From Candidatus Poribacteria bacterium (GTDB taxonomy: Bacteria; Poribacteria; WGA-4E; WGA-3G), in NCBI GenBank assembly GCA_009841255.1, contig VXMD01000073.1, positions 1 through 64,000 on the forward strand: 64,000 nt of DNA, in the 5' to 3' direction. This document shows, piece by piece, positions 1-64,000 of the stretch. The notes under the pieces were generated by a model. It saw only the letters and a program-made list of their open reading frames with translations. It did no database searches and was not told where the DNA came from. The position numbers were made by a program, and so were the translations under genes. How positions within the stretch are numbered: position 1 is the first letter of the stretch; each line of letters begins with the position of its first letter.

Positions 1-1635
1 GATAAAAGAACCAACAGGGAGGAATCTCCCTGCTTTAGCTGGGAGAGGGGTCAAGGACCCGTAAATCCTGAAGATAATTACGTTGTCTCACGTACTGAGG
101 AACTCGCTGATTTCATCAAACGTGTCAAACTCGGGCGTTATATTGTTATCTTCGCGCCCCGACAAACCGGCAAAACCACGTTCTTCCAATGGGCACTTGA
201 TGCTCTCGCCGCCGATACCGGAGAAACCTACTTCCCCATTGAGCTCAATTTTGAAGTATATGAAGATTATCCTGCGTCCGATTTTTACGCCTCACTCTAC
301 AAAAGGATTTACGAGGAGATTGCGCGCGTCTTTCAAGAACGCGGCACTGTCCCTTCTAAAGATCTGAGCGAATTCTTAGAGAACACGAAGTTAACCGATC
401 ATATTGCAATGCTCGAATTCTTCCAACAGTTCGGGGCTTTTCTCGGAGATGAGAAACTTGTCCTCATCATTGACGAATTTGATGGCATCCCCCAAGATGC
501 TGTGACAGGTTTCCTTCATGCACTCCGCAATATTTATGTTCAGCGTTCTATGCGGCAATGCCCCTATAGCCTCGGTATTGTAGGCGTTAAGGGCATCGCG
601 CAACTCGATTTAGACCGTTCTATTTCACCTTTCAATATCCAAGACGAATTTGAATTGCCGAATTTTACACTCGAACAGGTGCAAGAACTCCTTGGACAAT
701 ATACAGGCGAAGTCGGCCAAATTTTCGCGCCCGAAGTCGTTGAGAATATTCACAGACAGACTGCCGGACAGCCGTTCCTCGTCAACCGGTTGGCGCAGAT
801 CCTGACTGAGGAGATGAATGTCCCGAAAACCGAACCGATTACAATGGAGCATTTCTCAACGGCACACACGGAAATTCTTGAGGAAAATAATACCAATCTT
901 ACACATCTGGTGACGAATATTCGTAGAGACCCAGGCTTTAAAAACCTCTTGATGGAAATTGTTTCTTACGAGAGAGGCGTTCGCTTCAATCTACACCAAG
1001 AACTCATCAGTGAACTCGCCACTTACGGTGTAATCGCAAGAGGTGCTGACCGGATGTGTGAGATTCTTAACCCGATATATCAGCAGCGTATCATACAGGC
1101 ATTCAAGCCGCTCGTCAATGGATTGGAGGACAAATATTTCCCTGAGGATACCCATCAGGGTTTGGTTGATTACCTAACTTCCACAGGCCAGATTAAGATG
1201 GGCTTGCTCCTTGACAACTTTCGGGATTTTATAGCGCGGGCAGGCTTTCGGATTCTATTAGTGCCAGATACGCCAAAAAAGTTCGTCGGTCAGTATCTTC
1301 TCTACATGTATCTGGATCAATTCGTTCAATTGGTACACGGGCATATCTACCTTGAAGGGCAAACCGGACGCGGCAGAATCGATCTCGCGATTTTTTACAA
1401 CGCCCAAAAATACATCATTGAGACTAAGATATGGGAGGGGCCCCGGTCCTATCAGGCTGGCAAAGCCCAACTGGCAGCATATCTCAAATTAGAGGGAGCG
1501 AGCGAAGGATACTACGTCGTCTTCGATCACCGCGCCGAGCCGGAACCTCGTGCAGAAACGGAAACAGTAGACGGTTTGACACTCCGAAGTTACGTCATTC
1601 CTGTCGTCCAAGAAGTCCCTTCACAACAGATATAG
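1..1635 (+). CDS. AAA-like ATPase with C-terminal PD-(D/E)XK nuclease domain, 5' end outside window
   Basis: The frame is open from base 1 to the stop at 1635 and has no in-frame ATG, GTG or TTG before the ATPase core, so the true start lies left of the window. The ATG at 409 is internal: starting there would remove the Walker A motif APRQTGKTT (154-180). Walker B is LVLIIDEFDG (457-486). The C-terminus has a nuclease signature: Asp at 1381 (GRIDLAIF), then Glu at 1420 and Lys at 1426 (IIETKIW). This layout fits the AAA-ATPase-like/PDDEXK_9 type of protein. These are often grouped with defence or mobile functions, but their job is not established. The neighbours (PIN nuclease, GmrSD-like protein) support a defence-type island; that is inference. 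Confidence 0.8.
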   Translation, partial: DKRTNREESPCFSWERGQGPVNPEDNYVVSRTEELADFIKRVKLGRYIVIFAPRQTGKTTFFQWALDALAADTGETYFPIELNFEVYEDYPASDFYASLYKRIYEEIARVFQERGTVPSKDLSEFLENTKLTDHIAMLEFFQQFGAFLGDEKLVLIIDEFDGIPQDAVTGFLHALRNIYVQRSMRQCPYSLGIVGVKGIAQLDLDRSISPFNIQDEFELPNFTLEQVQELLGQYTGEVGQIFAPEVVENIHRQTAGQPFLVNRLAQILTEEMNVPKTEPITMEHFSTAHTEILEENNTNLTHLVTNIRRDPGFKNLLMEIVSYERGVRFNLHQELISELATYGVIARGADRMCEILNPIYQQRIIQAFKPLVNGLEDKYFPEDTHQGLVDYLTSTGQIKMGLLLDNFRDFIARAGFRILLVPDTPKKFVGQYLLYMYLDQFVQLVHGHIYLEGQTGRGRIDLAIFYNAQKYIIETKIWEGPRSYQAGKAQLAAYLKLEGASEGYYVVFDHRAEPEPRAETETVDGLTLRSYVIPVVQEVPSQQI

Positions 1636-1675
1636 GGCTTACGCAATTTAAAGCGGAATATCCCCGCAATTCCAC

Positions 1676-1704
1676 TTGACAATCTGGACGGTTTGAGATA
1701 CCCT
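1676..1704 (+). promoter_or_regulatory. Putative sigma-70 promoter for the PIN/GmrSD-like pair
   Basis: TTGACA at 1676-1681, a 17 bp spacer, then TACCCT at 1699-1704. The -35 is perfect; the -10 keeps only the TA...T pattern. It would give a leader of about 80 nt before the PIN gene. Confidence 0.5.
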
Positions 1705-1788
1705 ATTAAGCATGTCAACAAATACCCAGAAAAACGATTTACCCCGCAGGGAATTTTCGTGCTACTCTTGGAAAATTAGAAAGATGTG

Positions 1789-2277
1789 ATGGCACAACTT
1801 ACGCTGTATCTTGACCTTAACCTTTATTGTCGGGCTTTCAATGATCAAACACAACTTCGGATGTATCATGAGGCGAGAGCAGTAGACGTTATCTTGAGCC
1901 GGGCTAACAGACAGAGATATAAAATTTATTGGTCTTACGTCCTTCATGCGGAAAATAGCCTTAATCAAAATCTGATTGAGCGTCGAATTGTAGTAGAACA
2001 GTCCACTTCTTGTCTCTGTTCAATTATTCCAAGGGATGATATTCGACTTTTAGCGAGTCAGATTCAGACACTGTCATCAATTAAGGGATGTGATGCAGAA
2101 CATATTGCGTCTGCAGAACTCGCTGGATGTGATTACTTGCTTACAGGCGATGATCGCCTTTTGAGGCAGTTCAATCGGTTAAAAGTGCAAAGAGTTTTGC
2201 CTTTGCAGGTCATTCTCCAAAATCCTGTTGATTTTTTGAGGCATCAGCGTCAAAAGGAAAAAAGTCATGAAAGATAA
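1789..2277 (+). CDS. PIN-domain ribonuclease-like protein
   Basis: A 162-residue protein with the acidic pattern of PIN nucleases: an early Asp in LYLDLNLYCRAF, a Glu in VLHAENSLNQ, and late Asp residues in DAEHIASAELAGCDYLLTGDD. PIN proteins of this size are usually metal-dependent RNases and often the toxin half of VapBC-type pairs. A GTG three bases upstream (1786) is an alternative start; there is no strong ribosome site. The 3' end overlaps the next gene by 11 bp, so the two are probably translationally coupled. No separate small antitoxin gene lies upstream; the N-terminus of the downstream protein may fill that role (inference). Confidence 0.75.
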   Translation: MAQLTLYLDLNLYCRAFNDQTQLRMYHEARAVDVILSRANRQRYKIYWSYVLHAENSLNQNLIERRIVVEQSTSCLCSIIPRDDIRLLASQIQTLSSIKGCDAEHIASAELAGCDYLLTGDDRLLRQFNRLKVQRVLPLQVILQNPVDFLRHQRQKEKSHER

Positions 2278-4783
2278 AATACTTGAGGAAATTGAGGCAA
2301 TCGCAAAAGCAGAAGGGGAATGCCCTATTGAAGATGTGATGCATCGAGGTATAGATGCCCTTGAAAAAGAACTTAATCCAATTGAACTTAGCCGATTTAT
2401 TGCCGAATTACGACGGATGAAATCAGGTGTACTTGAAACCTCAGAAAAGATTATTAAGAGTGAAACCAAAACCGTCCGAGAACTGCTTACCAATAGATAT
2501 ACCCTTGATTACTACCAGCGTGAATACGATTGGCAAAAAGAACAAATAGAAGAACTCCTTAATGACCTGACTAACAAATTTTTGGAGAACTATAAGGAGA
2601 ATCACGACTATGAAGCGGTAGACAACTACAGCCATTATTTTCTTGGGTCGATTGTCATCAGCAAAAAGGAGGAGACTAACAAACGGTACATTGTTGATGG
2701 ACAACAGAGACTCACGACATTGACTCTACTTCTCATTAACCTATGCCGAATGTTTGATAATGCCGAGGATAAATCTGATATAACTAATCTTATCTTCTCA
2801 GAAGAATCTGGAAAGGTTTTCTTCAATCTGGATGTTCCAGAACGGACTCGCTGCATGAAAGCCCTTTATGAAGGTAAGGGTTTTGACGATAGTAAAGAGA
2901 CGCAATCCATTCGCAACATCGTGGCATGTTCCGACTATATTAAGCGTAATTTTCCTGAAGAATTGCGAGAACAATTACTTCCATATTTCGTCGATTGGTT
3001 ACTTGATCAGGTTTATTTAGTCGAAATTGTGGCCCCTGCCTATGACGATGCCTATACCGTATTTGAGACAATGAATGACCGAGGGTTACCGCCGAGTTCT
3101 ATTGATCTACTCAAGGGATACTTGCTAACTAAAATGACTGATGTCCAACGAAACAGCGCAAATGAGACTTGGCGTAACCGAATCCAAGATCTGGAAAATC
3201 TCGGCAAGAACGAGGCCGAAAACGCCATCAAAGCGTGGTTGCGCAGTCAGCACGCCAGTAGACCGATCGATTTTGGCTACATTGGTAATAAATTCCACCG
3301 CTGGGTTCGTAACCAAGCAAGTGAATTGGGCCTTATATCAAGTAACAATTTTGCAGACTTTATCGAAATAGACTTTAAATTTTATAGCGACTGGTATTGC
3401 CGCCTGCAAGAGGCTGCCAAATCGCTTACACATGGGCTTGAATGTGTCTATTACAATGCACAACACAAATTCACGCTTCAGTATCCAGTGTTGTTAGCTC
3501 CATTGCAGATAGGTGAACCGGAAGCAGAAAGTATTCGGAAGATACAGATCGTTGCTAGATACCTTGACATCCTGATCCATCGATATATCTGGAATTTCCG
3601 CCCTACAGAGGAGAAAAGTATGGAAAAATCCATGTTTTCACTCATGCGCGACATTCGGGTTAAGAAGGTTGATGAATTAACTGAATTATTGTATGAGAAA
3701 CTTAAGGGAGATGACGTGACTTTCGCTCACAATAGTCGGTATGGGTTGCAGCGTGGTAAGCCTCCAAAAGTTAAACTTGTACTTGCGCGGATAACAGACT
3801 ATGTGGAAACCCAATCGGGACAAGACTCGCGTTATCAGGAGTACGTAAAGAACGAGTACGAGATTGAACATATCTGGGCGAATCATCCGGAATATCACGA
3901 AGAAGAATTCTCTCATGAAGTCGATTTTCTGGAATATCGTGACCGCATTGGAGGCTTACTACTTCTGCCCTCAAAGCGGAATAAAAACTTCAGCAATCGA
4001 TCTTATGAGGATAAATTAGAGGATTACCTCAAGGAAAATCTACTCGCGCAAAGCCTCCATGAGCGAACCTACGAACGAAAGCCTGGTTTTCAGAAATTCA
4101 TTCAAAGGAGCCACTTAAAGTTCAGCCCATGTTCTAACTTCAAGAAGGCGGACCTTGACGGCCGACAAAAACTCTATCAACAACTCGCCAAGCGGATATG
4201 GAACCCAGAGAGGTTAAGAATACCTCATGGCGAGGAACCGGAAATAACAGTTGATTTTGATAGTGACCTGCAGCAACGGACAATAACTCCGGAGCAAGCG
4301 TGGACAAGCAATCGGATTAGAGAAGAGTTAGTCCCTCAAGAACGTAGAGAATACTATGAAACGCAGCTTAAGAATAAAGTCCTAGATATTTATGCACGAT
4401 TTGCTGAACTCCTGAATTTGGTTGAAGAAAAGGAGTGGAAGTTAACCCCCAAATTTCAGCAAGCTTACTGTGCTCTTTACGTGGGCAGTAAACGTATATT
4501 TGGTGTTACCTTTTATGGAGCACCCCAATTCGCGGTTTGGATAGAAAAGAAAGAGGCAGAACGTTTGAGCAAACACTGTGAATTTCAACGTTATGACGAT
4601 CAACATGGTAAGGCTGTTTATCCCGTGCATACATTAGTTGATGAACTTCTCCCCATATTTGAGTCTGTTTGTCCTCAAGAGGTTAAATTGGCTCCACCAG
4701 AGGATTTGATCGCGCAAGCAAAGCAGGCGTTGCTTGACAAAGGTATGACTCAAGAAGAAATTGACCAATTTTTACCGGGATAA
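2267..4783 (+). CDS. GmrSD-like DUF262/DUF1524 endonuclease with extra N- and C-terminal segments
   Basis: An 838-residue protein. The DUF262 part is marked by YYQREYDW near residue 83 and by YIVDGQQRLTTLTLLL near 141. The DUF1524 part has an HNH-like motif, YEIEHIW near residue 532, followed by a conserved asparagine-rich segment (LPSKRNKNFSNRSYEDKL). Known GmrSD-type enzymes use DUF262 as an NTP-dependent restriction partner and cut modified DNA with DUF1524. The first 55 residues (IEDVMHRGIDALEKELNPIE) fall outside DUF262 and resemble small proteins found next to PIN toxins. The C-terminal 150 residues (KRIFGVTFYGAPQFAVWIEK) may be a DUF5655-like module. Role in modification-dependent restriction is family-based inference. 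Confidence 0.8.
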   Translation: MKDKILEEIEAIAKAEGECPIEDVMHRGIDALEKELNPIELSRFIAELRRMKSGVLETSEKIIKSETKTVRELLTNRYTLDYYQREYDWQKEQIEELLNDLTNKFLENYKENHDYEAVDNYSHYFLGSIVISKKEETNKRYIVDGQQRLTTLTLLLINLCRMFDNAEDKSDITNLIFSEESGKVFFNLDVPERTRCMKALYEGKGFDDSKETQSIRNIVACSDYIKRNFPEELREQLLPYFVDWLLDQVYLVEIVAPAYDDAYTVFETMNDRGLPPSSIDLLKGYLLTKMTDVQRNSANETWRNRIQDLENLGKNEAENAIKAWLRSQHASRPIDFGYIGNKFHRWVRNQASELGLISSNNFADFIEIDFKFYSDWYCRLQEAAKSLTHGLECVYYNAQHKFTLQYPVLLAPLQIGEPEAESIRKIQIVARYLDILIHRYIWNFRPTEEKSMEKSMFSLMRDIRVKKVDELTELLYEKLKGDDVTFAHNSRYGLQRGKPPKVKLVLARITDYVETQSGQDSRYQEYVKNEYEIEHIWANHPEYHEEEFSHEVDFLEYRDRIGGLLLLPSKRNKNFSNRSYEDKLEDYLKENLLAQSLHERTYERKPGFQKFIQRSHLKFSPCSNFKKADLDGRQKLYQQLAKRIWNPERLRIPHGEEPEITVDFDSDLQQRTITPEQAWTSNRIREELVPQERREYYETQLKNKVLDIYARFAELLNLVEEKEWKLTPKFQQAYCALYVGSKRIFGVTFYGAPQFAVWIEKKEAERLSKHCEFQRYDDQHGKAVYPVHTLVDELLPIFESVCPQEVKLAPPEDLIAQAKQALLDKGMTQEEIDQFLPG

Positions 4784-4816
4784 ATCCATGAACTGTCCTA
4801 TTCATTTCTGAAGAAA

Positions 4817-7800
4817 ATGCGATACATCAAACCCATCGTTTGGCTCATCTTTATTCTTTCCGGTGCCAGTGGACTCATTTATCAAGTCATCTGGATGCGG
4901 CAACTCACGCTCATCTTTGGGAGCACTGTTTTCGCAACGAGTACTGTCCTGACAGCGTTTATGGCAGGACTCGCACTCGGGAGCTACTACTTCGGTCGGA
5001 AGATCGACGAAAGCACAGGTAGGGGCGAGGTGACCGCGCCCCTACGGATGTATGCACTTCTGGAAGCCGGTATCGGTGCGTTCTGCCTTGTCTGGCCCCT
5101 TATTCTCGCGGCACTCGGCGCGATCTATGTCCTTATCCATCGCAACGTCACATCGGAATTTTATACCCTTTCGCTGATTCGGTTTGTGCTAACGTTCGGA
5201 GTCATCTTAATTCCCTCTACATTGATGGGCGGCACACTCCCCGTGCTCACCCGATTTTTTGTGAAAAGACTGGAACAACTCGGCACGAACATCGGAATCC
5301 TGTATGCACTGAACACGTTCGGTGCCGTTGCTGGAACTGTAGCGGCAGGATTTTTCCTGATTGAGGCACTGGGTATCCGATGGACGCTCGGTGTCGGTAT
5401 CGCTATCAATTTCGCTGTCGCAGCGGTTGCATTAGCGTTGGCACAGAAGGGAGCAGGAATAGAAGATATTAGCAATCAGCAAGAGACTAAAATGGAAGAG
5501 GAAAGAGATGATGGCGGAGATACCGAGAGCCAAGAGATTCCGATAGTTGACAGTCATTTGGCGTTATGGGCAATAGGCATCTCCGGGTTCTGTGCTTTGG
5601 CGTATGAAGTATTATGGACCCGCATTATGGTCTTCTTCCTTGGGAGCACGACGTATGCGTTTGCGACGATGCTTGCGGCGTTTCTGTTCGGTATTGCGTT
5701 GGGGAGCATGGTGTTTTCGCGCTGGGTCGACCGCATTAAACAACCGATCGCAGTCTTTGGTATCGTTCAACTCGGTATCGGGCTCTTCGCGCTTATCTTA
5801 ATGCCGGCGTTTGAGGAGTTGTACGGAATGAGCCAAGCGTTCCAATCTACTTTCGGTGCGAGCAGATTTTGGGCATTCTTCTCCTGTTTTCTTGTGATGT
5901 GTTTGCCGACGTTTTTGATGGGCGCGAGTTTCCCGCTCGTGACGAAGATTTACACCGGCAACGCACGCCAATTGGGCAGGAGTATCGGAAACGTCTATGC
6001 AGTCAACACGGTTGGAAGCATTTTGGGGGCGTTTTGTGCCGGGTTTATCCTCATTCCGCTTTTGGGCATTCGACCGAGCATCGTGCTGACGGTCGCTTTA
6101 AACACGGGCATCGGGTGTTTCCTTGTTTTAAGAGGCGGGTCGCGGGAAACCGAAACAGGAAAATCGCTCCTACAAGGCATAGGCGTAGGAATGCCGGCTC
6201 TCAATGCCGGGTTGGCTGTGATTCTCTTGCTTACGCTGAACCAACCGCTTTTTCTCAAGAGCACTATCTTCAAAACGCAACGTCCCGGTGACATACTCAT
6301 TGATTACAACGAAGAGGTAGATGCCACAGTAACGACGTTAAAAGACGATGAAGGGGTCTACCGCCTCTATGTCGATACAAATCAAGCCGCAGATGCCTCG
6401 CGCTGGGATTCACCCTCGCATCGCGTCATTGCACATCTACCGCTGTTGTTGCACCCACGTCCGAAACAGGCACTCGTCGTCGGATTCGGTATGGGGCTGA
6501 CCTCGCATTCAATCACACAGCACGGTGTACGGGTTGACGCAATAGAATTGTCCAGTGGGGTGATTTCCGCCGCGCAAAAGCATTTCACGCACATTAATGG
6601 AAATGTGTTTGAAAATCCGCAGTTCAATTATAGACTCAATGACGGACGAAATCACATCCTGATGACGAAAACGAAATACGACATGATCTCAACAGGTATT
6701 ATCCATCCGCTTGTGAGTGCGGGGAGTTCCAATATCTATACAGCGGACTTTTACCGCCTGTGTCGTCGGATTCTGAGTGAAGATGGGATTATGTGTCAGT
6801 GGGTGCCGTTGCATCGCTTACCGGAGGCGCACTACAAGATGATTGTGCGCACCTTCATTGAAGTGTTCCCACATACGACGCTCTGGTACAAATACACGCC
6901 TGATTTTGTAATTCTCATTGGTACACCGGAGCCGCTCCGAATCGACTACAAAAACTTCATGGCACGCGCACAGATCGCGAGTATCCGTGAAGGGCTTGCT
7001 GCCGATGACCTTGACGGTCCGTCGCTGCTCGATTCATTCATGATGGGACCCGAAGCCGTGCGTACATACGCCGGTGTTGGACCCATTCACACAGACAACC
7101 GTCCCCGATTAGAATTCTTCCGTGGGGTAGACCTTGTAGGGACGACAGCACAAAACGTTAAAGGAATGTCAGAATATCGGGAGCGAGTGTTGCCTTACCT
7201 TGAAAACTACGGTGTAACACTCGCAGAGAAAGGGACCGTTCGAGAGAAACTCGACACCTACTTCAGCGCCACGCAGCGGTTAATCCGTGGACAGATTGCT
7301 TACGCGAGTGGACAGTACCAGAATGCGGCATCCCTTATGAACGATGCTGTCCAACGCAATCCTGCTGACGAAACAATCCGCTATAATTTCGGTGTCGTCG
7401 CGGGCTTAATCCGTGAGGGTGAACAGGAAGAACTCCGACAGATTGAAAAGCAGGTCCAGCAAACGATGGCGCAAAATCCTGAGGACCTTCAAGGACACCT
7501 CCATTTGGCAACGTTGTATGAGATGCAAGGTGAACTTGGAAAGGCAACGAGAGAGCTGGAGGAATTGCTCAGACGCGATCCGAAGAGATTTGAGGTCTAC
7601 CTACTCTTAGGTCCCCTATATGAACGTCAAGAACGATATAAGGACGCACTTCGGACCTACGAACGACTTGAACAACAGGAAACAACTTCGCAACTGCCTG
7701 CCCCCATTTTTGCGGCTATGTCGCAGCTGCACCTGCAATTGGAAAATTTGAGGGAAGCCGAAAAATACGCAAAGAAAGGCATTGCTGTAGATGCCAATTC

Positions 7801-7984
7801 CTGGCGTTCCCATTACATCCTTGGAAACGTCTACGCCGCCATGAATCAACCGCAAAAACAGATAGAGTCCTACGGCAATGCCTTGGAAGTACTTGATGAA
7901 ATTGCCCGTGTTACTGCAGACCCGAGTGATCTACTGAGCACCAGAGAACAGATTCAGAATGAACTTGAGCAGCTTAGAAAATAA
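4817..7984 (+). CDS. Membrane-embedded spermidine-synthase-like protein with C-terminal TPRs
   Basis: A 1055-residue protein. It opens with many hydrophobic helices in two related halves: SGASGLIYQVIWMRQLTLIFGS near residue 12 is echoed by GISGFCALAYEVLWTRIMVFFLGS near 255. A Rossmann methyltransferase-like domain follows, with ALVVGFGMGLTSHSITQHG near residue 552 and an acidic residue in DAIELS, as in spermidine/spermine synthases. The last 200 residues contain TPR-like repeats (LHLATLYEMQGELGKATREL). Fused membrane/SpeE-like proteins are common in uncultured bacteria; a true polyamine substrate is not shown. It begins 33 bp after the GmrSD-like gene, but its content points to a separate job. 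Confidence 0.8.
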   Translation: MRYIKPIVWLIFILSGASGLIYQVIWMRQLTLIFGSTVFATSTVLTAFMAGLALGSYYFGRKIDESTGRGEVTAPLRMYALLEAGIGAFCLVWPLILAALGAIYVLIHRNVTSEFYTLSLIRFVLTFGVILIPSTLMGGTLPVLTRFFVKRLEQLGTNIGILYALNTFGAVAGTVAAGFFLIEALGIRWTLGVGIAINFAVAAVALALAQKGAGIEDISNQQETKMEEERDDGGDTESQEIPIVDSHLALWAIGISGFCALAYEVLWTRIMVFFLGSTTYAFATMLAAFLFGIALGSMVFSRWVDRIKQPIAVFGIVQLGIGLFALILMPAFEELYGMSQAFQSTFGASRFWAFFSCFLVMCLPTFLMGASFPLVTKIYTGNARQLGRSIGNVYAVNTVGSILGAFCAGFILIPLLGIRPSIVLTVALNTGIGCFLVLRGGSRETETGKSLLQGIGVGMPALNAGLAVILLLTLNQPLFLKSTIFKTQRPGDILIDYNEEVDATVTTLKDDEGVYRLYVDTNQAADASRWDSPSHRVIAHLPLLLHPRPKQALVVGFGMGLTSHSITQHGVRVDAIELSSGVISAAQKHFTHINGNVFENPQFNYRLNDGRNHILMTKTKYDMISTGIIHPLVSAGSSNIYTADFYRLCRRILSEDGIMCQWVPLHRLPEAHYKMIVRTFIEVFPHTTLWYKYTPDFVILIGTPEPLRIDYKNFMARAQIASIREGLAADDLDGPSLLDSFMMGPEAVRTYAGVGPIHTDNRPRLEFFRGVDLVGTTAQNVKGMSEYRERVLPYLENYGVTLAEKGTVREKLDTYFSATQRLIRGQIAYASGQYQNAASLMNDAVQRNPADETIRYNFGVVAGLIREGEQEELRQIEKQVQQTMAQNPEDLQGHLHLATLYEMQGELGKATRELEELLRRDPKRFEVYLLLGPLYERQERYKDALRTYERLEQQETTSQLPAPIFAAMSQLHLQLENLREAEKYAKKGIAVDANSWRSHYILGNVYAAMNQPQKQIESYGNALEVLDEIARVTADPSDLLSTREQIQNELEQLRK

Positions 7985-8067
7985 TATTTTTTTCTGATAT
8001 GAATTTCAGAAACGATCCGGTGTTTAATGATACAAAATGCCCGCCCTTAAATGGGGGGAATTCTTAC

Positions 8068-8153
8068 AGGAGGAACCCTTGCATCTGGTAAATACGCAAG
8101 GAAAATTAGAAAAATGTCTCAAGAAACTCAAGAAGCCACATCACCTTGTTTAG
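8068..8153 (+). other. Possible short leader ORF with strong Shine-Dalgarno upstream of aspS
   Basis: AGGAGG at 8068-8073 sits five bases before a TTG at 8079 that opens a 24-codon frame ending at 8153, overlapping the first codons of aspS in another frame. The strong ribosome site does not serve the likely aspS start, whose own site (AAGGA at 8098) is weaker. It may be a regulatory leader or chance. Confidence 0.25.
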
Positions 8154-10141
8154 AACGGACCCATTATTGTGGAGACCTACGCTTAACCGATGCAGGTACA
8201 ACTGCGCAGCTCAACGGTTGGGTCAACCGCCGTCGAGACCACGGTGGTGTCATTTTCGTTGATTTACGCGACAGGACCGGCATCACGCAGGTTGTCTTTG
8301 ATCCACAGATTGATGAAAAGGCACACGCCCTTGCAGATGCTGTCAGAGGTGAGTATGTGTTGAACGTCAGTGGCATCGTCCGTGAGCGTGATCCGGGCGA
8401 ATTGCTCTTCCACGCAGACGCCGCATACGAAACGGAACTCGCCGATGGCAACCTCTCCCCAGCGTTCCGAACCTTGTTTTCGGATGTTGATACGAAGTAC
8501 ACCCTCTCTGAAGAAATTGAGATAGCGACCCGTGTCGCTGGCGCCCGATGGCTACTCACCGATGTCGAAAATAATCGGACGTATCACATCGAAAATACGG
8601 AAGACGGTCTCAGCATTCATCAAGGCACGGTCAACCCGGAACTCGACACGGGTGAGATTGAACTTGCTGTGGATTCTCTGAATATTCTGAATACTGCCAA
8701 AACGCCGCCATTCCCAGTTGAAGACGATATCGATGTCGCGGAAGACATTCGGATGCGTTATCGATTTATCGATCTGCGTCGTCCTGAGATGCAGAAAACT
8801 TTAGCGATGCGGCATAAAGCGGCGCTGGCAGCACGCAACTATATGAACGAAGAGGGCTTCCTTGAGATCGAGACTCCCATTTTGATGAACAGTACACCCG
8901 AAGGGGCGCGCGACGTACTCGTTCCAAGTCGTCATTACGCCGGTAGATTCTACGCGCTTCCGCAATCACCGCAACAATTTAAACAGATTCTGATGATGAG
9001 CGGGGTCGATCGGTACTTCCAGATAGCACGTTGTTTCCGGGATGAGGACACCCGTTCCGACAGACAGTTGGAATTCACGCAACTTGATATTGAGATGTCA
9101 TTCGCGGGGGTGGACGATGTGCTTGAGGTAACCGAAGGGTTGATGAAACGGATATTTGAGGATGCGGGTGGCATTCCTGTTCAAACGCCTTTCTTACGGC
9201 TGCCGTATCACGAATCGATGGCGCGGTTCGGAAACGACAAACCGGATACGCGATTTGGCATGGAACTCACCGATCTGTCGGATGTCATGGCAGATTGTGA
9301 TTTTCAGGTGTTCACTCGCACTTTGTCTGCGGGCGGGCAGGTTAAATCGATTGCTGCCCCAGGCGGCGCCGACTTTTCACGTAAAGACATCGACGATCTC
9401 ACCGCCTTCGTTGCCACTTATCGAGCAAAAGGGTTGGCATGGGTCAAAGTCACGACAGACGGATTTTCATCGGGGATCGTCAAGTTCTTCACAACGGAAC
9501 AACTCGAAACAGCACAGGAGAGAACAGGCGCGAAACCGGGTGACATCATGTTCTTTGTCGCTGACACGCCGAAGGTCGTCGCCGATGCACTCGGGAATCT
9601 CCGTCTCCACCTCGGACGCAAACTGAATCTTATTGACCAAGCCCGATACAACTTCCTGTGGATCGTTGATTATCCACTGTTTGAGTGGAATGAGGAGGAG
9701 AATCGCTATGAGCCCTTCCACCATCTGTTCACCGGAGGGACAGAAGAGACTTTACCGTTATTAGACACGGATCCGGGGCAGGTTCAGAGCCAACACTACG
9801 ATCTCGTGTGCAACGGGTATGAGATCTGTAGCGGAAGTGTCAGGATCCATCAATGGGATATCCAACAAAAGGTTTTCGATGTTCTGGACATCACACCGGA
9901 AGAGGTCGAAAGCCGATTTGGCTATTTCATAGACGCGTTAGCGTATGGCACGCCGCCGCATGCAGGCATTGCCCCAGGTTTAGACCGGATTGTCATGCTG
10001 ATGCGGAACGAGGAGAACATCCGCGAGGTCATCGCGTTCCCGAAATCACAACAGGGACTCTGTCCGCTTACACACGCGCCGTCTCTTGTAACGGATGCAC
10101 AACTGGAAGAACTCTCAATTCGCGTTGACGGAGATGTCTAA
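8114..10141 (+). CDS. aspS: Aspartyl-tRNA synthetase with inserted segment
   Basis: A 675-residue class II synthetase that charges tRNA with aspartate. It has the N-terminal OB-fold (WVNRRRDHGGVIFVDLRDR), class II motif 2 (FQIARCFRDEDTRSDRQLEF), a GAD insertion domain typical of bacteria, and motif 3 (GIAPGLDRIVML). The ATG at 8114 gives MSQETQ, close to the usual family start; the ATG at 8051 would add 21 untypical residues. Bacterial AspRS is usually near 590 residues. The excess is mainly a block at residues 95-170 (8396-8622), between VRERDPG and GTVNPELDTGEIE, inside the anticodon-binding domain. The rest of the enzyme looks intact, so it should be functional. Confidence 0.97.
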   Translation: MSQETQEATSPCLERTHYCGDLRLTDAGTTAQLNGWVNRRRDHGGVIFVDLRDRTGITQVVFDPQIDEKAHALADAVRGEYVLNVSGIVRERDPGELLFHADAAYETELADGNLSPAFRTLFSDVDTKYTLSEEIEIATRVAGARWLLTDVENNRTYHIENTEDGLSIHQGTVNPELDTGEIELAVDSLNILNTAKTPPFPVEDDIDVAEDIRMRYRFIDLRRPEMQKTLAMRHKAALAARNYMNEEGFLEIETPILMNSTPEGARDVLVPSRHYAGRFYALPQSPQQFKQILMMSGVDRYFQIARCFRDEDTRSDRQLEFTQLDIEMSFAGVDDVLEVTEGLMKRIFEDAGGIPVQTPFLRLPYHESMARFGNDKPDTRFGMELTDLSDVMADCDFQVFTRTLSAGGQVKSIAAPGGADFSRKDIDDLTAFVATYRAKGLAWVKVTTDGFSSGIVKFFTTEQLETAQERTGAKPGDIMFFVADTPKVVADALGNLRLHLGRKLNLIDQARYNFLWIVDYPLFEWNEEENRYEPFHHLFTGGTEETLPLLDTDPGQVQSQHYDLVCNGYEICSGSVRIHQWDIQQKVFDVLDITPEEVESRFGYFIDALAYGTPPHAGIAPGLDRIVMLMRNEENIREVIAFPKSQQGLCPLTHAPSLVTDAQLEELSIRVDGDV

Positions 10142-10189
10142 CATAATTTACAGGGCCAATGAACTGGCAATTCATGAGGCGATAGCACG

Positions 10190-10939
10190 ATGGCGAAAAT
10201 AATAGGGACTGCCCCGACACTCGTCTATCCCGAATCAGACGGTGAGCCGATGGCAGAAACAGGAAGACACGTCAGAAACCTCCTGGATATGATTGATATG
10301 ATAGACTGGCATTTTAGAGACGTTCCGGATGTGCATGTATCCGGGAATATGTTCCTCTACTACGAAGAAGGCAACCGGCGTAAAGTTACCTCCCCGGATG
10401 TATTTATGGTCCGGGGGGTATCGAAAAAGCCACTCCGGACTTACAAGACCTGGGAGCAACACCCCTATCTTGACTTTGTATTGGAACTGGCAAGTCCGAG
10501 TACGTTTGCAAGAGACTTCGCTGAGAAGGAGTTGATCTATGAGCAGATCCTGCGGGTCACGGAGTATTATATCTACGATCCGTATTACGAGATAGGACCG
10601 TCTTTTATTGGCTTTCGTCTTGTCAGTGGTTCTTATGAAGAAATAGACTTCGTAGAGGGGCATCTTCCATCTGAGGTATTGGGATTAGCGTTAGGGGAAC
10701 GTGACGGAGACCTGCGTCTATATGATCCTGCCAAGGATGTGTGGATCGGTCCGGGGCGTGAACGTGCCGCTGAAGCAGAGACCCGGGCGGGTGAAGCAGA
10801 AACCCGCGTGCAAGAAGAAGCCGATGCCCGACAGGCGGCAGAAAACCTTGCTGCACAAGAAACCCATGCCAGACAAGCAGCGGAAGCCGAACTCGAAAAA
10901 CTGCGTGAAGTCCTCAAACGTTTAAAAACTTCCGAATAA
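10190..10939 (+). CDS. Uma2-family (DUF820) PD-(D/E)XK protein, copy 1
   Basis: A 249-residue protein of the Uma2/DUF820 family, a restriction-fold group of unknown biological role abundant in cyanobacteria and Poribacteria. Conserved pieces are YPESDGEPMAE near the start, SPDVFMV, LDFVLELASPST and YYIYDPY, which carry the putative Asp and Glu metal ligands. The last 60 residues are charged heptad-like repeats (AEAETRAGEAETR), likely a coiled coil. It is very close to the copy at 18345 and more distant from the copy at 13389. It precedes the LRR gene by 109 bp. Confidence 0.85.
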   Translation: MAKIIGTAPTLVYPESDGEPMAETGRHVRNLLDMIDMIDWHFRDVPDVHVSGNMFLYYEEGNRRKVTSPDVFMVRGVSKKPLRTYKTWEQHPYLDFVLELASPSTFARDFAEKELIYEQILRVTEYYIYDPYYEIGPSFIGFRLVSGSYEEIDFVEGHLPSEVLGLALGERDGDLRLYDPAKDVWIGPGRERAAEAETRAGEAETRVQEEADARQAAENLAAQETHARQAAEAELEKLREVLKRLKTSE

Positions 10940-11048
10940 CAGGATTCTCAGAGACTGCCACAGTTTGCAGAGCGGATTTATGGAATAACTCGAAATCGCG
11001 CTAACGCGGAACCAAAAGAACTCTCATATTCTAAGGAGACTTAACTGA

Positions 11049-13256
11049 ATGCAATCAATCCAAAAACAACACATTTTTGCTGTTGTCCTTATATTTTGTG
11101 CTGTATTTTTCGTAATTCCACACAACACATCGGCACAAACCGTCAATATTCCTGATCCGGATCTGCGCGCTGCGATTAACGAAGAACTCGGCAAACCGAA
11201 AAATGCCGCTGTCACCCGGGCAGAGATGACAACCTTAAGAGAACTGCGGGCAAATAACAGGGATATCAGCGACCTGACTGGACTTGAAGCCGCAACAAAC
11301 TTGCGATACTTAGAACTTGAGAATAACTTGATATCCGACCTGAGCCCACTTGCAGGTCTCATCCGATTACACGATCTGAGATTAGAGCACAACGTGATCA
11401 GCGACCTGTTGCCGCTCAAGTCACTTAGCGACCTTAGAGGCTTATCCATCCATCACAATATTATATCTGATTTATCGCCCTTGGCGGGGTTAACGAAACT
11501 GGAGTGGATAGGCATGTCGGACAACGTCATCGCAGACCTTGCCCCCTTGTCTGGACTGATCAGTCTCCGAAATTTTCACGGTTGGGGAACCCCTGTCATC
11601 AACATTGAGGGTATCACGCGATTACCGAGACTCCGGGAGATAAATGTGTGTGGCGGTGAAATCTCCGACCTCTCACCGCTTGGGGAAGCAAAGGGTTTAA
11701 CCGAACTCTATCTGCCTGGAAACGGGGTAACAGACCTTTCGCCCTTGGCAGGGTTGACCAACTTGAAACGCCTCAGTTTTAAAAATAACGACATTTTCGA
11801 TCTGTCGCCCCTTGAAAACTTGCCGAATCTGACCTGGGTAGACCTCCATCATAATCAAATATCGGACGTATCTCCGCTCGCGAATATTCATGGGTTAACC
11901 TGGGTGGATCTCGGCGAGAATCAAATAGCAGACGTGTCCTCGCTTGTTGATTTAGAAAACCTTAACTGGCTCGGACTCAATGGGAATACGATACCAGATG
12001 AGACGATCTTCGACAGATTTTCGGAACGAACAGCCATCTCGCACTCTAATTTCGTGAATACGGCATTCCCGGAAGCTGGACCGAAAATTGTGGGCCCCTG
12101 GCTGTGGACGATCGTCCCGGGGAATTGGCTTGAGAAAAACACCGACCTGATCGCAAGAGCCACCCAGGGAGCCGGATCGGAGGTCAAGGTCGCCACGTTC
12201 GGGGCGACGGAAGGTAAAGCCGTGGGGGATAGTGAATGGGAAGCCCACAGACTGGCACCCACCGGCGGAGATAATATCAACGAAATGACGGATGCCCTCG
12301 GCTGGGGATCGGGTTCCGAAATATACGAGCACGTCGTCTACGGCACTGTAACGCTCAATTCGCCGCGCAGACAGGAAACAACGATGCTCGTCGGTAGCGA
12401 TGACGGGGTCAAGGTCTGGCTCAACGGGGAACTGGTTCACTACAATCCTGTCGCCCGGGGTGCCGGTGATTACCAAGATGCCTTTCCTGTCACCTTGAAG
12501 CAGGGCACAAACGTCCTGTTAGTTGCTGTTGACAATCGCGGGCATGGCGGGTTCAGTGGGTTCTTCGGGTTCGCGAAAGACACCGACTATACCGTGAACC
12601 CGATCGGGAAGAAATTTACCGTCCAAATCCCCTCGTGGGACGTGAACAGAGATGGTATGACAGACATCCTGGACCTGATTCTCGTAGGACAGGATTTCGG
12701 AAAAGCGAGGTCGGCTAACGCACGCACGGATGTCAATCGCGATGGAAAACGGAACATCACAGACCTCGTCCTCGTCGCACAACACCTCGGTGAACTCAGC
12801 GGAGTCTCGGCTGCCCCCTCTACGCTCGCGCGACATCATCTAAAATTAGACCCAGCGATCATACGGACCTGGATAACACACGCGCAGCTTGAAAACGACG
12901 GTTCGCTGGCATTCCAACAAGGCATCGCGAACCTCCAACGCCTTTTGGCAGTATTGATCCCAGAAAAGACTGCATTACTGACGAATTATCCGAATCCGTT
13001 CAACCCGGAGACATGGATACCGTATCAACTCTCTGAACCCGCTGAGGTTACCTTGCGTATCTACGCCGTGAATGGAACATTGGTTCGGACGTTGCATCTC
13101 GGACATCAAACTGCGGGGATATATCAAGAAAAAAGCCGTGCGGCGTATTGGGACGGGACAAACGAACTCGGTGAACCTGTGGCGAGTGGTGTCTATTTCT
13201 ACACCCTCACCGCGGGCGAGTTTACTGCCACGCGCAAGATGCTCATAACGAAATAA
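11049..13256 (+). CDS. Secreted leucine-rich-repeat protein with PA14-like, dockerin-like and C-terminal sorting modules
   Basis: A 735-residue exported protein. A signal peptide covers about residues 1-34, ending HNTSAQ. Residues 36-330 are internalin/SDS22-style leucine-rich repeats of the form LSPLAGLTNLKRLSFKNNDI. Near residue 345 a beta domain begins with GPKIVGPWLW and includes GSDDGVKVWLNGEL, like PA14 carbohydrate-binding folds. Two calcium-loop repeats (DVNRDGMTDILDL and DVNRDGKRNITDLV) near 532-590 are dockerin-like. The last 90 residues carry NYPNPFNPETWIPYQL and end TATRKMLITK, a type-A-like sorting/FlgD-Ig module. An AAGGAG site precedes the ATG. It is a paralogue of the 3' half of the gene at 14147. 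Confidence 0.85.
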   Translation: MQSIQKQHIFAVVLIFCAVFFVIPHNTSAQTVNIPDPDLRAAINEELGKPKNAAVTRAEMTTLRELRANNRDISDLTGLEAATNLRYLELENNLISDLSPLAGLIRLHDLRLEHNVISDLLPLKSLSDLRGLSIHHNIISDLSPLAGLTKLEWIGMSDNVIADLAPLSGLISLRNFHGWGTPVINIEGITRLPRLREINVCGGEISDLSPLGEAKGLTELYLPGNGVTDLSPLAGLTNLKRLSFKNNDIFDLSPLENLPNLTWVDLHHNQISDVSPLANIHGLTWVDLGENQIADVSSLVDLENLNWLGLNGNTIPDETIFDRFSERTAISHSNFVNTAFPEAGPKIVGPWLWTIVPGNWLEKNTDLIARATQGAGSEVKVATFGATEGKAVGDSEWEAHRLAPTGGDNINEMTDALGWGSGSEIYEHVVYGTVTLNSPRRQETTMLVGSDDGVKVWLNGELVHYNPVARGAGDYQDAFPVTLKQGTNVLLVAVDNRGHGGFSGFFGFAKDTDYTVNPIGKKFTVQIPSWDVNRDGMTDILDLILVGQDFGKARSANARTDVNRDGKRNITDLVLVAQHLGELSGVSAAPSTLARHHLKLDPAIIRTWITHAQLENDGSLAFQQGIANLQRLLAVLIPEKTALLTNYPNPFNPETWIPYQLSEPAEVTLRIYAVNGTLVRTLHLGHQTAGIYQEKSRAAYWDGTNELGEPVASGVYFYTLTAGEFTATRKMLITK

Positions 13257-13388
13257 CCGGCGTAGGGGCGCGGAATGTAATACATTGTCCCGCAAGTCCA
13301 CACGCGACTTGCGCTATGGATTTCGTCTATTTAAAGGCGAAAGCCCCTCGTTCGCTCTTTAATCGAGAATCCACAAGGAGATAAGGCG

Positions 13389-14150
13389 ATGCAAGAAAAC
13401 ATAGGTGCTGCCCCGAAACTCCAAAGCGGCGCAGTCCACAAGCATATAGTGGAATACCCCGAATCAGACGGAGAACCGATGGCAGAAACCCCGAAGCATC
13501 AACAGGTGATGATAGATTGTATGGATACCCTCCGAAGACATTTCCGTGAGGTTCCAGATGTGTTTATCGCAGGCAATATGTTCCTGTATTACGAAGAAGG
13601 GAATCCCCGGAAGAGCATCTCCCCGGACGTGTTCATGGTTCAAGGGGTCTCTGAAAAAGATATCCGAACCTATAAAACTTGGGAACACCCGCCGACGCTT
13701 GATTTTGTGTTAGAGGTTGCGAGTCCGAGCACCATTGAAAACGACCTGACAAGAAAAAAGGAGATTTACGCCACGATTCTTCGGGTCAAAGAGTATTACA
13801 TCTACGATCCGTATCATGAGAGTGATCCGTTTTTTATCGGTTTTCGGCTTGTCGGTGAAGTCTATCAAGAAATACCCTTTGTGGATGGACGCCTCTCTTC
13901 CAGGGTGTTGGGTTTAGAGTTAGGCGAGTCTGATGGGCTGCTGCGGTTGTATAACCCCGTTACCTCCGTGTGGCTACTCCCGTCTCAAGAACGCGTAGAC
14001 GCGGCGGAGACCCGTGCTAACGCGGCGGAAACTCGCGCATCACAAGAATCTATCGCACGTCAAACCCTTGAAGTCGAACTCGCTGCAGCGCGCGCAGCCC
14101 TGAAACAACTACAAACTTCCGAAGAATCCGAATCAGGAGGAACATCGTGA
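13389..14150 (+). CDS. Uma2-family (DUF820) PD-(D/E)XK protein, copy 2
   Basis: A 253-residue Uma2/DUF820 protein with EYPESDGEPMAE, SPDVFMVQGVSEKDI, LDFVLEVASPST and YYIYDPYHE. It is the most divergent of the three copies here: it has a different segment after PMAE (TPKHQQVMIDCMDTLRRHF) and a shorter coiled-coil tail. AAGGAGATAAGGCG precedes the ATG and closely matches the leader of copy 3. Its stop overlaps the GTG start of the next gene (GTGA), so production of this intracellular protein is coupled to that of a large secreted one. The reason is unknown. Confidence 0.85.
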   Translation: MQENIGAAPKLQSGAVHKHIVEYPESDGEPMAETPKHQQVMIDCMDTLRRHFREVPDVFIAGNMFLYYEEGNPRKSISPDVFMVQGVSEKDIRTYKTWEHPPTLDFVLEVASPSTIENDLTRKKEIYATILRVKEYYIYDPYHESDPFFIGFRLVGEVYQEIPFVDGRLSSRVLGLELGESDGLLRLYNPVTSVWLLPSQERVDAAETRANAAETRASQESIARQTLEVELAAARAALKQLQTSEESESGGTS

Positions 14151-17100
14151 AATTGCTGAGATACCTCTCCGTTATGTTTCTCGTATGCTTCGCGTCAGGC
14201 GCCGGGACAACGCATGCCCAACAAAACATCGCTCAAGAGGCATATCTTATCTTTGAAAAGAGTTGTCTCGGTTGCCATGGTCCCCACGGTCCCTATACAG
14301 AACAACTCGTCATTGAATCAGCATCAGGACTGATTGATATAGGAGCGGTCGTGCCCGGAGCACCGCTCGTCTCCGAACTCTATACACGCCTGACGACAAT
14401 AGACACCGCAAAACGGATGCCCTTGAATCAACCCAAACTTGACGCTGCCGCTATTGACACGATTGCCGAGTGGATTTTAGCAGGTGCCCCGAGCTGGGAA
14501 CTCCAGCACGATGTCGACTTCATCTCCACCGATGCGATGCTCACGAGCATTCAGAACCATCTGAAGACGCTGGATGCTTTCAGTCGTCCCTTCGCCCGGT
14601 ATTTCACGATGACGCACCTCTATAACGCGGGTGTTGGACCTGCGGCACTTCGTGCGTATCGCGTTGCCCTCTCGAAACTCGTCAATAGTCTCTCATGGGG
14701 GTTCGATATTATCAATCCACAACCGATTGACACACAAGAGACAATCTTCCACATTGACCTACGCGACTATGAATGGGACACGCGTGATGCCTGGACACAG
14801 GTTGAAGCCGTCTATCCGTATACCATAGACTTTGATGAAACCCAGCAGCGACAGCTGCACAACAAGTTAGCAGCACTGCGTGAAGACATGGCGTGTGAAG
14901 TGCCGTTCGTGTATGCGGATTGGTTTCTTGCAACAGCCTCGCTGCCGCCGCTCTATCACGACATTCTCGCATTACCCCTAACCGAGCGCGAGTTGGAACG
15001 GGAGTTACGGATAGATGTAGCACGAAATCTCCTGGCTGCCCCGGGGGTTCGGGTGTGGCGTGCGGGGACCAACGATTCGGGTGTTTCCAACCACAACCGG
15101 GTGGTAGAGCGTCATACATCTCCGTATGGTGCGTATTGGAAGAGCCACGACTTTGCGAGCAGTGTGGGTCGGAAGAATATCTTCCTGCATCCGTTGTCAT
15201 TTGATCGGGACGGAGGTGAAGTGATCTTCAATTTACCGAACGGGTTGCAGGCGTATTACATCTCCGATGGAGCCGGCAATCGCATAGATGTTGCGCCGAC
15301 AGAGATTGTCTCGAATCCTGCGGCGAGCGATCCTGCGGTGCGTAACGGGTTGTCGTGTATCGGTTGCCATACGGAGGGGATGAAGGATTTTGAAGATGGG
15401 GTGCGTGCTGTCGTCAATCAGACACAGAACCCGGCGTATGATAAGGATCATGCGTTGCGTCTGTATGTAGAACAGGCGCAGATGAATGTTCTCGTAGCCG
15501 AGGATTCGGCGCGCTATGAGGACGCGTTAGCAAAGGCAGGAGGTGTTTCAGGAGGCATTGAACCCGTGCATCGTTTCTACGAGGCATATCAGGGACCTAT
15601 AACCGTGCAATATGCTGCAGCGGCTGTCGGGATGGAGCCGACTGCCTTCATATCACAGGTTGAAAAGAAGTCGAGCCTACAGCGGTTGGGGCTCGCTGCA
15701 CTTGCCAACGATGGGAATGTGAAACGGGATGTGTGGACAGCACAGTTTTCTGAGGTCGTATTGGCGTTGCAATCCCCGGATGTGGTTGTTCCCGAGCCGT
15801 CTCGGCTTACCCGTCAGGTTCCACCTGTGTTGGGTAGCACGGTGAGCCTTCCGGATGTCAACCTGCGTGCCGCAATCGCAGAAAGATTGGGCAAAGCACC
15901 AAACGCCTTGATTACGCCCGATGATATGAAACGGTTGACCGAACTTTTTGCTGATGAGAAAGGCATCCGGGATTTGACAGGGCTGGAGTATGCGGTGAAC
16001 TTGGAACGGATAGAGGTGCGACACAATGCGATATCTGACTTGTCTCCGTTGTCAGGATTGACACATCTGAATAACATCAAGCTGCGTGGCAATCAGATTA
16101 CGGATGTCTCCGCGCTTGCGAAGTTAGTCAACGTGGATTGGATGGGGCTGGAGGAGAACCAGATAACCGACCTATCGCCCCTGGCAGGTCTGAAGAAGCT
16201 CAACGGCATCGGCATTTCTGGCAATCCGATAACAGACGTATCCCCGCTTGCGAGCATCACGCGTCTGGAAGGTATTTCGGCATGGAACACATCTATCACG
16301 GACCTTTCTGCGTTGGTGAAGTTGCCACGTCTCCGATGGATAGAATTCGGTGGTAACATCTCCACACTGCCGTCTCTGAAGGGTTTAAAGACCTTGAGAC
16401 GCTTGGAAATGAGGCATACCCGTATCTCGGACATCTCTGGACTCTCAGCACTGACACAACTCCAAGAGTTAGACCTCCACGATAACTTGATAACGGATAT
16501 ATCGCCTATAGCAAATTTAAAAGCGTTAAAAACACTGAACCTTCACAAAAATCTCATATCGGATGTTTCGCCCTTAGCGGGATTAACCCAATTAGAACAT
16601 CTTAACCTCCGTGATAACGCCATATCCGACTTCTCGGTGCTCAAGGCGTTATCCGAGAAGATATACATCGAAACACGAAACAACCCTGGGGCTTTCTTGC
16701 AAGGGGGACCGAAAATAATGGGTCCGTGGTTGTGGTTAGTGATACCCGGTGCACAACATGCTGACCTCCATAGCAAAGGAGATTTACTTGCCCGTATGAG
16801 TGGTGGCGATGTAACAGTGCGTAAGATTTCTACCAATGGAGCGGTGGAAGGACAGTCGGTCGGTGATAGCGTCTGGATATCCCACAAAATCTCCGCGAGT
16901 GGAGGCGACAACCTCAATAACCTATTGAGAGCCCTCAGTATACCAAAAGGCGATGGTGAGACCCTAATTTACGGTTCTATTACTTTGGATTCACCACGGG
17001 AGCAAGGAACAAAAATGTTCGCCGGGAGTGATGATACGCACAAGATATGGCTCAACGGGGAGTTAGTTAACACGAGTCACGATTGGCACTACGACTACCA

Positions 17101-18280
17101 GCAATCCTTTCCCGTTAGGCTGAAGAAGGGGAAAAATGTGTTGTTAGTTGCTGTCCATGATTGGGGCGGTGGATTTTGTGGGCATTTCGGGTTTGCCCCG
17201 GATGCTGAGTATACCGTCATTCCTCCCGGTTCTCACTTCTCCCTTGCCACAGATGCAACAGCGTTCCAAAAGGACGATCGCTTCACGCTCCGACTCGCCG
17301 CTACAGAGATGACCGACCTCGCCGGCTGGCAAACCGATATCACCTTCGACCCCGATGTGCTGCGTGCCAATGGTGTCACCGAAGGCGGGTTTCTCAAACA
17401 GAAAAATGGACGCACCCATTTCTTCAAAGGCACCATCAATAACAAAATCGGCAGAATTACGGGGTTAAGTGCTACACGGCTTACCAACGGTGGTGCGACA
17501 GGAGACGGCACCCTCCTCGCTATTAACTTCACTGTGAAGCAAGCCAAGAACACCCGAGTCAGGCTCCGAAACTTCAAAGCCGGGGATAGCACGGGGAAAC
17601 CGATTCCTGCGACGATTCCAGAGTTCAGGATTCGCATAGATATCGAAACCCTGGCTATCCCGGCGTGGGATGTCAATGAAGATGGCGTGACGGATCTCGC
17701 CGATCAACTCATCGTAATTGCGGATGTGCGGAAAAACCCGCCTGCGAATCCGCGTTCAGATGTCAACAAAGATGGGATTGTAGATGAAAAAGACGTAGCC
17801 GTGGTGGCGAACCATCTCGGTGAGAAAAATGATCCTGCCGCCCCTTTACATCTGACGTTGTCTTCGGATTTCACATTCAAAGTGGTTCAAGATGCTCTGG
17901 ATATGTTGCGTGCTGCCGATGATGGGTCGTTCTTCTTCCGTGGCGGTATTGCGAAGCTGGAGATGCTCTTAGCGGTGTTTGTGCCTGAAGAGACGGCACT
18001 CCTCCACAACTATCCGAATCCCTTCAATCCAGAGACATGGATACCGTATCAACTCGCGGAACCTGCGGAAGTGACACTCCGTATCTATGCGGCAACGGGT
18101 GCGTTGGTTCGGACACTCACACTCGGATACCAACCTGCGGGGATCTATCAGTATCGGAGTCGTGCGGCGTATTGGGATGGGAAAAATGACGTGGGTGAAT
18201 CCGTTGCGAGTGGTGTCTATTTCTATACGCTCACCGCAGGCGACTTCACGGCTACCCGCAAAATGCTCATAACGAAATAA
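14147..18280 (+). CDS. Secreted multidomain protein: two CxxCH motifs, LRR, PA14-like, cohesin-like, dockerin-like, sorting domain
   Basis: A 1377-residue protein started by GTG after AGGAGG. A signal peptide (residues 1-25) is followed by CLGCH at residue 40 and CIGCH at residue 404, typical covalent haem sites as in planctomycete-type cytochrome c regions. Residues about 565-835 are leucine-rich repeats. Near 853 the GPKIMGPWLW beta domain begins. A cohesin-like module (AGWQTDITFDPDVLRANGV) lies near 1029-1165. Dockerin-like loops (DVNEDGVTDLADQL, DVNKDGIVDEKDVAV) lie near 1174-1235. The C-terminal sorting module (NYPNPFNPETWIPYQL) closes it. Domain names rest on motif recognition; whether haem is bound and what redox role it has are not shown. 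Confidence 0.8.
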   Translation: MKLLRYLSVMFLVCFASGAGTTHAQQNIAQEAYLIFEKSCLGCHGPHGPYTEQLVIESASGLIDIGAVVPGAPLVSELYTRLTTIDTAKRMPLNQPKLDAAAIDTIAEWILAGAPSWELQHDVDFISTDAMLTSIQNHLKTLDAFSRPFARYFTMTHLYNAGVGPAALRAYRVALSKLVNSLSWGFDIINPQPIDTQETIFHIDLRDYEWDTRDAWTQVEAVYPYTIDFDETQQRQLHNKLAALREDMACEVPFVYADWFLATASLPPLYHDILALPLTERELERELRIDVARNLLAAPGVRVWRAGTNDSGVSNHNRVVERHTSPYGAYWKSHDFASSVGRKNIFLHPLSFDRDGGEVIFNLPNGLQAYYISDGAGNRIDVAPTEIVSNPAASDPAVRNGLSCIGCHTEGMKDFEDGVRAVVNQTQNPAYDKDHALRLYVEQAQMNVLVAEDSARYEDALAKAGGVSGGIEPVHRFYEAYQGPITVQYAAAAVGMEPTAFISQVEKKSSLQRLGLAALANDGNVKRDVWTAQFSEVVLALQSPDVVVPEPSRLTRQVPPVLGSTVSLPDVNLRAAIAERLGKAPNALITPDDMKRLTELFADEKGIRDLTGLEYAVNLERIEVRHNAISDLSPLSGLTHLNNIKLRGNQITDVSALAKLVNVDWMGLEENQITDLSPLAGLKKLNGIGISGNPITDVSPLASITRLEGISAWNTSITDLSALVKLPRLRWIEFGGNISTLPSLKGLKTLRRLEMRHTRISDISGLSALTQLQELDLHDNLITDISPIANLKALKTLNLHKNLISDVSPLAGLTQLEHLNLRDNAISDFSVLKALSEKIYIETRNNPGAFLQGGPKIMGPWLWLVIPGAQHADLHSKGDLLARMSGGDVTVRKISTNGAVEGQSVGDSVWISHKISASGGDNLNNLLRALSIPKGDGETLIYGSITLDSPREQGTKMFAGSDDTHKIWLNGELVNTSHDWHYDYQQSFPVRLKKGKNVLLVAVHDWGGGFCGHFGFAPDAEYTVIPPGSHFSLATDATAFQKDDRFTLRLAATEMTDLAGWQTDITFDPDVLRANGVTEGGFLKQKNGRTHFFKGTINNKIGRITGLSATRLTNGGATGDGTLLAINFTVKQAKNTRVRLRNFKAGDSTGKPIPATIPEFRIRIDIETLAIPAWDVNEDGVTDLADQLIVIADVRKNPPANPRSDVNKDGIVDEKDVAVVANHLGEKNDPAAPLHLTLSSDFTFKVVQDALDMLRAADDGSFFFRGGIAKLEMLLAVFVPEETALLHNYPNPFNPETWIPYQLAEPAEVTLRIYAATGALVRTLTLGYQPAGIYQYRSRAAYWDGKNDVGESVASGVYFYTLTAGDFTATRKMLITK

Positions 18281-18344
18281 CCCGCGTAGAGGCGAGGCTC
18301 ACGTCCCCGCTCTTTAACCGAGAATCCGTAAAGGAGATAGCACG

Positions 18345-19154
18345 ATGCAATCCAAAATAGGTGCTGCCCCGACCCTCCAAAACCGCGCAGCTTGCAAGCG
18401 CATAGTGGAATACCCCGAATCAGATGGAGAACCGATGGCAGAAACAGGAAGACATGTCAGAGCCCTCTTGGATATGATAGATATGATAGACTGGCATTTC
18501 CAGGATGTTCCAGATGTCCATGTATCCGGGAATATGTTCCTCTACTACGAAGAAGGCAATCCGCGTAAGGTTCTATCACCCGATGTCTTCATGGTCCGGG
18601 GGGTATCCAAACAGCCGCTCCGGACTTACAAGACCTGGGAGCAACACCCCTATCTTGACTTTGTATTGGAACTGGCGAGTCCGAGTACGTTCGCGAGAGA
18701 CTTCGCTGAGAAGAAATTGATCTATGAGCAGATCCTGCGGGTCAAAGAGTATTATATCTATGACCCGTATCACGAGATAGAACCGTCTTTTATAGGCTTT
18801 CGTCTTGTCAGCGGTTCTTATGAAGAGATAGGATTTGTGGACGATCATCTTCCGTCTGAGGTTTTGGGGTTAGAGTTGGGGGAACGTGGCGGAGACCTAC
18901 GTCTGTATGATCCTGTCAAGGATGTGTGGATCGGTCCGGGGCGTGAACGTGCCGCTGAAGCGGAGACCCGGGCAGGTGAAGCGGAGACCCGGGCGGATGA
19001 AGCGGAGACCCGGGCGGATGAAGCAGAGACCCGGGCGGATGAAGCAGAGACCCGGGCGCAACAAGAAGCCATCGCCCGCCAAACTCTTGCAGCCGAACTC
19101 GCTGCAGCCCGGGCAGCACTGAAACGACTACAAACTTCCGAACAATCCGAATAA
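18345..19154 (+). CDS. Uma2-family (DUF820) PD-(D/E)XK protein, copy 3, with expanded heptad tail
   Basis: A 269-residue Uma2/DUF820 protein nearly identical over its core to the copy at 10190 (ETGRHVRALLDMIDMIDWHF; SPDVFMVRGVSKQPLRTYK). Its tail differs by extra copies of the seven-residue unit EAETRAD, encoded by a 21 bp tandem repeat, extending a predicted coiled coil. AAAGGAG precedes the ATG. It ends 10 bp before the symporter gene, so the two are probably co-transcribed. Confidence 0.85.
   Translation: MQSKIGAAPTLQNRAACKRIVEYPESDGEPMAETGRHVRALLDMIDMIDWHFQDVPDVHVSGNMFLYYEEGNPRKVLSPDVFMVRGVSKQPLRTYKTWEQHPYLDFVLELASPSTFARDFAEKKLIYEQILRVKEYYIYDPYHEIEPSFIGFRLVSGSYEEIGFVDDHLPSEVLGLELGERGGDLRLYDPVKDVWIGPGRERAAEAETRAGEAETRADEAETRADEAETRADEAETRAQQEAIARQTLAAELAAARAALKRLQTSEQSE
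18957..19061 (+). repeat. 21 bp coding tandem repeat, five units
   Basis: Five consecutive 21 bp units, each beginning GAAGCGGAGACCCGGGC or GAAGCAGAGACCCGGGC, encode EAETRAD/G heptads in the Uma2 tail. The near-identity of units shows recent slippage expansion. The paralogue at 10190 has about two such units. Confidence 0.9.
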
Positions 19155-19164
19155 GGAGAAAACT

Positions 19165-20748
19165 ATGAACGAAAACGAAAAGAAACCAAAGGTGAGCCTC
19201 GGTCTGCTTTACGGGATTATCATTGCGATTGTTGCTGGAGCCATCATTGGAGGGTTCGCGCCAAGTTTTGCAGTCCATACAACGATACTCGGTGAGATAT
19301 TTTTAAACTTGCTGAAGATGATAGTGGTGCCCCTCGTTGTCCTGTCCATGATAGTGGGGATAACGAATTTAGGCGATATTCGTAACATCGGTTCCATCGG
19401 CGGACGGACTGTTCTCTACTACATGGCGACAACCGCTATTTCCGTTCTCATCGGGATAATTCTCGTCAACATCATTTTGCCGGGCAAAGGACTCTCGCAA
19501 GGTGAAGCGCGCCCCGAGCTGAGTTACACGCTCTCCGGTCCTGAGATGCTCACTGCTGAATTGAGCGGGGAGTTCAATCGAACCTATAACAATAAATACG
19601 TCATTACCCTCATCGACCAAGACATACGCGGTGAAGTCGAATCAATTTCGGGGACAACCGTCACAGTAAAATCGTGGCAACCGTTCAGGGATGCCCGCTA
19701 TGTCACTACCGACGATGGAGAACGTTTGTTATTTTCTGAGGGTCGGCTCGTCAGGATAGAGCCTAACGCTACCGGTAAAGGCATCGACATCAGCTTGCCC
19801 ATCGCCACAAGGATGTCCGACAAAACCGAACGGACGATGGGCAACACCATCAAAGAGGTATTCCTTGGCAACGAAGCGACCGGTAAAGAGGGGATGATCC
19901 CTTCAAACGTCTTTAAAGCGATGGTGCACACCGACATTTTGCCCTTAATCTTTTTCTCACTTCTCATCGGCGCAGCCTTGTCCATGCTTGGTGATATTGG
20001 CAAACCCGTTGTCTCGGTGATTGCGGGATTAAACGAAGCCGTGATGAAACTCGTTCACTGGATAATGTATGTCGCACCGGTCGGCATTTTCGGTTTAATC
20101 GCGGGTAGAATCGGTGAGGCAAAGGGATTCGCAGGCTTCTGGCCCGAACTCGTTGCAGTCGGAAAATACAGTGCCACCGTATTGTTAGGGCTCGGTTTAC
20201 ACGCGGCTGTCGTTTTACCGTTACTGCTGTTATTCCTCGGACGTAGGAACCCCATCAATTACTTCAAGGGCATGGCGACTGCTTTATTGAATGCCTTTTC
20301 AACGGCGAGTTCAAGTGCGACCCTGCCGCTAACCATGGAAGGCGTTGAGAATCAGAACGGGGTTTCCAGACGGACCTCCAGTTTCGTTCTCCCTTTAGGC
20401 GCCACCATTAACATGGACGGCACCGCACTCTATGAGGCAGTTGCTGTTATGTTCATCGCACAAGTCTATGCGATAAACATGGATCCAGCGCAACAAGTTG
20501 TTGTTGTGCTTACAGCGACTTTGGCGGCAATCGGCGCAGCAGGGATTCCGGAGGCAGGCCTCGTCACAATGGTGATTGTGCTCAGAGCCGTAGACCTCCC
20601 GGTTGAAGGTATCACCCTGATCCTCTCTATCGACTGGTTACTTGACCGGTTTCGAACCGCAATCAACGTCTGGGGTGACAGCATCGGGGCAGGCGTGATT
20701 GAGACGTATGAATCCAGAGATTCAACGGATGCCCCCGCAACCGCTTAA
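19165..20748 (+). CDS. Dicarboxylate/amino acid:cation symporter (DAACS family) with large extracytoplasmic loop
   Basis: A 527-residue secondary transporter that couples uptake of glutamate- or C4-dicarboxylate-type substrates to Na+ or H+. Family signatures are the serine-rich hairpin (NAFSTASSSATLPLTMEGVE) and NMDGTALYEAV. AAGGAGAAAAC precedes the ATG. Usual bacterial members are about 410-440 residues. The extra length lies between the third and fourth membrane helices, roughly residues 112-245. There a polar, beta-rich stretch (IRGEVESISGTTVTVKSW, YVTTDDGERLLFSEGRLVRI) replaces a short loop. The transport core looks intact; the exact substrate is not readable from sequence. Confidence 0.92.
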   Translation: MNENEKKPKVSLGLLYGIIIAIVAGAIIGGFAPSFAVHTTILGEIFLNLLKMIVVPLVVLSMIVGITNLGDIRNIGSIGGRTVLYYMATTAISVLIGIILVNIILPGKGLSQGEARPELSYTLSGPEMLTAELSGEFNRTYNNKYVITLIDQDIRGEVESISGTTVTVKSWQPFRDARYVTTDDGERLLFSEGRLVRIEPNATGKGIDISLPIATRMSDKTERTMGNTIKEVFLGNEATGKEGMIPSNVFKAMVHTDILPLIFFSLLIGAALSMLGDIGKPVVSVIAGLNEAVMKLVHWIMYVAPVGIFGLIAGRIGEAKGFAGFWPELVAVGKYSATVLLGLGLHAAVVLPLLLLFLGRRNPINYFKGMATALLNAFSTASSSATLPLTMEGVENQNGVSRRTSSFVLPLGATINMDGTALYEAVAVMFIAQVYAINMDPAQQVVVVLTATLAAIGAAGIPEAGLVTMVIVLRAVDLPVEGITLILSIDWLLDRFRTAINVWGDSIGAGVIETYESRDSTDAPATA

Positions 20749-20840
20749 ATAGTAGTCAACAGTCAGTAGTCAGCAAAGAGAACTCTGATGTATCAGAAAC
20801 ACTCTTTGCTGATGCTTTCCAAGAACCGAAGCCATTCCCA

Positions 20841-23069
20841 ATGACTATGCAAAATGAGCCGAATCCACAGCAGCCAGCGCTCAACCTTACAGCGATTCTC
20901 TCAATTATCAGCGTCGTGCTCGCCGCCGGATGGATAGCCTTTGCCTATTACAAAGGCAGTGCTAATAGCAGTCGAATACTGCTGCTGCATCCAGTCGTGC
21001 CGATACTACTGATTGTGCTGCTTATTCGCGTTTACCGCTGGATTGACCTAAAAAGCATCGTCATCCTTGAAATACTGATGATAGCGATGTGGATTTTTAT
21101 ACGCTTGTTGGGCGTGTTGACCCCTTTCATTTTAGGATTCGGCTTCGCTTATATCTTTAGGTTCCTCTGGAATGCCCTCCCGTTCAAAGCGCGCTATCAA
21201 CGTGGGATCGCAACTGTCCTGATTGTACTCGTCTGTGGCGGATTGCTCTTTTACACCGGAAAACAGGTGAGTAAACAAGCAAGTCAGATGGGCAGCGGGT
21301 TACTGAAGTTTTATCATGAAACTGTTCTGCCTTATGTCGTGGGTGAAACATTTGAGGCGATCGCTATCAGTGTTAATAGCAGTCAGCAAGAGAACCTCTC
21401 AACCGAAGGTTCCGGACGACTAATGGCTGATAGCCAATACATGGAGACGTTCTACCTCGGGACGAACCACGGTGTCTATGAAATTCGACAGGGAGTCGAA
21501 AGGGAACTCGACCGTATCGGTCTCACGAACGGCGCACTCCTCGGTAAATCCATACAAGCACTTGCAGCGTCTGGAGACACACTCTACGCCGGTACGCCGA
21601 GTGGATTATATCGTTACTACAAGGCGTTGCCTACGGATGTCCCTGAACCAATCAACGGCGATGCAACAAGTCCCCAGAACATCAAACCGAAGATATGGCA
21701 CAAGGTTCAAGGGACCCCTTTCGATACGACTTCCGTCCAAGCTATCAACGTTCCGAATTGGGATAATACCCAGATTTATGTTGGAACACAAAAAGGGCTT
21801 TACAGCAGTAAGGATTTAGGCCAAACATGGCGTGAGGTTGCCCCTAACATTTATAGTGAAAGGTCCATCATCAGTATTGTTTCCATTGTGGATACGAATA
21901 GTGATCGGACAATTTATGTCGCCAGCACAGCGATAATTGATGCGAGGTCCTCCCAACGGACAGTTCTGACGCCTAAGGTTACAACATTACATTGGTATCT
22001 GGAGGACTCCTCTCTTGAGTGGAATCCGCTTCCGTCTATAATAACGCACCCGGTTTACGCGCTTGCCAGTGGCGGCAGAACATGGATTGATAAGGAAGCG
22101 GGGTTACAAATCCCACCTACAGAGGCGTTTGATATTGAACTGTACGCCGGTACGTCCGATGGGCTTTATGAATGGCATCGTCTCGGCACGTGGCGGAAAA
22201 CGGAAGGCACTGCTGCGGTCTCGTTATTAGCGTCGGCACCTTCCGGCGTATACATCGGCACCGAAACCGTTATCCTGCATCGCGCGACGTCTACAGCCGG
22301 ATGGCAACCGCTTACCACACGGAAGGAAGGGGTCAGTTACACCTATAGGGACGAGCCTATTGTCCAGCAGGTGAAAACATACTTGACCGAAAGAATTCCA
22401 ACAATAGCCCAAACCGGTAGTGAATTCGTGAGAGAAGGGGTTCAGTTTGCGGGTTCGATCGCTTTTGGGTTCGGTGGGTTTTTAGCCACAGTGTCCCTCG
22501 CGTTTGTTGTGTTTGTCTATACAAGCCAATCCTTTGATAACTATTTTCGGAGTTTCACTCTGCTGGTGCCTGAACTTCATCGTGAAACCGTCAAGACTTA
22601 TCTGCGCGAGATTGATAAGAATCTGCAGCAGTTCTTGAAAGGACTCGTCACAGTCATTGTGATTGTGTCGGCAGTTTCCTGCATTGCGTACAGCATTATC
22701 GGTGTGCCGTTCGCATTGGTTATCGGCTTACTCGCAGGAATTTGTAATGCCATACCGACCTTCGGACCCTTTATCGGCGGCGGTTTCGCATACATAGCGA
22801 TGCTGATGGGGTTGGCGGCTGGGGATTTCGGTATAGTTGACTTCCTCATTCGCAGTGCTTTTCTATTGGTTGCCATTCTTGGCATCCAGATGCTCGACAA
22901 CTCATTGATTTCACCGAAAATTATGAGCACTGCTGTGGATGTAGATCCACTGCTTATCATGTTTGCTGTGCTTGTTGGGGCAACCGTACTCGGTTTTTGG
23001 GGTGTATTGCTTGCAATTCCTATTATTGTTGTGGTAAAATCGGTTATTGCTGTTTCTCAATCTTCTTAA
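20841..23069 (+). CDS. AI-2E-type membrane protein with inserted beta-propeller-like region
   Basis: A 742-residue protein whose two ends match the AI-2E transporter family (PF01594-type). N-terminal membrane helices include LLGVLTPFILGFGFAYIFRFLW; the C-terminal part has FLKGLVTVIVIVSAV, GLLAGICNAIPTFGPFIGG and LDNSLISPKIMS. Ordinary members are about 350 residues. Here residues about 178-505 hold repeats such as FYLGTNHGVYEI, LYAGTPSGLYRY, IYVGTQKGLYSSKDLGQTW and LYAGTSDGLYEW, like the Asp-box/BNR blades of sortilin- or Ycf48-type propellers. Family members are exporters or antiporters of varied substrates; AI-2 itself is not implied. No clear ribosome site precedes the ATG. Confidence 0.85.
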   Translation: MTMQNEPNPQQPALNLTAILSIISVVLAAGWIAFAYYKGSANSSRILLLHPVVPILLIVLLIRVYRWIDLKSIVILEILMIAMWIFIRLLGVLTPFILGFGFAYIFRFLWNALPFKARYQRGIATVLIVLVCGGLLFYTGKQVSKQASQMGSGLLKFYHETVLPYVVGETFEAIAISVNSSQQENLSTEGSGRLMADSQYMETFYLGTNHGVYEIRQGVERELDRIGLTNGALLGKSIQALAASGDTLYAGTPSGLYRYYKALPTDVPEPINGDATSPQNIKPKIWHKVQGTPFDTTSVQAINVPNWDNTQIYVGTQKGLYSSKDLGQTWREVAPNIYSERSIISIVSIVDTNSDRTIYVASTAIIDARSSQRTVLTPKVTTLHWYLEDSSLEWNPLPSIITHPVYALASGGRTWIDKEAGLQIPPTEAFDIELYAGTSDGLYEWHRLGTWRKTEGTAAVSLLASAPSGVYIGTETVILHRATSTAGWQPLTTRKEGVSYTYRDEPIVQQVKTYLTERIPTIAQTGSEFVREGVQFAGSIAFGFGGFLATVSLAFVVFVYTSQSFDNYFRSFTLLVPELHRETVKTYLREIDKNLQQFLKGLVTVIVIVSAVSCIAYSIIGVPFALVIGLLAGICNAIPTFGPFIGGGFAYIAMLMGLAAGDFGIVDFLIRSAFLLVAILGIQMLDNSLISPKIMSTAVDVDPLLIMFAVLVGATVLGFWGVLLAIPIIVVVKSVIAVSQSS

Positions 23070-23099
23070 AATCGGACGGCAAGCTCGCAATAACGGCGT

Positions 23100-23138
23100 G
23101 GGGTATTTGCTTGGGGTATTTGCTTGGGGTCTTTGCTT
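23100..23138 (+). repeat. 13 bp tandem repeat, three units
   Basis: GGGGTATTTGCTT is repeated twice exactly and a third time with one change, directly after the AI-2E-type gene and before der. No coding role is likely. Confidence 0.85.
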
Positions 23139-23143
23139 GGGCG

Positions 23144-23173
23144 TTTCTGCGTATTTCTGCGTATTTCTGCGTA
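23144..23173 (+). repeat. 10 bp tandem repeat, three units
   Basis: TTTCTGCGTA is repeated three times exactly, just downstream of the 13 bp repeat. Ten base pairs is close to one helical turn, but nothing else suggests a binding array. Confidence 0.85.
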
Positions 23174-23234
23174 TTTCCTCAACTCGAACACGAAAATTGT
23201 TAAGTTCACAGATGCTATTGACTTACCCACAAGG

Positions 23235-23240
23235 TATAAT
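23235..23240 (+). promoter_or_regulatory. -10 box next to der start; leaderless transcript likely
   Basis: A perfect TATAAT ends six bases before the der ATG, so transcription should begin at or within a base of the start codon. No Shine-Dalgarno sequence is present. No good -35 lies at 16-18 bp. Confidence 0.5.
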
Positions 23241-23246
23241 TAAAAA

Positions 23247-24665
23247 ATGGAAACTGGACGCCCCATTGTTGTAATCGTCGGCAGACCGAATGTCGGCAAA
23301 TCATCACTCTTCAATCGAATTACCGGAAACAGTCGACGGCAGAAGAATCGCTCTCGGTTAAGAGATGATCCTGTTGAACCAGAGGCACCTTTAACTGATA
23401 ACCCTAAAGTCGCCAGCCGTTTGTCGCGTAAATACGCTGTCGTCCACGATACCCCCGGTGTAACGCGCGACAGAAACTATGCTGACGTGGAATGGGCAGA
23501 CCGCGCTTTTACCATTGTAGATACCGGCGGTTTGGACGTCGATCCGGACGACCGACTCATTGATAATGTTCAATCGCAGGTGGATGTCGCCTTGGCTGAA
23601 GCGAGCCTCGTCCTTTTTGTCGTTGACGCACGGACCGGTATCATGCCGCACGACATGGTTGTCGTTGATAAACTCAGAACTGCTGATAAACCTATCTTCC
23701 TTGTCGTCAATAAGGTAGATAGCGACCGATTTCACAATGAAGCCGCCGAGTTTTACGCGCTCGGATTGCCAGAGCCGATGTGGACCTCGTGTGTCCAAAA
23801 TGATGGAATTCGGGAACTCCTCGACCGTGTCGTTGAGACCCTTCCAGAGACTGACGCAACTGTCCACGACGCGCCTGTCACAACGAAAATCGCTATTGTT
23901 GGCAGACCGAATGTTGGCAAGTCCTCGCTTATCAACAGTTTGTTAGGTGAAGAGCGGATGATCGTCGATGATCGCCCCGGAACCACGCGCGACGCAGTGA
24001 ATATCCGAATCGTCCACGACAACATTCCCTTTGAAGTCGTTGATACGGCGGGAATGCGGCGTAAATCCGCTATCAACGATGAACTTGAGTCCGCAACCGT
24101 GCAACGCGCGATACACAGTATTCGCCAAAGCGACATCGCTGTACTCGTGCTGGATGTGACTCAGGATGTCGCACAACAGGATAAGACTATCGCCAATTTC
24201 ATTGAGCGACAGGGGAAAGCGTCCGTTTTGGTCATGAACAAGTGGGACCTCATCGACAAGGATAGCACAACGCATCCAATGTTCATGGATGCGATAGATG
24301 CGCAACTCCCACAACTCGGTTATGTCCCACGGGTCTTTGTTTCCGCACTAACGGGGCAACGCGTTACGCAAATACTAACGACTGCACTTGAGGTTTATCG
24401 TGAGTATTGTACGCATATCCCTACACCGGCACTCAACGACTTGCTTCTGGAGTTACGCAATGCCCATCCACCACCGCGAGTTAAAGGGGCACGTCCTGCC
24501 CTCAAATATATCACGCAGGTGGAGACCAAACCGCCCACTTTTTTAATCTTCGGACGCAATATTCATCGCGTGCAGCAGCCATATCAGGCGTACCTCGTCA
24601 ACAGTATCCGGAGGGAATTCGGATTTCACGGCACACCGATACGGATCTTTTATCGTAGGTCGTAA
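23247..24665 (+). CDS. der: Ribosome-assembly GTPase Der (EngA)
   Basis: A 472-residue double-GTPase needed for assembly of the large ribosomal subunit. First G domain: VGRPNVGKSSLFNRITG, DTPGVTRDR, DTGG, NKVDSD. Second: VGRPNVGKSSLINSLLGEE, RPGTTRDAV, DTAGMRR, NKWD. The KH-like C-terminal domain ends HGTPIRIFYRR, as is typical. About 33 extra residues (28-60, rich in Arg, Asp and Pro) separate the first Walker A motif from its switch I region, where other Der proteins have only a few residues. The gene appears leaderless (TATAAT directly upstream). Confidence 0.96.
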   Translation: METGRPIVVIVGRPNVGKSSLFNRITGNSRRQKNRSRLRDDPVEPEAPLTDNPKVASRLSRKYAVVHDTPGVTRDRNYADVEWADRAFTIVDTGGLDVDPDDRLIDNVQSQVDVALAEASLVLFVVDARTGIMPHDMVVVDKLRTADKPIFLVVNKVDSDRFHNEAAEFYALGLPEPMWTSCVQNDGIRELLDRVVETLPETDATVHDAPVTTKIAIVGRPNVGKSSLINSLLGEERMIVDDRPGTTRDAVNIRIVHDNIPFEVVDTAGMRRKSAINDELESATVQRAIHSIRQSDIAVLVLDVTQDVAQQDKTIANFIERQGKASVLVMNKWDLIDKDSTTHPMFMDAIDAQLPQLGYVPRVFVSALTGQRVTQILTTALEVYREYCTHIPTPALNDLLLELRNAHPPPRVKGARPALKYITQVETKPPTFLIFGRNIHRVQQPYQAYLVNSIRREFGFHGTPIRIFYRRS

Positions 24666-24727
24666 ATAGTCGTCAGTTGTCAGCAGTGAATTATCAGTTA
24701 TAAGAGGTTATGGTAACTATCAACTCT

Positions 24728-24754
24728 GTAAGGGTTGGGTAACCCAACCCCTAC
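24728..24754. repeat. Intergenic palindromic repeat (27 bp)
   Basis: GTAAGGGTTGGGT, one base, ACCCAACCCCTAC: a 13 bp inverted repeat with one mismatch. The same design, with GGGGCTGGGT arms, occurs at 47520. It is flanked by short repeated motifs of the type GTCAGTTGTCAG and GATAACTGATAAC. Confidence 0.75.
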
Positions 24755-24792
24755 GAAAACCGATAACTGATAACTATTAAAGGAGAAATGCT

Positions 24793-25764
24793 TTGTCAAA
24801 ATTTAAAGTCTTCATTACGCGTCCTATCCGGGAAGAGATCCTTGCAAAGATAGCAGAAGAATGCGAGGTGGATATGTGGCACACGAGTGCCATCTTACCG
24901 CCTATCGCTGAAAGAATCCCGCCACTCGATGGGTTAATGACTTATGGACATGAGCTCGTATCTCCAGAGATGATTGCTACAGCACCGAATCTCAAAGCTA
25001 TCTCTGTCGTTGGGGTCGGTTATGACCACGTCCATGTTGAAACGTGTAGAGAACGTGGGATCGCGATTGGACACACACCGGGGATTCTCAGCGATACGAC
25101 CGCCGATATGACGATGGCACTCCTGCTCGCCGCCGCTCGAAATATTGTGCCTGCCTATAACCATGTCCAAGTTGCCAAAGAGTGGCATTACTACGACCCA
25201 AACATCCTCTGGGGGACGGATGTACATCATTCGACCTTAGGCATCGTAGGCATGGGCCGCATTGGATATGCCGTTGCCAAGCGTGCGAGAGCGTTTGACA
25301 TGCGTGTCCTCTATTACAAACGTGAACGCCGACCCGATTGGGAACAGGAACTCGGCGTGGAATACGTGACACTTGAAAACCTTCTGGAAACTTCCGATTT
25401 CGTGACGCTCCACGTCCCGTTGACGGAGGAAACAACACACTTCATTGGCGAAGCGGAACTCGCTTTGATGAAAAAAACAGCGATTTTAGTCAATATTGCG
25501 AGAGGTCCCGTCGTCGACCACCACGCTTTGTATGAGGCACTCAAGCAAGGTCAGATTGCAGGGGCTGCCGTTGATGTAACCGAGCCGGAACCGATTAATA
25601 CCGACCATCCACTTCTCGATTTGGACAATGTTATCATCGCTCCCCATCTCGGCAGTGCGACTGTCCAGACTCGGATGAAAATGATGACAATGGCGATGGA
25701 GAATTTACTGGCGGGGTTGAAGGGAGAGCAATTGCCCTATGGCGTGCTTCAACCGAACTTTTAA
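24793..25764 (+). CDS. D-isomer-specific 2-hydroxyacid dehydrogenase (glyoxylate/hydroxypyruvate reductase type)
   Basis: A 323-residue NAD(P)-dependent dehydrogenase. The nucleotide fold is marked by LGIVGMGRIGYAVAKRA. The catalytic set is Arg in NIARGPVVD, Glu in DVTEPEP and His in APHLGSAT. The TTG at 24793, preceded by AAAGGAG, gives MSKFKVFIT; a nearby ATG at 24788 is in another frame. GRHPR/glyoxylate reductase relatives reduce glyoxylate or hydroxypyruvate; the precise substrate is inferred. Confidence 0.92.
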   Translation: MSKFKVFITRPIREEILAKIAEECEVDMWHTSAILPPIAERIPPLDGLMTYGHELVSPEMIATAPNLKAISVVGVGYDHVHVETCRERGIAIGHTPGILSDTTADMTMALLLAAARNIVPAYNHVQVAKEWHYYDPNILWGTDVHHSTLGIVGMGRIGYAVAKRARAFDMRVLYYKRERRPDWEQELGVEYVTLENLLETSDFVTLHVPLTEETTHFIGEAELALMKKTAILVNIARGPVVDHHALYEALKQGQIAGAAVDVTEPEPINTDHPLLDLDNVIIAPHLGSATVQTRMKMMTMAMENLLAGLKGEQLPYGVLQPNF

Positions 25765-25906
25765 GAGTTATCGGTTAACAGTCGTCAGTTATTAGTTAAG
25801 ACGTGTGAGGGTTGCGTTTTGCATGAATGCCACAAGAATTTCTTTAACTGACAACTGAAGGTTTCCTGCGCAGCAGGCGCATTGAAAACTATAGTAAGGA
25901 GGAAAA

Positions 25907-27235
25907 ATGATACTTGAAAAGTTATTTGCGTTAAAAGAAAACGACACTTCGTTAAGACGCGAATTCGTTGCGGGTCTCACGAATTTTATGGCGATTTCAT
26001 ATATAATTTTCGTGCAACCCTCAATGCTTTCGTTGTCCGGCATGGATTATGGTGCCGTTATGGTCGCGACCTGCCTCTCCAGCGCACTCGCGACGTTATG
26101 CATGGGATATTTTACGAATTACCCCGTTGTATTGGCACCCGGCATGGGGCTTAACGCCTATTTCGTTTTTGACCTTTGCATAGGTTCAGGGGTACCGTGG
26201 CAAGAAGCGTTAGGTATCGTTTTCATCGCCGGCATGCTGTTCTTGATCCTCTCGTTTGTGGGAGTCCGGGCGACCATCATGAATGCCCTTCCGCGCTCGC
26301 TGCAGAATGCCATTGCTATCGGGATTGGGCTGTTTATTGCCTTCATCGGACTGCAGATGAGTGGAATCATTACAAAAGACCCTGCCACATTTATCACCCG
26401 TGGTAACCTCGACTCCACTCCGGTCCTCCTCTCAGTGTTTGGTATTGCTGTAACGCTCACACTCATCGCACGCAAGGTGAAAGGTGCAATTTTGATCGGT
26501 ATTTTTGTTTCAGCGATTGCGAACCTCGCCTTCGGAACTGCATCGTTTGATGGAATTGCGAAGCCGCCTCCATCCATCGAACCGACGCTCTTTAAACTAC
26601 AAATTCCCAACATTTTCGATAAACTGGAATTAATTCCCGTCATCTTTGTGTTTTTCGCGATTGATATGTTTGATAGTATTGGCACCCTCACGGCTATCGG
26701 TTATAGAGCGGAATTGATGGAAGAGGGAAAACTCACAAAAGCCCGAGGCGCACTTTTAACAGATGCGGGGAGTACTGTCGGTGGCGCCTTACTCGGTACC
26801 TCGACTGTGACATGTTACATCGAAAGCGCGACAGGGATTACGGAAGGCGGGCGGACAGGGCTGACCGCCATCGTCACAGCGGTTTGTATGTTGCTCTCTC
26901 TCTTTTTATATCCGCTTGTTAAGATTGTAGGCGGTGGGTTTCAGATCGGACCTTCTGCGTTCCTTTATCCGATTATCGCTCCGGCACTCATCGTTGTCGG
27001 CGGATTGATGCTCAGGAATGTCAGCCAGATTGATTGGGAAGACATCACGGAATCGATCCCTGCGTTCCTTACGATGCTGATGATGCCGCTCTCCTTCAGC
27101 ATTACAGACGGCATCGGCTTCGGGTTTATCTCGTTAGCGTTTTTGAAGTTAGTGACGGGTCGTAGAAAAGAAGTGCATCCCGTCATATACTACTTCGCAC
27201 TCTTCTTTATCGCTTGCTACATCGGTGATCTGTAG
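25907..27235 (+). CDS. NCS2-family purine permease (AzgA-like)
   Basis: A 442-residue inner-membrane permease for adenine, guanine or hypoxanthine. It has the family opening FVAGLTNFMAISYIIFVQP, the motif APGMGLNAYF, and the conserved DMFDSIGTL and GTSTVTCYIESATGI segments, with about 12-14 hydrophobic helices. AAGGAGGAAAA gives a strong ribosome site. No purine riboswitch core is visible in the 140 bp upstream. Confidence 0.93.
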   Translation: MILEKLFALKENDTSLRREFVAGLTNFMAISYIIFVQPSMLSLSGMDYGAVMVATCLSSALATLCMGYFTNYPVVLAPGMGLNAYFVFDLCIGSGVPWQEALGIVFIAGMLFLILSFVGVRATIMNALPRSLQNAIAIGIGLFIAFIGLQMSGIITKDPATFITRGNLDSTPVLLSVFGIAVTLTLIARKVKGAILIGIFVSAIANLAFGTASFDGIAKPPPSIEPTLFKLQIPNIFDKLELIPVIFVFFAIDMFDSIGTLTAIGYRAELMEEGKLTKARGALLTDAGSTVGGALLGTSTVTCYIESATGITEGGRTGLTAIVTAVCMLLSLFLYPLVKIVGGGFQIGPSAFLYPIIAPALIVVGGLMLRNVSQIDWEDITESIPAFLTMLMMPLSFSITDGIGFGFISLAFLKLVTGRRKEVHPVIYYFALFFIACYIGDL

Positions 27236-27260
27236 CAGCAATGTGTAATCAGTGTCCTTT

Positions 27261-27286
27261 ACTGGCGGGGTTGTAACCCCGCCGGT
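27261..27286. repeat. GC-rich hairpin after the purine permease
   Basis: ACTGGCGGGGTT, GT, AACCCCGCCGGT: a 12 bp stem with one wobble pair, 25 bp past the stop. No T-run follows, so it may be a repeat-type palindrome or mRNA-end structure rather than a classic terminator. Confidence 0.6.
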
Positions 27287-27472
27287 ATATTGTTAATCGT
27301 AAGCCTCACCAAAGGTTTGACGACAGGAGACCGAGCGCGTTTCGCATTATCTTATCCATCCTAAAACCTGATTCAGACAGTATAAACTTAAAGGAAGGGG
27401 AAGCAAATACATACTCAATAGGTAAGCGATTAATTGCGTGATTAACTATGCAACATAAGAAGTAGGACCCAC

Positions 27473-28777
27473 ATGTCAGAAAAAAACATTTCAGGTATCA
27501 CTAAGATAGCAGTCAAGGGTTTTAAGTCGATAGCGGAGGCGTGTGAGATTGACATCCGTCCGTTGACGATCCTTGCTGGTGCAAACAGTTCTGGGAAATC
27601 CAGTATTATGCAACCGCTTTTGATGCTGAAGCAGACGCTGGAGGCACCCTATGACCCGGGCGCACTGTTACTCGATGGCCCGAACGTGCAATTCACCGAA
27701 GCAGAACAATTCCTATCCAAATTAACCGCTGAAAAGAGGACAGATCGTTTTCAGATAGAGATTAAAACCCGTGATTCCGATTTCGCTTATTCGGTGAAGA
27801 CAGCTCTTAAAAAGGAACAGATGGGGTTCAAAATTGTTAAAATGAAAGTTGAAGCACAACAAAGAACCAAACAAATACCTTTCAAACGTTTTACTCTATA
27901 TCCTGAAATGTCAACTGAAGAAATCAGGGCATTAGGGGACCAAGGTCCAACACGTAGTGATTTTAAAGCAGTGAAGCGTTCCCGCTGTTTTTTGTGTTTT
28001 GAATCTCAAGAAAGTGATCGTCTTTTCAACGTCACCTACAGCCTTGTTGAATCTTACCTTTTCGATAGCATTCATCTCCCCGGATTACGGGGCAATCCAG
28101 AACGCACGTACAAACTCACCAGCACCGGTCCTTTGTATCCTGGAACGTTTGAATATTACACTGCGAGCATCGTTCACGAGTGGCAGGAGACGAAAGATGA
28201 ACGCCTGAAGATGGTCGCCGATGCTCTCCACATCCTTGGTTTAACAGGACATGTCTGCACCAAAAAGATCGGTGATGTCGGCATTGAACTTCAGGTCGGT
28301 CGTTCTCTACATGACGGAACTGAGAACACCGATATGGTCAACATCGCCGATGTGGGATTTGGAGTATCCCAAGTCTTACCGGTTATAGTGGCACTGACTG
28401 CCGCGGAACCCGGGCGACTGGTCTATCTCGAACAACCCGAACTGCACCTTCATCCCCGCGCACAGGTCGCGTTAGCGCAAGTGTTGGCAGATGCGGCAAA
28501 ACGAGGTGTGCGCGTTGTCGCTGAGACGCATAGTTCGCTTGTGCTTTTGGCGGTCCAAACGCTTATTGCAGAAGGAGACCTCTCGCCGGAGTTAGTCAAG
28601 CTGCACTGGTTTACACGGCGGGAGGATGGTGTGACCGAAGTCAACAGTGCCGACTTAGACGAGGCGGGGACTTACGGAGAGTGGCCCGAAGATTTTGCAG
28701 ATGTCAGTCTCCACGCACAGAGCCGTTTTCTTGATGCCGTAGATAATGTTAGATTCGGTGACAAGGAGGCTTCGTGA
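27473..28777 (+). CDS. SMC/ABC-like AAA ATPase, first gene of an ATPase-PIN pair
   Basis: A 434-residue ATPase of the AAA_15/AAA_21 (OLD-like, DUF3696-type) class. Walker A is GANSSGKSS at residue 42. The signature-like segment is DVGFGVSQVLPV near 293. Walker B is LVYLEQPELHLHP near 317, followed by VAETHSSL near 349. There is no fused TOPRIM nuclease. The stop overlaps the start of the downstream PIN gene by 4 bp (GTGA), implying coupled translation and a shared complex. ATPases of this class power many two-gene anti-phage systems; function here is inferred. Confidence 0.85.
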   Translation: MSEKNISGITKIAVKGFKSIAEACEIDIRPLTILAGANSSGKSSIMQPLLMLKQTLEAPYDPGALLLDGPNVQFTEAEQFLSKLTAEKRTDRFQIEIKTRDSDFAYSVKTALKKEQMGFKIVKMKVEAQQRTKQIPFKRFTLYPEMSTEEIRALGDQGPTRSDFKAVKRSRCFLCFESQESDRLFNVTYSLVESYLFDSIHLPGLRGNPERTYKLTSTGPLYPGTFEYYTASIVHEWQETKDERLKMVADALHILGLTGHVCTKKIGDVGIELQVGRSLHDGTENTDMVNIADVGFGVSQVLPVIVALTAAEPGRLVYLEQPELHLHPRAQVALAQVLADAAKRGVRVVAETHSSLVLLAVQTLIAEGDLSPELVKLHWFTRREDGVTEVNSADLDEAGTYGEWPEDFADVSLHAQSRFLDAVDNVRFGDKEAS

Positions 28778-29307
28778 GATCAAGAAATTCAAAACGATTG
28801 GTGATTGACACAGATGTTGCCCAAGTTTCTGGGGACGAAGACGCGACAGATCCACGAGCTATTCATTGTCGTGATTTCCTAAAGGAAGTGAGGTCTCAAG
28901 ATCATAGAGTGGTGATGACAAGAGAAATCAGCGATGAGTGGAAAAGACATCAATCTCGCTTTGCCCTTGAGTGGCGGGTATCAATGGATGCGCGCAGAAA
29001 AATAGAGCGCATCAATCCCCCAGAAGATGAGGAACTTCAAGACAAGGTCACAAATACAGCAAGCTATCAAAATGAACTTGAAGCGATGGAAAAAGATTTT
29101 CATCTTCTCCATGCAGCACTCGCAACCGATCAGACCGTCATTTCGCTTGATGAAACCATCCGCTGGCTTTTCAAACGAGCCTCTCAACAGGTTGGCGAAA
29201 TCCGAAATATTATCTGGGTAAATCCAGACAGAACAGCAGAAGAACACCCTATCGTTTGGCTTCAAAACGGCGCACCGCCCGAAGCACATCGTCGCCTTTC
29301 CGCGTAA
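28774..29307 (+). CDS. PIN-like nuclease, second gene of an ATPase-PIN pair
   Basis: A 177-residue protein started by GTG within the stop of the ATPase gene. PIN-like acidic residues are visible: LVIDTDVA at the start, EISDEW near residue 50, then DFHLLHAALATDQTVISLDE near 110-130. The middle is helical and charged. It is the likely effector, an RNA-cutting nuclease, with the ATPase as sensor or regulator; this is inferred from the gene pairing and fold. It ends 26 bp before the convergent PhyH gene. Confidence 0.7.
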   Translation: MRSRNSKRLVIDTDVAQVSGDEDATDPRAIHCRDFLKEVRSQDHRVVMTREISDEWKRHQSRFALEWRVSMDARRKIERINPPEDEELQDKVTNTASYQNELEAMEKDFHLLHAALATDQTVISLDETIRWLFKRASQQVGEIRNIIWVNPDRTAEEHPIVWLQNGAPPEAHRRLSA

Positions 29308-29333
29308 TCCGTGACAATCCGCGATTCAGACAA

Positions 29334-30206
29334 TTACCCTCGCCAATTAAGGTCGATACTGGTGTAGCCGTGCGTGTATTGGTGGAATTGCGGCGGTAAG
29401 TCTGCCAAGAACTGCCTCCCTTCATCTGGAATCTCCCACGGAATATCGATGTGGTGATCCCGTCTCCGAAAACCGACCCCACACGACAACCGAATTTCAT
29501 CAATCTGGTTCGGGAACGCACCGTGATACGTCCGATGCGCGAATACAATCATGTCCCCCGGATTCGTGAAAAGTGGCACCAGCCCCGGAATATCAAACCC
29601 GACATAAGGTTTTTCCTCTTCTCCAATCTTATAGAAGGAGCGTTTGTCCGCCGTCAGGTTAAAGCCTTCGGGTCCCTCCCAATTTTCGACGTGAGAATCC
29701 TCAATGACGCATAATCCGCCGTGTTCGGGACGAGAACCCGTCAGGTAAAACCATTTACCTGAAGGCCAGAGTCCGCGGTTCAGGACATCTCCTGAATTTT
29801 TCGGCGTATCCGTTGAGAATCCGCACCAGTCGGTGTGCCATGCAACGGGCTGAGACCCGGGCATTCGAATAATAGCGGCAGATCGGTGGACGGTCAACTC
29901 CTGTGCCCCGATGAGATGCCGATGGATTTTCATAAAGGGTTCATATCCCATCAGTTGCCAAGCTCCGGGTCCAGACTCAATCCACGCGTGTCGAGTGCTG
30001 CTCTGTCCAAGCTCCAATTCTCTTTCCGGATCCGTGCCATCGAAGACCGCTTGTTTGACACTTTCGACCAAGTCAGGCGGTAAGACATCCTTGATAATCG
30101 CAAAGCCGTGCGCCTCAACGCATTCGGACATGAGCGAAAGTTGATCGGTTTCAAACTCGTAGGTGTAGCCGAGTTCAGGTTTTTGAATCTCCAAATATTC
30201 TTTCAT
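29334..30206 (-). CDS. Phytanoyl-CoA dioxygenase family protein (290 aa)
   Basis: A Fe(II)/2-oxoglutarate oxygenase of the PhyH family. The iron site is visible as His-x-Asp in WHTDWCGF and a distal His in HRTYHGAFPNQ, with an Arg for 2-oxoglutarate binding in EIRLSCG. Substrates of this family range over lipids, secondary metabolites and small acids, so none can be assigned. It is divergent from a second PhyH gene across a 360 bp spacer. Confidence 0.88.
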   Translation of the reverse strand: MKEYLEIQKPELGYTYEFETDQLSLMSECVEAHGFAIIKDVLPPDLVESVKQAVFDGTDPERELELGQSSTRHAWIESGPGAWQLMGYEPFMKIHRHLIGAQELTVHRSAAIIRMPGSQPVAWHTDWCGFSTDTPKNSGDVLNRGLWPSGKWFYLTGSRPEHGGLCVIEDSHVENWEGPEGFNLTADKRSFYKIGEEEKPYVGFDIPGLVPLFTNPGDMIVFAHRTYHGAFPNQIDEIRLSCGVGFRRRDHHIDIPWEIPDEGRQFLADLPPQFHQYTHGYTSIDLNWRG

Positions 30207-30266
30207 AAGTGATACCCCAACTGTTTCGTCAGATCTTGCTGTCCAATATAAACGCCGAGTGAGGTG

Positions 30267-30295
30267 ATTTTAGCAGGGATTCGCTGTTGCGTCAA
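30267..30295 (-). promoter_or_regulatory. Putative promoter of the left PhyH gene
   Basis: On the minus strand TTGACG, 17 bp, TAAAAT. It would give a leader of roughly 55 nt. Confidence 0.55.
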
Positions 30296-30391
30296 CGGCA
30301 TTTTTTTGCATGAGAATAAGGATATAAACATACCGCCCCTATGGGGCTGGAGAATGTAGAACGAAACGCCCGGACTCAATAAACTATGTAC

Positions 30392-30420
30392 TTGCACTAA
30401 TTGCCAACTTTTGTTAAAAT
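30392..30420 (+). promoter_or_regulatory. Putative promoter of the right PhyH gene
   Basis: TTGCAC, 17 bp, TAAAAT, about 145 bp before the start codon. Confidence 0.45.
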
Positions 30421-30566
30421 AGTTTACTAATCTTTAAACGACTTCATGAGGCAGAGCTAGTAATGTAAGTTCTATCAATTACGCCATAAAAATTATTTAA
30501 AAACAGACAAGCACTTTTTCAACTTGGAGCGCGACGGATTAAACCGTCCCGATTCGGAGGAAAATA

Positions 30567-31469
30567 ATGGCAAAGACCGTTTTTTTGGGAGACCATGAAC
30601 TGACTTTCCCCGGTCCACATCTCGGTGTGCTTCGGGACTGCAACGCTGTACTTGATTCAGCAGAAGGCTTGCACGAACAGATAGCGGAAGACGGGTATCT
30701 CCTCGTTCGCGGCTTAATCGATAAAGAGAAAATTGTTGCGGGGCGTCGGGCTATCCTTGAATACGCCAACGGCAACGGAAAAGACGAGGTCTTCAAATCT
30801 GACACCGACATAATGGAAGCAATCGCCGGTGAGGGGAGCCCTGGACGAACGATGGGCACGCCTGCTGTTACACACCATCCAGACGTGCAGGCGGTTTTGG
30901 AGGGTGATGAACTTTTCAGGTTTTTCCGAACCTTCTTCAGCGGCGATACTCGCACCTTCGATTATAAGTGGCTACGGTTCGTCCGTCCTGATGGCTGGTC
31001 GGGACCCCATTTCGATTTCGTCTATATGGGGAGGGGTTCAGAGCAGTTGCATACCTGTTGGGTGCCGTTCGGTAATGTCCCAGCAACGATGGGAACATTG
31101 ACTGTGCTGGTCGGGTCGCATAACCTCCCCAGCTTCGCTCGGATTCGGGACACCTACGGCAAAACAGATGTTGATAGGGACGGTACCCCTGGGCATTTCG
31201 GGCGCGTTCCGATGGAGATCAGTGAAAAATACGGGGGTGCGTGGCAGACAGCGGATTTCGAGATGGGGGATGTCATCATCTTCACGATGCACACGATGCA
31301 CACCTCTACGAAGAATCTCTCCGACAGATGGCGAATCAGTTGTGACATCCGTTTCCAACCCGCCGAGGATCCGATTGATGAGCGATGGGTCGGCAAAAAC
31401 CCGATCTCTCATACGGGTAGTCAGCAGATTTCGTTTGAGGAAGCAAAGAAACAGTGGGGATTGGATTAA
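30567..31469 (+). CDS. Phytanoyl-CoA dioxygenase family protein (300 aa)
   Basis: A second PhyH-family Fe(II)/2-oxoglutarate oxygenase. The metal motif is His-x-Asp in SGPHFDFVYMG, the distal His is in TMHTMHTSTKN, and an Arg follows in DRWRISCDIRF. A clear ribosome site (CGGAGG) precedes the ATG. The sequence is only distantly similar to its divergent neighbour, so the substrates probably differ. Its stop overlaps the convergent aminotransferase stop by 4 bp. Confidence 0.88.
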   Translation: MAKTVFLGDHELTFPGPHLGVLRDCNAVLDSAEGLHEQIAEDGYLLVRGLIDKEKIVAGRRAILEYANGNGKDEVFKSDTDIMEAIAGEGSPGRTMGTPAVTHHPDVQAVLEGDELFRFFRTFFSGDTRTFDYKWLRFVRPDGWSGPHFDFVYMGRGSEQLHTCWVPFGNVPATMGTLTVLVGSHNLPSFARIRDTYGKTDVDRDGTPGHFGRVPMEISEKYGGAWQTADFEMGDVIIFTMHTMHTSTKNLSDRWRISCDIRFQPAEDPIDERWVGKNPISHTGSQQISFEEAKKQWGLD

Positions 31470-32641
31470 CCGAATAGCGCTCGTCGGATCTGACGCACTG
31501 CCTGACGAATCCGATCCTCGTTCTCTACAAGCGCAATACGGATATAGCCCTCGCCGTTGTGCCCGAATCCCGCGCCGGGAGAAACACAGACCTCCGCCTC
31601 GCTGAGAAGTTTCATGGCGAATTCCATGGAGCCGAGGTGCTTCCACGCTTCAGGAATCGGTGCCCAGACGAACATTGAAGCTTGCGGTTTTGGAACCTTC
31701 CATCCGATCCTGTTTAGACCATCAACAAGCACATCACGACGTTTTTGGTAGACGGCAGCATTTTCCATCACCGTATCCTCGGGGGTGCGCAGTGCCATAA
31801 TCGCGGCGACTTGGATCGGTGCGAAAATGCCATAATCGTAATACCCTTTAATCCGAGCGAGTGCCTCAATAATCTCGCGATTTCCAGCGGCAAATCCACA
31901 CCGCCAGCCCGCCATATTGTAGGATTTAGACAGAGAGATAAATTCGATACCGATATCCTTGGCGCCCTTTGCCTGCAAGAGGCTTGGTGCCTTATAGCCA
32001 TCAAAAACAATGTTCGCATACGCCAAATCGTGGATTACGACGATCTCTTGACGTTTCGCGAATGCGACGATCTCTTCAAAGAACCCGAGATCAACAACGG
32101 CACCCGTTGGGTTGTGCGGAAAACTTAAGATCAACACCTTGGGTCTGGGCCAAATGTCCCGTGTGATTTCGGTAAGCGAGGGGATGAAATCGTTCTCTTC
32201 CGTCAAGGGTATACTCACAACACTTCCACCGGCGAGCACAATGCTGTACATGTGAATGGGAAAGGTTGGATTCGGGACCATCGCTAAGTCACCATTATCA
32301 ATCAAAGCTAAAGCGAGGTGTCCGAGTCCCTCTTTTGTACCAATAACAGCGATTGCTTCCTCATTCGGATCAATATCAACACCGAACCGGCGTTCATAAT
32401 GCCAACTGACTTCCCTGCGCAGGTTGTAGATGCCGCGCGAAACGGAATAGCGGTGATTTCTGGGTTCTTGTGCCGCCTCCGTCAATTTATCAATAATAGG
32501 TTGTGGCGTCGGTTGATTCGGATTGCCCATCGCCAAATCAATAATATCAATGCCTTGCTGTCGACGTTCATGCGTTAACTGTCTAAGCTTGCCGAACATG
32601 TAGGGCGGGAGTCGATTTAAACGTTTAGAAAATATATTCAT
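31466..32641 (-). CDS. Class I/II pyridoxal-phosphate aminotransferase (AlaC/DapL-like)
   Basis: A 391-residue fold-type I aminotransferase. The cofactor lysine lies in SLSKSYNMAGWRCGF. Other landmarks are DLAMGNPNQPTPQPII, LSFPHNPTGAV (the conserved Asn) and YIRIALVENEDRIRQA with the carboxylate-binding Arg. Overall it resembles glutamate-pyruvate aminotransferase AlaC and LL-diaminopimelate aminotransferases. The two activities cannot be separated by eye; AlaC-like is favoured. It ends against the convergent PhyH gene. Confidence 0.9.
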   Translation of the reverse strand: MNIFSKRLNRLPPYMFGKLRQLTHERRQQGIDIIDLAMGNPNQPTPQPIIDKLTEAAQEPRNHRYSVSRGIYNLRREVSWHYERRFGVDIDPNEEAIAVIGTKEGLGHLALALIDNGDLAMVPNPTFPIHMYSIVLAGGSVVSIPLTEENDFIPSLTEITRDIWPRPKVLILSFPHNPTGAVVDLGFFEEIVAFAKRQEIVVIHDLAYANIVFDGYKAPSLLQAKGAKDIGIEFISLSKSYNMAGWRCGFAAGNREIIEALARIKGYYDYGIFAPIQVAAIMALRTPEDTVMENAAVYQKRRDVLVDGLNRIGWKVPKPQASMFVWAPIPEAWKHLGSMEFAMKLLSEAEVCVSPGAGFGHNGEGYIRIALVENEDRIRQAVRQIRRALFG

Positions 32642-32642
32642 C

Positions 32643-32661
32643 TTTTAATTTTTCCTTGCGG
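32643..32661. repeat. Dispersed 19 bp motif, copy 1
   Basis: TTTTAATTTTTCCTTGCGG occurs here and identically at 42384-42402, both times at the edge of a gene. It includes the AAGGA that could serve as the weak ribosome site of the aminotransferase. Confidence 0.6.
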
Positions 32662-32799
32662 ATAAACAAAGCGGTTTGTGTTTTGACGGTTTGCGTGTTC
32701 GAGCCGCCCTCCATTTCATTACGGGCTTGACGTCCAGTTTTAGAAAAGAGTGATAGAATGGAGTCCAGAACAGAAACCCCATAGAGTAAAAAATATGTT

Positions 32800-34224
32800 T
32801 TATTTTTCGTGCTGCCAATACGTGCGTAACCGGTCGCCCCAATTCGATATAACCTGCTTCGGACTCGGATGCACGATTTGTTGCCGATGGAGTCTCGCTT
32901 CTTGGGCGAATAGTTTGTTTTTGCACATCTTAACGACTTCGTTGTAAGTTGGGTTTCCTACTAAGTTTTGCATCTCCCCAAGATCATTGTGCCGATCAAA
33001 CAACTGTGCAAACCCGAGTTGTTCGACATTTGGTCCAGGAGGACGGAAGTTCTCTATTGCTGTCGGTTTGTATTCTGTAACGTATTTATACCGATCCGTG
33101 ACAATTGCGCGTCCCCAGTAATTACTCTCTATGTAGGCGTAATCTCGCCAAGGGACATCTTTCCCCTCCGCAAACGGACGCACACTCGATCCCTGTACCC
33201 CGTCAGGCACGTCAATACCAGCATAATCGCAGACGGTCGGGAATAGATCAACACCAGAGACGAAGTGCGTTTCGTCAAACCGATCCTTCTCTATAGGAAT
33301 GTCTTCTCCCAAGCACGCGACGATGAACGGCACTTTCACGCTCTCTTCGTAAAGCGTGAATTTCTGGAACATCTGGTGGCTACCGCACGCCTCCCCATGG
33401 TCGGCACTGAAGATAATGAGCGTATTGTGGTGCAGGGAGGTCGCTTGCAGCAACGCGAGGACTCTGCCAATTTCTGCGTCAACCTTCTCGATGAACCTGT
33501 AATAGTTCCATCTCAGATAGCGCCAGTGGAATTCATCCCAATCCCGTACCCCTTTAAGAATAGCGGCGTGAATGAGGGCGTCGTCGACTCTGCGGCAGAC
33601 CCGATGTAACGCCGTCTCCCGTTCATCGTAATCGAAGTTTTCTGGAAGCGGCGGCAGATCCTCCTCCGAAACTATTCCCTGCTCCAGTGGATTCGGGATA
33701 CGTTTTTCCTCATGGTTGTGCAAATACTCGCACACGTCATGCGGATCGACGTAACCGATCTGGAGATAGAACGGTTCGTCGCTATCGTAGTTCGTCAAGA
33801 AATCCGCAACCGCGTGCGTAGATGCTGAATCGTAGTATGCGGCACCGCCTGCTCCGATATCCTGTTGCCCGTAATAGAGGGTCTGAAAACTCTCGCGAAC
33901 GTTCCTGCCCGGAACATGCCACTTACCGCAGTGAAATGCTTTATAACCCCCTGCATTGAGTAATTGTCCCAGATCAGGGATTTCTGGGTGCAGGTATCCA
34001 CCATTAAACGGAACACCTGTTTCAGAGGTGTATAGACCTGTCGCCCAACTGGAACGAGCAGCAGCACACACTGGATCCGTACAGAACGATCTGCGAAAGG
34101 AGGTTCCGTTCCGATGAAGTTCATCGATATTGGGTGTCCGAAGAAACGGGTTTCCGTAAGCCGAAATCGCATCCCACGAGTGTTGATCGGTGTTAATAAA
34201 AAGAATATTGGGACGTTCGTTCAT
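32800..34224 (-). CDS. Type I (formylglycine-dependent) sulfatase
   Basis: A 474-residue arylsulfatase-like hydrolase that removes sulfate esters. NILFINTDQHSWD gives the first metal Asp residues. The modification motif is C-A-A-A-R in DPVCAAARSSWATG, whose Cys becomes formylglycine; position +2 is Ala instead of the common Pro. Later motifs are HCGKWHVPG, YVDPHD and FSADHGEACGSH. No signal peptide is evident, so the substrate may be imported. It is the third gene of an operon; its start overlaps the upstream stop by 4 bp. Confidence 0.92.
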   Translation of the reverse strand: MNERPNILFINTDQHSWDAISAYGNPFLRTPNIDELHRNGTSFRRSFCTDPVCAAARSSWATGLYTSETGVPFNGGYLHPEIPDLGQLLNAGGYKAFHCGKWHVPGRNVRESFQTLYYGQQDIGAGGAAYYDSASTHAVADFLTNYDSDEPFYLQIGYVDPHDVCEYLHNHEEKRIPNPLEQGIVSEEDLPPLPENFDYDERETALHRVCRRVDDALIHAAILKGVRDWDEFHWRYLRWNYYRFIEKVDAEIGRVLALLQATSLHHNTLIIFSADHGEACGSHQMFQKFTLYEESVKVPFIVACLGEDIPIEKDRFDETHFVSGVDLFPTVCDYAGIDVPDGVQGSSVRPFAEGKDVPWRDYAYIESNYWGRAIVTDRYKYVTEYKPTAIENFRPPGPNVEQLGFAQLFDRHNDLGEMQNLVGNPTYNEVVKMCKNKLFAQEARLHRQQIVHPSPKQVISNWGDRLRTYWQHEK

Positions 34225-35012
34225 ACACAGTCTCCCATCTTCTCTTTTAGCACCAACGTCTCGAAAAAGGTTGAAACGATAGCGATATTTCCGTATGCAT
34301 CAAGCCACCAATACGAAGGCAAAAGCCCAGCACCATAAAGATAATAACCGTCAAGCGGAATAGGGGTCTGTATTGACGCAAGGAAGCCGAGTTTACTTTT
34401 TCCTCTAAGTTGCTCAAGGTCTTCGAGCACAGCAATACCTATTCCATCGCCTGAGGCTTGAATTGTTCGGGCAAGCGCGGGAATCACATCGAAGAGTGCC
34501 CAATTGCATGTTAATTTGACGGATGCGTCCACTCTTCCTGCAGCGATTTCAGTATCATTGATGCACAACCGCACCTCTGAATCTGAGGTGAGATAGCCAG
34601 CACACACTAATTGGGAGTATTCATCGTCGGCACTGTTTCGGGCATCAACGCTCCAATTCCCGCGAAGCGGACGATGGTTTTCATCACCGCAACAGAATCG
34701 CATTTGCAGATTCTCGCCGCTTGTTGTATTTTCATATGTGACAGAATAGCACCATAGATTATTGTTTTTGCTGCGTTCGATGATAGCCGTTCCGATGCTC
34801 AGAGTCTCCGTATTCCCTCCTCTGTGATAACCACGCCAGTAATTCGGTAGCACATTGTAAACATGTGTGATCGTTTGGGCCGCCCGGGTGTCGTGCGCGC
34901 CAACTTCCGGATCATATCCGCGAAGCGTTCCGATTAATTCTTGTGCAAATTGGGGGTTTTGGGCACCGTAATTGTAGTCGAAGGACCAGTGCAGCGAATT
35001 GCTATCATTCAT
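34221..35012 (-). CDS. Protein of unknown function between endonuclease V and sulfatase
   Basis: A 263-residue protein I do not recognise. There is no signal peptide or membrane segment. It is rich in Trp, Tyr and Asn, with probable beta structure (NLWCYSVTYENTTSGENLQMRF split by turns) and six or so Cys. It overlaps endonuclease V upstream and the sulfatase downstream by 4 bp each, so the three are translated together. The similarity of layout to hypothetical proteins cannot be tested here; no function is proposed. Confidence 0.8.
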   Translation of the reverse strand: MNDSNSLHWSFDYNYGAQNPQFAQELIGTLRGYDPEVGAHDTRAAQTITHVYNVLPNYWRGYHRGGNTETLSIGTAIIERSKNNNLWCYSVTYENTTSGENLQMRFCCGDENHRPLRGNWSVDARNSADDEYSQLVCAGYLTSDSEVRLCINDTEIAAGRVDASVKLTCNWALFDVIPALARTIQASGDGIGIAVLEDLEQLRGKSKLGFLASIQTPIPLDGYYLYGAGLLPSYWWLDAYGNIAIVSTFFETLVLKEKMGDCV

Positions 35013-35698
35013 GGTATTGGAACCATTAGCGTATTTTGGGGGACTTTACCGGATGCAGCGTTATGTGCATAACGGGTCGTCTCGGGTAATCGGTAGCCTC
35101 GACAACACGCGAGCGTCCATGTGCGTGCTGAATCCAAAGAAATTCGGTGTCCTATAGATATGTACACCACCTGAACGTTTTTACGCGTGCGGACGACCAC
35201 ACCGATCACCTCGTCTTTATCCATCAGGTAAGTGTAAGATCCCTGTTCCGATTCGGGTTCCTGGTATCGTCCCCAAAGCCGGGATTTTGCGCATCCAATC
35301 GCCGGTTTATCCAAAACCAGTCCCAAATGCGATGCGAGCCCAAACCGCCTTGGGTGTGCGATCCCTTGTCCGTCGACTATCACCAGATCGGGTTCGGTTT
35401 GTAACTGCGTGAATGCTGTCAATAGGGGCGGGATTTCCCGAAAGGATAACAACCCCGGTATATAAGGAAAACGAACAGGGCTTTCAGTAACCACGCTATC
35501 TACCACCTGCAACTCGGGAAAACTGAGGACGACCACGGATGCGCGTGCGATGTCCTTCTTGAATCCGATATCTGCCCCAGCAACGGTGCTGATTTTCCCA
35601 AACCGGTCTGTTCCAACCACCTGCGTGCGGAGTTCGTTTTGGAGCTGCCGCGCTTCTTCAGGTGTAACATCCCACGAATGGAGGTTGCGATACTGCAT
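35009..35698 (-). CDS. nfi: Endonuclease V (deoxyinosine-specific)
   Basis: A 229-residue repair nuclease that nicks DNA near deoxyinosine (RNA in some relatives). Family motifs are all present: AGADIGF with the first catalytic Asp, PYIPGLLSFRE with the wedge Tyr and catalytic Glu, and DGQGIAHPRRFGLASHLG with the second Asp. It is the first gene of a three-gene overlapping operon under a strong promoter. Its linkage to a sulfatase is odd and may be only transcriptional convenience. Confidence 0.95.
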   Translation of the reverse strand: MQYRNLHSWDVTPEEARQLQNELRTQVVGTDRFGKISTVAGADIGFKKDIARASVVVLSFPELQVVDSVVTESPVRFPYIPGLLSFREIPPLLTAFTQLQTEPDLVIVDGQGIAHPRRFGLASHLGLVLDKPAIGCAKSRLWGRYQEPESEQGSYTYLMDKDEVIGVVVRTRKNVQVVYISIGHRISLDSARTWTLACCRGYRLPETTRYAHNAASGKVPQNTLMVPIP

Positions 35699-35797
35699 AA
35701 CTGCCGCTGTTCGTTTTCAATGTAAACGTCGTCGTGTTTTACAATGTCTCAGGCACAAAGCGGGCACGGTAGTAAACCCTCCGCGGATGCTCATAAC

Positions 35798-35826
35798 ATG
35801 ATAACACAAAACACTTCGATTGTCAA
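35798..35826 (-). promoter_or_regulatory. Strong promoter of the nfi-unknown-sulfatase operon
   Basis: On the minus strand TTGACA, 17 bp, TATCAT. Transcription would start near 35791, leaving a leader of about 93 nt. Confidence 0.65.
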
Positions 35827-35857
35827 GCCTTTTCGGCGTAGTTTATGAGTCTAATGA

Positions 35858-36010
35858 TTATTTCTTTTGCCTCGTCTCTTTGACTTCAACGGCACCGGGC
35901 TTCGTGATATGCCGGATGCCCGCGAAGAAGGCAGAAAGGACTAAGTAGCCACCACCGATACCGATGAGAGCACCCAAACTGCCGATAATAAATTCTATTC
36001 CGTTGAACAT
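35858..36010 (-). CDS. Small single-span membrane protein (50 aa)
   Basis: A short gene with a good ribosome site (GAGGAGA, 8 nt before ATG). It encodes an N-terminal hydrophobic glycine-rich helix (IIGSLGALIGIGGGYLVL) and a basic tail ending ETRQKK. I do not recognise a family. It lies just upstream of the nfi promoter and reads the same way, so it may share transcripts. The ribosome site, composition and clean reading frame favour a real gene. Confidence 0.6.
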   Translation of the reverse strand: MFNGIEFIIGSLGALIGIGGGYLVLSAFFAGIRHITKPGAVEVKETRQKK

Positions 36011-36349
36011 CGTACGTTCTCCTCAACATAGGATTTTTATGATGGTTCTATATGAACCTGTCGGCATTTCTCAAATGTTTGAGATCATTGCCTGAATTAT
36101 TACATTTAGTAAACGGAAATATCTATGAATTGGTTTCAAATTTGTTACGTTAAGTTTTCCAACGAATGGATGAATGTTCAGGAAGTAGCAAGAATCGTGC
36201 CATCGCAGAGATATCACTATGGAAAGATACGTCAGGAAAAATGTGTGTAATTAAACACAATAGGACAAGAAATATATATTTATGTAGCAAAATAGAAACA
36301 TATTCAGGACGGATGCATGCCGCGCTTTACCGTAAGGAGAAATTAAAAA
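36011..36349. other. AT-rich intergenic region
   Basis: 339 bp between the NadD-like gene and the small membrane protein gene. It is low in GC, with no convincing gene, RNA or hairpin. A 66-codon plus frame at 36166 lacks a ribosome site and has no recognisable features. It probably holds the promoter of the small gene. Confidence 0.5.
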
Positions 36350-37099
36350 TTAGTCAAGCATCGTAAGAATGCTGGGTGGGACGAGGTGTTCAATGGCTTC
36401 TCCGCGCTTTAAGAGTTCACGTACCTCTGTTGAGGACATATACGCGTAAACATCAGGCAGTAGAAGACATGAAACGTAGGCGGCATATTGGCGGATTTTC
36501 GATTGGTCCATGAAGGACGCTATTGTCTTAATATCTGCCTCTGCTCGGTTCGCAACAATGAAACGCGCATCTACAAAGAGTTCTCCCAATTCAGCGTGGA
36601 AATCTGTGTAGTATTTCGGGTCGAAGATCCTGACGAGGGTATCGTATCCAACGATAAAGTGGAACTCGGTCTTTGGTGGTAAAATAGCTTTCAAAGCGTT
36701 GACTTTATCAATATACCTACCGTGGCTCGACACACCGACAGAAAATTTTTCTCGGTTCTTCGTGTACCGTTTGAGTGTCAAGAGCCTTGCGGCAAGTGGT
36801 AAGCCGAACACCGTTTTATCCACATTCGCCTTCGCAAGCAGTAGGAGCAGTTCATCCAACTGGTATTCAGTAATTGTATCCTCAATCATTTTGGCATGTG
36901 CGAGCGTCAACGGGTTGAAAGAACCCGAAAAAAGGCCGAGTTTCTTACCGGGTTCAGAGATTGATGGGTCTGCACGGTGCACCAGTTCTATCTGCGGCGA
37001 TGCTGTTGGATCCAACCGATTAAAAAGTTCGGTGTACCGTTCATAATCCGGGTGGTTTTCACACTTTTGTATCAACAGGTCCAATAGTGAGTGTGCCAT
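36350..37099 (-). CDS. Nicotinate/nicotinamide-nucleotide adenylyltransferase-like nucleotidyltransferase
   Basis: A 249-residue protein of the cytidylyltransferase-like HIGH superfamily. The nucleotide-binding loop is LGLFSGSFNPLTLAHAKMIE, with TLAH in place of HxGH. The C-terminal YMSSTEVRELLKRGE matches the SSTxxR motif of NadD/NMNAT enzymes, which transfer AMP to pyridine mononucleotides in NAD synthesis. About 50 extra N-terminal residues precede the fold. The substrate is inferred. It is the last gene of a mazG-containing operon. Confidence 0.8.
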   Translation of the reverse strand: MAHSLLDLLIQKCENHPDYERYTELFNRLDPTASPQIELVHRADPSISEPGKKLGLFSGSFNPLTLAHAKMIEDTITEYQLDELLLLLAKANVDKTVFGLPLAARLLTLKRYTKNREKFSVGVSSHGRYIDKVNALKAILPPKTEFHFIVGYDTLVRIFDPKYYTDFHAELGELFVDARFIVANRAEADIKTIASFMDQSKIRQYAAYVSCLLLPDVYAYMSSTEVRELLKRGEAIEHLVPPSILTMLD

Positions 37100-37126
37100 T
37101 CGTCTACCTGTGCTCCTGTTGTATAT

Positions 37127-37140
37127 TAGGACTTACGCAA
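37127..37140. repeat. Dispersed 14 bp motif TAGGACTTACGCAA
   Basis: TAGGACTTACGCAA here matches TAGGGCTTACGCAA at 1633-1646 with one change; both lie between genes. It probably belongs to a dispersed repeat family. Confidence 0.4.
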
Positions 37141-37156
37141 GGCGCAGTCTTTTCGT

Positions 37157-37957
37157 CTACGAACCGAGGTTCCCATCAACTTCCGCCTTTTTCGCTTCTT
37201 CCCAGATTGCATCAAGACTCTCTAAGTCTTGTGCTTCAAAACTGGTGCCGCGGCGTTCCAATTCCGCTTCCATCCATTTAAAGCGTGTTACAAACTTACG
37301 GTTCGCCGCCCGCAGTGTTTCCTCGGCTTGGATCTCCATAAAGCGGCACAGATTGACGATAGCAAAGAAGAGATCCCCGAGTTCCATCGAAATTGCTTCC
37401 GGTTTATCTGCACGGATACTTGCCTTGACCTCTTCGAGTTCCTCATCGACCTTGGCGACAACGTCGGTGAGTTTATCCCAATCGAAACCGACCCGCGCTG
37501 CTCGGTTCTGTATTTTCTGGGCGCGGAGAAGCATCGGAAGTGCGTTCGGAATCCCGTCAAGCACCGATTCCCGATCCTCGTAGCCTGCCTCTTGACGTTT
37601 AATTGCTTCCCAGTTTTTCACGACCTCGTTCGAATCCTCAACATTGACCTCGCCAAAGACGTGCGGATGTCGCCGAATGAGTTTCTCCGTGAGCGTTTGA
37701 ATCACGGCGTAGATGTCAAAATCCTGATGTTCCGTCGCGATCTGTGCTTGGAGCATAACGTTCAGTAGGAGATCACCCAATTCCTCTTTCAATTTTCTCG
37801 GGTCGCCCGCATCGATCGCTTCAAGTGTCTCGTAGGTTTCCTCAACGAGTGTGGATTTCAGACTTTCATGTGTCTGTTCCCTATCCCACGGACATCCGTT
37901 CTCACCTCTTAATGTCGCTATGACATCCACAAGTTCCTCAAACATTTTTTTTTCCAT
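37157..37957 (-). CDS. mazG: Nucleoside triphosphate pyrophosphohydrolase MazG
   Basis: A 266-residue all-helical NTP pyrophosphatase, the length of the E. coli enzyme. The N-terminal domain has LRGENGCPWDREQTHESL and EETYETLEAI with EELGDLLLNVMLQA; the C-terminal domain has KVDEELEEVK and ELGDLFFAIVNL. These ExxE...ExxD sets bind Mg2+. It removes abnormal or excess NTPs and may lower alarmone levels. It starts 10 bp after the hydrolase gene upstream. Confidence 0.95.
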   Translation of the reverse strand: MEKKMFEELVDVIATLRGENGCPWDREQTHESLKSTLVEETYETLEAIDAGDPRKLKEELGDLLLNVMLQAQIATEHQDFDIYAVIQTLTEKLIRRHPHVFGEVNVEDSNEVVKNWEAIKRQEAGYEDRESVLDGIPNALPMLLRAQKIQNRAARVGFDWDKLTDVVAKVDEELEEVKASIRADKPEAISMELGDLFFAIVNLCRFMEIQAEETLRAANRKFVTRFKWMEAELERRGTSFEAQDLESLDAIWEEAKKAEVDGNLGS

Positions 37958-37967
37958 AGAGTCCTCC

Positions 37968-39245
37968 TTATTTCGTTCCTGTTCTGTTTTTCAAAGTTTT
38001 TATATGTTTTTGGACTTCCGCGTAGCGTTTTGCTTTCGGGAAGTAGGTAAGATAGAGTTTGTAGAGTTGCAGCGCACGCGGATAGTTTTTCTCTGCTTCC
38101 GCCTCGCGCGCTCGCCCTTCTAATGCATCCGCTTTGGCATTTAGCAGTTCACTGAGCAGTTGCCCCGCGCGTTCTTCAAAGACGCTGTCGGTATATCTAT
38201 CGCGGAATGCTTCTAACGCCTTTACTGCCTCAGCGTACGATTTCTCATCGGCTGTCTTTTTGAGCTGATTGAATTGCATTTCGGCTTGGCTGCCGAGATG
38301 TATTGCCGATTCTTTCGCCGTGCGGCAGAGTTCCGTATCCGGTAAAATCTCCGCAATTTGGGTGTAAAGCGTGAACGCCTCCCCCAGTTTACCCTTTTTC
38401 TCTGCGGTCTGTGCCTTTTCAAATCCAGACTTCGTCTGTTTCATGGGTCCGTAAGCGATAAGCCACTCCCGCATTTTTGTTTTTCTCATCCACTGTGGAG
38501 AGAGTTTATGCGTTTCATCTTTCCACGCCTCAAAAGTCACATCTGCACCGCATTCTGTATAAAACTGTAAAGCACGTTTTGCGCGTGGGTAATGTGGGTC
38601 ATCCAATGCCCCCACACCATAGAAAAACGGATGCCCGCGGATGAGTTCGGCTGATGGTGGCTTCATGTCCACATAACATCTACCAGCACCAAGGACGAGA
38701 TTCCCCGCTAACCGATCTAACAGCTGCTCTCCGAGAACGGTCGTTGAGTAGCCACCTTGACTATAGCCCCCCATAAAAATGTAGTCTCGGTCAATGTTTA
38801 CGCGTGTTGAGATAATTTCTAACGCCTCATCAAAGAAGATTTTCTCCGGTCCCGTTGTGGTGAAGCGGAGTTTGTGGTAGTAAGCGTCGGTTGCGTAATT
38901 CATACCCACAACGATAAACCCTTGTCCCTTTGTCACCTGTTTGAAGGGCCAGGTTGTCGCTTTGCCGCGGTAGCCGTGGTAACAAAAAATAACCGGAAAT
39001 GGACGTTCATCGGTGTAATCGACCGGCACGTAAAGTAGGAATGTCTTCTCTGTTTTTGGAGCCGTGATGCGCACCTCTTCTCCCGGCGATACAGGTGGTG
39101 TTCCTGCGGCGAACGCGCCGTGGAGCAGAAGCAATAGGAGCACATTGCCGCACACACTCCTCACGCTGTGGAATAAATGATTGGAACGTGGACTTCTGAT
39201 AGCAAGTTTCGGCTTGCAAGCTGCGCCGAAAGGACGTATTTTCAT
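37968..39245 (-). CDS. Exported alpha/beta hydrolase (esterase/PHB-depolymerase-like) with helical repeat tail
   Basis: A 425-residue protein if started at 39245. A signal peptide follows some 30 residues (NVLLLLLLHGAFAAG), so a GTG start further in is possible; the first residues coincide with a repeat-like DNA stretch. The hydrolase core has FCYHGYRG (oxyanion loop), the nucleophile GGYSQGG, and a late His in DETHKLSP. Residues after about 270 are helical, TPR-like (FTLYTQIAEIL, ALQLYKLYLTYFPKAKRYAE). The start overlaps the upstream gene by 4 bp (ATGA). Confidence 0.8.
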   Translation of the reverse strand: MKIRPFGAACKPKLAIRSPRSNHLFHSVRSVCGNVLLLLLLHGAFAAGTPPVSPGEEVRITAPKTEKTFLLYVPVDYTDERPFPVIFCYHGYRGKATTWPFKQVTKGQGFIVVGMNYATDAYYHKLRFTTTGPEKIFFDEALEIISTRVNIDRDYIFMGGYSQGGYSTTVLGEQLLDRLAGNLVLGAGRCYVDMKPPSAELIRGHPFFYGVGALDDPHYPRAKRALQFYTECGADVTFEAWKDETHKLSPQWMRKTKMREWLIAYGPMKQTKSGFEKAQTAEKKGKLGEAFTLYTQIAEILPDTELCRTAKESAIHLGSQAEMQFNQLKKTADEKSYAEAVKALEAFRDRYTDSVFEERAGQLLSELLNAKADALEGRAREAEAEKNYPRALQLYKLYLTYFPKAKRYAEVQKHIKTLKNRTGTK

Positions 39246-39949
39246 GCGTTGGTTCCGTTCTCTTGGTCTTGAAGGGTTTCTAATTGAATAATCAGTTGAC
39301 CGAGTTGAAGTCGCAAGAGTAACGTATAGATCTGCATCAGGAGCGTAACCTGTGCTTCTGTCGGTAAATCGCTAGCATGGACGACTGCGAGCAATCTATC
39401 CGCGCGTTCACGGATCTGCTCGGCTTTCTCTAAGTCGTCGTCATCTGTTTCCACGGCGCTCTCTTTGATGAACTGCCAGATGCGATCCTGGATTTCCAGC
39501 ATATAATTTTTTGCCATTGCGGTGCGTGCGCGTTTCGCAGAGTCTACCCAGATTGTGTTCGCCTTCCAATTGAGCATAAAAGCCACACTGTTGATGAGTA
39601 CATCGCGGAGGCTATCTTCGCCCGAAAGGAGTTCCTCAATATTGGTAATCCCTTCCGCCTCCGCGGAGAAGGTCCGCACGCGGGTATACTCTTTCAGATT
39701 TTTCAGCATCAATTCATTTTCAGCGATGAGATGCCAAAGGTCTGAACTCGTTGAAAGCAAAACCTCTACACGGTCGCAAACCGGATCGGGAATTTGTGAG
39801 CGGATGCAGTAATAGTGGAGGCTGTGGAGCCGACTTCTGAGGTCTTGCAAACTCTCAGTCGTCTGCAGTTCCGAAGGGTGCACGATGGATGGGAGCACCT
39901 CCGCCCGAATCTGATTCAAAAGTGTAGGGATAGTGCGTTCAGCATTCAT
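39242..39949 (-). CDS. Helical protein of unknown function, first gene of the mazG operon
   Basis: A 235-residue protein that is mostly amphipathic helix with no signal peptide, membrane segment or known motif. It is rich in Leu, Glu and Arg, and ends LGQLIIQLETLQDQENGTN. It is coupled by ATGA overlap to the downstream hydrolase. I do not recognise a family. Confidence 0.75.
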   Translation of the reverse strand: MNAERTIPTLLNQIRAEVLPSIVHPSELQTTESLQDLRSRLHSLHYYCIRSQIPDPVCDRVEVLLSTSSDLWHLIAENELMLKNLKEYTRVRTFSAEAEGITNIEELLSGEDSLRDVLINSVAFMLNWKANTIWVDSAKRARTAMAKNYMLEIQDRIWQFIKESAVETDDDDLEKAEQIRERADRLLAVVHASDLPTEAQVTLLMQIYTLLLRLQLGQLIIQLETLQDQENGTNA

Positions 39950-40002
39950 GTTTCAAATTCCATAGTAGGAAAGCGTTTTTTAGCACAATTTTCTTGTCTA
40001 AT

Positions 40003-40031
40003 AGCGTAGCAGGTTTTTTACGAAAAGTCAA
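40003..40031 (-). promoter_or_regulatory. Putative promoter of the mazG operon
   Basis: On the minus strand TTGACT, 17 bp, TACGCT, with a leader of about 45 nt. Confidence 0.45.
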
Positions 40032-40073
40032 CTTGACAGTTATTGAAAGACAAGTTCACGCTTTGAAAACTCG

Positions 40074-40103
40074 TTGCTAAAAGCGAAGCATTAATGTTAG
40101 AAT
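40074..40103 (+). promoter_or_regulatory. Putative promoter of the retropepsin-like pair
   Basis: TTGCTA, 18 bp, TAGAAT, about 37 nt before the ATG at 40147. Confidence 0.4.
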
Positions 40104-40146
40104 AAAGGTGGATCAACCCGCGACTCATTTGAAAGGGGAACGTAAA

Positions 40147-40374
40147 ATGACAAACGAACGATTAACAATCCAAGAAATAGAGAAGAAGTATCCAGATGAA
40201 TGGCTGCTCATTATAGATTGCGAAATTAGCGAAAATACCGAACTGCTCTCGGGAGTCGTGGCTGTTCATAGCAAATCCCGGGAAGATATTCATGATGCCT
40301 TAATTGACTACAAAGGGCAAGTTGCTATATATTCTACGCGCGAAATTCCAGAAGATGTGGAGTACATACTATAA
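40147..40374 (+). CDS. Small partner protein of retropepsin-like protease
   Basis: A 75-residue protein (MTNERLTIQEIEKKYPDEW...). The ATG at 40147 follows AAAGGGG; an earlier in-frame start at 40108 lacks one. Related small proteins often precede retropepsin-like genes. The stop overlaps the next start (TAATG), so the two are coupled. The function is unknown; a chaperone, inhibitor or substrate adaptor role is possible. Confidence 0.75.
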   Translation: MTNERLTIQEIEKKYPDEWLLIIDCEISENTELLSGVVAVHSKSREDIHDALIDYKGQVAIYSTREIPEDVEYIL

Positions 40375-40772
40375 TGGCACGTGTCCGTTTTGCTCGCGTA
40401 CGTCGGTTGATCGTTCTCAGTCTTGAAGTTGGCGGCATCAACGGAAACGATTCTGATTTGCTGCCTGTGGCTTTAGATACTGGTGCCTCAAATACAACTA
40501 TTCCACCAAAAGTCGCCACCGCTTTAGGATACGATTTATCAACTCCGAAGCAAGAAGTAGAAATTATCACCGGGGGCGGCATTGTTTCAGCGAAAATTAT
40601 TACCGTTCGTAAATTAACCGCCCTTGGACAAACTGTTGAGGATATTGATGTCTTGTGTCACGATTTACCTGAAAATTCAATAATAGATGGCCTGTTAGGC
40701 ATGAACTTTCTGGAACATTTTGATATCGATATCTCATTCTCCACTGGAACAATTGAACTTCATCCACACTGA
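40374..40772 (+). CDS. Retropepsin-like aspartic protease
   Basis: A 132-residue single-domain aspartic protease of the retroviral type. The active-site motif is ALDTGASNTTIP at residue 37, and the second conserved element is IDGLLGMNFLEHF near 105. One such domain has a single catalytic Asp triad, so a homodimer is expected, as for HIV protease. No signal peptide is evident, so it likely acts in the cytoplasm on an unknown substrate. Confidence 0.85.
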   Translation: MARVRFARVRRLIVLSLEVGGINGNDSDLLPVALDTGASNTTIPPKVATALGYDLSTPKQEVEIITGGGIVSAKIITVRKLTALGQTVEDIDVLCHDLPENSIIDGLLGMNFLEHFDIDISFSTGTIELHPH

Positions 40773-40800
40773 GGCAAATTCGCAAGAGTTGCAGTCCACC

Positions 40801-41355
40801 ATGAAACTACTTATCGTTATTGCCACCAGCGTTGCTCTTTTCGGGATGCTCGCGGCTTTTGCCGATGAAACATCAGAGACAGCACCGCCGAAAGTGGGCG
40901 ACACAGCACCGGATTGGACGCTCCAAGACGCTGAGGAAAAGGAGTATACCCTGAAGAAGTTGCGCGGTAAAGTCGTTTTCCTCATCATGGGCAATCGCAA
41001 GATTCGGGAAGAAGATGACAAGTGGGCAGAGGCATTTCAGAAGGCGTACGGAGAGAACGAACAGGTCGTTGCCTATATCATTGGTGATTTACGGAGCGTT
41101 CCCGGGTTCATACCGAAACGGTTTATCAGGAGCCAACTGAAGAAAAATCCGCCCCCTGTGGGATTCCTGCTGGATTGGAAAGGGGACGTACATAAGCGGT
41201 ATCAGACAGAAGAAAAGAAGCCGACGCTCTACCTCATCTCACAGAAAGGCATCATTACCTTCCATCGAAAATCGGATTTTGAGCCAGAAATTCACGCCGA
41301 ACTTAAAAAAGAAATCGACAGACTTTTAACAATACCAAAGACAAAAGAGAAATAA
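40801..41355 (+). CDS. Exported thioredoxin-fold protein (AhpC/TlpA-like) without CxxC
   Basis: A 184-residue protein with a signal peptide (MKLLIVIATSVALFGMLAAF). The domain begins VGDTAPDWTLQDAEEKEYTL and LRGKVVFLIMGNRK, the usual entry to the AhpC/TSA-TlpA fold. No CxxC or peroxidatic Cys is seen, so redox activity is doubtful. The ATG at 40801 is chosen because it opens the signal peptide. It sits 17 bp before the epimerase gene. Confidence 0.75.
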   Translation: MKLLIVIATSVALFGMLAAFADETSETAPPKVGDTAPDWTLQDAEEKEYTLKKLRGKVVFLIMGNRKIREEDDKWAEAFQKAYGENEQVVAYIIGDLRSVPGFIPKRFIRSQLKKNPPPVGFLLDWKGDVHKRYQTEEKKPTLYLISQKGIITFHRKSDFEPEIHAELKKEIDRLLTIPKTKEK

Positions 41356-41372
41356 GAAACAGGAGCGTCTTT

Positions 41373-42368
41373 ATGAAATATCTCGTTACGGGTTGCGCCG
41401 GATTTATTGGATGGAGAGTGACGGAATTCTTGCTGGAGGCTGGTCACACCGTTGTTGGGATCGATAACTTAAATGCCTCGTATGACACACGGGTCAAGCA
41501 GTGGAGGCTTGAGCAACTCGAAGGCACCCCAAATTTCCACTGTCACCTTTCAGACATTTGTGATCGGGAAACATTGAAGACAATATTCAAAGAGGCATCC
41601 ACGAGGGATACTTCTACATTTGACGCGGTGATTAACCTCGCAGCGCGTGCGGGTGTAAGGCATTCTGTTGAGGATCCCTGGATATATCAGGATACAAACG
41701 TGACGGGCACGCTGAACTTACTGGATTTGTGCCGCGAATTTGAAGTGAAGAAATTTGTGTTGGCTTCCACGTCAAGCCTCTACGGAGACAATAATCCACT
41801 TCCGTTCAGTGAAGAGGCAAACACAGACGGACCGTTATCTCCATACGCCGCCTCAAAAAAAGGTGCTGAAGCGATCTGCCACAGTTACCATCATCTCCAC
41901 GGCATCGACGTGACAATCTTCCGTTTTTTCACTGTGTATGGACCCGCTGGTAGACCCGATATGAGCGCGTTTCGGTTCGTGCATTGGATTAGCGCGGGGA
42001 AACCGGTTACTGTCTATGGCGATGGCAAAGAATCCTCACGAGATTATACCTATCTGGATGACATAGCAAGAGGCGTAATTGCGGGGCTGAAACCCCTCGG
42101 ATACGAGGTGATTAATCTCGGTTCCGATAGTCCCATTGTGCTTATCGATACGATTCGGTTGATAGAGGAACTGGTCGGTAGAAAAGCCGAACTCGTACAC
42201 CAACCGTTTCATCCGGCGGATGCCCGCGCCACGTGGGCAGATATCCGAAAAGCGGAAAAACTTTTAGGGTGGCGTCCACAAGTCAGTTTTCGTGAAGGCA
42301 TTACTGCCCTTGTAGAATGGTATCAGACGAATCGGGAATGGGCAAGGCACATCGAGACAGGTTTTTAA
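41373..42368 (+). CDS. NAD-dependent nucleotide-sugar epimerase
   Basis: A 331-residue short-chain-type epimerase/dehydratase. The NAD fold is TGCAGFIGWRV. The catalytic set is Ser in STSSLYGD and Tyr-x3-Lys in PYAASKKG. RFFTVYGPAGRPDMS matches UDP-glucuronate 4-epimerases and related GalE-like enzymes. It probably makes precursors for capsular or lipid-linked sugars. AGGAGCG precedes the ATG. The exact nucleotide sugar is not determined. Confidence 0.9.
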   Translation: MKYLVTGCAGFIGWRVTEFLLEAGHTVVGIDNLNASYDTRVKQWRLEQLEGTPNFHCHLSDICDRETLKTIFKEASTRDTSTFDAVINLAARAGVRHSVEDPWIYQDTNVTGTLNLLDLCREFEVKKFVLASTSSLYGDNNPLPFSEEANTDGPLSPYAASKKGAEAICHSYHHLHGIDVTIFRFFTVYGPAGRPDMSAFRFVHWISAGKPVTVYGDGKESSRDYTYLDDIARGVIAGLKPLGYEVINLGSDSPIVLIDTIRLIEELVGRKAELVHQPFHPADARATWADIRKAEKLLGWRPQVSFREGITALVEWYQTNREWARHIETGF

Positions 42369-42383
42369 TCTTACCTTACGGAT

Positions 42384-42402
42384 TTTTAATTTTTCCTTGC
42401 GG
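42384..42402. repeat. Dispersed 19 bp motif, copy 2
   Basis: Identical to the 19 bp motif at 32643. Shortly after it, 42447-42470 holds a second dispersed motif (GAAGAAACGCCCAAGC...) that recurs with one change at 45046-45069. Confidence 0.6.
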
Positions 42403-42508
42403 TTAAATAACGTGCGCCTGAACCATCAAGGACATTTCTCAAATCTGAAGAAACGCCCAAGCAAAAACCCCTCCGCTACGCTTACAGGCTACTCGCTTTG
42501 GATTCCTG

Positions 42509-43096
42509 TTAAGTTAGCAAGGGGATCGCCTTTTTTAGTGCCGTTGCATCTACTTTTATTTTTGCGATTTCTGCTTCGCGTTGAAGGTAGGTGAGCGTAT
42601 GTTCAGCACTCATCGGGGCAGCAATGTCCTGAACAATCTTATGGAGTCGCTTCACATCGGCTTTTTTGATGCCGGTTTGTGCTTCAATACGGGTATGTAG
42701 CGCGGCAGGGGATTCTGGTTTTTCAACGGATGCTGCGCGTTTGGAAGATGCTTTACCGGTTTTGCTCTTTGATTCCGCGGGGGCAGCAGTCGGTGTCTTC
42801 GCACGCCGGGTCCGTTTCCGAGACGTCCCCTGTTTGGAAGCCTGAATTTTTCCTGCCTCCAATGATTTGACCCCACACTCCTTACATAACTTCGCTGTGA
42901 CATCAGCCAAGGTCATCGTCACAATCATTTCTGTGATAGCACCGCAGAGTTCGCATTCGGCAAGGTTCTCGATGCTTTTAAAGATCTCGGCATGTATCAC
43001 GAGCATCTTTTCTTTGTCGGTTTTTGTTTGCTTTCCTTTCTGACAGAGTGCGATCAATTTCTGTGCGGCTTTTTCGATTGTGTCTAAATGTCCCAT
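42509..43096 (-). CDS. Zinc-ribbon-like protein of unknown function
   Basis: A 195-residue protein started at the ATG after GGGGGAACAC; an upstream in-frame start at 43141 is possible but lacks such a site. Two CxxC pairs (CELCGA and CKECGV) suggest a zinc ribbon near residues 46-80. A basic Ala/Lys/Ser/Pro-rich linker (RKRTRRAKTPTAAP) and a helical C-terminus follow. A DNA- or RNA-binding role is possible but not shown. It follows cimA in the same direction. Confidence 0.65.
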   Translation of the reverse strand: MGHLDTIEKAAQKLIALCQKGKQTKTDKEKMLVIHAEIFKSIENLAECELCGAITEMIVTMTLADVTAKLCKECGVKSLEAGKIQASKQGTSRKRTRRAKTPTAAPAESKSKTGKASSKRAASVEKPESPAALHTRIEAQTGIKKADVKRLHKIVQDIAAPMSAEHTLTYLQREAEIAKIKVDATALKKAIPLLT

Positions 43097-43141
43097 GTGT
43101 TCCCCCAAAAAATGTGAGGCACGGCGACCCCAAATAAACAA

Positions 43142-44728
43142 TTATCTGGCATGAGATGAAGCGATAAGGGCTTTATCTATATAGAGTTTATACTCGAAAC
43201 TATCTATCAGTGCCTCGCAACTTGCGGAGATAATATTCTCTGAAACACCGACGGTACTCCAAATCCGTTCACCATCGCTCGCCTCAATTAACACCCGAAC
43301 TTTTGAACCCGTACCAGCCTTCGTATCCAGTACCCGAACCTTGTAATCTATCAGTCGGACTGTCTGCAAGGCAGGATAGAACTGCTCAAGCGCTTTCCGG
43401 AGGGCGGTATCAAGAGCATTGACGGGTCCATCGCCATCAGCGGCGGTATGTGCGGTAAGACCGTCTGGCGTCGTAACCTTTATCGTTGCTTCGGAACGCA
43501 TGGCGTAGTCACTGAACTGTTCGATAATCACCCGGAAACCGACAGACTCAAAGAAGGATTCGTATCCATTGAAGACCTTATGTGTCAAGAGTTCAAACGA
43601 TGCCTCAGCGGCTTCGTATTGGTAACCTTCCTGTTCCGCCTCTTTGAGGCGTTTGAAGAGTTCCAGCACCTGTGGTGAATTCTTGTCGTAATCGGGATAC
43701 TCCTTCTCGATTTTTTTCATGATAGTGCCCCGTCCCGCTTGGTCGGAAACGAGAATCCGTTGTGTGTTGCCAACCGCTTCCGGCTCGATATGTTCATAGG
43801 TGAGACGATTTTTACGGATGGCATCGGTATGTAAACCCCCTTTATGCGCAAATGCGGAACGTCCAACGTAGGGTTGACGCTCGTCATGCGGGAGGTTTGC
43901 CAATTCACTGATGAGTCGGGACACGCTTGTTAGTGCTTGCAATTGTGTATTATTGAGACAATTTATTCCGAGTTTGAGTTGAATTGTGGGGACGATAGAG
44001 GCAAGATTTGCGTTTCCACACCGTTCACCGTAGCCGTTGAAAGTGCCTTGCACGTGGGTTGCGCCTGCTTGCACGGCGAGCACAGCGTTTGCGGCACCCA
44101 TTCCTGCGTCGTTGTGGGTATGGATACCGACAGGCAACGACAGCTCGGAGAGGACGACTTCGACACCTTCCTGAATTTCTAACGGTAATCTGCCGCCATT
44201 CGTATCACAGAGGACGAGGCACCTCGCGCCACCAGTGGCAGCGGCTCGTAGCGTCTCTATCGCGTATTCGGCATCGTCGGCGTAACCATCGAAGAAATGT
44301 TCGGCATCGTAGATAACTTCGCGACCATTCTCCACGAGATAACGGACAGAACTCTCAATTAATTCCAAGTTCTCTTCTGCTGTGACGCGTAGGACATCCG
44401 TGGCATGGAGTCGCCAGCTTTTTCCAAAGATCGTTACAGTTCTCGCACCCGTATCCAGCAAAGCAGTTAGATTTGGATCGGTATCGGCGGTATAGGTAGG
44501 ATAGCGCGTGCTACCGAACGGCACGATCGTTGACGTTTCCAGTGCCATGCCTTTTGCCCGTTTAAAAAATTCTATGTCTTTTGGATTGGAACCAGGATAG
44601 CCGCCCTCAATATAGCGAATGCCTAATTTATCGAGTGCCTCTATGATGATGAGTTTATCTTCAACAGAAAACGCCACGCCTTCTGCTTGGCTGCCATCCC
44701 TGAGTGTCGTATCATAAAATTCAACCAT
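43142..44728 (-). CDS. cimA: (R)-citramalate synthase CimA
   Basis: A 528-residue enzyme of the HMGL/isopropylmalate-synthase family that joins pyruvate and acetyl-CoA to citramalate, the threonine-independent entry to isoleucine. The barrel start FYDTTLRDGSQAEGVAFS carries metal and substrate residues; LCDTNGG and GIHTHNDAGMGAANA continue the active site. The C-terminal LeuA-type regulatory domain (RLIDYKVRVLDTKAGTGSKV) indicates allosteric feedback. The length fits the CimA-type (about 530) better than LeuA. The ribosome site near the ATG is weak. Confidence 0.93.
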   Translation of the reverse strand: MVEFYDTTLRDGSQAEGVAFSVEDKLIIIEALDKLGIRYIEGGYPGSNPKDIEFFKRAKGMALETSTIVPFGSTRYPTYTADTDPNLTALLDTGARTVTIFGKSWRLHATDVLRVTAEENLELIESSVRYLVENGREVIYDAEHFFDGYADDAEYAIETLRAAATGGARCLVLCDTNGGRLPLEIQEGVEVVLSELSLPVGIHTHNDAGMGAANAVLAVQAGATHVQGTFNGYGERCGNANLASIVPTIQLKLGINCLNNTQLQALTSVSRLISELANLPHDERQPYVGRSAFAHKGGLHTDAIRKNRLTYEHIEPEAVGNTQRILVSDQAGRGTIMKKIEKEYPDYDKNSPQVLELFKRLKEAEQEGYQYEAAEASFELLTHKVFNGYESFFESVGFRVIIEQFSDYAMRSEATIKVTTPDGLTAHTAADGDGPVNALDTALRKALEQFYPALQTVRLIDYKVRVLDTKAGTGSKVRVLIEASDGERIWSTVGVSENIISASCEALIDSFEYKLYIDKALIASSHAR

Positions 44729-44856
44729 GTCGTCTTCACAGCAAGTTTTGGCTTGTGCTTTTGAACATAGGCTTGCAAACTCCGCCCTATAATGCCAAAA
44801 TTTAGTGTCTCCTTTTATATTTTTATGTCATAATCTCCGTTAATTTACCTTATGAT

Positions 44857-44885
44857 ATTTTAACACATCTCAGCGTAAAAGTCAA
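44857..44885 (-). promoter_or_regulatory. Putative cimA promoter
   Basis: On the minus strand TTGACT, 17 bp, TAAAAT. The leader of about 120 nt holds AAAAGGAGACAC at 44805-44816, some 75 nt before the start codon, too far to serve it. Confidence 0.55.
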
Positions 44886-45120
44886 ATTTTGTCTGTGTCT
44901 TACGGAGTGCCGTGGTTGAGAAATAACATCGGTTCAGGTCGTCCTAAACGAGCATCTAATACTAAATCTGAAAAATAAATTCGCATTTCAGAGATTTTGA
45001 AATGCTATGAGGTTTCCTATGACTTGGACGGGCGAGGGGACCTACGAAGAAACACCCAAGCAAAAACCCCCTACGAACCGGTTTTCGTTAATGAGAAGAA
45101 ATCCTTCAGAAATGGTATAA
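44886..45120. other. Intergenic stretch with dispersed repeat, no gene seen
   Basis: Part of a 623 bp gap between cimA and the carboxypeptidase gene. The only recognisable piece is the motif at 45046-45069, a one-mismatch copy of 42447-42470. No RNA gene or convincing frame is seen. Confidence 0.5.
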
Positions 45121-45270
45121 GTTCGTAGTAGAAAAACCATTTATTGCCCGTTCGTTGCCGACACAAAAGCGCAATAATGCACCTTGCATGAATCAACGGT
45201 ATGAAGCCCGTATGGGCCTCCCCGGGCATGAACCGGGGCGAGTACGCCGCAGAATTGCGCTACTACAAAC
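45121..45270. repeat. MITE-like element with imperfect 11 bp terminal inverted repeats
   Basis: It begins GTTCGTAGTAG and ends CTACTACAAAC, 10 of 11 bases complementary, about 150 bp apart, with no coding capacity. A fragment with the same end (GTTTGTAGTAGGGCAAT and TTGCCCGTTC) lies at 50705. No target-site duplication was established. Confidence 0.45.
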
Positions 45271-45315
45271 AAAATCATCCATTTCTCTCATTCATAATTA
45301 TAATCGATTTCTATT

Positions 45316-45343
45316 TTGATAATTCAGTCAATTGTGATATGAT
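45316..45343 (+). promoter_or_regulatory. Promoter abutting the carboxypeptidase start; leaderless transcript likely
   Basis: TTGATA, 16 bp, TATGAT. The ATG begins 9 bases after the -10, so the RNA would start within a few bases of it. No ribosome site is present. Confidence 0.5.
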
Positions 45344-45351
45344 TAGAAACC

Positions 45352-46620
45352 ATGAAGACCTTTGCTATTTTTCTATTTTGCAGTGCCCTGTTACTCTCAG
45401 GCTGTGGGATATTCACCACCACGCCGATTCAAACCGCACCGCCAACAACTCCTATATCCCCGCTCGAAAAACTACACACCGATATCGATGCCGCTTTGGC
45501 GGAAGTGTTGTTCACAACTGCAAGCATTGGTATCAAAGTGGTTGCCGTTGAAACAGGGGACGTAATTTACGAAAAAAACAGCCACAAATTGCACCATCCC
45601 GCCTCTACAACAAAACTCTTCACAGCAGCGACTGCCTTAGCGAAATTGGGATCGGACTACCGATTTGAGACAACACTCTATGCGGATACCATTGTGAAGG
45701 GTGCAGTCGTAGGAAACATCTATTTAAAAGGCAGGGCTGACCCGGTGCTCCAACCTCAAGACATTGTAAAATTGGCAGATGATCTGTTTCAAATGGGGGT
45801 GACGTCGATACAGGATAACATCGTTGTCGACGACACATACCTCGATGCCATTTGGGAAGGTCCAGGGTGGATGTGGGACGATAGACCGTTATGGATCAGT
45901 GCTTTGAGTATCCGAGAAGTTGAACCCGATGCAAACAAAATGAGCAGGGCACTTGCCTGTGGACATCTCTTGAAAACTGCCCTTCTGGAAAAAGGCGTTA
46001 ACATAATGGGTGATGTCGTTCCAGGAACGGTGCCATCAGATGCATATAGTGTCGCCAAGCATCTATCACCGCCGCTCGCCGACATCCTCAAGTTGATGAA
46101 CAAACCGAGTGACAACTGGACCGCCGAATTGCTTTTTAAAACAATCGGTGCTGAAGTTATCGGTGAACCGGGGACATGGAAAAAGGGGAGAGACGTTGTC
46201 GCTGGGTTTTTAGAAGAAATCATGGACGAGCCGCCGACCCATCGGTTCGTGGACGGTTCTGGACTCTCTCGGTACAACCTCCTCAACGCCGAATTGCTTA
46301 CGAAGTTGCTGGTTTACATGTATCACAATTTCGAGATGATGCCGGAGTTTCTATCATCGTTTCCGATTGCGGGCGTTGATGGCACCTTGAAAACTCGAAT
46401 GCAAGGCGTGTCCGCCGAAAAGATCCTACGTGCGAAAACAGGGACATTGAGCGGTGTCTCTGCTCTTGCGGGTTATACCGTGACTGCAGACGATGAGGTG
46501 TTCGCGTTCGGCATCCTCATCAGTCATTATGTCGGTCCAGCAAGGTCTGCACGGGATATTCAAGATAAGATTGGGAATTATTTGACTGGATTTAGCCGTT
46601 TTCAGAAAGCAGCAGAATAA
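45352..46620 (+). CDS. dacB: D-alanyl-D-alanine carboxypeptidase/endopeptidase, PBP4 type
   Basis: A 422-residue serine peptidase that trims peptidoglycan peptides in the periplasm. The N-terminus is a lipoprotein-type signal (LLLSGCGIFTT), so it is probably membrane-anchored. The penicillin-binding motifs are all present: SxxK in HPASTTKLFTAA, SxN in KPSDNWTAELLF, and KTG in RAKTGTLSGVSA. It is somewhat shorter than E. coli DacB (477). It appears leaderless, with a -10 box directly upstream. Confidence 0.9.
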   Translation: MKTFAIFLFCSALLLSGCGIFTTTPIQTAPPTTPISPLEKLHTDIDAALAEVLFTTASIGIKVVAVETGDVIYEKNSHKLHHPASTTKLFTAATALAKLGSDYRFETTLYADTIVKGAVVGNIYLKGRADPVLQPQDIVKLADDLFQMGVTSIQDNIVVDDTYLDAIWEGPGWMWDDRPLWISALSIREVEPDANKMSRALACGHLLKTALLEKGVNIMGDVVPGTVPSDAYSVAKHLSPPLADILKLMNKPSDNWTAELLFKTIGAEVIGEPGTWKKGRDVVAGFLEEIMDEPPTHRFVDGSGLSRYNLLNAELLTKLLVYMYHNFEMMPEFLSSFPIAGVDGTLKTRMQGVSAEKILRAKTGTLSGVSALAGYTVTADDEVFAFGILISHYVGPARSARDIQDKIGNYLTGFSRFQKAAE

Positions 46621-46664
46621 ATAAGACTGAAACAATTGTCCAAGAATTACAACCTCAATCTCCC

Positions 46665-46691
46665 ATAGGCGCGGTTTGAAGCCGCACCTAT
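46665..46691. repeat. Palindromic repeat between convergent genes
   Basis: ATAGGCGCGG, TTTGAAG, CCGCACCTAT: a 10 bp stem with one mismatch. It could work as a bidirectional end-of-transcript hairpin, although T-runs are short. Confidence 0.45.
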
Positions 46692-46706
46692 AACTTTAAT
46701 GAAAGA

Positions 46707-47486
46707 CTAATCAAACCGAGATTCTATATCTGGCGGCGGATATCCGACAACAGATTTTCCATCACGTAGCAATGGCTCTGCGTTGCCCCACAAGCGACTC
46801 CCGTCGTGTGCGAGGAGCGGTTCTGCGGAATACTGAGCAAGATACGCACGCCGCAGGTTAGGCGTGTAGTTTGTACCGCTGCAGTGGAAGTTGATGCTCG
46901 TGAATGCGACAATGCTCCCTGCCGGCACAATCGCAGGCACTCCCTTTTCCGGTCCGAAGTAGCCCACCATATCGTTGCTTCCCTCTTCACGGACATGCTT
47001 CACCCAAGAGCGGATGCCGATGTGCGAGAATGGCATTACATAGACGGTTCCGTTCTCTTCGGACATATCATCAAGCGCACACCAACAGGTAAGATACGGC
47101 TTATGGTCGGGATAACCGACGTAGCCCGAATCCTGGTGCCAACTGAACTTCATCCCCGCTTCTGCACCTTTGACGACATACTGTTCCCAGAAAAGATACG
47201 CCGTATCTCCCAAGGTCGCACGACAGACCTCTGCCATTAAATCGCTGAATAGGAATTCGCGAAGTTTCGGTTGTTTCCTGAAGCAATTTGAGACGAAATA
47301 GCGTTTATTGCGATGGTTGATGCCGAGGACATCTGTATCCTGTCGGTCCATATCGGCGTCCATCTGACTGATAAAGGTTCCACATTCACCGCGGAGCAGC
47401 TCCAGCAGCGATTCTGGGATCACATTCTCTAAAATGAAATAGCCTTCCTCTTGGAATTGTTGTTTCTGTGCATCGGTTATCTTCAT
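46707..47486 (-). CDS. Phytanoyl-CoA dioxygenase family protein (259 aa)
   Basis: A Fe(II)/2-oxoglutarate oxygenase. The iron ligands are visible as His-x-Asp in FSWHQDSGYVGY and the distal His in NFHCSGTNYTPN, followed by Arg in LRRAYLAQYS. The start QKQQFQEEGYFILENVIP is the standard PhyH entry. The layout of this copy resembles ectoine-hydroxylase-type members, but a substrate cannot be named. Confidence 0.88.
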   Translation of the reverse strand: MKITDAQKQQFQEEGYFILENVIPESLLELLRGECGTFISQMDADMDRQDTDVLGINHRNKRYFVSNCFRKQPKLREFLFSDLMAEVCRATLGDTAYLFWEQYVVKGAEAGMKFSWHQDSGYVGYPDHKPYLTCWCALDDMSEENGTVYVMPFSHIGIRSWVKHVREEGSNDMVGYFGPEKGVPAIVPAGSIVAFTSINFHCSGTNYTPNLRRAYLAQYSAEPLLAHDGSRLWGNAEPLLRDGKSVVGYPPPDIESRFD

Positions 47487-47519
47487 ATTTTTCTTTTTTT
47501 AAGTTTTGCGCTGCCCTTT

Positions 47520-47546
47520 GTAGGGGCTGGGTTACCCAGCCCCTAC
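47520..47546. repeat. Perfect 27 bp palindromic repeat in a repeat-mosaic spacer
   Basis: GTAGGGGCTGGGT, T, ACCCAGCCCCTAC: a perfect 13 bp inverted repeat, sister of 24728. The rest of the 206 bp spacer holds two related motifs (GGAACTCGCTCCTACAGAA near 47588 and GGAGTTCCCTCCTACAGAA near 47659), so the gap is a mosaic of dispersed repeats. Confidence 0.8.
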
Positions 47547-47692
47547 GGGTTTCGGGTAGGTTTTTGGTTAAGTAAGCGTCGCGAGTGGAACTCGCTCCTA
47601 CAGAAGAGGGATAACCCCATATCTCCCCGCAAGCAGGTGGGAATAAGAGTCGGGAATCGGAGTTCCCTCCTACAGAATACCCTAAAAGGCTG

Positions 47693-48829
47693 CTACTCGA
47701 TATTGACCTGGCGGACGACCTGACCGTTGCTCTCCCAATAGGTGTGTTTTCCAGTGATGTAGTCAGAATCACCTGCGGGTTGGATATTTCCCATCGTATC
47801 AACCGCTCTGGAGACGACGGTGTGTTCACCTTTTGACGGGCTGCTCCAGTCGAGATGCCAGATTTTCCAGGCGAATTCGGCGTCCTCTTCCGGGTCTATC
47901 GTTGCCTTCTGCCATGCACCACCATCAATACTCACTTCAACCGTTTGGATCGGAGCACCCCATGCAGCTCCATAGATACGGTATTTATCGCCGATGCGGG
48001 TTACCTTTGCCGCCAACGATTTCAACTTCGTCCTGCCGACCGAAGTCTCCATCCAGACGGATTCACCGTCAGCACGTTTTTCCTCGCGTATCGTGACATA
48101 ATCACGCCCCATGAATCTTCCCATAAATCGAGTGTCGCGTATCTCAATGCGCTTGAGCCATTTGACGCACGCAATGCCGTACCAGCCAGGGGCAATCAAG
48201 CGTAGCGGAGCACCGTTCGGGTGTGGTAACGGTTCACCGTTCATCTCATAGCAGAGGAGGTTGGTGTCCTGTAGCGCGTCTTCAACGGCCATGCTTCGTG
48301 CAAAATTCTGGCGCATCTTTACATCGCGTCGTTCCTCTTCCCCGACATCGTGTCCAAAGAAGATGACCTCAATCCCGTTCTCTCGGATACCGGCTTCTTT
48401 GAGGATCGGTGCGAGGGGTGTCCCTGCCCATTTCGCGTTGCCGATACCACCCGTGAACGTTGGAAACCCGTGGTTGCCGGAGCATTCCAACGTAAAGGTG
48501 ACCTCCTGTCGGGGACGTGCTTTGATGTCCTCAATTGTGAGCATCAACGGATTCTCAACCAATCCGCTTACTTCCAGTTTCCACGTCGCGAGATCCACTT
48601 CAGGTGTGCCGTAGTGCGATACATTGAAGAATTTATCGTTCGGCGTGATAAAGGAATCGAGTTGATTCCAATCCAGTAAAACACGCTCTGAAGACGATTC
48701 AGGCGGCTGATCGGTAAAGGGGATCAGCACTTCACCCTCGCGACTTGGGAAGGCGTAGACTGCCCACGGACTGAGCAGCAACCCGGTAAGCGTTAAACCG
48801 CTCTGTCGCAAAAAATCTCTACGCTCCAT
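47693..48829 (-). CDS. Exported sulfite-oxidase-like molybdopterin oxidoreductase
   Basis: A 378-residue protein of the sulfite oxidase family. A Tat-type signal (MERRDFLRQSGLTLTGLLLS) directs folded export. The molybdenum-ligand Cys lies in TFTLECSGNHGFP. The C-terminal Mo-co dimerisation domain (VEVSIDGGAWQKATI, WHLDWSSPSKGEHTVVSRAVD) is present. No haem domain is fused, so an external electron acceptor is needed. It follows the dismutase gene by 18 bp. Sulfite from sulfated-compound turnover is a plausible substrate, by inference. Confidence 0.9.
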   Translation of the reverse strand: MERRDFLRQSGLTLTGLLLSPWAVYAFPSREGEVLIPFTDQPPESSSERVLLDWNQLDSFITPNDKFFNVSHYGTPEVDLATWKLEVSGLVENPLMLTIEDIKARPRQEVTFTLECSGNHGFPTFTGGIGNAKWAGTPLAPILKEAGIRENGIEVIFFGHDVGEEERRDVKMRQNFARSMAVEDALQDTNLLCYEMNGEPLPHPNGAPLRLIAPGWYGIACVKWLKRIEIRDTRFMGRFMGRDYVTIREEKRADGESVWMETSVGRTKLKSLAAKVTRIGDKYRIYGAAWGAPIQTVEVSIDGGAWQKATIDPEEDAEFAWKIWHLDWSSPSKGEHTVVSRAVDTMGNIQPAGDSDYITGKHTYWESNGQVVRQVNIE

Positions 48830-48847
48830 GGTGTCTCCTTTCGACTA

Positions 48848-49555
48848 TTATCCCTTCATTGCTGCGAGATAGTTGGTGTTGACCTGTTCCCAATTGACGA
48901 CCTTGCCCCACGCATCGACGTAATCGGCGCGTCGGTTCTGATAATTGAGATAGTAGGCGTGTTCCCAGACATCAAGACCGAGGACTGGGGTATGCCCCTT
49001 CATCAAAGGGCTATCCTGATTCGATGTGGAGTAAATCTGCAACTTTTTGTTTTCGTCAACGACAAGCCACGCCCATCCGGATCCAAAATGTGTTTTCGCT
49101 GCTTTGACGAACATTTCGCTGCCGGCATCAAAGGAACTGAAAGTGGATTGAATGGCTTCGGCGACTTTACCTGTGGGTTTACTGCCCCCCGGGGTCATAA
49201 TGTTCCAGAAAAGCGTATGGTTGGCGTGTCCACCGCCGCTGTTGATAACGGCTTGGCGGAGATGCTTCGGCACCCTTTCGATATTTCGGAGCATGCCTTC
49301 AAGCGACATGTGCATCAGATCGTGACTCTGTGCGACCGCCGCGTTGAACTTATTGACGTAGCCTTGATGGTGTTTTCCGTGATGGATTTCCATAGTGCGT
49401 TTGTCAATATGGGGTTCGAGGGCATCGTATGCATAAGGTAATGGTGGTAATCTCTGACCCACATGATGATCGGCATACACACGCAGTGGGCTGTTAGTGA
49501 GAAGGATCCCTGCCAGTGCAGTGCTTCCCTGAATTAAGAAATTTCTGCGGTTCAT
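48848..49555 (-). CDS. Exported Fe/Mn superoxide dismutase
   Basis: A 235-residue dismutase started at 49555 after GGGAGAA. The opening [20 protein letters not shown] is a Tat-type signal, unusual for this normally cytoplasmic family. Metal ligands are visible: His in [12 protein letters not shown], His in [11 protein letters not shown], and Asp and His in [15 protein letters not shown]. It turns superoxide to peroxide outside the cytoplasm. It shares an operon with the sulfite-oxidase-like gene, and both appear Tat-exported. Fe versus Mn is not decided. Confidence 0.93.
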
Positions 49556-49589
49556 GTGTTCTCCCTGTCGTCCTGATGTTTTGAATACC

Positions 49590-49618
49590 ATTTTACAGAA
49601 ATTGTGGGTTTGTGTCAA
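49590..49618 (-). promoter_or_regulatory. Promoter of the dismutase/sulfite-oxidase operon
   Basis: On the minus strand TTGACA, 17 bp, TAAAAT, with a leader of about 30 nt. Confidence 0.6.
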
Positions 49619-49714
49619 GTGCCAAAATTCAGTTGATTTTTGCAGAGAGATGTGGTAGGTTAATACAAGTCTAATGCAAAGAGACAAACATTGATAAAGG
49701 AGATAAGACTTTTT

Positions 49715-50693
49715 ATGTCTAAAGAACTTTCCCGTCTTGAACCTGTTGAACTCCGTGATATTTGGCCCAACGAGGCTACAGATTTCACACCGTGGCTGGC
49801 AATGGCAGAAAATCTGTCTTTCCCTCGGGGAGACACTCGGTATGGCTCTTGAACTTGAGGGTCAAGAGGTAAATGTTGGGAACTTTCGAGCCGATATGCT
49901 GTGCAGAAACGCAGTGGATGGCTCGCGAGTCCTGATTGAGAACCAGTTGGAGGAGACTGACCACAGTCACTTCGGTCAAATCCTAACGTATGCAGTTGGA
50001 TTGGATGTTGACGCAGTTATCTGGATCGCGAAAAAATTCCGGGAGGAACACCGCGCCGCGCTTGATCGATTAAATGAAACGCCAAGCGCAAATTTCCAGT
50101 ACTTTGGAGTAGAGATTAAGGTATGGAAGATTGGAAACTCAACTCCTGCACCACAATTTGAGATCATCTCCAAGCCGAAGGATTGGAGACACTCGATACG
50201 TCAGAAGATCCAAATACCAGCACCCGAGTATACTCCTGAAGAGCGGCTACAGTTGGAGAGGTACTGGAGGCAATGGACGGATTACATGATTCAGAAAACC
50301 GGTAAGCGGGATCTCCTAAATTTCGACATGGACTGCTATGGGACTGAACTCCACCTAGATGCCCATGCGATTAAGGAAAAGAAGGAGATTAGTATTACAC
50401 TCTACATAGGAGGGGAAAACGCTAGAAAATACTTTCGCTCGCTCAAGGAACAAGAAGAAGAAATTGAGCGGGAATTTGTTGAACCCCTTGAATGGGACGA
50501 AGATTCTCTACACCCATATGAACGGATTGTCTTACGGAAGACGGATACCGATCCAACAGACGAAACCGATTGGCCCAACCAGCATGAGTGGCTTACATCA
50601 AAAGCGGAACTATTTGAGCAGGTCTTCGGACCACGCCTCAAAGCACTCAATGCCGTAGATTGGAAATCCCTGGAAGACGAAGATGAGGCATAA
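49715..50693 (+). pseudogene. DUF4268-type PD-(D/E)XK nuclease gene broken by a frameshift
   Basis: AAAGGAG is followed by an ATG at 49715. The first frame reads [18 protein letters not shown]...AENLS and stops at 49852; the continuation [19 protein letters not shown] lies in another frame and runs to 50693. Removing one C from CCC at 49822-49824 would join them into one protein. The body has FRADMLC and VLIENQLEETDHSHFGQI, an Asp...Glu-x-Gln version of the restriction fold. It is either a recent pseudogene or a base-call error. The remaining 290 residues are well preserved, which favours recent change or error. Confidence 0.75.
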
Positions 50694-50704
50694 ACATGAG
50701 TGTG

Positions 50705-50734
50705 GTTTGTAGTAGGGCAATTCATTGCCCGTTC
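50705..50734. repeat. Fragment of the MITE-like repeat family
   Basis: GTTTGTAGTAGGGCAAT followed by TTGCCCGTTC, a match to the left end of the element at 45121, sitting directly upstream of the patatin gene. Confidence 0.45.
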
Positions 50735-50751
50735 CTCAAAGAGAGCACTCA

Positions 50752-51672
50752 ATGAACAACACGGACACTTTTCATATCCTTGCATTAGATGGCGGTGGCA
50801 CTCGCGGCATATACACCGCCCACCTCCTTGCCAAGATTGAACAGACTTTTGGGATATCCATCAAAACCTGTTTCGATCTGATCGCTGGCACCAGCACGGG
50901 TGCAATTATCGCCGGTGCCGCCGTCTCCGACATCCCGATGCAAGAGATTGTCGAACTTTTTGAGACGGAGACCCCTTACATATTCCGAAGGAGATGGTAT
51001 CGCATCCCATTGTTCCTCAGCAAATATCCCGACCAAAAACTCGCGCAAATTATTGCCAAGCATCTCCCCGCAACACCTCTTCACGAAATAGCAAGTCCCT
51101 TGATGATAACAAGTTCGGAGATCGCTAAAAGTGAGGTCCACATTTTTAGATCGAACTATAGCAGTCGCGATTCGGAGGATACGCCCCCTACAGGTCAAGA
51201 TGTGCGTCTGAGAGATGCGATCCTTGCCTCCTGTGCGGCGCCTACATTTTTCGCACCAAAATCCGTTGGCAATTTCCTGTTAGCAGATGGCGGACTGTGG
51301 GCAAACAACCCGTCCACGGTTGCTTTCACAGAGGCACTCTCAGCGTTCGGAAAAGAACCACAAGAGATTCGGATGCTGTCCGTTGGCACAGGACATTCCG
51401 TAAATATGTATCGCAACAGGCGCGGATGGGGATTTCTCACGGGGTGGGGTGGTGCGAAGTTGACATCGTATGTGATGACGTTGCAATCCCAAGCCTCCGC
51501 GAGGACAGCAAAATTGCTGTTGAAGGAGAACTACCTACGAATCAACCCCGAAATTGATTTCTGGGAGTTGGATACTCTTACACAGTTGGATAACCTAAAG
51601 TCTCTCGCTGAACGTGATTTCGAGAGGTTCGCTGCGGAGATTGAGTCGTTTATTTTTAACGACTTTGGATGA
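50752..51672 (+). CDS. Patatin-like phospholipase
   Basis: A 306-residue acyl hydrolase with the Ser-Asp dyad of patatins. The oxyanion loop is DGGGTRGIYTAH, the nucleophile GTSTGAI, and the catalytic Asp in LADGGLWANNP. It probably cleaves membrane lipids. Its closest architecture by eye is the CapV type, an effector in CBASS defence, but no cyclic-nucleotide synthase lies nearby. The ATG at 50752 is preferred to an upstream TTG at 50725. It stands 58 bp after the broken DUF4268 gene. Confidence 0.88.
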   Translation: MNNTDTFHILALDGGGTRGIYTAHLLAKIEQTFGISIKTCFDLIAGTSTGAIIAGAAVSDIPMQEIVELFETETPYIFRRRWYRIPLFLSKYPDQKLAQIIAKHLPATPLHEIASPLMITSSEIAKSEVHIFRSNYSSRDSEDTPPTGQDVRLRDAILASCAAPTFFAPKSVGNFLLADGGLWANNPSTVAFTEALSAFGKEPQEIRMLSVGTGHSVNMYRNRRGWGFLTGWGGAKLTSYVMTLQSQASARTAKLLLKENYLRINPEIDFWELDTLTQLDNLKSLAERDFERFAAEIESFIFNDFG

Positions 51673-51773
51673 AATAGGTTCTAAGAGCGTGGTTTTCGCG
51701 TGCCTTCCGACTTTTCAGCATAATCCTATAATCTGCGATTTAGGCTTCCGAATATACTTTTCTGTAAAAAAAA

Positions 51774-51802
51774 TTGACATTAAATGTTTAAAAATGTATA
51801 AT
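51774..51802 (+). promoter_or_regulatory. Perfect consensus sigma-70 promoter
   Basis: TTGACA, exactly 17 bp, TATAAT: 12 of 12 consensus bases at optimal spacing, the strongest promoter seen in this window. Transcription would begin near 51809, about 75 nt before the ATG at 51884. Confidence 0.75.
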
Positions 51803-51883
51803 ATGGGCACATCTGGCGAATTTTTCCGTAACACGTGGTAATTTTCTTTTTGGGATAAAACCTTATTAGGGAGGTCCCAACTA

Positions 51884-52261
51884 ATGAATACCCGAGACCG
51901 TGTTCACTCTGCCTCGCAAGATTCTCTGTGCCTGAATTCGTTGGCGGTTTCGCGCCTGAATCATAACGAATTGAAGTGCATCGACACCTATTATCAACCG
52001 GCACTCAACAACGACGTTGGTTACCGGTTCGTGCTGGGATGTCAACAGCCAGATTGCTACAAGGGAAGGGGACGCGCGGGGCCTGGATATAACAGCAACG
52101 GTTTCGGGAAGTGTGTTGTAGGAGGTATCCATCTCTATCACCTACGAGCGGATGAAATACCCCTCCCTGCGAAAGAGAGTAGCCCTCAAAAATTGAGGTC
52201 GGCGTTAAAATCGAAGAGAAGCGACGCAGTGTCGGATCAGACGTTTGTTGATTCACATTGA
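51884..52261 (+). CDS. Uncertain 125-residue ORF or structured RNA behind a perfect promoter
   Basis: An ATG with AGGGAGG nine bases upstream opens 125 codons. The product is Cys-, Asn- and Ser-rich with no signal peptide or known motif. A short piece (LNNDVGYRFV) faintly recalls the end of formylglycine-enzyme-like folds. The alternative is a noncoding transcript; I tested it by eye against RNase P, tmRNA, 6S and SRP RNA signatures and found no match. Three other frames are also partly open, which weakens the coding case. Confidence 0.3.
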   Translation: MNTRDRVHSASQDSLCLNSLAVSRLNHNELKCIDTYYQPALNNDVGYRFVLGCQQPDCYKGRGRAGPGYNSNGFGKCVVGGIHLYHLRADEIPLPAKESSPQKLRSALKSKRSDAVSDQTFVDSH

Positions 52262-52420
52262 AGCGCTTTTTTTATTTTATAAACGGGTGCTGGTAACCTC
52301 TTGTTGGGTTACCGAAAAGGATAAGAATTTTGAACTTCATCGCTTAAGAATGCTACACGCAACTTCGTTTCTTGGGATAGGATTTAACGATACCCAGTTA
52401 GGGAAGAGGAGGAAATTCTC

Positions 52421-52855
52421 ATGGCAGTCCTCAAACGGATTATAGGTATTGTGCTTATCGTCATCGCGGCGATAGTCGCCATCCAGACGGTACTTGAACC
52501 GATTTATCACACTTCCACCGAAGAGAGTCCCCACAGCTCCGCTTGGGATTATATCAACTGGCTCTCTGTTATTTCAATAATAGTGGGCGTGATATTCGGT
52601 TACATCCGTATGAGCCGTGCCGGTGCGGATTCGAGTGTTCAAGAGTTCATAGCAGCGAATACGATGTTCTACGGGTTTATGTTCGTGGCTATAATTTTCT
52701 TATGGAACTGGTTCGGCATCAGCGACGTTGGGTCAGACTTTACTGCTGTTGGCCACAATACCCGATCCTTAGTGTGGATTCTCTTTGATGCCACACTTCC
52801 GTTGTTGAACGGTGCGATGGGTATGCATCTGATACGTTCCAGTGCCAGTGAGTAG
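52421..52855 (+). CDS. Four-helix membrane protein of unknown function
   Basis: A 144-residue protein with four hydrophobic segments: IIGIVLIVIAAIVAIQTV, WLSVISIIVGVIFGYI, FYGFMFVAIIFLWNWFG and WILFDATLPLLNGAMGMHLI. GAGGAGGAAAT precedes the ATG. I do not recognise a family. It follows the uncertain ORF by 159 bp and may share its strong promoter. Confidence 0.75.
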   Translation: MAVLKRIIGIVLIVIAAIVAIQTVLEPIYHTSTEESPHSSAWDYINWLSVISIIVGVIFGYIRMSRAGADSSVQEFIAANTMFYGFMFVAIIFLWNWFGISDVGSDFTAVGHNTRSLVWILFDATLPLLNGAMGMHLIRSSASE

Positions 52856-53029
52856 ATAACAGGGATTGATATTTCGGTTCGTAATAGCATGATTTATCGA
52901 ATGGAAGTGCTATTGTAAACCTAAACACGAAGTGCGTGCTTTTCAAGTGCGCACTTCACTTTTTTATGGACAACTTTCAAAATTCCTGATACCCTTACGT
53001 GTAAAATGACAATCTCATGGGAGAAATCT

Positions 53030-53785
53030 ATGGAAATAAGACCAAATCGGGTTAAACAGAAATTGGCAAATGGGAACCTTGCGTACGTCATCTCAGGATT
53101 GACGAGTGCCGACGATATAGATACCTTCGGTCCGAACGGATACGACGGTGTATGGCTGGAAGGCGAACACGGGAGCGTTGATGCAGCACAACTCGGGGAC
53201 CTAACGCGCGCCTGCGATCTCTGGGGGATGACCTCTATCACACGTGTCAATCGCAACGACCAAGGACTTATCTACCGCACATTGGATTGCGGGTCAATGG
53301 GCATCTGTGTTCCGCATGTCAATACGAAAGCGGAGGCACAAAACGTTGTGGATGGTACGAAGTTTGCACCGATCGGACACCGTGGGATGTATACCAGTCG
53401 CCAAGGCTATGGTGTAGACAACTATTTTGACGTAGCCAACTCGCAAACGCTCATCATCGTTTTGATTGAAGACATCGTCGCGGTTAATAACCTGGACGAT
53501 ATCCTTACCGTCGATCACATTGACGTGTTTTTCGTTGCCCCCTCGGATTTAGCGACCTCTATGGGGCATATCGGAAATCTCACCCATCCCGATGTTCAGG
53601 GAACGATTGATTCGGCACTTGCTCGCATCCAGGCGGCGGGACGGGTTGCGGGTACTTTGACGACCGATGCGACCGTCGAAAAGTACGTCAAAGCAGGCGT
53701 TCGGTTTCTGATGACAGGCGTTGGTGGCTGGATTACAGCGAGTGCGGCGGCATTTAAAGAACGGGCAGAAGGTGCGAAATCTTAA
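53030..53785 (+). CDS. HpcH/HpaI-family aldolase
   Basis: A 251-residue class II pyruvate aldolase of the type that cleaves 4-hydroxy-2-oxo-acids. Landmarks are WLEGEHGS near residue 39, SITRVNRNDQGLI with the phosphate/pyruvate Arg, and VLIEDIVAVNNLDDIL with the metal Glu, then FFVAPSDLATSMGH. The ATG at 53030 follows GGGAGAAATCT; an earlier in-frame start at 53006 is less likely. It may act in breakdown of sugar acids, fitting the nearby fuconate-dehydratase-like gene, by inference. Confidence 0.88.
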   Translation: MEIRPNRVKQKLANGNLAYVISGLTSADDIDTFGPNGYDGVWLEGEHGSVDAAQLGDLTRACDLWGMTSITRVNRNDQGLIYRTLDCGSMGICVPHVNTKAEAQNVVDGTKFAPIGHRGMYTSRQGYGVDNYFDVANSQTLIIVLIEDIVAVNNLDDILTVDHIDVFFVAPSDLATSMGHIGNLTHPDVQGTIDSALARIQAAGRVAGTLTTDATVEKYVKAGVRFLMTGVGGWITASAAAFKERAEGAKS

Positions 53786-53821
53786 ATGATTTAACCTACT
53801 CAAGTGTTCTATCTTCTCACC

Positions 53822-53851
53822 TGCGCGGTTTCTCACCGCGCATTTTTATTT
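53822..53851 (+). terminator. Rho-independent terminator after the aldolase
   Basis: TGCGCGGT, TTCTC, ACCGCGCA: an 8 bp GC-rich stem, followed by TTTTTATTT, 36 bp past the stop. Confidence 0.8.
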
Positions 53852-53983
53852 ATCATAAAGTCCATAATTACGTGAACACGTTATTGTAGTGTAGACTGTG
53901 AGTCTGCATGCTAAAGAGGCACAAACTAACAGTTTATGCTACATCAGTCAACTTATTTTCGACTTTACTATAATTCAAAGCCA

Positions 53984-55318
53984 CTACGCCAAAAAAGTTA
54001 TTCCTCCGGATGCCTCTCTCCCTTGCCAGACGGCACCCGTCGGATAGGTGTGTTGCTCGATGAACTCTGGATACATCTCTAATCCCCAACCGGGGATTGT
54101 TGGCGTAACATAGGCACCATTGCGTACCTGAATCGGGTGCAGGAAAACGTCCTCTTGTAAGAAATTGAGGTACTCAACGACCTGCGTTTCCGAATGCGCG
54201 GCGACGCAAATTTGATCCCAAATGGCGTAATGTTGAATCATGTTACACAACCCGATGCCACCCCCGTGCGGACAGACAGGAACACCGTATTTTGCTGCCA
54301 TCAAGATAACTCCGAGTACATCGTTGACCCCGCCGAGCCGTGTGGCGTCAATCTGGCAGTACTGAATCGCGTCACTTGTGATTAACTGTTTGAAGATGAC
54401 AGGCGATGGCACCTGCTCCCCTGTAGCCACGCCAATACCGTGTTTCTCTAAGGCACGTGCGATTTTCACGAAGCCGAGCACATCGTCGCGTGCTGTCGGT
54501 TCCTCAATCCATGTCGGTTTGAATTGTGCTAACGCTTCCATATAGGCGATCGCTTCATCGACACCCCAGATCTGGTTTGCGTCGAGCATCAGACGTGCCT
54601 CTGGACCGATTGCCTCCCGGATGAAGGCGAGCCGTTTCTTGTCAAATTCCAGGTCCTGTCCCACCTTCATTTTGAAGCAGTCGAGTCCCGCGGCTTTCAC
54701 CTGATTCACCGTTTCAATAATCTGTTCATCCGTGAGACCGAGCCATCCTGCGGTGGAGTAAGCCTTGGGTCCGTGCTGACGGAGCGTCTGCTCACGGACT
54801 TCGCGACCGTCCGAGTGTGTGTTGAGAATCTCCGCGGCTTCGTCAGGTGTCAATGCGTCGCGCAGGTATCGCCAATCGATAGACTGTACAACCTTCTCCG
54901 GCGGTAAGTCGACGAGAAGTTTCCAGAGCGGTTTATCGACCAGTTTTGCCCACGCATCCCACATCGCGTTGACGATACTCCCGATCGCCATCCGGTTAAC
55001 GCCGTCAGCAAGCCAACGCAGTTGGTGATGGTCAACGAGAAGTTTATGAAACGCGCCCGGATCGTCAACGAAAGTAGCCATTTCCATCCCGACGACGAGT
55101 TGTGCGAGGTCTTTAACGCCGTAAGCGATCCAGTCGTTTCCGGCACCAGCGGTGAACGCTACGGATATGCCGTGGTGTCCTATGCTTGTTTCCAGTGTCG
55201 TTAGGACTGCGGAATAATTCGGTTTTTTATGAAACGGATCGGAACCGAGGAGTGTATCCGATGTAGGGACTCGTAGATCGACGACATCAACGTTTACGAT
55301 CTTTCCTAAGGTTTGCAT
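53984..55318 (-). CDS. L-fuconate dehydratase-like enolase-superfamily protein
   Basis: A 444-residue member of the mandelate racemase/muconate lactonizing group. The catalytic base lies in CFKMKVGQD. Metal ligands are in LMLDANQIWG, TWIEEPTARDD and GVATGEQVPSP. A second catalytic His is in VCPHGGGIGL. The N-terminus (VVDLRVPTSDTLLGSDPFHKKPNYSA) and length match L-fuconate dehydratase, which dehydrates L-fuconate to 2-keto-3-deoxy-L-fuconate in fucose breakdown. AAAGGAG precedes the ATG. Divergent from the adenosyltransferase across 43 bp. Confidence 0.9.
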   Translation of the reverse strand: MQTLGKIVNVDVVDLRVPTSDTLLGSDPFHKKPNYSAVLTTLETSIGHHGISVAFTAGAGNDWIAYGVKDLAQLVVGMEMATFVDDPGAFHKLLVDHHQLRWLADGVNRMAIGSIVNAMWDAWAKLVDKPLWKLLVDLPPEKVVQSIDWRYLRDALTPDEAAEILNTHSDGREVREQTLRQHGPKAYSTAGWLGLTDEQIIETVNQVKAAGLDCFKMKVGQDLEFDKKRLAFIREAIGPEARLMLDANQIWGVDEAIAYMEALAQFKPTWIEEPTARDDVLGFVKIARALEKHGIGVATGEQVPSPVIFKQLITSDAIQYCQIDATRLGGVNDVLGVILMAAKYGVPVCPHGGGIGLCNMIQHYAIWDQICVAAHSETQVVEYLNFLQEDVFLHPIQVRNGAYVTPTIPGWGLEMYPEFIEQHTYPTGAVWQGREASGGITFLA

Positions 55319-55324
55319 GTTTGC

Positions 55325-55353
55325 TTGACTCCTTTTCCAACAGAGTATATAAT
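55325..55353 (+). promoter_or_regulatory. Near-consensus promoter of the adenosyltransferase gene; leaderless transcript
   Basis: TTGACT, 17 bp, TATAAT. The ATG at 55362 starts 9 bases after the -10, so it probably lies at the transcript's 5' end. The -35 overlaps, on the other strand, the ribosome site of the divergent fuconate dehydratase gene. Confidence 0.65.
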
Positions 55354-55361
55354 GAATGGAT

Positions 55362-55916
55362 ATGAAAATCTATACTAAATTTGGCGATTCTGGAGACACT
55401 GCGCTTTATGGCGGAACGCGGTTAGGGAAAGATGAGCCACGCATTGAGGCAATCGGCACTGTTGACGAACTGAACGCCTATATCGGTTATGCCCAGACGT
55501 TGGTTGAGGACGTTGATCTTTCCGAGATCATGGCGCGGATCCAGAACCACCTTTTCGATGTCGGTGCAGATTTGGCAACGCCAGCGACACATACGAAAGC
55601 CGCCGAATTCCGCATACCGGCAGATTTCACCACAGAGATGGAGACCGCAATAGATACACTCTCTGCGGAACTGCCGCCCCTGACGAATTTTATTTTGCCG
55701 GGTGGTTGCACTGCTGGCGCTACTTTACATATCGCCCGCGTGGTGTGCCGGCGAAGTGAACGGTGTGTCGTGCGCCTCGCACGCGAAGCAGAGGTTAATC
55801 CTGAGATAATCCGGAGTTTGAACAGACTTTCGGACCTCCTGTTCGTTCTCGCTCGAACAGTGAACTTCCGGGCAAACGTTTCAGAACCGATTTGGGAGGC
55901 ACAATCAGACACTTGA
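55362..55916 (+). CDS. pduO: PduO-type cob(I)alamin adenosyltransferase
   Basis: A 184-residue enzyme that transfers adenosine from ATP to cob(I)alamin to make coenzyme B12. The ATP site is MKIYTKFGDSGDTALYGG; EPRIEAIGTVDELNAYIG and RRSERCVVRLARE complete the trimer active site. The ATG at 55362 gives the family's standard start and fits the promoter position; an in-frame ATG at 55356 is less likely. With a leaderless mRNA there is no room for a cobalamin riboswitch. Confidence 0.94.
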   Translation: MKIYTKFGDSGDTALYGGTRLGKDEPRIEAIGTVDELNAYIGYAQTLVEDVDLSEIMARIQNHLFDVGADLATPATHTKAAEFRIPADFTTEMETAIDTLSAELPPLTNFILPGGCTAGATLHIARVVCRRSERCVVRLAREAEVNPEIIRSLNRLSDLLFVLARTVNFRANVSEPIWEAQSDT

Positions 55917-56085
55917 AAAAGGGGATGTATTAAGATGTTGTATTATGGCAGGATTTTCGAATCACGCGCACTGAAAATCATAACTGGAGTCTTAATAACC
56001 CAAGTTGCCCCCTTTGTAGTACAATCTGTTTCGCTTGAACATCCTGGCGATTTCCCTCATCCTGAAACCATACACAAACTATAAT

Positions 56086-56114
56086 TTGATTTAGGCATCA
56101 AATTTGTGTATAAT
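56086..56114 (+). promoter_or_regulatory. Promoter of the HAF-repeat protein gene
   Basis: TTGATT, 17 bp, TATAAT, giving an untranslated leader of about 170 nt. Confidence 0.6.
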
Positions 56115-56208
56115 TAATCATCTTCACTATAACTATTTATAAATCTCTTATTGATAAATTTTCATGCTCATAAGTTTTTGTCCAATGGCAATTTAGGTTT
56201 ACCTGATT

Positions 56209-56223
56209 TTTAGGACTCCTAAA
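56209..56223. promoter_or_regulatory. 15 bp palindrome in the leader
   Basis: TTTAGGACTCCTAAA is perfectly symmetric around one base, about 90 nt past the predicted transcript start. A possible operator or small RNA hairpin. Confidence 0.35.
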
Positions 56224-56291
56224 TGTAAACACAACTTAATCTTTCAGGAGGACCCCTTAACTAAGATTCTTTCTTAAGGCACAACCAGACT

Positions 56292-59015
56292 ATGCATAAT
56301 CAGACTAAAATGAGTTTTTTGTTTTATACGTTTACGTTGTTCGTATACTTCAATTCCTTTTTCCCAAGTACCACCGATGCACAAACCGATAATGAACCGT
56401 CCCCAACACCTGAATTCACCTTCACCTATGAGAACATTGATGTACAAGGCGTAGATTTTTTAGCATTGACAGCAAGTAGCGACTTTGAGGGGTATGCTGG
56501 CTACACGCGGAGTGCGGATGGTGAAAAAATGGTCGCCTTTACACTTATTGATGGCGTTTTTACGAGGTATGACTTCCCCGGTTCACAGAACACTTACTTC
56601 TATGCGTTTGGCAATAATGGGTTAGCTGCGGGATACTACGAGGACAGCGAGGGTCTCCACCACGGGGTCATCTTAGAGGATGGTGAACTTCGGGAATACA
56701 ACTTTCCGGGTGCCGTCGAAACGGAGATATACGGTTACAGTGATTCGAGGGAGGTATTGACGGGTAATTTTATAGATGCGTCCGGTGTTCGCCGCGGCTT
56801 CTCAGGAGACATCACCGTTGAGGTACCCGGGGCAACAGCGACTTATGCCGATTTTGTGACTGCGGCAGGTGCTGTCACAGGAAGTTACATAGATGCTGAA
56901 GGTCTATATTATCCTTATCTGCGTACCCCAAATGGCACGTTTGTATTTCACAACTATCTGGAACCCTCCAATCTGGAATACTCTTTTGTGCACGGCATCA
57001 CGGATACAAGAATTATCGTCACTCGAGCCAAAGCCGTGGGGGACATCCCGCGCTCCTATGTCGGCACATCCCAGCAGGGCGTATCTGAATTAGAGTTTCC
57101 GGGCAGCGTTAGCACAGAGGGCTGGAATATCAATCAGGACGGTTCTGTCGTCGGGTACTACGACTCAGCGGATGGACGTAGACATGGGTTTATCGCCGGA
57201 CCCACCGCGGAAACTGCTGCAAAATTTAGAGATATAGCGTATCCCCCACCACCCGAATTCAACTACATTTATGAGAGTATTGATGTGCCCGGTGTAGATT
57301 TTTTAGCGTTGACGGCGAGTAGCGACTTTGAGGGTTACGCCGGCAACACCCGGAGTGCTGATGGTGAAAAGATCGTCGGGTTTACACTCATAGACGGCGT
57401 TTTCACGACGTATGACTTCCCCGGTTCACAGAACACTTACTTCTATGCGTTTGGCAATAATGGGTTAGCTGCGGGACACTACGAAGATAGTGAGGGTCTT
57501 TACCATGGTGTCATCTTAGAAGATGGTGAGTTGCGGCACTATGATTTTCCGGGTGCCGTCGAAACAGAAATATACGGTTACAGCGATTCGACTGGGAAAC
57601 TGACGGGGAGTTTTATAGATGCGTCTGGTGTGCGTCGCGGCTTCTCAGGAGACACCATCGTTGAGGTCCCTGGGGCAACAGCAACTTATGCCGATTTTGT
57701 GAATGCAGCAGGTTCTATCGTAGGCAGCTACGTAGATGCTGAAGGTCTCTATCATGCATACGCACTTCCCTCGACTGGTAGGTTTATAATTCTGGACTAT
57801 TTGGAACCATCGAGTCTGGAATACTTTTTTCTCCACGGTATTAACGATGCAGAGGGAAGCGGCGTGTTTGTGGTTGCCCGATCCAAAGCTGTGGGGGACA
57901 TCCCGCGCTCCTATGTCGGCTCATACCGGTATGGACTCCATGAATTGAAGTTTCCGGGTAGTGTCAGTACGGAGGGCTGGAATATCAATCAGGACGGTTC
58001 TGTCGTCGGACACTATAACTCACCCGATGGACGCAGACACGGGTTCATCGCCAGGCTCGACACTAAAGCAGAGTACGACCGTTTTAGTAACGTCTACACC
58101 GTCACGCTGTCTAAAGGGTTGAACATGCTTTCTGTGCCATTGGCATCCCCAACCCCTATGACGGCTAAGAACCTTGTCGCACTGACAGGGGCAACAACGA
58201 TCATAGCGTTCGATGCCCCCAATCAGCGTTTCATGGCGTGGACACCAAGCGCACCCGATGACGGTTTTCCAATTGAAGGTGGACAAGGCTATATCGTCAA
58301 TGTGCAAGCAACCCGCAACTTCGCCTTCGTCGGCGCACCCTGGACAGATCCAACCGAGGCTGCCGCAGCAGCACCCATCACATCCACACAGATGCCGCAA
58401 GAAGCGTGGGCGTTCGTTGTCAGCGGTAGCGTTGGGAAACCCAACTCCTACGAAGGTAAACCCGCGTTTGACGGGTACCAAGTCATCGTTCGTAACTTGA
58501 GAACAAACAGCATCATAACTACCTCAGTGCAAGGGAGTTACTTCGCCGCGGCAACTGCCGATCTGACGCGACGGAGCGTCGTCGAAGTCGGTGACGTGAT
58601 TGAATTGCGCCTCATCGGTCCGAATGGAAATGCTGAGTTACAACCCCTCAGTTTCAAAGTGACACCCGAGGACTTGGCAAATGCGGTCTTGTCTGTCAGG
58701 CTTGATGGCATCGGTAAACCGACACAGAACCTCCTCTTACAAAACTACCCGAATCCGTTTAACCCGGAGACGTGGATTCCATATCAACTCTCCGAAGACA
58801 GTCCTGTATCGATATCTATTTATGATACAACCGGTAGGTTGATTCGCACACTTTCGCTCGGTTTTCAATCCGCAGGCTTCTATAACAGTCAGGGGCGTGC
58901 GGCGTATTGGGATGGACGGAATGCCCTTGGAGAACGCGTTGCGAGTGGTATCTATTTCTACCAGTTGACGACCCCCTCCTTTCAGCAGACACGACGACTC
59001 GTCATTGTAAAGTAG
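56292..59015 (+). CDS. Secreted HAF-repeat protein with internal duplication and C-terminal sorting domain
   Basis: A 907-residue exported protein. A signal peptide ends near residue 31 (STTDAQ); the ATG at 56310 is an alternative start. Two large repeats of about 281 residues begin EFTFTYENIDVQGVDF and EFNYIYESIDVPGVDF. Each contains units such as YDFPGSQNTYFYAFGNNG and SADGRRHGFIA, like the extracellular HAF repeats. A separate domain (LSKGLNMLSVPL) follows, then a C-terminal module with NYPNPFNPETWIPYQL ending QTRRLVIVK, matching the two LRR proteins. It is likely surface-displayed or secreted by the same route. Confidence 0.85.
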   Translation: MHNQTKMSFLFYTFTLFVYFNSFFPSTTDAQTDNEPSPTPEFTFTYENIDVQGVDFLALTASSDFEGYAGYTRSADGEKMVAFTLIDGVFTRYDFPGSQNTYFYAFGNNGLAAGYYEDSEGLHHGVILEDGELREYNFPGAVETEIYGYSDSREVLTGNFIDASGVRRGFSGDITVEVPGATATYADFVTAAGAVTGSYIDAEGLYYPYLRTPNGTFVFHNYLEPSNLEYSFVHGITDTRIIVTRAKAVGDIPRSYVGTSQQGVSELEFPGSVSTEGWNINQDGSVVGYYDSADGRRHGFIAGPTAETAAKFRDIAYPPPPEFNYIYESIDVPGVDFLALTASSDFEGYAGNTRSADGEKIVGFTLIDGVFTTYDFPGSQNTYFYAFGNNGLAAGHYEDSEGLYHGVILEDGELRHYDFPGAVETEIYGYSDSTGKLTGSFIDASGVRRGFSGDTIVEVPGATATYADFVNAAGSIVGSYVDAEGLYHAYALPSTGRFIILDYLEPSSLEYFFLHGINDAEGSGVFVVARSKAVGDIPRSYVGSYRYGLHELKFPGSVSTEGWNINQDGSVVGHYNSPDGRRHGFIARLDTKAEYDRFSNVYTVTLSKGLNMLSVPLASPTPMTAKNLVALTGATTIIAFDAPNQRFMAWTPSAPDDGFPIEGGQGYIVNVQATRNFAFVGAPWTDPTEAAAAAPITSTQMPQEAWAFVVSGSVGKPNSYEGKPAFDGYQVIVRNLRTNSIITTSVQGSYFAAATADLTRRSVVEVGDVIELRLIGPNGNAELQPLSFKVTPEDLANAVLSVRLDGIGKPTQNLLLQNYPNPFNPETWIPYQLSEDSPVSISIYDTTGRLIRTLSLGFQSAGFYNSQGRAAYWDGRNALGERVASGIYFYQLTTPSFQQTRRLVIVK
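56412..58054 (+). repeat. Two tandem intragenic repeats of about 843 bp
   Basis: Repeat 1 begins at 56412 and repeat 2 at 57255. Blocks of more than 60 bases starting TATGACTTCCCCGG (56569 and 57412) are identical, so the duplication is recent or homogenised by gene conversion. Confidence 0.85.
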
Positions 59016-59055
59016 GGTCCATCCGTATAGAACTTGCAAATGTCCCAGTTCTATA

Positions 59056-59099
59056 GGATGGTGTGTTAGACTTGAAAGGATGATGTATTAGTTTTGAAA
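59056..59099. repeat. 22 bp direct tandem repeat upstream of the lipoprotein gene
   Basis: GGATGGTGTGTTAGACTTGAA and GGATGATGTATTAGTTTTGAA units differ at four positions. The spacing equals two helical turns. It overlaps the probable -35 (TTGAAA at 59094-59099). Confidence 0.5.
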
Positions 59100-59148
59100 A
59101 ATCTTTACGTTTTATGTATCAATTTTTTTTAAGGAAGGAGACTAAACA

Positions 59149-59916
59149 ATGAACCCGACATTAACAAATCTCTCTTTGATAATCCTTATCGCGCTTGTCG
59201 CTTTAGTAAGCTGTGAGAAGGCACAAAAAATGGTGGTGGACGGCGTGCCAGCAGATACCTCCATGGATGAGACGATGACCGATATGGAAGCGACTCCAGT
59301 GAAGTTTATTTTGTTGATTGATTATCCAGAGGGTGGGAAAGATGCCTATATCGCATGGGTCACATCCGTTGTACCCGCCCTGCAAGCTCCCGAAGAGGTC
59401 GTCCGGATAAGATCTTACGACAACGAGGACCCGGAAATGAGTCCTAACCGGCTCGTCGAATGGGAATTCAACAGTTTCCTTGATATGGCGACCTATCTGA
59501 ACCGCCCCGAGATCGCTGCCATACTCGGAGATATCCCGAACCATACAAGCGTAACAACCGCGCATACGTTTATCCAGCGTTCCGACTACTCAAAAGGCGA
59601 GGGAGGCAATTGGCAAATTAAAGGTATCCTTCTGATTGATTATCCACTTGGTAAGAAACAAGCGTACTTGGAATGGGTTGCGTCCGTTTCTCAAGCACTC
59701 GTCGCCCCGCCTCAGTTGAAAGCGACGGCCTCTTACGACAACTACTATGGTGAATCCCCGCACCGGCTCGTCGAACTGGAATTTGCGAGTCAAGAGGATA
59801 TTGATACTTATGAGGCATTGGAAGAGATAATGGCAATTCAGGCTGAACTTGACAATCAGGCGGGCAGCTGGGTGCTACATACATTTCAGTTGCGCTCAGA
59901 TTACATCAACGAATAA
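59149..59916 (+). CDS. Lipoprotein with two barrel-like repeats
   Basis: A 255-residue lipoprotein; the lipobox is LVSC at residues 21-24. Two homologous halves follow, each opening FILLIDYPEGGKDAYIAWV or GILLIDYPLGKKQAYLEWV and closing FIQRSDYS or FQLRSDYI. The alternating beta-alpha layout resembles dimeric alpha-beta barrel (Dabb/ABM) domains fused in tandem. Such domains can be enzymes or stress proteins; here the role is unknown. AAGGAAGGAG precedes the ATG, and a strong terminator follows. Confidence 0.75.
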   Translation: MNPTLTNLSLIILIALVALVSCEKAQKMVVDGVPADTSMDETMTDMEATPVKFILLIDYPEGGKDAYIAWVTSVVPALQAPEEVVRIRSYDNEDPEMSPNRLVEWEFNSFLDMATYLNRPEIAAILGDIPNHTSVTTAHTFIQRSDYSKGEGGNWQIKGILLIDYPLGKKQAYLEWVASVSQALVAPPQLKATASYDNYYGESPHRLVELEFASQEDIDTYEALEEIMAIQAELDNQAGSWVLHTFQLRSDYINE

Positions 59917-59940
59917 TATTTTTAACTTGCCTGTTTTTTG

Positions 59941-59974
59941 GAGGCGCGCTTTCCGAGCGCGCCTCTCTTTTTTT
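59941..59974 (+). terminator. Rho-independent terminator after the lipoprotein gene
   Basis: GAGGCGCGCT, TTCCG, AGCGCGCCTC: a perfect 10 bp stem followed by TCTTTTTTT. It ends just before the convergent aldo/keto reductase stop. Confidence 0.9.
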
Positions 59975-59978
59975 ACCC

Positions 59979-60965
59979 TCACCGTGCGTACCCTGGACCG
60001 TTCCATTCCCTACCAAATGCCAAACTATGGGGCTCCTCAAAGGGTCGAAACGGCACCATATCCGCGATCTCCTGAAGCCGTTCTAATACCTCCGAAGGTA
60101 ACGGACCGGCTTCAACAGCACGCACATTCTGTTCAACCTCCTCCACAGATCTCGCCCCGACCAGCACGGTAGAAATATCGGGATTGGATATGACCATACG
60201 GATCCCTGCCTCTGGCAGCGAGAGTTCGATTTCATCCAAAAACCGGTAGAGTGCTCTGAACTGTTCCTGACGCGGACGGCTCAGCCACCATGCCCCCGTC
60301 TCTACTTCGGCGTGGCGGCGTGACAATGCCCCCTGTTGTAACGGCGCACCGATGACGATTCCCATATTCTGTCGTTTCGCTTCTGGAAAAATTGAGATTG
60401 CCGCTTCACGCCAGAGCAGACTGTAGTTCTGCGCCGCCAGCACGACATCGTAGACACCTGTTGCCATAATTGCGGGGAGTTGATGCGCGGTTGTGCCGCC
60501 TAATCCCGTGAAACGGACAATTCCCTCCGCTTTGAGTTCCGCTAACAATTCACAAACGGGTCCATCAAAGGTCTCGTGGCTTGTCCACCAATCGTATTGT
60601 CCGGGACGATCGGGTTCATGCACCATCAAAATATCGATGGTGTCCCTTTTCAGTAGGCGTAGACTCTCTTCAACCGACTGACGCAAGAGGTGTTTATCCT
60701 TTGGATCAAAGGGTTGCGGTCTACCACCGATTTTCGTGGAAAGATAGTGCGGTTGAAGCACGCCACCCAAAGCTTCCCCGACAACCTCTTCACTGTTACC
60801 GTAACTCGGTGCGGTATCGACGTAATTGACACCGAGTTCCAGGGCGCGACGAATAGCGTTACGTCCGTCAGCACGATTCCTACCGCCAGCGGTTGAGACA
60901 AAGAGTCCACCCATCCCTAAAACGCTCACTTCAAGTCCTGTCCGTCCGAGAATTCGCTTCTCCAT
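59979..60965 (-). CDS. Aldo/keto reductase
   Basis: A 328-residue NAD(P)H-dependent oxidoreductase barrel. Catalytic residues are visible: Asp and Tyr in YVDTAPSYGNSE, Lys in LSTKIGGRP, His in LMVHEPDRPG. NADP contacts lie near VISNPDISTVLVGARSVEEV. The family opening RILGRTGLEVSVLGMGG is present. The layout resembles L-galactose/pyridoxal-type sugar dehydrogenases, which could fit sugar catabolism here; the substrate is inferred. Confidence 0.9.
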   Translation of the reverse strand: MEKRILGRTGLEVSVLGMGGLFVSTAGGRNRADGRNAIRRALELGVNYVDTAPSYGNSEEVVGEALGGVLQPHYLSTKIGGRPQPFDPKDKHLLRQSVEESLRLLKRDTIDILMVHEPDRPGQYDWWTSHETFDGPVCELLAELKAEGIVRFTGLGGTTAHQLPAIMATGVYDVVLAAQNYSLLWREAAISIFPEAKRQNMGIVIGAPLQQGALSRRHAEVETGAWWLSRPRQEQFRALYRFLDEIELSLPEAGIRMVISNPDISTVLVGARSVEEVEQNVRAVEAGPLPSEVLERLQEIADMVPFRPFEEPHSLAFGREWNGPGYAR

Positions 60966-61059
60966 AGGCTGTCCCCTTCGTTATTTCTGTAGCGTTAATA
61001 CGTATGATGATACAGAGTTTACAATAGATTCCAACGTGCGTCAATGTCAAAATCTATTC

Positions 61060-61845
61060 TTACTGCGGTAAGGGGTTTCGCTCCATTGCCTTTGCGATTG
61101 CGACAAGGTCCAGGACGTTGACGACGCCATCACCATTAACATCGGCTACATTTCCTCCTCCGACCTGACCGAGATAATCAGCAACAAACGTTAGATCGTC
61201 AATATTTACACTTCCATCGCCGTTGGCATCCTCGGGTATCCGCGCGACAGACACCTCAGACAGAATTTCCCAGAAAAGAATTGTCCCGTCTCCACCGCCA
61301 CTGGCAAGTACGCGGCCATCTGGGGAAAACGCAACGGAATTAACCTCATATTTATGTCCCGTAAGAATAGTGGGACCTTGGTCTGTACCTACATCCCACA
61401 ATCGAACCGTACCATCGTTACCTCCACTGGCAAGTGTGGAACCATTTGGCGAAAACATGACGGAGGTCACACCATCTGGAGAAAATGCAATAGCACCATA
61501 CCACCTCTGATACCTCGCGTTGAGTTCTTGGGTGTGCACGTTCCATATCAACACCTCTTCTGAACTACCACTCACAAGGAGTTGCCCATCCGGTGAAAAC
61601 GTCAGTCCCCAAACCTGAAAGGCATCGACTTCAAACGTGGTATGAGATCGTTGGGTATCCATATCCCACAATTGTATTATATGGGGTGAACTACCACTTG
61701 CGAGGGTTCTGCCATCCGGTGAAAACGCAACGACCTCAACCGAACCCAGGTGTCCTCGAAGCGTCGTGTGATTTTCGTTTGTTTCCGCAGTTGTGAAGTA
61801 AGGAATCAGGAATAGCACAAAAATAAAAAACGTTCTCTTTTTCAT
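61060..61845 (-). CDS. Secreted WD40-repeat protein with dockerin-like C-terminus
   Basis: A 261-residue protein with a signal peptide (FFIFVLFLIPYFTTAE). About five WD40 units follow, of the pattern VAFSPDGRTLASGSS...IQLWDMD, too few for a usual seven-blade propeller. The tail holds two calcium-loop repeats, DANGDGSVNIDDL and DVNGDGVVNVLDL, of dockerin type. AAAGGAGGTG gives a strong ribosome site. It lacks the NYPNPFNPE sorting module of the other secreted proteins here. A binding or scaffold role is likely. Confidence 0.82.
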   Translation of the reverse strand: MKKRTFFIFVLFLIPYFTTAETNENHTTLRGHLGSVEVVAFSPDGRTLASGSSPHIIQLWDMDTQRSHTTFEVDAFQVWGLTFSPDGQLLVSGSSEEVLIWNVHTQELNARYQRWYGAIAFSPDGVTSVMFSPNGSTLASGGNDGTVRLWDVGTDQGPTILTGHKYEVNSVAFSPDGRVLASGGGDGTILFWEILSEVSVARIPEDANGDGSVNIDDLTFVADYLGQVGGGNVADVNGDGVVNVLDLVAIAKAMERNPLPQ

Positions 61846-62030
61846 CTGTGGAGCACCTCCTTTTGGAAATAGACGCTTGTCGTGACTTTAGCAATTTATA
61901 TGCCACCATTTGAAATGCCGAGTATACCGCTGTATCCAGTTTCAAAACAGATAACTTGCCCGGAAATGGGCATATCCATATTTATATTGCACCTTATAGG
62001 GCATCCGCAGGTTATGAAATTGAAATTTGT

Positions 62031-62060
62031 TTGACACAGTCCCACCGAATGTGATAAATT
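62031..62060 (+). promoter_or_regulatory. Putative promoter of PhyH/Ldh pair
   Basis: TTGACA, 18 bp, TAAATT, about 64 nt before the transcript would reach the ATG at 62131. Confidence 0.45.
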
Positions 62061-62130
62061 GATTATTAATTCTTATCAGAACAATACCACAGTTCCGCTT
62101 GAAGCCTGTAGATAATAGGAAGGTAGGCGT

Positions 62131-62916
62131 ATGAGTGATTTACAGTTAAAACAGTACCTTTTTGACGTGCAAGGTTACCTCGTCGTTGAGAATGTCTTGA
62201 GTCCAGAAGAGGTTGCGGCACTCAATCAATGTGTTGACGAGCAACAACTTCCCACGCCGGGAAAGGTCCAACGGTTCGGGAGTGCCCCAGAGGGTCCAGG
62301 TTTTCTGCAGTGGGGGAAACCGTTTTGCGATTTACTCGATCACCCGAAGATTATGCGGATACTTCAATTCCGTCTCGGTGATTGCTTTCGACTCGACCGA
62401 ATTTACGGAATGTACATGCGGGAAGGCATGCCACGCGGACGGCTGCACGCAGATTATGGTGCGACCTCTCCAACAGCAAGAGCACAGCCAGGAGAATACT
62501 ACTCCTTCCGAGATAACGAAATCCATAACGGGTTCGTTGTCGTGACGTGGAACCTCACCGATGCCGGACCAGAGCATGGTGGATTTTGCTGTGTTCCGGG
62601 CAGCCATAAAAGCAATTTTAAACTGCCACGACAGATAGATGATGCCCCCGAAGATGCACCCTGTGTCATCATCCCAAAGGTACCAGCAGGTTCAGCGATC
62701 CTGTTTACTGAAGCACTGACACACGGCACAGCGGCATGGAACGGCAAGCATCAACGCCGATCTCTGTTGTACAAGTATTGCGTTTCACACATTGCGTGGA
62801 AATCCGAGCGCATGACCCCACCGGAAGGTATAGAACTCACAGAACGTCAGAAGATTCTCTTCCGTGAACCTGGCGACCCATACCGCCACTTCCCATCGCT
62901 GTTTGACGCAGCATAG
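62131..62916 (+). CDS. Phytanoyl-CoA dioxygenase family protein (261 aa)
   Basis: A Fe(II)/2-oxoglutarate oxygenase. The iron motif is His-x-Asp in RGRLHADYGATS, the distal His is in ALTHGTAAWNGKHQRRSLLY with a 2-oxoglutarate Arg, and HGGFCCVPGSHKSNF is the family's typical gating region. AGGAAGGTAGG precedes the ATG. It lies 30 bp before an Ldh-family dehydrogenase, suggesting the two act on related metabolites. Confidence 0.9.
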   Translation: MSDLQLKQYLFDVQGYLVVENVLSPEEVAALNQCVDEQQLPTPGKVQRFGSAPEGPGFLQWGKPFCDLLDHPKIMRILQFRLGDCFRLDRIYGMYMREGMPRGRLHADYGATSPTARAQPGEYYSFRDNEIHNGFVVVTWNLTDAGPEHGGFCCVPGSHKSNFKLPRQIDDAPEDAPCVIIPKVPAGSAILFTEALTHGTAAWNGKHQRRSLLYKYCVSHIAWKSERMTPPEGIELTERQKILFREPGDPYRHFPSLFDAA

Positions 62917-62946
62917 TAGAAAGCAGAGGTAGACGCTAACACCGAT

Positions 62947-63999
62947 ATGCCAAATTTTACGCAGAACCAGTTACAGAAAATCACAACCGACATCTTTGAA
63001 GCCGGCGGTGTCCCCAGCGATGAAGCAGAGATTATCGGGGAACTGCTCGTCGCTTCAAACCTCGCAGGGCATGATTCCCACGGCGTTCTCCGCATCCCGC
63101 AGTATATTGGACTCATCGAATCCGGACTGATTCAGCCGGGAGCACCGATGGAAATCGAACGTGAATCGGCGTCGCATGCACTCATCAACGGCAATTGGGG
63201 CTTTGGGCACGTTGTCGCGCAGAAGGCGATGTCAATCGCGATTGAGAAAGCGAAGTCAAGCACTATCAGCGCAATCAGCGTCTACAACTGTAATCACATC
63301 GGACGCATCGGGAGTTATCCACTGATGGCGGCTGAAACCGGTATGGTGGGCATCACGATGGTGAATGCGGGGGGAACCGCGCTGTATGTTGCCCCCTTCG
63401 GTGGACGCGATGGACGGCTCGCAACGAACCCTATCGCGATTGCGACACCGACACGCAATGGATCCCCTATTCTGCTCGACATCACAAGTAGCGTCGTTGC
63501 ACAGGGTAAGATTCGCGTGGCAGTTAACCGGGGTGAGTCTGTCCCCCTCGGCTGGCTTATGAACAACGAAGGCGAACCGACCCAGGACCCACAGGACTTG
63601 ATGGAATCTCCACCGGGTGCGTTATTGCCGCTCGGTGGGATTGTTGGGCATAAAGGATACGCCCTCGGTCTGATGATTGACATTTTAGGGGGTGCGTTGT
63701 CTGGCGCCGGCTGTAGCGGATCAGGGAACACCCGTCTCCAGAACGGGATTCTGATGATTGCCTTGGATGTCGCCAATTTTACGTCGCTTGATGACTTTTA
63801 TGAGCATGTTGACGGGCTCATCGCCCATGTGAAAGCCTCACCGACAGCACCGGGATTCGATGAGATCCTGGCTCCGGGAGAAATCGAGGCGCGCCAAACA
63901 GAACGCCGTTTACGTGAAGGCATTCCTATTGATGACGAGACTTGGCGGCAGATTCAAGAGACAGCAGCGGAGGTCGGGATATCCGAGCTTGAATTTTGA
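62947..63999 (+). CDS. Ldh-family (malate/L-lactate/sulfolactate dehydrogenase type) oxidoreductase
   Basis: A 350-residue NAD(P)-dependent dehydrogenase of the non-Rossmann MDH2/LDH2 family. The family signature GHDSHGVLRIPQY carries the catalytic His; NCNHIGRIGSYPLMAA and LDITSSVVAQGKI bind the cofactor. Members oxidise 2-hydroxyacids such as malate, ureidoglycolate or (2R)-3-sulfolactate. The gene ends with TGA at 63997-63999, one base before the window edge, so it is complete. It is probably co-transcribed with the PhyH gene upstream. Confidence 0.92.
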   Translation: MPNFTQNQLQKITTDIFEAGGVPSDEAEIIGELLVASNLAGHDSHGVLRIPQYIGLIESGLIQPGAPMEIERESASHALINGNWGFGHVVAQKAMSIAIEKAKSSTISAISVYNCNHIGRIGSYPLMAAETGMVGITMVNAGGTALYVAPFGGRDGRLATNPIAIATPTRNGSPILLDITSSVVAQGKIRVAVNRGESVPLGWLMNNEGEPTQDPQDLMESPPGALLPLGGIVGHKGYALGLMIDILGGALSGAGCSGSGNTRLQNGILMIALDVANFTSLDDFYEHVDGLIAHVKASPTAPGFDEILAPGEIEARQTERRLREGIPIDDETWRQIQETAAEVGISELEF

Positions 64000-64000
64000 G

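Follow-up and report, generated by a model that had tools for sequence, protein, structure and literature searches.

Members of the AI-2E transporter family are found in most bacteria and in many archaea, and their substrates and gating are unsettled. The window analyzed here, a stretch of 64,000 nucleotides of contig VXMD01000073.1 from a Candidatus Poribacteria bacterium, carries a gene of this family in which about 335 residues lie between the two halves of the family domain. The questions raised by this locus are what the additional residues form, how they were acquired, and what they may do for the transporter.

An AI-2E family gene with a split domain

The gene and its conserved neighbors are as follows.
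19165..20748, + strand: DAACS/SDF symporter gene, conserved upstream neighbor (PF00375)
20841..23069, + strand: AI-2E family transporter gene with the predicted propeller insert, 742 residues (uninterrupted open reading frame; PF01594 match)
23247..24665, + strand: Der/EngA GTPase gene, conserved downstream neighbor (named from sequence)

A Pfam profile search assigned the 742-residue protein to the AI-2E family (PF01594) with a score of 124.4 bits, the curated cutoff being 34.3 bits. This confirmed the family membership proposed by an initial annotation based on the sequence alone. The match consists of two stretches flanking the insert, the stronger of which begins at residue 525. The spacing between these halves, about 335 residues, agrees with the proposal that an insert of about 330 residues splits the family domain. 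Comparison with insert-free orthologs placed the limits of the insert at residues ~165 to 170 and ~505 to 510. The coordinates first assigned to it (21372 to 22356, residues 178 to 505) were thus right within about 10 residues, with a start located 7 to 10 residues too late. The gene is the only PF01594 gene found in its own genome, and AI-2E proteins were detected in 13 of 14 control genomes. The sequence match to the solved TqsA structure (7nb6) reached only E = 0.0027. We discarded an assembly artifact or a gene fusion error because the gene is intact and because no fewer than 53 further loci, including some on single-contig genomes, have the same architecture.

The family name gives no information on the substrate of this transporter, AI-2 being suggested by the name alone. 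No luxS gene was recognized in the genome of origin, which argues against self-made AI-2 as the substrate and leaves AI-2 export without support as the function of the protein. Members of the UPF0118 antiporter group contain an Asp residue in motif C (DFiPIiGSI) and an Arg-Arg pair in motif D (IRRTVEPKVMG) (PMC7221264). By-eye comparison with these motifs revealed that the corresponding positions of the window protein read NAIPTFGPFIGG and GIQMLDNSLISPKIM. The diagnostic residues are therefore absent, and assignment to this group of Na+(Li+)/H+ antiporters was rejected.

The DAACS and Der neighbors are kept in most loci, and two loci encoding insert-free orthologs (L117 and L119) share the DAACS-AI2E-Der gene order of the window. 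The DAACS/EAAT-like symporter itself contains residues (~110 to 251) without a counterpart in the best PDB alignment; this insert follows the third helix and is probably on the outer side. Further upstream (positions 14147 to 18280), the window encodes a 1,377-residue protein combining, according to Pfam, a planctomycete-type cytochrome c, leucine-rich repeats, cohesin, dockerin, and an FlgD-like C-terminal domain.

Predicted fold of the insert

The structure of the protein was modeled with AlphaFold2 (AF2) using as input the window protein and 56 orthologs (57 sequences). The insert was predicted to form the following elements.
21351..22319, + strand: six-bladed beta-propeller insert, residues 171 to 493 (AF2; VIA-align; absent from insert-free orthologs)
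21351..21521, + strand: blade 1, residues 171 to 227 (AF2 strands 171-179, 201-208, 212-217, 223-227)
21558..21704, + strand: blade 2, residues 240 to 288 (AF2 strands 240-244, 247-252, 255-260, 286-288)
21735..21845, + strand: blade 3, residues 299 to 335 (AF2 strands 299-303, 312-316, 320-323, short 331-332)
21861..22028, + strand: blade 4, residues 341 to 396, degenerate unit (AF2 strands 341-350, 356-364, 381-387, short 395-396)
22053..22199, + strand: blade 5, residues 405 to 453 (AF2 strands 405-410, 432-438, 441-446, 451-453)
22224..22319, + strand: blade 6, residues 462 to 493 (AF2 strands 462-466, 469-473, 477-481, 489-493)

The 24 strand positions, two of which are very short, correspond to six blades of four strands. 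Since each blade is complete in sequence, the two ends of the propeller would meet at one place, which fits insertion in a loop. The pLDDT values were mostly near 90 for the insert and between 45 and 80 for most of the membrane helices (mean pLDDT of 73.3 and pTM of 0.59 for the overall model). The low membrane-helix values and the pTM make the relative placement of the propeller and of the membrane part uncertain.

Comparison of the model with solved structures by VIA-align returned mostly six-bladed propellers in the top rows. The best score was obtained with the designed protein Pizza6 (Z = 21.9; root mean square deviation of 2.5 over 227 residues), and Z values of about 20 were obtained for nidogen, LRP6, and the RSL lectin, the aligned part of the model comprising residues ~164 to 496. 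We take the propellers of these four proteins to have six blades. The Foldseek match list was a mixture of propellers of many kinds, including GH74 xyloglucanases, BT4663, and BT4673. Together, these results strongly support the prediction that the insert folds as a six-bladed beta-propeller. The propeller fold anticipated by the initial annotation was thus recovered both by AF2 and by VIA-align.

The repeats are also apparent in the sequence. A pattern of the Y-x-G-T-x-x-G-x-Y type was matched five times in the insert (starting at residues 204, 248, 312, 434, and 470); when the insert was shuffled 20,000 times, it was matched 0.011 times on average and never more than once. A sixth, degenerate unit is located near residue 355. 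A single true Asp box, SSKDLGQTW (residues 322 to 330), was found and sits in blade 3. The repeats originally described as four or more Asp-box-like units are thus present and number six, SSKDLGQTW being the sole true Asp box among them. The 742-residue protein had no Pfam match at E values up to 1 with the BNR/Asp-box family or with LDL-receptor class B repeats (YWTD; PF00058), the motif of the insert being YxGT rather than YWTD. Matches with Sortilin-Vps10 (15.2 bits for a cutoff of 33) and with the BNR-type model F510_1955 (30.7 bits for a cutoff of 175) were below threshold. An Asp-box/BNR sialidase-like identity was rejected on the basis of the single Asp box and the lack of a conserved acidic set.

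Membrane part and predicted topology

The following elements were assigned outside the propeller.
20886..21038, + strand: extra N-terminal membrane helix pair, residues 16 to 66 (hydropathy; AF2 helices 16-36 and 52-65)
21051..21338, + strand: TM1 to TM3 of the family domain, residues 71 to 166 (AF2 helices 71-112 and 117-166; charged loops)
22356..22526, + strand: second stalk helix into TM4, residues 506 to 562 (AF2 helix 506-562)
22527..23066, + strand: C-terminal membrane half with the NAIPTFGP and LDNSLISPK motifs (PF01594 positions 121 to 324)

The protein had been described as an otherwise normal family member. It does retain the family domain, but the extra N-terminal helix pair, which is common to the insert-free orthologs, precedes the Pfam domain. 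In the AF2 model, the last ~25 residues of the 71-to-166 region form a stalk helix that projects out of the membrane, and helices 117 to 166 and 506 to 562 are continuous from the base of the propeller into TM3 and TM4, respectively.

Charge counts gave 2.9 Lys plus Arg for 0.8 Asp plus Glu in loop 63 to 73 and 3.6 for 0.4 in loop 105 to 120. Since both loops are rich in basic and poor in acidic residues, in propeller-bearing and insert-free proteins alike, they look cytoplasmic; TM3 would therefore exit outward, and the insert follows TM3. PhoA fusions in UPF0118 located the N terminus in the cytoplasm and three helices before the corresponding TM3-TM4 loop (PMC7221264). The extra N-terminal helix pair makes the assignment by analogy less direct; as the number of added helices is even, the side of the insert would be unchanged. 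The propeller thus probably faces the periplasm, in the TM3-TM4 loop, and the extracytoplasmic location proposed initially is upheld as a prediction by the charge rules and by the UPF0118 fusions.

Distribution and origin of the propeller

Orthologs were searched in 85 Poribacteria genomes and in GTDB species genomes. The propeller was present in at least 54 full-length orthologs spread over related genera, the insert measuring 273 to 388 residues. Insert-free orthologs, found in genomes G024 to G026, G005, G012, and G002, have 23 to 44 residues at the insert site, display ~42 to 57% identity in the C-terminal half, and retain the membrane motifs. In one of them (L032; 55% identity in the C-terminal half), PF01594 positions 5 to 325 are matched in one stretch. 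A pattern-based scan of genome contigs reached only Poribacteria and four weak Firmicutes matches. The architecture is widespread, within Poribacteria only as far as seen.

A midpoint-rooted maximum-likelihood tree, built from 405 columns of the membrane part, grouped all propeller bearers in one clade (support of 77) nested within the insert-free group; f4 adjoins this clade (support of 63), and L035 joins at 100. The propeller clade contains more than 50 full-length proteins, and no loss of the propeller was detected among them. The propeller was most likely gained once, in the ancestor of one Poribacteria group, the support of 77 for the clade being moderate. In the genomes covered, the nearest sequence relatives of the insert are poribacterial sigma factor-propeller proteins (best E values of ~1e-8 to 1e-7); since identity is limited to 25 to 33%, the donor of the propeller cannot be named. 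No relatives of the propeller were found in viral contigs. In the sigma factor-propeller proteins (L052 to L056), which total ~1,000 residues, a membrane helix links an ECF-type sigma factor (regions 2 and 4) to a large Asp-box propeller behind it. There are apparently several per genome, and a membrane-bound sensor-sigma factor design is possible.

Other lineages carry different sequences at the same site. In f7 (L039 to L042), the TM3-TM4 loop holds an insert of 87 to 166 residues, in which the motif G-x-x-V-T-x3-L-x2-L-x3-G occurs once in L039 to L041 and twice in L042; we presume a resemblance to the outer domain of 7TM-HD proteins. Paralogs from genus g9 (L060, L146, and L147) have a further, distinct insert. 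As the propeller, f7, and g9 inserts differ, the TM3-TM4 loop has taken inserts at least three times and can accommodate whole domains.

Selection and conserved residues

In the 25 closest pairs, the ratio of nonsynonymous to synonymous substitutions (dN/dS) was 0.22 to 0.49 for the insert versus 0.04 to 0.27 for the membrane part. The insert is under purifying selection, weaker than that of the membrane part; this conclusion is strongly supported. Likewise, the mean identity of propeller-bearing orthologs to the window protein was 0.50 for the insert versus 0.73 and 0.76 for the membrane parts, the higher value being that of the C-terminal half. The most conserved polar segment of the insert is a loop connecting two blades.
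21519..21554, + strand: loop G-I/L-T-N-G-x3-G-K-x-I, residues 227 to 238, between blades 1 and 2

Residues T229 and G235 of this loop are present in 54 of 54 sequences, and N230, G231, and K236 in about 90% of them. Outside the loop, the conserved residues of the insert are mostly structural (Gly, Trp, Tyr). Over the insert as a whole, Gly, Trp, Tyr, and Thr predominate among the conserved residues, and no conserved cluster of acidic residues was detected in the insert of the 54 sequences. By its conservation, the loop is a candidate binding site.

Possible roles of the propeller

We propose that a six-bladed propeller was inserted, most simply once, in the ancestor of one Poribacteria group, in the periplasmic TM3-TM4 loop of a pre-existing AI-2E transporter encoded between the DAACS gene and der. 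The propeller would act as a platform on which a periplasmic protein, peptide, or glycan binds or docks, and binding would alter the activity of the transporter through the helices leading into TM3 and TM4. Taken as a whole, this scenario has, in our judgment, about an even chance of being correct. That the propeller is such a platform and that binding alters activity appears moderately likely from the model, because the propeller is joined at both ends to helices that extend into TM3 and TM4; these continuous helices permit coupling between the propeller and the channel and do not prove it. More tentatively, the periplasmic propeller may be a built-in receptor controlling the activity of the transporter via the two helices. 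If so, this would be a new mode of gating for AI-2E transporters. Given that different inserts occupy the TM3-TM4 loop in other poribacterial lineages, this loop would then be a site generally open to receptor domains.

Similarly tentative, and nearly as likely as a transport-modulating platform, is a pure docking or anchoring scaffold that would not gate transport and would simply hold the transporter close to a partner in the periplasm, such as a binding protein, the cell wall, or the neighboring DAACS symporter. LRP6 and nidogen, which rank with the best matches in structure, have six-bladed propellers that bind proteins; the range of insert lengths and the evolution of the insert, faster than that of the membrane part, fit a surface platform; and the DAACS and AI-2E genes remain adjacent. 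However, the predicted helical connection of both ends to TM3 and TM4 is a layout that could transmit movement. It is improbable that the propeller captures the substrate of the transporter, or a precursor, and passes it to the channel in the manner of a fused binding protein. RSL, a six-bladed lectin that binds sugars, is one of the close matches in structure, and one polar loop is conserved, but the insert-free orthologs keep the membrane motifs, so that the transport path presumably works without a propeller, and the known members of the family have been described as exporters or antiporters, neither of which needs capture from outside.

We hold as quite improbable that the insert is largely functionless and tolerated in a permissive loop. 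The loop does house different inserts in L039 to L042 and in L060, L146, and L147, and many in-frame insertions are tolerated in Poribacteria, but the dN/dS values, the conservation of the fold and of loop 227 to 238, and the lack of loss in the propeller clade oppose this explanation. A periplasmic enzyme of the BNR/GH74 type is very improbable: GH74 xyloglucanases are present in the Foldseek matches and F510_1955 was weakly matched, but the latter score is far under the cutoff and the conserved acidic cluster is absent. In addition, GH74 enzymes consist of two seven-bladed propellers, versus six blades here.

The propeller-bearing and insert-free orthologs offer a clean comparison with and without the domain, and the soluble propeller is a handle for the search of a ligand or partner.

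A module of about 65 residues inserted in unrelated proteins

A module of ~65 residues (about 220 bp in DNA), revealed by the alignment of AI-2E proteins, occurs in frame within many unrelated poribacterial proteins. In the window, it lies at positions 8426 to 8620, within an open reading frame (8051 to 10141) identified by Pfam as that of an aspartyl-tRNA synthetase (AspRS). This insertion is clean, as residues 113 and 194 align with residues 79 and 82 of a solved AspRS (6hhv). In AI-2E proteins, the module was found at three places, namely, the loop in g9 paralogs (L060), the beginning of the f2 propeller (L043 and L044), and the interior of the G015 propeller (L045). With a threshold of E up to 1e-6, a profile (A4) built from four copies detected the module in 75 of 83 poribacterial genomes, with 2 to 35 copies in each. 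No stops interrupt the frames in which the listed matches are located. Loci with the module include L043, L044, L045, L060, L153, L156, L157, L163, L164, L165, and L170. Other hosts, named by eye from the sequence, are NuoJ-, flagellar rod-, CtaA-, and RpoN-like proteins.

Some copies from different genes of G015 are more similar in DNA (identity of 0.73 to 0.75) than in amino acid sequence (0.58 to 0.64), pointing to copying at the DNA level followed by weak constraint at the protein level. Third-position identity was 0.59 to 0.73 for these copies; divergence is much greater in most of the remaining pairs. One copy (L191, G015:C258) contains short internal duplications (RWLITRWLITDKTKITDKTKKQTY), which suggest slippage or weak constraint. 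The module had no Pfam match and no convincing fold match in the PDB (modest model; pLDDT of 72.6); none was found in plasmids or viral contigs, and no description was found in the literature searched. It looks like a mobile coding element. We liken its behavior to that of the Rickettsia palindromic elements, palindromes having been checked here by rough folding energies only. This finding is perhaps more important than the propeller insert and merits its own study. The propeller insert belongs to a wider poribacterial habit of inserting domains into conserved proteins.

Comparison with known systems

The AI-2E family and the propeller fold are each well known, and no published description of their combination was found. 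The search covered open-licence literature, in which such a negative result is weak evidence of absence; within that literature, the statement of the initial annotation that no example was described holds. The alternative that it had considered, an architecture both widespread and described, proved correct for the first part, in Poribacteria, and no description was found in the literature searched for the second. Repeat proteins are known to abound in Poribacteria, and LDL-receptor class B domains are present as well (PMC3909097), so that a propeller in this phylum is in itself no surprise.

Similar to the other PF01594 members (TqsA/YdgG [PDB 7nb6], YtvI, CxpE, and UPF0118), the window protein has the common helix order, the TM3-TM4 loop, and an NxIPxxGP-type motif, to which it adds the ~335-residue propeller in that loop and the N-terminal helix pair. 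The insert resembles the YWTD/LDL-receptor class B propellers of LRP6 and nidogen in fold and blade number (Z of about 20), but identity is ~8 to 13%, the Pfam family is not matched, and the host is a transporter rather than a receptor. The poribacterial proteins made of an ECF sigma factor, a membrane helix, and a propeller (L052 and L054) are the nearest relatives of the insert in sequence; unlike the window protein, they comprise ~1,000 residues, with sigma-70 regions 2 and 4 in front and many more Asp-box units. BT4663 and BT4673, periplasmic propeller sensors belonging to hybrid or one-component systems, likewise display a propeller outside the membrane on a membrane protein. These sensors are larger and contain multiple propellers, whereas the effector here would be a transporter.
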